A DNA stretch of 13,130 nt from assembly GCA_937858455.1 (NCBI GenBank), contig CALLYN010000330.1:1-13130 (forward strand), given 5' to 3'. The notes beneath the pieces were generated by a model. It did no database searches and was not told the DNA's origin. It saw only the letters and a program-made list of their open reading frames with translations. Of this stretch, positions 1 through 13,130 are shown one piece after another (the stretch's first letter is position 1; each line of letters begins with the position of its first letter). The stretch comes from an uncultured Kouleothrix sp. (lineage in GTDB: Bacteria > Chloroflexota > Chloroflexia > Chloroflexales > Roseiflexaceae). A program made the position numbers and the translations under genes.

Positions 1-118
1 ATCGGGGACGGGCGGCGCTCGCGTTTCCCGGGGTCGCCGCGGCGCGGCACGACGGCGGCACGGCGGTTGCTGTTCAGCGAGCCCGTCCTCGCATCTTCTT
101 CGGCATAGGAGTCTTAAA

Positions 119-301
119 GTGAAAAGATATGTGACCGGAATCTGTATCTTGATCCTATCGGCCTGCAGCGACCCGCCGCCCCCGCCCGACAGCGGCAGCT
201 GCGACGTCAAGGCGGTCTTCGCGGCCAACGGCTGCACCCGCGCCGGCTGCCACGGCGGCGCCGGGGCAGCCGGAAGGGCCGATCGACGCGTCAAACCCTG
301 A
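119..301 (+). CDS. 5' fragment of a heme-type lipoprotein, truncated at a chimeric join
   Basis: Only the N-terminus is genuine. GTG at 119 is chosen because AGGAG at 107-111 lies 7 bases upstream. A basic start (MKRY) and hydrophobic stretch lead to a lipobox L13-S14-A15-C16, so Cys16 should be lipidated and the protein membrane-anchored. A proline run (19-23) follows, then a cysteine-rich part with C39-x4-C44-H45 followed by Gly-Gly. This resembles the Gly-Cys-His segments of putative heme-binding lipoproteins in myxobacteria and relatives, although the spacing is CX4CH rather than the canonical CXXCH. After about residue 52 the frame becomes an Arg-rich tail (RADRRVKP) that stops at 301, while the neighbouring frame becomes meaningful coding. 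I read this as a gene cut near 255-280 and fused to foreign DNA. The lipoprotein call is good; the heme role is only suggested. Confidence 0.55.
   Translation: MKRYVTGICILILSACSDPPPPPDSGSCDVKAVFAANGCTRAGCHGGAGAAGRADRRVKP
250..285. other. Left chimeric junction (approximate)
   Basis: Coding sense moves from frame 2 (lipoprotein, ending near GGAGAAG) to frame 3. Frame 3 reads GQPEGPIDASNPDD directly into the glucosaminidase-like protein at 306. The crossover sits in a G/C-rich stretch of repeated GGC/GCC units, where short shared sequence could join unrelated reads. The exact base cannot be fixed from sequence alone. Confidence 0.5.
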
Positions 302-305
302 CGAC

Positions 306-767
306 ATGACCCTGCGGCGGCCGCCCAGCATCGGCGCGCAGTTCATCGACCAGGTGCTGGCGCGCTATGGCTCGCCGGCGCAGGGCACGGGCGCGGTCTG
401 GGTTGAGCTGGGCCAGCACTACGGTATCGACCCGGCCTACGCGCTCGCGTTCTTCATCCACGAGTCGAGCGCCGGGACGGATCCCGGCTGGGCTGGCCTG
501 AAGCCAGGCGGCGGCAGCACCCATAACATCGGCAATATCATCTGCGCCGGCTACCCCAGCTGCTTCGGCCGCTTCCGCGACTACGCCAGCTGGCGGGAGG
601 GGATCGAGGACTGGTACGCGCTGATCGATCGGGAGTATATCGCCCGAGGCCTGACCACCGTGGAGCTGGTCATCCCGGTGTATGCCCCGGCGTTCGAGAA
701 CGATGTCGGCAACTACACCAACGTCGTCAGCGCCACCGTGGCGCGCTGGCGGCGCGGCGCGCTGTAA
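306..767 (+). CDS. Glucosaminidase/lysozyme-like peptidoglycan hydrolase, possibly 5'-truncated
   Basis: The protein (153 aa from the ATG at 306) has the look of the endo-beta-N-acetylglucosaminidase (GH73-like/lysozyme-like) fold: a helix with G40-I-D-P-A-Y-A-L-A-F-F-I-H-E53, in which Glu53 is the likely catalytic acid, followed by H-N-I-G-N and a short conserved core with F-R-D-Y and a W-R-E-G-I turn. Such enzymes cleave the glycan backbone of peptidoglycan; in phages they act as endolysins or tail lysins. No signal peptide or membrane segment is visible. There is no purine-rich ribosome site before 306, and the frame stays open upstream to about 270, reading GQPEGPIDASNPDD, so the real start probably lay beyond the left join. 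The gene precedes the actin-like operon by 36 bases on the same strand. It is a distant counterpart of the lysozyme-like gene at 4042-4623. Family is likely; substrate is inferred. Confidence 0.7.
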   Translation: MTLRRPPSIGAQFIDQVLARYGSPAQGTGAVWVELGQHYGIDPAYALAFFIHESSAGTDPGWAGLKPGGGSTHNIGNIICAGYPSCFGRFRDYASWREGIEDWYALIDREYIARGLTTVELVIPVYAPAFENDVGNYTNVVSATVARWRRGAL

Positions 768-791
768 CCCGAAAATTTTTCGGATATGAAC

Positions 792-796
792 AGGAG
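792..796 (+). promoter_or_regulatory. Ribosome binding site of the actin-like gene
   Basis: AGGAG lies 7 bases before the ATG at 804. It decides against the in-frame ATG at 786, which would put the ribosome site inside the coding region. Confidence 0.75.
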
Positions 797-803
797 AGAC
801 ACC

Positions 804-1790
804 ATGGCAACCACAAGCTTCGGCCCCAATCTCGGGCACGGCTATACCAAGCTGGTCGTACTGCGCGACGGCGCGATGCTCTCGCCGGTCGTGTTTCCGT
901 CGATCATCGCGCGGGCCACGGGCCGGCCGGCCGGCGCGCTGGTCAAGGAGCGGCGCGTCACGATCGCCGGCCAGAGCTACTGGACGGGCGACGATGCGCG
1001 CCAGCTCAGTGCGAACGCCACCACCAATCTCACGCAGGATCGCCTGGACGATCCGGTCTTTCTGCCGGCGCTGCTGGCGGGCGCGCTGGATCGCGCCGGC
1101 CTGAGCGGGAACGCGCGCGGGGTGTGCGTGTCGTGCCTGCCGGCGAGCTGGTCGAAGGATGCGTCAAAGGCGCGGGCGCTGGGGGCGCGGCTGCGCGAGG
1201 GCGCGCCGAACGTGTTCGATGCCATCCAGATCATCGGCGAGCCGCTGGCGATGGCCTACGCGGCGCTACTCGACAATCGCGGCCAGATCGCCGGCGACGT
1301 GGCGATCCGCGACGGCCGGGTAGCCGCGATCGATCTCGGCCACCACACCGACGACGGCGCAGTGGTCGATCGGCTGCGGCCGGTCGACAGCAGCTACATG
1401 ACCTTTCCCACTGGCACGGCGCGCGCGCTCATTCAGGTGCGCAACCTGTTTATCGCCGCGTTCGAGCGCAACTTCACGCTCGACGAGGTCGATCATGCGG
1501 TGCGCGACGGCGCGATGCGGCTGAATGGTAAGCGCGTGCCGCTGCCCCAGGGGTGGGACCGGCCGATCATTGAGCATGGGCGCGCGGCCGCGAAGCAGTT
1601 CGTCGAGGTGCTCGGTCGCGGCGCGGATCTCGACGCCATCCTGATCGGCGGCGGCGGCGCGGTGCTCGAGCAGAAGATCGCGCCATTTCTCGACGCATTT
1701 CCGAGCGCGATCGTCGTCGATATGCCGCAAATGGCAATCGCGCTCGGCTGCGCGCGCATGGCGGCCTACATTGCGGCGCACGCGCGATGA
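804..1790 (+). CDS. Divergent ParM/StbA-type actin-like ATPase
   Basis: A 328-aa protein with the actin/Hsp70 ATPase layout, close to ParM length (~320). Visible motifs: phosphate-1 loop at residues 7-17 (GPNLGHGYTKL), phosphate-2 at 177-184 (DLGHHTDD), and the adenosine loop at 280-287 (LIGGGGAV). A connecting segment reads I-I-G-E-P-L-A-M-A-Y-A-A, as in StbA/ParM and Hsp70 relatives. ParM proteins polymerise with ATP and push plasmid copies apart; related filaments in some phages position phage DNA. Oddities: the usual Asp of phosphate-1 is Asn9, and the small residues after D-x-G in phosphate-2 are two His (180-181). The nucleotide pocket is therefore divergent, and ATPase activity should not be assumed. 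The stop overlaps the next start as ATGA, indicating translational coupling to a putative adaptor. The family call is strong; the role in segregation is inferred. Confidence 0.82.
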   Translation: MATTSFGPNLGHGYTKLVVLRDGAMLSPVVFPSIIARATGRPAGALVKERRVTIAGQSYWTGDDARQLSANATTNLTQDRLDDPVFLPALLAGALDRAGLSGNARGVCVSCLPASWSKDASKARALGARLREGAPNVFDAIQIIGEPLAMAYAALLDNRGQIAGDVAIRDGRVAAIDLGHHTDDGAVVDRLRPVDSSYMTFPTGTARALIQVRNLFIAAFERNFTLDEVDHAVRDGAMRLNGKRVPLPQGWDRPIIEHGRAAAKQFVEVLGRGADLDAILIGGGGAVLEQKIAPFLDAFPSAIVVDMPQMAIALGCARMAAYIAAHAR

Positions 1791-2095
1791 GTGCCGCGCC
1801 CGCCAGCTTTCGCCTGGGCGCGCACTTTCTGGCCCAGATTGCCCAGGCTGGGGGGAGCCAGTCGGCCGCGGCGCGCGCATACCTGCTGCTCGGCTTCGCC
1901 GCGGCCGGCGTCGCGATGGCGCCCTGGCGGCGCGAGATTGCGCGCTGTCTGGCCGAGGATCTGGCGCCTGAGGTGCTCGACGCGCTGCGGGCGATCGATA
2001 TTCGATCGCCCGCCGCCAGCGCCGAACCGTCGTTACCGTTCCTGCCGCCGCCTGATGACAGCGACCCGCTGCTCTCGGTCGGTTTTCGTGTGTGA
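1787..2095 (+). CDS. Small ParR-like / ribbon-helix-helix candidate coupled to the actin-like gene
   Basis: This 102-aa protein starts at the ATG that overlaps the actin-like gene's stop (ATGA). Residues 7-36 read as a short strand (FRLGAHFLAQI) followed by a turn and a helix beginning S-Q-S-A-A-A-R-A-Y-L-L-L-G. That resembles the strand-helix-helix of CopG/ParR-type DNA-binding proteins, where a Ser-x-Ser starts the second helix. A second helical stretch (about 43-68) follows, then a proline-rich tail with P-F-L-P-P-P-D-D. In type II partition systems the gene after parM encodes ParR, which binds centromere repeats and captures the filament end, in some cases through a C-terminal tail. Position, size and fold pattern fit that job, but I cannot confirm homology; it could be another small regulator. 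The stop lies inside the first copy of a 17-bp tandem repeat. Confidence 0.55.
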   Translation: MSAAPASFRLGAHFLAQIAQAGGSQSAAARAYLLLGFAAAGVAMAPWRREIARCLAEDLAPEVLDALRAIDIRSPAASAEPSLPFLPPPDDSDPLLSVGFRV

Positions 2096-2112
2096 TCGGT
2101 TTTCGTGTGTGA
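2079..2112 (+). repeat. Perfect 17-bp tandem duplication
   Basis: TCGGTTTTCGTGTGTGA occurs twice back to back (2079-2095 and 2096-2112). The first copy encodes the end of the ParR-like protein, including its TGA. The second fills most of the gap before the next gene and its last bases join that gene's ribosome site (GAGGTG at 2111-2116). It may be a slippage duplication, or a small pair of protein-binding repeats. Confidence 0.9.
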
Positions 2113-2120
2113 GGTGTGGC

Positions 2121-2414
2121 ATGACCATCCCTGATGTCATGGCCCGCGCGTCGCTCGACGCGCTGCTGACCTCGTGCTCGCCCCATGAGGTAACGGCGCT
2201 GCGCGCGACGCTGCGGCGCGGCCGGCTGCAGCACGCCGGCGCGGTGATTGCCGTATGCCGTGGCGCGGTCGACCCGCCGGCCGCACCGCTCTTCGACGCC
2301 TGGCTGGCGGCCCTGCCGGCGGCGATTACGCCGGAGACGCACCCCGCTGCTGCCCAGCTCGACGCCTGGCTTGATGCCTGGCTGGCCCGTCGTGTTCAGG
2401 AGGTTCGATCGTGA
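2121..2414 (+). CDS. Hypothetical 97-aa protein
   Basis: I do not recognise this protein. ATG at 2121 is chosen because GAGGTG (2111-2116) sits 4 bases upstream; the frame is open further upstream but overlaps the preceding gene. It is mostly helical and Ala/Leu-rich, with the short motif F/L-D-A-W-L repeated three times (FDAWLAAL, then LDAWLDAWLARR near the C-terminus). No signal peptide, membrane helix or metal motif is seen. The stop overlaps the GTG of the zinc-ribbon gene (GTGA at 2411-2414), so the two are probably translated together within the actin-like operon. It could be a protein-interaction partner of that system, but nothing in the sequence proves it. Confidence 0.6.
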   Translation: MTIPDVMARASLDALLTSCSPHEVTALRATLRRGRLQHAGAVIAVCRGAVDPPAAPLFDAWLAALPAAITPETHPAAAQLDAWLDAWLARRVQEVRS

Positions 2415-2590
2415 TTGTCGTGTGGCTCTTTGCCGCGCTGTGGATTGCCCTGCTCGTATGCGCGGTGCTGTGGTGGATCCCCATCATCATGGGGATGTGG
2501 CGCGTGTGTCGCTGCCCATACTGTCGGCGTGTGCTGACGCGGGAGGTGCACCGCGCGCGGCACTGCCCGATCTGCGACGGGCGCTGGTAG
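2411..2590 (+). CDS. Small membrane-anchored zinc-ribbon protein
   Basis: A 59-aa protein starting at GTG 2411, which overlaps the preceding TGA (GTGA); its TAG overlaps the next GTG (TAGTG). Residues 2-29 form one long hydrophobic helix rich in Trp, Leu, Ile and Val, a clear membrane anchor. The remaining 30 residues hold two CxxC knuckles, C35-P-Y-C38 and C52-P-I-C55, separated by 13 residues with several Arg and two His, typical of a small zinc ribbon facing the cytoplasm or periplasm. Similar tiny membrane zinc ribbons are known in many bacteria, mostly without function. The overlap on both sides argues strongly that it is a real gene. It may tether another operon product to the membrane (inference). 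Confidence 0.75.
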   Translation: MIVVWLFAALWIALLVCAVLWWIPIIMGMWRVCRCPYCRRVLTREVHRARHCPICDGRW

Positions 2591-3288
2591 TGCGCCGCGT
2601 ATCGGTCGTGGTCGTGGACGATGCGCCGATCTGGCGCGCTGGGTTTCGCCAGGCGCTCGCGGCCGAGGCGGATATCGCCGTGGTTGCCGAGCTGGCCGAC
2701 GGCGCCACGGCGCTGGCGTGGCTGGCGACGGCGACGCAGATCCCGGATGTCGCCGTCGTCAGCTGGCAGTCCGATGCGCTGGAGCTGACGCGCCAGCTGC
2801 GCCAGCTCCAGCCGCACATGGGCGTGGTGTTGCTCAGCGAGCACAGCGCGGATCGCTATGTGCTCGCTGCGTTGCAGGCCGGCGCGGCCGACTTCCGCGC
2901 CAAGGAGGTGCTGCCCGGCACGCTCGCGACCGTGATTCGGCGCGTGGCGCGCGGGGAGTATGTGATCAACACCCTGGTGCAGCGCCCGGCGGTGGCCTCC
3001 GGCTTGCTTGCCACCTTTCGTGCGCTGCCCGACGAAGCGGCAGTGTGGCGGCCGCTGAGCGAGCGCGAGATCGCGGTGCTCGAGCACATCGCCGCCGGCG
3101 CCGACAGCGCGGACATTGCGCGCGCGCTCGGCATCAGCGTGCAGACCGTGAAGAACCATATTTCGGCGATCTTGCGCAAGCTCTCGCTGAACGATCGGAC
3201 GCAGGCGGTGATTATGGCGCTGCGCAGCGGCTGGATTGCAGCGCCGGAAGGGGACGCGCATGGAACACACGACGATTGCCGAGCTTGA
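2590..3288 (+). CDS. NarL/FixJ-type response regulator with a non-canonical receiver
   Basis: 232 aa from GTG 2590 (overlapping the previous TAG), about the normal length for the family. Residues 4-123 are a receiver domain: acidic pair D10-D11, switch position S83 (normally Thr/Ser), and conserved K105. The stretch that normally carries the phosphate-accepting Asp (as in D-V-V-L-M-D) reads P52-D-V-A-V-V-S58-W, so the acceptor is Ser. Residues 153-215 are a LuxR-type helix-turn-helix: L156-S-E-R-E-I-A-V-L, then A-D-I-A-R-A-L-G-I-S-V-Q-T-V-K-N-H-I-S-A-I. Such proteins bind promoter DNA as dimers. Loss of the Asp suggests activity not set by a histidine kinase; none is present nearby. It is embedded in the actin-like operon and probably controls it or host genes. 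The C-terminus overlaps the next gene by 29 bases. Confidence 0.85.
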   Translation: MRRVSVVVVDDAPIWRAGFRQALAAEADIAVVAELADGATALAWLATATQIPDVAVVSWQSDALELTRQLRQLQPHMGVVLLSEHSADRYVLAALQAGAADFRAKEVLPGTLATVIRRVARGEYVINTLVQRPAVASGLLATFRALPDEAAVWRPLSEREIAVLEHIAAGADSADIARALGISVQTVKNHISAILRKLSLNDRTQAVIMALRSGWIAAPEGDAHGTHDDCRA

Positions 3289-3460
3289 GGCCGAGCTTGC
3301 GCGCCGGCGCGCGCGTGCTCGCGAGCTGAAGCAGGCGCTGCAGGATGAGCGGCTGACGATAGCGCATATCGAGGGCCAGCTCCATATTTTGCGCCAGATC
3401 CGGTTCGTGGATCCTTCCGCGCCGGAACTGCCGATCTATGAGCATGGCCATGATGCATAA
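3260..3460 (+). CDS. Small coiled-coil protein, 66 aa
   Basis: Start at ATG 3260, preceded by GGAAGGGG (3246-3253) 6 bases upstream; an in-frame ATG at 3236 has no such site and overlaps the regulator more. Residues 6-50 are a single amphipathic helix with Leu/Ile heptads and many Glu/Arg/Lys (IAELEAELARRRARARELK onward), a short coiled coil. A short acidic/proline tail follows (V-D-P-S-A-P-E-L-P-I-Y-E). It overlaps the regulator gene upstream by 29 bases and the secreted-protein gene downstream by 23 bases, in different frames. No known family is recognised. It may dimerise with a partner in the operon. Confidence 0.65.
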   Translation: MEHTTIAELEAELARRRARARELKQALQDERLTIAHIEGQLHILRQIRFVDPSAPELPIYEHGHDA

Positions 3461-3932
3461 GTGGCTCTGGATAGTGGTGCTGGCCTCCCTGGCGACCGCG
3501 CCGGCGGCGGCGCAGCTGACCATCACGCCGGCGGATCTCGCGCGCGGCCAGGCGGCGGTGGCGGTGGCCACCGTGCAGCCGAGCGACAGCGCGGCGCTGC
3601 TGATCGAGCTGCGCACGCCGCCGGGCGTACGGATTACCGATCTGCAGGTCGCCGGCGCGACCGTCAGCGGCGCGCCGGGCCTGCTCGATGACGGCACCTG
3701 GTCGTGGGTGTCGGTCGCGCCGGCAGCCGCGTCGATCACGGTGACCTACACGCTCGCGGTCGACCCGGCGGCGCTGCCGCCCTACGACGGCGCGACGTTG
3801 CGCGTGTCGCCGGGCTGCGGTCGGCTCGTGGTGCGCTGCGTGGTGTGGCGCTCGATAGTGCGCAGCGCGCCGCTCCGCGTGATCGTCAACGGCGCGCCGC
3901 CGCGCCGCACCTATGTGCCGCTCATCCAATAG
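3438..3932 (+). CDS. Secreted beta-rich protein with a YVPLIQ C-terminus
   Basis: 164 aa with a clear signal peptide: H7-K8, a hydrophobic core W9-A21, and a likely cleavage after A-A-A25. Four in-frame ATGs (3438, 3444, 3450, 3453) all leave that signal intact, so the exact start is uncertain; 3450/3453 give a shorter, equally good n-region. The mature part is beta-rich with alternating hydrophobics (ITVTYTLAV, LRVIVNG) and two Cys pairs near its end, resembling a single immunoglobulin-like or DUF11-like domain, but I cannot name the family. It ends in P-P-R-R-T-Y-V-P-L-I-Q. Similar Y-L-P-L-V type ends are common on exported proteins of Chloroflexota such as Roseiflexus and Herpetosiphon, which is the best host clue in the window. 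It is the last gene of the plus-strand operon, before the hairpin at 3990. Confidence 0.7.
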   Translation: MSMAMMHKWLWIVVLASLATAPAAAQLTITPADLARGQAAVAVATVQPSDSAALLIELRTPPGVRITDLQVAGATVSGAPGLLDDGTWSWVSVAPAAASITVTYTLAVDPAALPPYDGATLRVSPGCGRLVVRCVVWRSIVRSAPLRVIVNGAPPRRTYVPLIQ

Positions 3933-3989
3933 ATCTGCGGCAAGCGATCTGCGAAAAACGGCGCGAGCCCCGTTTACTTTATAGAAGCA

Positions 3990-4028
3990 CACACGCCCCC
4001 GTTCTCTCGGAGAGAACGGGGGCGTGTG
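3990..4028. terminator. Strong hairpin between convergent operons, likely bidirectional terminator
   Basis: Perfect 18-bp arms (CACACGCCCCCGTTCTCT and its complement) with a three-base CGG loop, placed between the stop of the secreted-protein gene (3932) and the stop of the minus-strand lysozyme-like gene (4042). No long T-run follows on either strand, so it is not a textbook intrinsic terminator. The stem is very stable and its location serves both transcripts. Confidence 0.75.
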
Positions 4029-4041
4029 CGTTGGTGTTCGG

Positions 4042-4623
4042 CTAGCCCTGGGTGAGCCGGGTTGCGATCGTGGCGATTGTGTCGGCGTAGGTGGTGCCGG
4101 GCACGGCCCAGTGGCCATTCAGGCCGCGCCAGGTGGGCGCTACGCCGCGAAAGCCGGGCGGCAGCCCGCGCACCGCCAGGGCCTGGGCAATCAGCGCGCG
4201 CTGGGCGGGCGTGGCCTGCTCGTCGCGGAGCGCGTAGGCCAGCAGCCGCCCGGCATGGGCGGGCACCGCCTCGTCGCTCCAACGTGCGAACGAAACCCCT
4301 TCGAGCCAGACCCCATCGCGCAGCGCCCACGCCCCGGTCGCCGGCCGCGCGGCGCTTGAGCGGCCGGTCACCCCGATGCCGGCGGGGTTGCGGCGCGGCC
4401 GCTGCGACCACCACGACGTCAGGTTGCCGGTCTCGTGCACCATCTGCGCCAGCAGCATCACCGGATCCATGCCGACGCCGGCGCAGACCGCGAAGTAGGC
4501 GTCCACGATCGTGACGATCGATGGATCGTCGTACCCGCCGTGCGGCCGGCGTCGGATGGCGCGCACGCAGGCCTCGGGCGTGCCGCACGGCGCGGCCAGC
4601 ATGGCGCTGTCGGCGCTGATCAC
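4042..4623 (-). CDS. Phage lysozyme/glucosaminidase-like cell-wall hydrolase
   Basis: 193 aa, GTG start overlapping the previous TGA (GTGA). Residues 40-66 form the conserved helix G51-M-D-P-V-M-L-L-A-Q-M-V-H-E64-T-G, the same pattern as in the hydrolase at 306-767, with Glu64 the likely catalytic acid. N-P-A-G-I-G-V-T-G follows, as in GH73-like glucosaminidases and related lysozymes, which degrade peptidoglycan. There is no signal peptide. It is the last gene of the tail module, so it is either the endolysin or a tail-associated lysin that opens the wall during infection. No holin-like membrane protein is recognisable beside it. The shared helix suggests distant kinship with the plus-strand enzyme, but the remaining sequence differs greatly. 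Confidence 0.7.
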   Translation of the reverse strand: MISADSAMLAAPCGTPEACVRAIRRRPHGGYDDPSIVTIVDAYFAVCAGVGMDPVMLLAQMVHETGNLTSWWSQRPRRNPAGIGVTGRSSAARPATGAWALRDGVWLEGVSFARWSDEAVPAHAGRLLAYALRDEQATPAQRALIAQALAVRGLPPGFRGVAPTWRGLNGHWAVPGTTYADTIATIATRLTQG

Positions 4624-5219
4624 TGGAGGCCGCCGCGCTGGCGCTCCAGGCGCTGCAGCTGCTCGACGGCGGCCGTGATCAGCTCCAGCATCTGCCGGAT
4701 GCGATTGATGCGGATGTACAGCCAGCCGCGCTGAATCAGCTCCAGCAGATTCGCGCCGCGATCCGCGCCGCCGAGCACGTCCTCGTTGCTCCGGTAGTCC
4801 TGGTGGTTGTTCAGCACCGGCAGCGCGGCGAGGTCGATCGCCGGCTCGGGCACGACGACCTGGCCCGGCGCGTCGCCGGGCGCGGCGGCCACGTAGCCGC
4901 TGATCACGACCTGGCGCGTGGCCTTGGCGTCGCCGCTCTCGATAAAATACGACGCCACGAGCCGGCCGGCCTCGACGCGCAGCGTGCCCTGCCCGGCGCC
5001 CACCGGCGTCGGCTCGCTCTGATGCGCGAGCGTCAGCGCACCGCTCGCGTCCTGGCGTATCACCAGGAAGTACATTGCCTTGTCGCTGGCGCGCTTGGCG
5101 TTGACCGCCCAGAACGTCGCGCCGTCGGCGCTATCTTTGGCGAACGCGGGGTTGCCGCTCCACACCGTGAAGCGCTGGCCGTTCAGCGTGAACGAGCCGG
5201 GGAGCGATGCGAGTGCCAT
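4620..5219 (-). CDS. Hypothetical tail-module protein, 199 aa
   Basis: ATG start with AGGAG about 6 bases upstream, 9 bases after the tail fibre gene. Residues 1-115 are beta-rich and resemble a small jelly-roll or carbohydrate-binding-like domain (FTLNGQRFTVWSGNPAF, then VVISGYV). A proline-rich linker follows (about 116-130). The C-terminus (about 155-199) is a helix with heptad-like spacing (LLELIQRGWLYIRINRIRQM), probably an oligomerising coiled coil. I recognise no specific family. The position between the fibre and the lysin suggests a fibre accessory, chaperone or small adhesin of the virion. Its stop overlaps the next GTG, so lysin translation is coupled to it. Confidence 0.6.
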   Translation of the reverse strand: MALASLPGSFTLNGQRFTVWSGNPAFAKDSADGATFWAVNAKRASDKAMYFLVIRQDASGALTLAHQSEPTPVGAGQGTLRVEAGRLVASYFIESGDAKATRQVVISGYVAAAPGDAPGQVVVPEPAIDLAALPVLNNHQDYRSNEDVLGGADRGANLLELIQRGWLYIRINRIRQMLELITAAVEQLQRLERQRGGLQ

Positions 5220-5228
5220 AGCTGTCTC

Positions 5229-7208
5229 CTACGTGAGTAATCCGAACGTGCGCAGCGCGTTGTAGGCCTTTTGCAGCATGCCCTGTTCGGTGGCGGTGTA
5301 GCTCGCGCCGGCGGTGGCGGCACCGCCGGTCTGCTGCGCGGCCGGCGTGGCGCCCAGGAAGCCGATCGTCGGCGCAGCGCCGGTGGAGGCGCCGGTGAGG
5401 AAGTTGCGCGCGCCGGCCGCGTCGTACGCATAGAGCATCATGCGCGCGCGGCGGCTGGCGTGCGTCGCTACATCCCACGTGACGTCGATCTGTGCGGCGT
5501 TCTGGTCGGCGGTCGTGCTGGATTCGAGCAGCCAGCGCGCCGCGCTGCCGAATCCCGCCGCCGCCGTCCCCGAGGTGCTGTGCTTGATCTGCAGCACGTC
5601 GCTCGTCACGTTGGTGATCGCGTCGCTCACCGCCGCAATCAGGCCGGCGTTGGCGTTCGCAACCCCCGAGACGTTCAGCACGCCGTTCACATAGGTGTTC
5701 GTAACGTTCAGCTGCGCCAGGCTGTTGGCGCCGCTGGTCTGCACATACAGCGACCCGATCGTGCCGTTGACCGTGTTCTCGGCCACCAGGTTGGCCCACG
5801 CTTCTTGTGCGCCGCTCGGCGACTTACTGTAGAGGTTCATCACGCTGAGCGGCGCGGGTGAGCCGACGCGGTAGCCCTGTACATAGCCGACGATCGCGCC
5901 GCCGGCCTCGGCCCACGAGACGGAGCGCGTCGCGTCGTAGGCGCTGATCGTCGGCGCGACCATGTGGATGCCGGTCGCGTCGATCACCGTCGAGCCGCCA
6001 CCGGCGTAGAGCTTCCCGTCCGCGAGACTCCAGCGCGCCTGATAGGTGCCGCTGCCGGCGACTGGATCGTAGGTATCGGCGGCGCCGTAGCCGATGAACC
6101 CGCCGTTGGCGTCGCCACTTAGCACGACCCGCGCGCCGCTCTCGGCGGTCTGCACACGCTTGCCGGTGATCGTGAAAGCCGCGTAGATCTTGTCGGCGGT
6201 GATGGTGCCCGCCGCGATGTTGATCGCGCGAATGCTCTCCGCCTCGACGTCGTCGGCCTGCACAATCCGGCGCGGCACGAACTCGCGCAGCGTGCCGCTG
6301 GCGCCGTCGCTCGAGCGGTGGTACAGCCGCACGATGCGGCCGTCAAAGAGCGCCGGCAGGTCGACCCGGCCGTCCGCCGGGATGGTGAACGGCGTGTTCT
6401 GGGCCTCCGCCAGGCTCGCATACTGCGTCAGCGCCGCATAGCCGCCGCTGGCGCTGCCCACCGGCCCGCCGAAGTAGTACACGTTGCCAGTAAGCGTGTT
6501 TGCCGAGTCCTTGCCGCCCGCCACGACGATCACGCCCTGCATGTTCCCGGTCGACGCCAGCGTGATCGGCCGCAGGCGGTTCACGATCTGCCAGTCGGCA
6601 TCCGTCCAGCGCCAGGTCGACGTTGGCGCCGGCAGGATGAGGTTGAACATGTCGAGCTTGAACGACCCCGGCGACGCGACGTTGCCGCACGTGGCGCCAA
6701 AGCGCACGGTCAGGTCGGTGACCGCGAAGGGCGTGGCCAGCGAGGCGCGGTTGGTCCAGCTGGTGCCGTTCGCCGACGTCTCGCAATAGATCGTGCCGCT
6801 CGATTCCCTGATGCGCCAGTACTTGTGGTTGGTGGATGACCAGGTGGCCGTGAACAGGATCGTCGAGACGCCGCCGACGACCTTGATGCAGCGCATCGCG
6901 TTGCTGAGCTGGCTCATCTCCAGGTAGTTGTTGGCGTCAAGGATCAGCTGGAAAAAGGCCGTGGCCGCCACGCCGGTAGCCACCATCGTGCCCACCTGCG
7001 TGGCCGCGCCGTCGCCGGTCAGGTCGTAGTTGGCGTTGCTCTCGTAGTAGGCCGCGTGGCTGCCGGCGACGGAGCTGGGCAGCGTGAACACGGCCTGCGC
7101 GCCGGTTTCGCTGCCGGTCGCGCTGCCGGTTTGCACGAGGTTCCAGCACGGATTGACCAGGTTGTCGTCGAAGGTGTCGCGGAGGTGGGCAATGGGGAAC
7201 GTTGCCAT
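5229..7208 (-). CDS. Large tail fibre / tip protein with concanavalin-like domain
   Basis: 659 aa, ATG at 7208 with AGGAA 6 bases upstream. Residues 1-192 look like a concanavalin/LamG-type sandwich: DTFDDN at 11-16 and Y130-W-R-I-R-E-S-S-G-T-I-Y-C-E-T-S-A-N-G-T-S-W151, the pattern of glycan-binding lectin-like domains. Residues about 195-320 are a second beta-rich region. I336-T-A-D-K-I341 with the following G-K-R-V-Q-T is typical of the C-terminal region of siphovirus tail-tip (gpJ-like) proteins. Residues 395-600 are Ser/Thr/Asn/Gly-rich, probably a fibrous shaft. A helical C-terminus ends in R-T-F-G-L-L-T. Such proteins bind host surface glycans. The lectin-like domain fused to a gpJ-like tail segment suggests a receptor-binding protein. 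The tail-fibre call is well supported; the ligand is unknown. Confidence 0.75.
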   Translation of the reverse strand: MATFPIAHLRDTFDDNLVNPCWNLVQTGSATGSETGAQAVFTLPSSVAGSHAAYYESNANYDLTGDGAATQVGTMVATGVAATAFFQLILDANNYLEMSQLSNAMRCIKVVGGVSTILFTATWSSTNHKYWRIRESSGTIYCETSANGTSWTNRASLATPFAVTDLTVRFGATCGNVASPGSFKLDMFNLILPAPTSTWRWTDADWQIVNRLRPITLASTGNMQGVIVVAGGKDSANTLTGNVYYFGGPVGSASGGYAALTQYASLAEAQNTPFTIPADGRVDLPALFDGRIVRLYHRSSDGASGTLREFVPRRIVQADDVEAESIRAINIAAGTITADKIYAAFTITGKRVQTAESGARVVLSGDANGGFIGYGAADTYDPVAGSGTYQARWSLADGKLYAGGGSTVIDATGIHMVAPTISAYDATRSVSWAEAGGAIVGYVQGYRVGSPAPLSVMNLYSKSPSGAQEAWANLVAENTVNGTIGSLYVQTSGANSLAQLNVTNTYVNGVLNVSGVANANAGLIAAVSDAITNVTSDVLQIKHSTSGTAAAGFGSAARWLLESSTTADQNAAQIDVTWDVATHASRRARMMLYAYDAAGARNFLTGASTGAAPTIGFLGATPAAQQTGGAATAGASYTATEQGMLQKAYNALRTFGLLT

Positions 7209-7217
7209 GCTGTGTTC

Positions 7218-8657
7218 CTACGCGGCGTAGACCACGCCGCCGGATGTGGTGGTGCCGTCTTTGAGGGCGGCGAGGGTGCCGCTGGCGGGCGGGGTGAAGG
7301 TGTTGCCGTCCGAGTCGCTGTAGCTCAGGCCGCCGCGCAGGAAGTCGAGCGTCAGGGCATCCAGCACCACGGCGCTGCTGGTGGTTGTCGAGCTGTACTG
7401 CCCGAAGGCGTCCTTCTGCCTGACCACCACAGTCCACGAGTGCGAGCCGCTGTCGCCCGCGCCACTCAGCTCGTACTGCTGCTCGCTGGCACGCGACTCG
7501 AGCGTGCGCACGGTGCTCCCGTCGCGCTTCCAGACGTACTCCCAGGCGGCGAAGTCGGCCGCCGGCGCGGTCGTGATGGTGGCGACGATCAGCGACATTG
7601 CGCCGCCGGTGAGCGTGACGGCCGGCGCGGCCGGCGCGGCGTTCGTGGCTGTGCCGGTGGCGCTCGCGCTGCTCTGATTCAGCCCGTCGACCGCGATCAC
7701 GCTGTAGCTCAGCGTCGGGTCGGCGCTGCCGTTGTCGCTGATGTTCTTGTCGAGGGCGTAGGTGTAGGTGTTGTTGTACACGCGCCGCGCCCCGAGCGCG
7801 TTGATGTTGAGTAGGTAATAGGCGGCGTCGCTCTGCGCGGCCCAGCTGATGCTCCAGTCGGCGCCGGCCGCGCCGGTGTCACCCGCCCAGCTCTGGCTGA
7901 TGCTGCCGGGCGTGGCGGGCGCCGCCTTCGTCGCGCTCGCGGTGACGATGCTCGAAAACACCCCGCCCCAGCTCCGCGCCCGCAGCTCGACGTAGAGCGA
8001 GGGATCGCCGGCGCCCGAGGTGGCGGCGAGATTCGCCGCGGCGGTCCAGACGTAGCGCTGCGTGGCGTCGTAGATCGTCGCGTAGAGCGTGATTTTGCTC
8101 GCGCTGTCCCAGATTTTGATCTCGATGTCGCGGAGGTTCGCGGAGGTTGGATTGCTCCACGTCACCACCAGGTCGCCGATCCCGGCAAACGCCGCCGCCT
8201 GGCCGCTCGGCGCCGCGGGCGCGGTCGTGTCCGCCGGCGTGGTGGCGCTCGCGCTCGCGCTCCAGTCGCTGTTGCTGTTGCCCACAATCGTCTGGACGCG
8301 CACGTAGTAGGTCGTCGCGACCTTGAGCGGCGCCAGCACCGCCGATGCCTGATTCTGCCCGGTTGACCAGGTGCCGACCAGCTGCGTAAAGCCGCTGTCG
8401 GTTGCCACCTGCACGCGATACGTCTCCTGGTCGTTGGTCTCCAGGTTTGACCAGGTGGCGGCGATCTGCGCGCTGGGCGTGACGGCGCTCTGCAGCAGGC
8501 TGGCCACCAGCGCCAGGTTGGTCGGCGCCGGGATCGTCGGGGGCACCGGCGGTGCGCCGGTGTCCAGGCTGGCGCCCTCCGTGCCGACCGTGGCGTATTT
8601 GTTGGCCGGCTGGTGGTCGATATAGAGGGTTTGTTTGCGCTTGCCGATTCCCGGCAT
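7218..8657 (-). CDS. Fibronectin type III repeat tail protein
   Basis: 479 aa from ATG 8657. After a short basic N-terminus, residues about 41-140, 142-245, 246-340 and 341-430 form four fibronectin-III-like repeats. Each has the Pro-start, W-S or W in strand B, Y-x-V-x-V/Y-Y-x-R-V in strands C-F, and a Ser/Ala/Thr-Pro linker (P-A-P-T-N-L-A-L-V, then S-A-T-T-P-A-D-T-T-A-P-A-A-P). Such repeats are common in phage tail-tip and fibre proteins and act as spacers or weak glycan binders. The last ~50 residues are Gly/Thr-rich. It lies 9 bases before the large fibre gene, so the two probably assemble in the same tip structure. It is a structural protein, not an enzyme, with good confidence. Confidence 0.75.
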   Translation of the reverse strand: MPGIGKRKQTLYIDHQPANKYATVGTEGASLDTGAPPVPPTIPAPTNLALVASLLQSAVTPSAQIAATWSNLETNDQETYRVQVATDSGFTQLVGTWSTGQNQASAVLAPLKVATTYYVRVQTIVGNSNSDWSASASATTPADTTAPAAPSGQAAAFAGIGDLVVTWSNPTSANLRDIEIKIWDSASKITLYATIYDATQRYVWTAAANLAATSGAGDPSLYVELRARSWGGVFSSIVTASATKAAPATPGSISQSWAGDTGAAGADWSISWAAQSDAAYYLLNINALGARRVYNNTYTYALDKNISDNGSADPTLSYSVIAVDGLNQSSASATGTATNAAPAAPAVTLTGGAMSLIVATITTAPAADFAAWEYVWKRDGSTVRTLESRASEQQYELSGAGDSGSHSWTVVVRQKDAFGQYSSTTTSSAVVLDALTLDFLRGGLSYSDSDGNTFTPPASGTLAALKDGTTTSGGVVYAA

Positions 8658-8660
8658 ATG

Positions 8661-10139
8661 TCACCCGATATATTCGCCGGCCCACCACGGGTCGCCGAAC
8701 AGCGTGAAAAAGCTGCCGATGTCCAGGCCGGGCAGGTCGTCGAGGTAGACCGTGGCGCCCGTGGCGCTGCCGTCGATGGTCTGCTTCTGGCTCATGCTGT
8801 ACTGCTCCCAGCCATTGGCATTCGCGTCGACAACCGGCGCCTGCAAGACGCCCCACTGCACCTCGACGTTGGCGCCCTTCACGTACAGCTCTGCGCCGGT
8901 GCGCCAGGGCCAGATCGGCCGCGCGCGGGCCTGAAGCAGAAACTCGGTGTCGATGTTCCGGGTGTAGTGGCGTCGCATCGCGCGAATGCGCCCCCACTGC
9001 TCCGGCCGCGCGTCGATCCGCGCCTTGGCGTTGTTCACCACGGTTGCCAGGCTGTTCAGCCCGCTCACCACGGTCGACCAGGGCGTCGTGCCCTGCGCCG
9101 GGCCGCCGAATTTCGCCGGCAGGCTGGCGTAGGGCCAGCCGCCCGATGGGGCCACCGCGTGCATGATGCTGAGCGTCCAGCGCGTGAATCGGGGCGGGTT
9201 GCTGGTGCCGCCGTTCGAGCAGGTCGCCAGGATGGCGACGGCCACGCGGCTGCCGAGCGCGTAGCTGGTCAGCGGCAGCCGCAGGTCGATCGCCTGCGTG
9301 CCCACCCCGTAGGTCGGCGAGCTGTAGGCCGTCGCGCCGTTCAGCTGCACCACGAAGCTCCAGCCGCTGGTGGTCAGCGACTGCACCACGCCGGTGATGC
9401 GCAGCTCGGCGGTGCTGGTGTAGCGACCGATCGAGCCGTAGATCATGGGCCGGTTGGTGTGCTGCGGATCGCCGTAGCTCGGGTCTTTGAATGGCCCGAG
9501 GTTGTACCACAGCCGCAGGTGCGGCACGATCGGCACGAGCCGCATGCGGTCGTACACCCACTGGATGCTCGTGGCCAGCGCGTTCAGGTTCGCGGCGTTC
9601 ACGGTGCTGGCGCTGAACGACGGCGCCGCGCTCCAGCCGCTCTTCGTCACCGGCGAGAGGTAGACATCCTGCACCTGGTAGTTGGCGCTCGCGCTGTGCG
9701 TGCCCTCGATCCGAATCTCGATGCGGTACACGTCGCCGTCGGTCAGGCCACCCGGCAGGGCGTACGTGCCCGAGAAGGCGCCGAAGCTGCCCGGCGGCGT
9801 CAGGGTCATCGCCAGCGTGCCGCTGCCGCTCGCGTCGGTGCCGTTCCAGTAGACCTTGATTGTCTCGCTGCCGCTCAGCTGCCCCTTCATCTCGACGGTG
9901 AGCGTGGTGCATCCGCTGATGTAGCGCACGCCGCCCCACCAGATCCGCAGTGGCGAGACGGTCGCGTAGTAGCCGGGCGTGTTGGTGTCCACGCCCGTGC
10001 TTGAGTCAAACAGCGGATCGGCGCGGTAGGTCCAGCGATCGACGAGGCCGGCCGCTGCGCGCAGCGTGTTCAGGTCGGTTGCGCTATCCAGCTGGCCGGC
10101 GTTGTCGTAGAAGGTTGGCAGCGTCTCCCAGATCGCCAT
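8661..10139 (-). CDS. Phage tail/baseplate structural protein
   Basis: 492 aa. ATG 10139 is chosen over the in-frame start 18 codons upstream because the upstream part is inside the previous gene and a ribosome-like GGTGGTG sits just before it. The start is one base after the previous stop. Sequence features: aromatic-rich N-terminus (WETLPTFYDNAGQ), a beta-rich middle (residues ~55-170), two segments of the form L-N-x-L-A-T-x-(I/V) (near 190 and 355), and W/Y-rich surfaces (WGGVRY, GWPYASL). It has no enzymatic motif. I do not recognise a named family; by place in the module it should be a baseplate or tail-tip component that carries the fibronectin and fibre proteins. The stop is three bases before the next gene's start. 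Confidence 0.65.
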   Translation of the reverse strand: MAIWETLPTFYDNAGQLDSATDLNTLRAAAGLVDRWTYRADPLFDSSTGVDTNTPGYYATVSPLRIWWGGVRYISGCTTLTVEMKGQLSGSETIKVYWNGTDASGSGTLAMTLTPPGSFGAFSGTYALPGGLTDGDVYRIEIRIEGTHSASANYQVQDVYLSPVTKSGWSAAPSFSASTVNAANLNALATSIQWVYDRMRLVPIVPHLRLWYNLGPFKDPSYGDPQHTNRPMIYGSIGRYTSTAELRITGVVQSLTTSGWSFVVQLNGATAYSSPTYGVGTQAIDLRLPLTSYALGSRVAVAILATCSNGGTSNPPRFTRWTLSIMHAVAPSGGWPYASLPAKFGGPAQGTTPWSTVVSGLNSLATVVNNAKARIDARPEQWGRIRAMRRHYTRNIDTEFLLQARARPIWPWRTGAELYVKGANVEVQWGVLQAPVVDANANGWEQYSMSQKQTIDGSATGATVYLDDLPGLDIGSFFTLFGDPWWAGEYIG

Positions 10140-10140
10140 G

Positions 10141-11613
10141 TCACCACCCGAGGTACTTGGTGTCGCCGCTGCTGTAGGCCTGGCCCACGACATAGAACTG
10201 GCTCATGTCGGGCAGATCCCCGACGTAGGCCAGGGCATACTCGGCGGTGAGGCCGGTATCGTCGTGGCGGATCTCCAGGATGACGTAGGGCACACTGCTG
10301 ATGCCCCATGCGGCGTTACTGAAGAGGATCGTCTGGCCGACCGCGCGCGAGGGCGTGTGCGCGCATCCGCGCACCGTGACGGTCGGCCGCGCCGTGCCGT
10401 AGAACATCGCGTACATCTCGGCCAGGCGGCCGGCGTCGCTCTGTCGCTGGATATAGACGCTCGGCTCGATCTGGCGCTCGATCGTGCCGCTGCCGGCGCT
10501 GATGCTCCCGCTCTCGCCGGCGACGACCGGGTCGCCGCGCAGGGTGACGCGCCACACGGTGCATGCCAGCGATCCGGCATTGGTGACCGTGATGATGATG
10601 CGGCCGGCCTTGACGTCGAGGGTGTGCGTGTAGCCGCCCGCGCCCTGATTGATGCGCGTGCCGTCCTGGCAGGCGACCACGAGCGCGGCCGGCAGGAGCT
10701 GTGTGCCGCCGCTCGCGGTCTCCAGGCGCACGATCGGGTTCTGCGGCTCAATCACGATCGTCACGCTCTCGCCAGGCTCGATGTGGCGCGGCGTGGTGTC
10801 GTCGGCGATCGTCTGCGTGCCCAGGCGCCGGCGCGGCGTGTACTGGCACGTGAATTTGGTGCCGTGCTGAACGCCTGGCTCGGTCGTCTCTTCGGCGCTG
10901 GCGTAGTCGCTGTTGCCGATCGCGTCGGTGGCGGTCGCGCCGGCGTAGCCGAGCACCTGCCGGTAGCGCACGACGCCGCTGGCGTCCTGGTAGAGCTGGC
11001 CGCCGGAGGCCTGCGCGAGCTTCAGGCACTCGGCCCAGGTGTCCTCGCCGGCCAGCCAGGCGTAATCCGGCGCGATGAGCGCGTGGTCGCAGCTGTAGTA
11101 GAACGTTGCGGCGGGGTAGCTGCCGGCCTGCTCGGCCGGGCGGCCGCCGCATTGCCACATGGCGTAGTTGATCAGGCCGCCGGCGTACGCGGGGTTGGTC
11201 GGATCCTCGACGCTGCTGGCGCTGGTCTTCGTCGCGGCCGGCCGGCGCACGACCATGGGCGAGTAGATCTTGGTGGCGGCGATCAGCGTCTTCATCCCCG
11301 CCGCCTCCAGGTCGCAGGTGTCGAGCGTGCGGTGCAGCTTGGTGATCACGCCGGTGAACGTGCGCGCGGTCGTGTCGCCACTGTTGTAGGTGGTGTAGCG
11401 GATCGGCTGCTGGTAGCTGAGGCTGGACCAGAGGCTGTAGAGCAGCTGGCCCGAGATCGTCGCGTCGGTATCGTCGCCGAATGCCAGCGCATTCGCGGCG
11501 TTGCCGCTGATCTTCCAGCTGCCGCCGATGCGCAGCACCGCGCTGTCGGCCACGGCTGTCCACACGCCGCCGATCTTTAGCTCGAGCAGATAATCTGCGA
11601 TGCTGACGCCCAC
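10141..11613 (-). CDS. Tail hub-like protein (phage tail-tip/baseplate)
   Basis: 490 aa from GTG 11613, one base after the preceding stop; AGGTG lies a few bases upstream. The N-terminal 130 residues (ISGQLLYSLWSSLSYQQPIRY, T-F-T-G-V-I-T-K-L-H, C-D-L-E-A-A-G-M-K) follow the beta-strand pattern of phage tail-hub proteins such as those of the gp27/Tal type, where such strands form the ring at the tail tip. A second beta domain follows (about 150-300), then a C-terminal region with D-D-T-G-L-T-A-E-Y-A-L-A-Y-V. No peptidase or lysozyme motif is seen, so the wall hydrolase is supplied by other genes. The hub assignment is a moderate-confidence inference based on position after the Dit-like gene and on the strand pattern. 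Confidence 0.6.
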   Translation of the reverse strand: MGVSIADYLLELKIGGVWTAVADSAVLRIGGSWKISGNAANALAFGDDTDATISGQLLYSLWSSLSYQQPIRYTTYNSGDTTARTFTGVITKLHRTLDTCDLEAAGMKTLIAATKIYSPMVVRRPAATKTSASSVEDPTNPAYAGGLINYAMWQCGGRPAEQAGSYPAATFYYSCDHALIAPDYAWLAGEDTWAECLKLAQASGGQLYQDASGVVRYRQVLGYAGATATDAIGNSDYASAEETTEPGVQHGTKFTCQYTPRRRLGTQTIADDTTPRHIEPGESVTIVIEPQNPIVRLETASGGTQLLPAALVVACQDGTRINQGAGGYTHTLDVKAGRIIITVTNAGSLACTVWRVTLRGDPVVAGESGSISAGSGTIERQIEPSVYIQRQSDAGRLAEMYAMFYGTARPTVTVRGCAHTPSRAVGQTILFSNAAWGISSVPYVILEIRHDDTGLTAEYALAYVGDLPDMSQFYVVGQAYSSGDTKYLGW

Positions 11614-11614
11614 G

Positions 11615-11995
11615 CTACACCTGCCGCACGGTGATTGCGCACGCCCAGAAGCTGGCGCCGCTCAGGTCGTTAAAGGCCCAGGAGGGCTCGAACGGGTCGT
11701 CGATGAAGCACGTGTAGGTGGCGCCGTCGAAGTCGGTCATGCTGAAGCTGCTGCCCAGCGCGGCGAGGGTGGCGAGCGCCAGGCGGGTGGCGTTGTTGCA
11801 GCCGTCCCAGTCGATCTTCCACGCGCGCTTGGGGCTTGCGCGCTCGACGCGATTGTGCGTGCCGTCGGCGGCCACAAGCGTGGTGCCGATCTTCTCGATT
11901 TTCGGCACGTAGCCGGTTGGCTGCCAGGCGCTCTGGTTGCCGGTGCCATTCGGCAGGCCGCTGTAGGTGGTGCCGTTGATGATCAGGTAGCTCAT
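11615..11995 (-). CDS. Small Dit-like phage tail protein, 126 aa
   Basis: ATG 11995 overlaps the preceding TGA (ATGA), and GAGGAGG lies about 10 bases upstream. The protein has a two-part pattern: N-terminal strands (SYLIINGTTYSG, then V-P-K-I-E-K-I-G-T), and a central W-K-I-D-W-D-G followed by an Ala/Leu helix and S-S-F-S-M-T-D-F-D-G-A-T-Y-T. This W-x-(L/I)-x-W, helix, F-x-(L/M)-x-D-x-D-G-x-x-Y-x pattern resembles the N-domain of distal-tail (Dit) and small tail-tip proteins of siphoviruses. Those form a hexameric ring joining the tail tube to the tip. It sits between the probable tape measure and the hub, exactly where Dit is expected. Confidence in the phage tail class is good; the Dit label is tentative. 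Confidence 0.6.
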   Translation of the reverse strand: MSYLIINGTTYSGLPNGTGNQSAWQPTGYVPKIEKIGTTLVAADGTHNRVERASPKRAWKIDWDGCNNATRLALATLAALGSSFSMTDFDGATYTCFIDDPFEPSWAFNDLSGASFWACAITVRQV

Positions 11996-12124
11996 CCCGC
12001 CACGCCTCCTCGATTGCCGATCGCTTTGACTGCGCCCGTGGTCTCGCGCGTGGCGCGCTCGATCGTGGCCAGCGCGGCCACAATGGCATCGCGCGCGCGG
12101 TCGATCGCGGATGCCAGCGCGTCG
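11992..12124 (-). CDS. C-terminal end of a phage gene, possibly tape measure (truncated)
   Basis: Only about 43 codons survive before the right join. They read D-A-L-A-S-A-I-D-R-A-R-D-A-I-V-A-A-L, then a helix rich in Thr/Glu/Arg and the end G-N-R-G-G-V-A-G. The stop overlaps the Dit-like ATG as ATGA, so this is a genuine neighbour in the tail operon. The Ala-rich helical content and position suit the C-terminus of a tail tape measure protein. The upstream coding that joins it is foreign (see the ubiK fragment). Confidence 0.5.
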
Positions 12125-12140
12125 CCCTGCGCGGCGCCCG
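12110..12140. other. Right chimeric junction (approximate)
   Basis: One continuous minus-strand frame reads from an alphaproteobacterial UbiK N-terminus (ending about residue 25) straight into phage-like C-terminal sequence. The change falls in a G/C-rich GCC/GCG stretch. No family protein should have both halves, so two unrelated genes have been joined here. Confidence 0.6.
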
Positions 12141-12198
12141 CGGCGTCGTTCATCAGGCGGCCGATCTCGTCGAAGAACCGGTTGTTGGTCTGGGTCAT
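12125..12198 (-). pseudogene. ubiK: 5' fragment of UbiK/BMFP accessory factor gene
   Basis: The first 25 residues (MTQTNNRFFDEIGRL, then M-N-D-A-A-G-A-A-Q-G) match from memory the conserved N-terminus of the UbiK/YqiC (BMFP-domain) coiled-coil proteins of Rhizobiales. These assist ubiquinone biosynthesis and the larger protein is about 80-100 aa. Start is ATG 12198, with GGAG 9 bases upstream; an ATG at 12225 is in frame but lacks this site. The rest of the protein is missing because the reading runs into phage DNA at about 12124. The gene would be divergent from the dienelactone hydrolase. Confidence 0.6.
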
Positions 12199-12247
12199 CG
12201 CAAAATGCTCCGCTTTCGTAGGCATGCACGGTCAGGAAAATGGCAAT

Positions 12248-12272
12248 GCCGGGCCTTCAGTTCAAGCCCGGC
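12248..12272. repeat. Inverted repeat between divergent genes
   Basis: GCCGGGC (12248-12254) and GCCCGGC (12266-12272) are perfect 7-bp arms with an 11-base loop, lying between the ubiK fragment and the dienelactone hydrolase gene. It may be an operator or mRNA leader hairpin; there is no T-run, so a terminator is unlikely. Confidence 0.45.
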
Positions 12273-12367
12273 CTGCCGGCGGCTCTGCTTGTCATATTCC
12301 CCTTTCCTTGCAATCGTATCCGAACGCGAACGAAAAATTGGAATCAGCAGGCAGCGGCGGAACACCC

Positions 12368-13099
12368 ATGATCGATAGCCAGGTCGATATCCCGACCAAG
12401 GACGGCAAGACGACCACGTTCATCACTCACCCGGAACGCGGGGGACCGTTTCCGGTCATCATCTTCTACATGGATGCGCCGGCCATCCGCGAGGAGCTGC
12501 GCGACATGGCGCGCAGGCTCGGCACCTCGGGCTACTACGTCATGCTGCCCAATCTCTATTACCGTTCCGGCGTGATGGAGATCGGTCCGGTACCGCCGGA
12601 CCCGGAAGCGCCCGAGCGCAAGCGCATGTTCGAGCTGATGAACTCGATCAACATCCCGCTCGTGATGGAAGACACCAAGGCCCTGCTCGCCTACGCCGAA
12701 GGGCAGAAGGCGGCGAACACGAAAATCGTCGGCACCGTCGGCTACTGCATGAGCGGCCGCTACGCCGTCAATGCAGCCACGCAGTTCAGCGACCGGGTCA
12801 AGGCCGCCGCCTCGATCTACGGTACGCACCTGGCCACCGACCAGCCGGACAGCCCGCATCTGGCGGCGTCAAAGACAAGGGCCGAGCTCTACTTCGCCTG
12901 CGCCGAGAGCGACATCTACGCGCCGCAGGAGATCATCGACAAGGTGGCTGCCGGCATGAAAGGCACGAAGAACGAAGTCGAGATCTATCCCGGCACCCAT
13001 CACGGCTTCGCCTTCCCCAAGCGCCCGGTCTACCACCGCGACGCCGCCGAGCGGCATTGGGAGCGGCTCGTCTCGCTCTACCGCCGCAATCTCGTCTGA
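12368..13099 (+). CDS. Dienelactone hydrolase family protein
   Basis: 243 aa, complete, about the normal length for the family. It is an alpha/beta-hydrolase with the cysteine nucleophile in G125-Y-C127-M-S-G, catalytic Asp182 in A-E-S-D-I-Y, and His212 in H-H-G-F, the Cys-Asp-His triad of dienelactone hydrolases. Strand pattern and F-Y-M-D-A-P-A-I-R-E-E near residues 33-43 match a common alphaproteobacterial subgroup. Known members hydrolyse dienelactones in aromatic degradation, but this broad family includes many uncharacterised esterases, so the substrate is unknown. It is cytoplasmic with no signal peptide. ATG 12368 is chosen because family-like sequence starts here; the longer open frame reaching back to 11600 is antisense to the tail genes. 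It lies in the right-hand foreign segment and is not part of the phage element. Confidence 0.88.
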   Translation: MIDSQVDIPTKDGKTTTFITHPERGGPFPVIIFYMDAPAIREELRDMARRLGTSGYYVMLPNLYYRSGVMEIGPVPPDPEAPERKRMFELMNSINIPLVMEDTKALLAYAEGQKAANTKIVGTVGYCMSGRYAVNAATQFSDRVKAAASIYGTHLATDQPDSPHLAASKTRAELYFACAESDIYAPQEIIDKVAAGMKGTKNEVEIYPGTHHGFAFPKRPVYHRDAAERHWERLVSLYRRNLV

Positions 13100-13130
13100 T
13101 CGCCCGACTCGATGCCCTTCCTCGCCATCG

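Follow-up and report, generated by a model that had tools for sequence, protein, structure and literature searches.

Actin-like ATPase and ParR-like adaptor genes recur as a pair in Chloroflexota phages and integrative elements, with a probable centromere inside the adaptor gene

The stretch of DNA analysed here (the window) is a 13130-base contig (C330) within a 5.1-Mb draft genome of 1123 contigs. Two of its open reading frames, 804-1790 and 1787-2095, both on the + strand, overlap by an ATGA at 1787-1790, and the following features were distinguished in and around them:

804..1790, + strand: actin-like ATPase (ParM/Alp type), 328 aa, by PF17989, PHROG_691 and ParM profile matches
1787..2095, + strand: small adaptor, ParR-like by anatomy, 102 aa, by alignment A2 and recurring association
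1805..1900, + strand: adaptor residues ~7-38, a putative ribbon-helix-helix-like part, by hhalign to RHH_1
1987..2013, no strand assigned: palindrome GCGGGCGATCGA-TAT-TCGATCGCCCGC, a perfect inverted repeat in linker-coding DNA, centromere or operator candidate
2057..2092, + strand: codons for the conserved tail DSDPLLSVGFRV at the C-terminus, a probable filament-binding peptide, by A2 conservation
2079..2112, no strand assigned: two exact tandem copies of TCGGTTTTCGTGTGTGA, spanning the adaptor stop codon, top-scoring tandem-repeat row
2121..2414, + strand: 97-aa ORF after the pair, matched by tblastn (35%, E 2e-10) at L039:5609-5905
5229..11613, - strand: four long tail-side genes, a module that runs convergently to the partition-like operon, with homologues in L039

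The product of the first gene (hereafter ALP) matches the Pfam family ALP_N (PF17989) at E 4.9e-9, over the curated cut-off, and PHROG_691 ('partition protein') along residues 10-320 at E 9.3e-22. The solved structures nearest to its profile are the ParMs of C. botulinum, pSK41 and pCBH, with CorM, Desulfitobacterium cParM and Ta0583 also among the nearest, and by these matches we identify it as an actin-like ATPase of the ParM/Alp type. A search of about 5.8 billion proteins, in which scoring was limited to the 8000 candidates with the most words in common, gave at least 39 homologues, the window's own protein among them; 37 make up the rows of alignment A1, from which two short fragments were omitted, and one relative, P0004, is 64% identical. 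The first nucleotide-loop motif of the ALP reads N-x-G-H-G-x-x-K in the window, its residue 9 being encoded at 828-830, and N9 is invariant in 37 of the 37 rows of A1. The corresponding motif in the ParM of 6izr is DLGYGQIK (register read by eye, the printed alignment being offset), so that N9 stands where ParM has its catalytic-type Asp; loss of that residue could make for slow hydrolysis or stable filaments.

Among genomes, the ALP was found in 16 of the 158 of the window's class and in 26 of the 400 of its phylum, the window's own genome counted in both and many of the phylum extras being weak partial matches; among the hosts with names are Chloroploca, Oscillochloris, Herpetosiphon and Viridilinea. 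The Chloroflexota setting given in the preliminary description is confirmed. Ten IMG/VR records carry the ALP, and an eleventh was added by further subset alignment. As a single query the window's ALP found no close relatives in viral or genome contigs, whereas alignment A1 did; with tblastn it had no match among the 50,697 phage records of INPHARED and a single weak one (32%) among the 72,556 plasmid records of PLSDB. The titles and abstract openings surveyed include no report of a ParM from a Chloroflexota phage. One of the loci, L032 (JAAUTF010000273.1), is apparently the same 7668-base contig as G021:C459; its record title names Candidatus Gracilibacteria, against a genome placement in the window's order, and the bin is probably misnamed.

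An adaptor-type gene lies 3' of the ALP in 21 of the 22 loci whose 3' flank is complete (the window, L032-L036, L038-L044, L046-L048 and L062-L067), the sole exception being L048, which has the ALP and no adaptor. For this count the adaptors of L062-L067 were read from the shorter copies L014-L017, L025 and L028, and those of L033, L035 and L036 in L010, L012 and L009 respectively; left outside it were the fragments L022, L023, L024/L037 and L029, the distant locus L021, and a distant clade of L019, L020, L026 and L031. The two genes overlap in most loci, by ATGA or GTGA; the adaptor gene is frameshifted in L034 and continues into a membrane protein in L038. The preliminary description had reported the ATGA overlap between a ParM/StbA-like gene and a 102-aa gene, had seen in it the layout of a type II partition system, and had named the lack of any such association in related genomes as what would speak against it: the overlap is present, the ALP_N and PHROG_691 matches bear out the first gene, and the order of ALP then adaptor in one operon recurs at the rate just given.

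The window's adaptor directly matches 8 of the 30 long loci at E<=1e-3 (L032, L035, L045, L038, L039, L040, L042 and the second adaptor of L046), two of which, L035 and L045, are one locus. The others were assigned through position and alignment, at 20-57% identity to the window's, and we in part infer that all these genes form one family. A single-sequence protein search with the adaptor returned one homologue, P0002, 57% identical; for P0002 and for P0004, the ALP relative, the longest contig on record has 3022 bases in each case, which suggests that they share one contig. No convincing adaptor match was found at three distant Chloroflexota ALP loci (L129-L131). Some loci depart from the simple pair. 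An HNH endonuclease gene stands between ALP and adaptor in L039 (L039:4541-5080), and another is fused to the ALP C-terminus in L041/P0015 (L041:10001-11317). At L046:12075-12589 a second adaptor (12233-12589) directly follows an ALP remnant, an intact pair lying elsewhere in the record. In L012, L026, L032, L040 and L042 a protein of ~150-240 aa, multi-spanning by eye, follows the pair and is a possible extra component of the module. In the distant ALP clade (L019, L020, L026 and L031) the ORF that abuts the ALP is short and differs in sequence, and 3' of it, not within it, lie short repeats: GTGTTGAAC in L019 and L020, TGTATGACA in L026 and L031. These downstream repeats are possibly the usual intergenic form of an adaptor site.

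The 20 adaptor rows of alignment A2 share a folded part of ~70 residues, in which we recognized by eye a strand, a short helix, a G-N-x-S turn, a hydrophobic helix and, at its end, two more likely helices. There follows a linker of highly variable length, rich in Pro and Ala, and then a conserved C-terminal end with the consensus DPxxxVGxxV, of which D93 is nearly invariant. ParR is described as a beta-alpha-alpha ribbon-helix-helix (RHH) domain with extra helices, its C-terminal tail binding a hydrophobic pocket of ParM (PMC5016525), and is said to be without a characteristic key motif (PMC12270681); judged from the alignment, the anatomy of the present adaptor (short folded part, variable linker, conserved tail) is that of ParR. 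The CopG/ParR-like pattern that the preliminary description had seen in the 102-aa protein amounts to no database hit, because the window's adaptor has no Pfam match over the cut-off (the best, SDR-like, at E 0.0047 with 18 bits vs 24.7) and, among PHROGs, none below E 0.47; across the 20 members nothing in PHROGs was better than 0.049, and the best result of a PDB profile search, at 0.94, is no match. Alignment by hhalign to RHH_1, using 11 of 13 RHH_1 hits (L054 and L056 dropped), covers 17 columns with prob 18.5 and score 18.3, while 100 column shuffles reach at most prob 1.5 and score 12.3. The aligned columns are the strand and first helix in the expected register, the second helix being unaligned. 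The 102-aa gene itself is borne out by its recurrence, and the RHH match is suggestive only; an RHH fold of the N-terminal part is likely but unproven.

The preliminary description also placed the pair beside a tail module in a phage-like element, and on both counts the relatives agree with it. The four tail-side genes (o5229, fn3_7218, o8661 and o10141, one of them with an fn3 and tail-fibre J-like match) are matched at 39-55% identity by genes that keep their order and stand next to the ALP-adaptor pair in G504, the virus record comprising L039 plus L108. G504 is colinear with the window through ALP, adaptor, the homologue of 2121-2414 and the convergent tail-side homologues, and has a gene for a major head protein (PHROG_212, E 2.3e-32). 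Genes for tape-measure and tail proteins are present in G507. A tyrosine integrase is present in 5 of the 10 virus records; none was seen in G504, which resembles the window most and may be a fragmentary record. L062 and L067 are two of the six loci taken from the genus Herpetosiphon: the former sits on a 6.3-Mb contig, and their pooled ORFs include integrase, primase-helicase and Replic_Relax families. Integrase, FtsK and IstB/DnaA-like domains occur in the pooled ORFs of L033 and L035, and the copy of the module in L117 is a 34-kb virus record in IMG/VR. Taken together, the integrases, the head and tail genes and the 6.3-Mb contig mark the carriers of the module as temperate phages and integrative elements. 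The further suggestion of a phage-plasmid found no specific support in these records, given the integrases in half of the virus records and in Herpetosiphon and the contig of L062; a plasmid state is possible, and transient extrachromosomal DNA is the more likely cargo of the module.

Both ends of the window (1-301 and 11992-13130) look foreign to the phage. The first holds a short lipoprotein-like start with an abrupt end, by eye; the second holds a BMFP-like ORF and a dienelactone hydrolase, and with 0.632 at 12001-12600 it includes the lowest GC of the profile. They may be host junctions or the product of an assembly chimera; as an insertion site the right end offered no tRNA and, for the flank DNA, relatives with only short matches. 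Each of the two convergent gene groups includes one weak, below-cut-off glucosaminidase-type protein (306-767 and 4042-4623), likely endolysins by these matches. A NarL/LuxR-type response regulator is encoded at 2590-3288 within the phage-like stretch, with no match in the 30 related long loci.

When the DNA 3' of the ALP was printed in columns of 11 bases, arrays appeared within the adaptor gene, in its linker-coding part. Of 18 loci, 7 have sites of the form GTTSAAC near the 3' end of the adaptor gene; 5 of the 7 are related Herpetosiphon copies, and the other 11 loci, the window included, lack such sites there. Their offsets are 215, 226, 237 and 248 in L042, 209, 220 and 231 in L039, 222, 244 and 255 in L067, and 222, 255, 288 and 321 in both L062 and L065; over the seven loci every one of the 18 intervals is a multiple of 11 bp. 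By eye, other linkers have other units: GGTTATACC in L035, GTAGGACA in L040 and alternating 12-mers in L043. The linker of L046's second adaptor has a 10-bp unit.

Repeats cluster in the linker-coding DNA across the family when repeat density is compared with windows of the same contig (16 loci, Fisher p 2.3e-7, computed on the same loci from which the linker-centromere hypothesis arose), and six loci have p<0.05 singly (L035, L042, L043, the second adaptor of L046, L062 and L067). For this test L063, L065 and L066 were omitted because they nearly duplicate L062, and L044 and L046's first adaptor because they nearly duplicate L047; L038, which has no linker, was also omitted, and the second adaptor of L046 was added. 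No enrichment was found in the fold-coding part (Fisher p 0.15, 0 of 16 loci below 0.05), 3' of the adaptor (p 0.87, 1 of 16) or 5' of the ALP (p 0.54, 1 of 15, namely L047), the ALP start in this last test being set 985 bases before the adaptor start in 13 loci (approximate) and by hand in 2, with 1 locus omitted. The pattern GTTSAACN4GTTSAAC has 8 places in 14 genomes or records, 6 of them within adaptor linkers (one in G048, two in G504 and three in G507); each of 11 bacterial genomes has 0 or 1 occurrence of this 11-bp pair, and the backward-read control pattern has one place, in G048. The remaining two of the 8 places lie outside adaptor linkers: the frame at the one in G041 reads as an unrelated protein (NUDIX-like by eye), and the 8 kb surrounding the one in G047 have no convincing adaptor or ALP match. 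Three further subset alignments added one new record, L117, whose adaptor and linker are identical to those of the L015/L062 locus, and thus yielded no independent loci on which to repeat the comparison.

In the window itself, the palindrome at 1987-2013 has 12-bp arms and matches the 11-bp arrays of the relatives in position; apart from an apparent terminator at 3990-4028, the 13130 bases hold no other perfect inverted repeat with arms >=10 and loop <=8. The preliminary description had pointed to 768-803 and 2079-2112 for centromere repeats: the latter proved to hold an exact 17-bp tandem repeat, the window's longest exact tandem duplication and the best of 22 tandem-repeat rows, and the former only a short AT-rich palindrome. 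This upstream palindrome was set aside, there being no repeat enrichment 5' of the ALP, and the candidate centromere lies instead in the 3' part of the adaptor gene. The window's linker has an ordinary repeat density (p 0.17), and its palindrome and tandem repeat were picked after inspection and are, taken alone, weak evidence of a centromere; one or the other may be the window's own.

These arrays suggest that the DNA sites which the adaptor would bind probably sit inside the linker-coding part of its own gene, as an intragenic centromere. Such a centromere is not new as such, because a chromosomal parS inside a ParB-type gene is known from ParABS. For type II systems, R1 ParR is reported to require at least two 11-bp repeats, with parC usually upstream of parM (PMC9426499); the titles and abstract openings surveyed gave no natural case of a centromere within or 3' of parR, and the sole phrase of that kind that we found describes an engineered construct (PMC4911067).

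Several known systems bear comparison. ParMRC (R1, pSK41, pB171) is alike in its actin-like ATPase followed by a small adaptor gene, in an adaptor that joins an N-terminal part, RHH-like by pattern, to a C-terminal tail, and in direct repeats of 10-11 bp, here in part of the family; it differs in that the present adaptor is without a Pfam match above cut-off or a PDB sequence match, in that the repeats lie inside the adaptor gene and not upstream of parM, and in the carrier, here a phage or integrative element. AlpAC-alpS of the Corynebacterium prophage CGP3 likewise has a prophage-borne actin-like protein and a DNA-binding adaptor in one operon, the binding being predicted in our case. In CGP3, however, the adaptor comes first and AlpA binds upstream of its own operon, the alpS sites lying in the upstream promoter region (PMC4446434), whereas the present family has no repeat enrichment there. 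SrpMRC of the SXT/R391 ICEs is also a type II-like partition system in an integrative element with short direct and inverted repeats, and its SrpR too is described as without homology to known ParR; its srpC differs in lying upstream of srpM and in having 13-bp repeats (PMC4489591). The chromosome-encoded cParMs of Desulfitobacterium and C. botulinum and CorM make up a last group, from which Desulfitobacterium cParM and CorM are among the ALP's nearest solved relatives by profile, CorM being compared by PDB name only; the main text of the cParM paper makes no mention of Chloroflex, prophage or Herpetosiphon (PMC12270681).

We read the pair, with a probability of about 0.65, as a ParMRC/AlpAC-like module with which a temperate Chloroflexota phage positions DNA, the module's sites lying in the adaptor linker DNA. 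By analogy the module most likely acts like R1 ParMRC, AlpAC and SrpMRC with the difference that its sites are inside the adaptor gene. Adaptor dimers would bind short, helically phased DNA sites through the N-terminal domain, these sites being located in the linker-coding part of the adaptor gene; the flexible linker would present the C-terminal tails, which would capture the actin-like filament at its end; and the filament, as it grows, would move or separate extrachromosomal phage DNA, whether excised or replicating. We infer DNA binding by the adaptor, tail-filament contact, polymerisation of the ALP, movement of DNA and the role in the cell.

What the filament would be for admits a second answer, namely that the actin-like protein organises phage replication or localises it at the membrane, in the manner of AlpC, and does not segregate copies at cell division. 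We hold this to be only a little short of an even chance: AlpAC is reported to be induced early and its loss to lower circular phage DNA (PMC4446434), and the integrases of the virus records point to a transient circular form, but the replication-type genes of the two Herpetosiphon loci also fit partition of a replicating form, and the observations agree with either use.

The linker repeats themselves could have arisen by slippage or from low-complexity, proline-rich coding and play no part in binding, the genes then being an ordinary ParMR pair with its centromere elsewhere. The Pro/Ala-rich linkers of unconstrained length accord with this, as does the window's 17-bp repeat, a simple tandem duplication; moreover, 10 of the 16 loci are not significant singly (L032, L033, L041 and L047 least so), and in L062 and L065 every GTTSAAC spacing is 33, in codon phase. 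Against it, 11 of the 18 intervals are not divisible by 3, so that those repeats are maintained at the level of DNA and not of the peptide (the seven intervals of 33 bases are uninformative); and the GTTSAAC core at 11-bp phase is common to the phage records G504 and G507 and to the Herpetosiphon elements. Autocorrelation of the linkers of 15 representative loci gave z values of 4.15 at lag 11, 4.37 at lag 12, 3.0 at lag 22 and 3.42 at lag 33, against -3.3, 2.66, 0.46 and 2.76 in the fold-coding part of the same genes, values that are uncalibrated because z falls as low as -4.8 (linkers) and -4.0 (control) at other lags; the 12-mers of L043 must weigh on lag 12. On balance we consider an origin by slippage or coding bias rather unlikely.

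RHH proteins are often repressors. It is quite improbable that the adaptor serves chiefly to repress its own operon, with the linker palindromes as operators or roadblocks and the filament working without it or with another adaptor: pSK41 ParR does autoregulate via parC (PMC4911067) and the window holds a single palindrome and no array, but a pure repressor has no obvious role for the conserved C-terminal tail, and the sites lie ~1.2 kb downstream of the operon start, with no repeat enrichment upstream.

A distinct actin-like family, equipped with its own adaptor, is hereby added to the phages and integrative elements of Chloroflexota. It is, to our mind, an even bet that this is a phage partition family in which the DNA coding for the disordered linker carries helically phased adaptor-binding sites and doubles as the centromere, adaptor specificity and site being inherited as one piece. 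If the centromere is intragenic, this would be a compact three-in-one segregation module, which would offer a route to test the co-evolution of adaptor and site and whether phages use such filaments in replication, inheritance or both.
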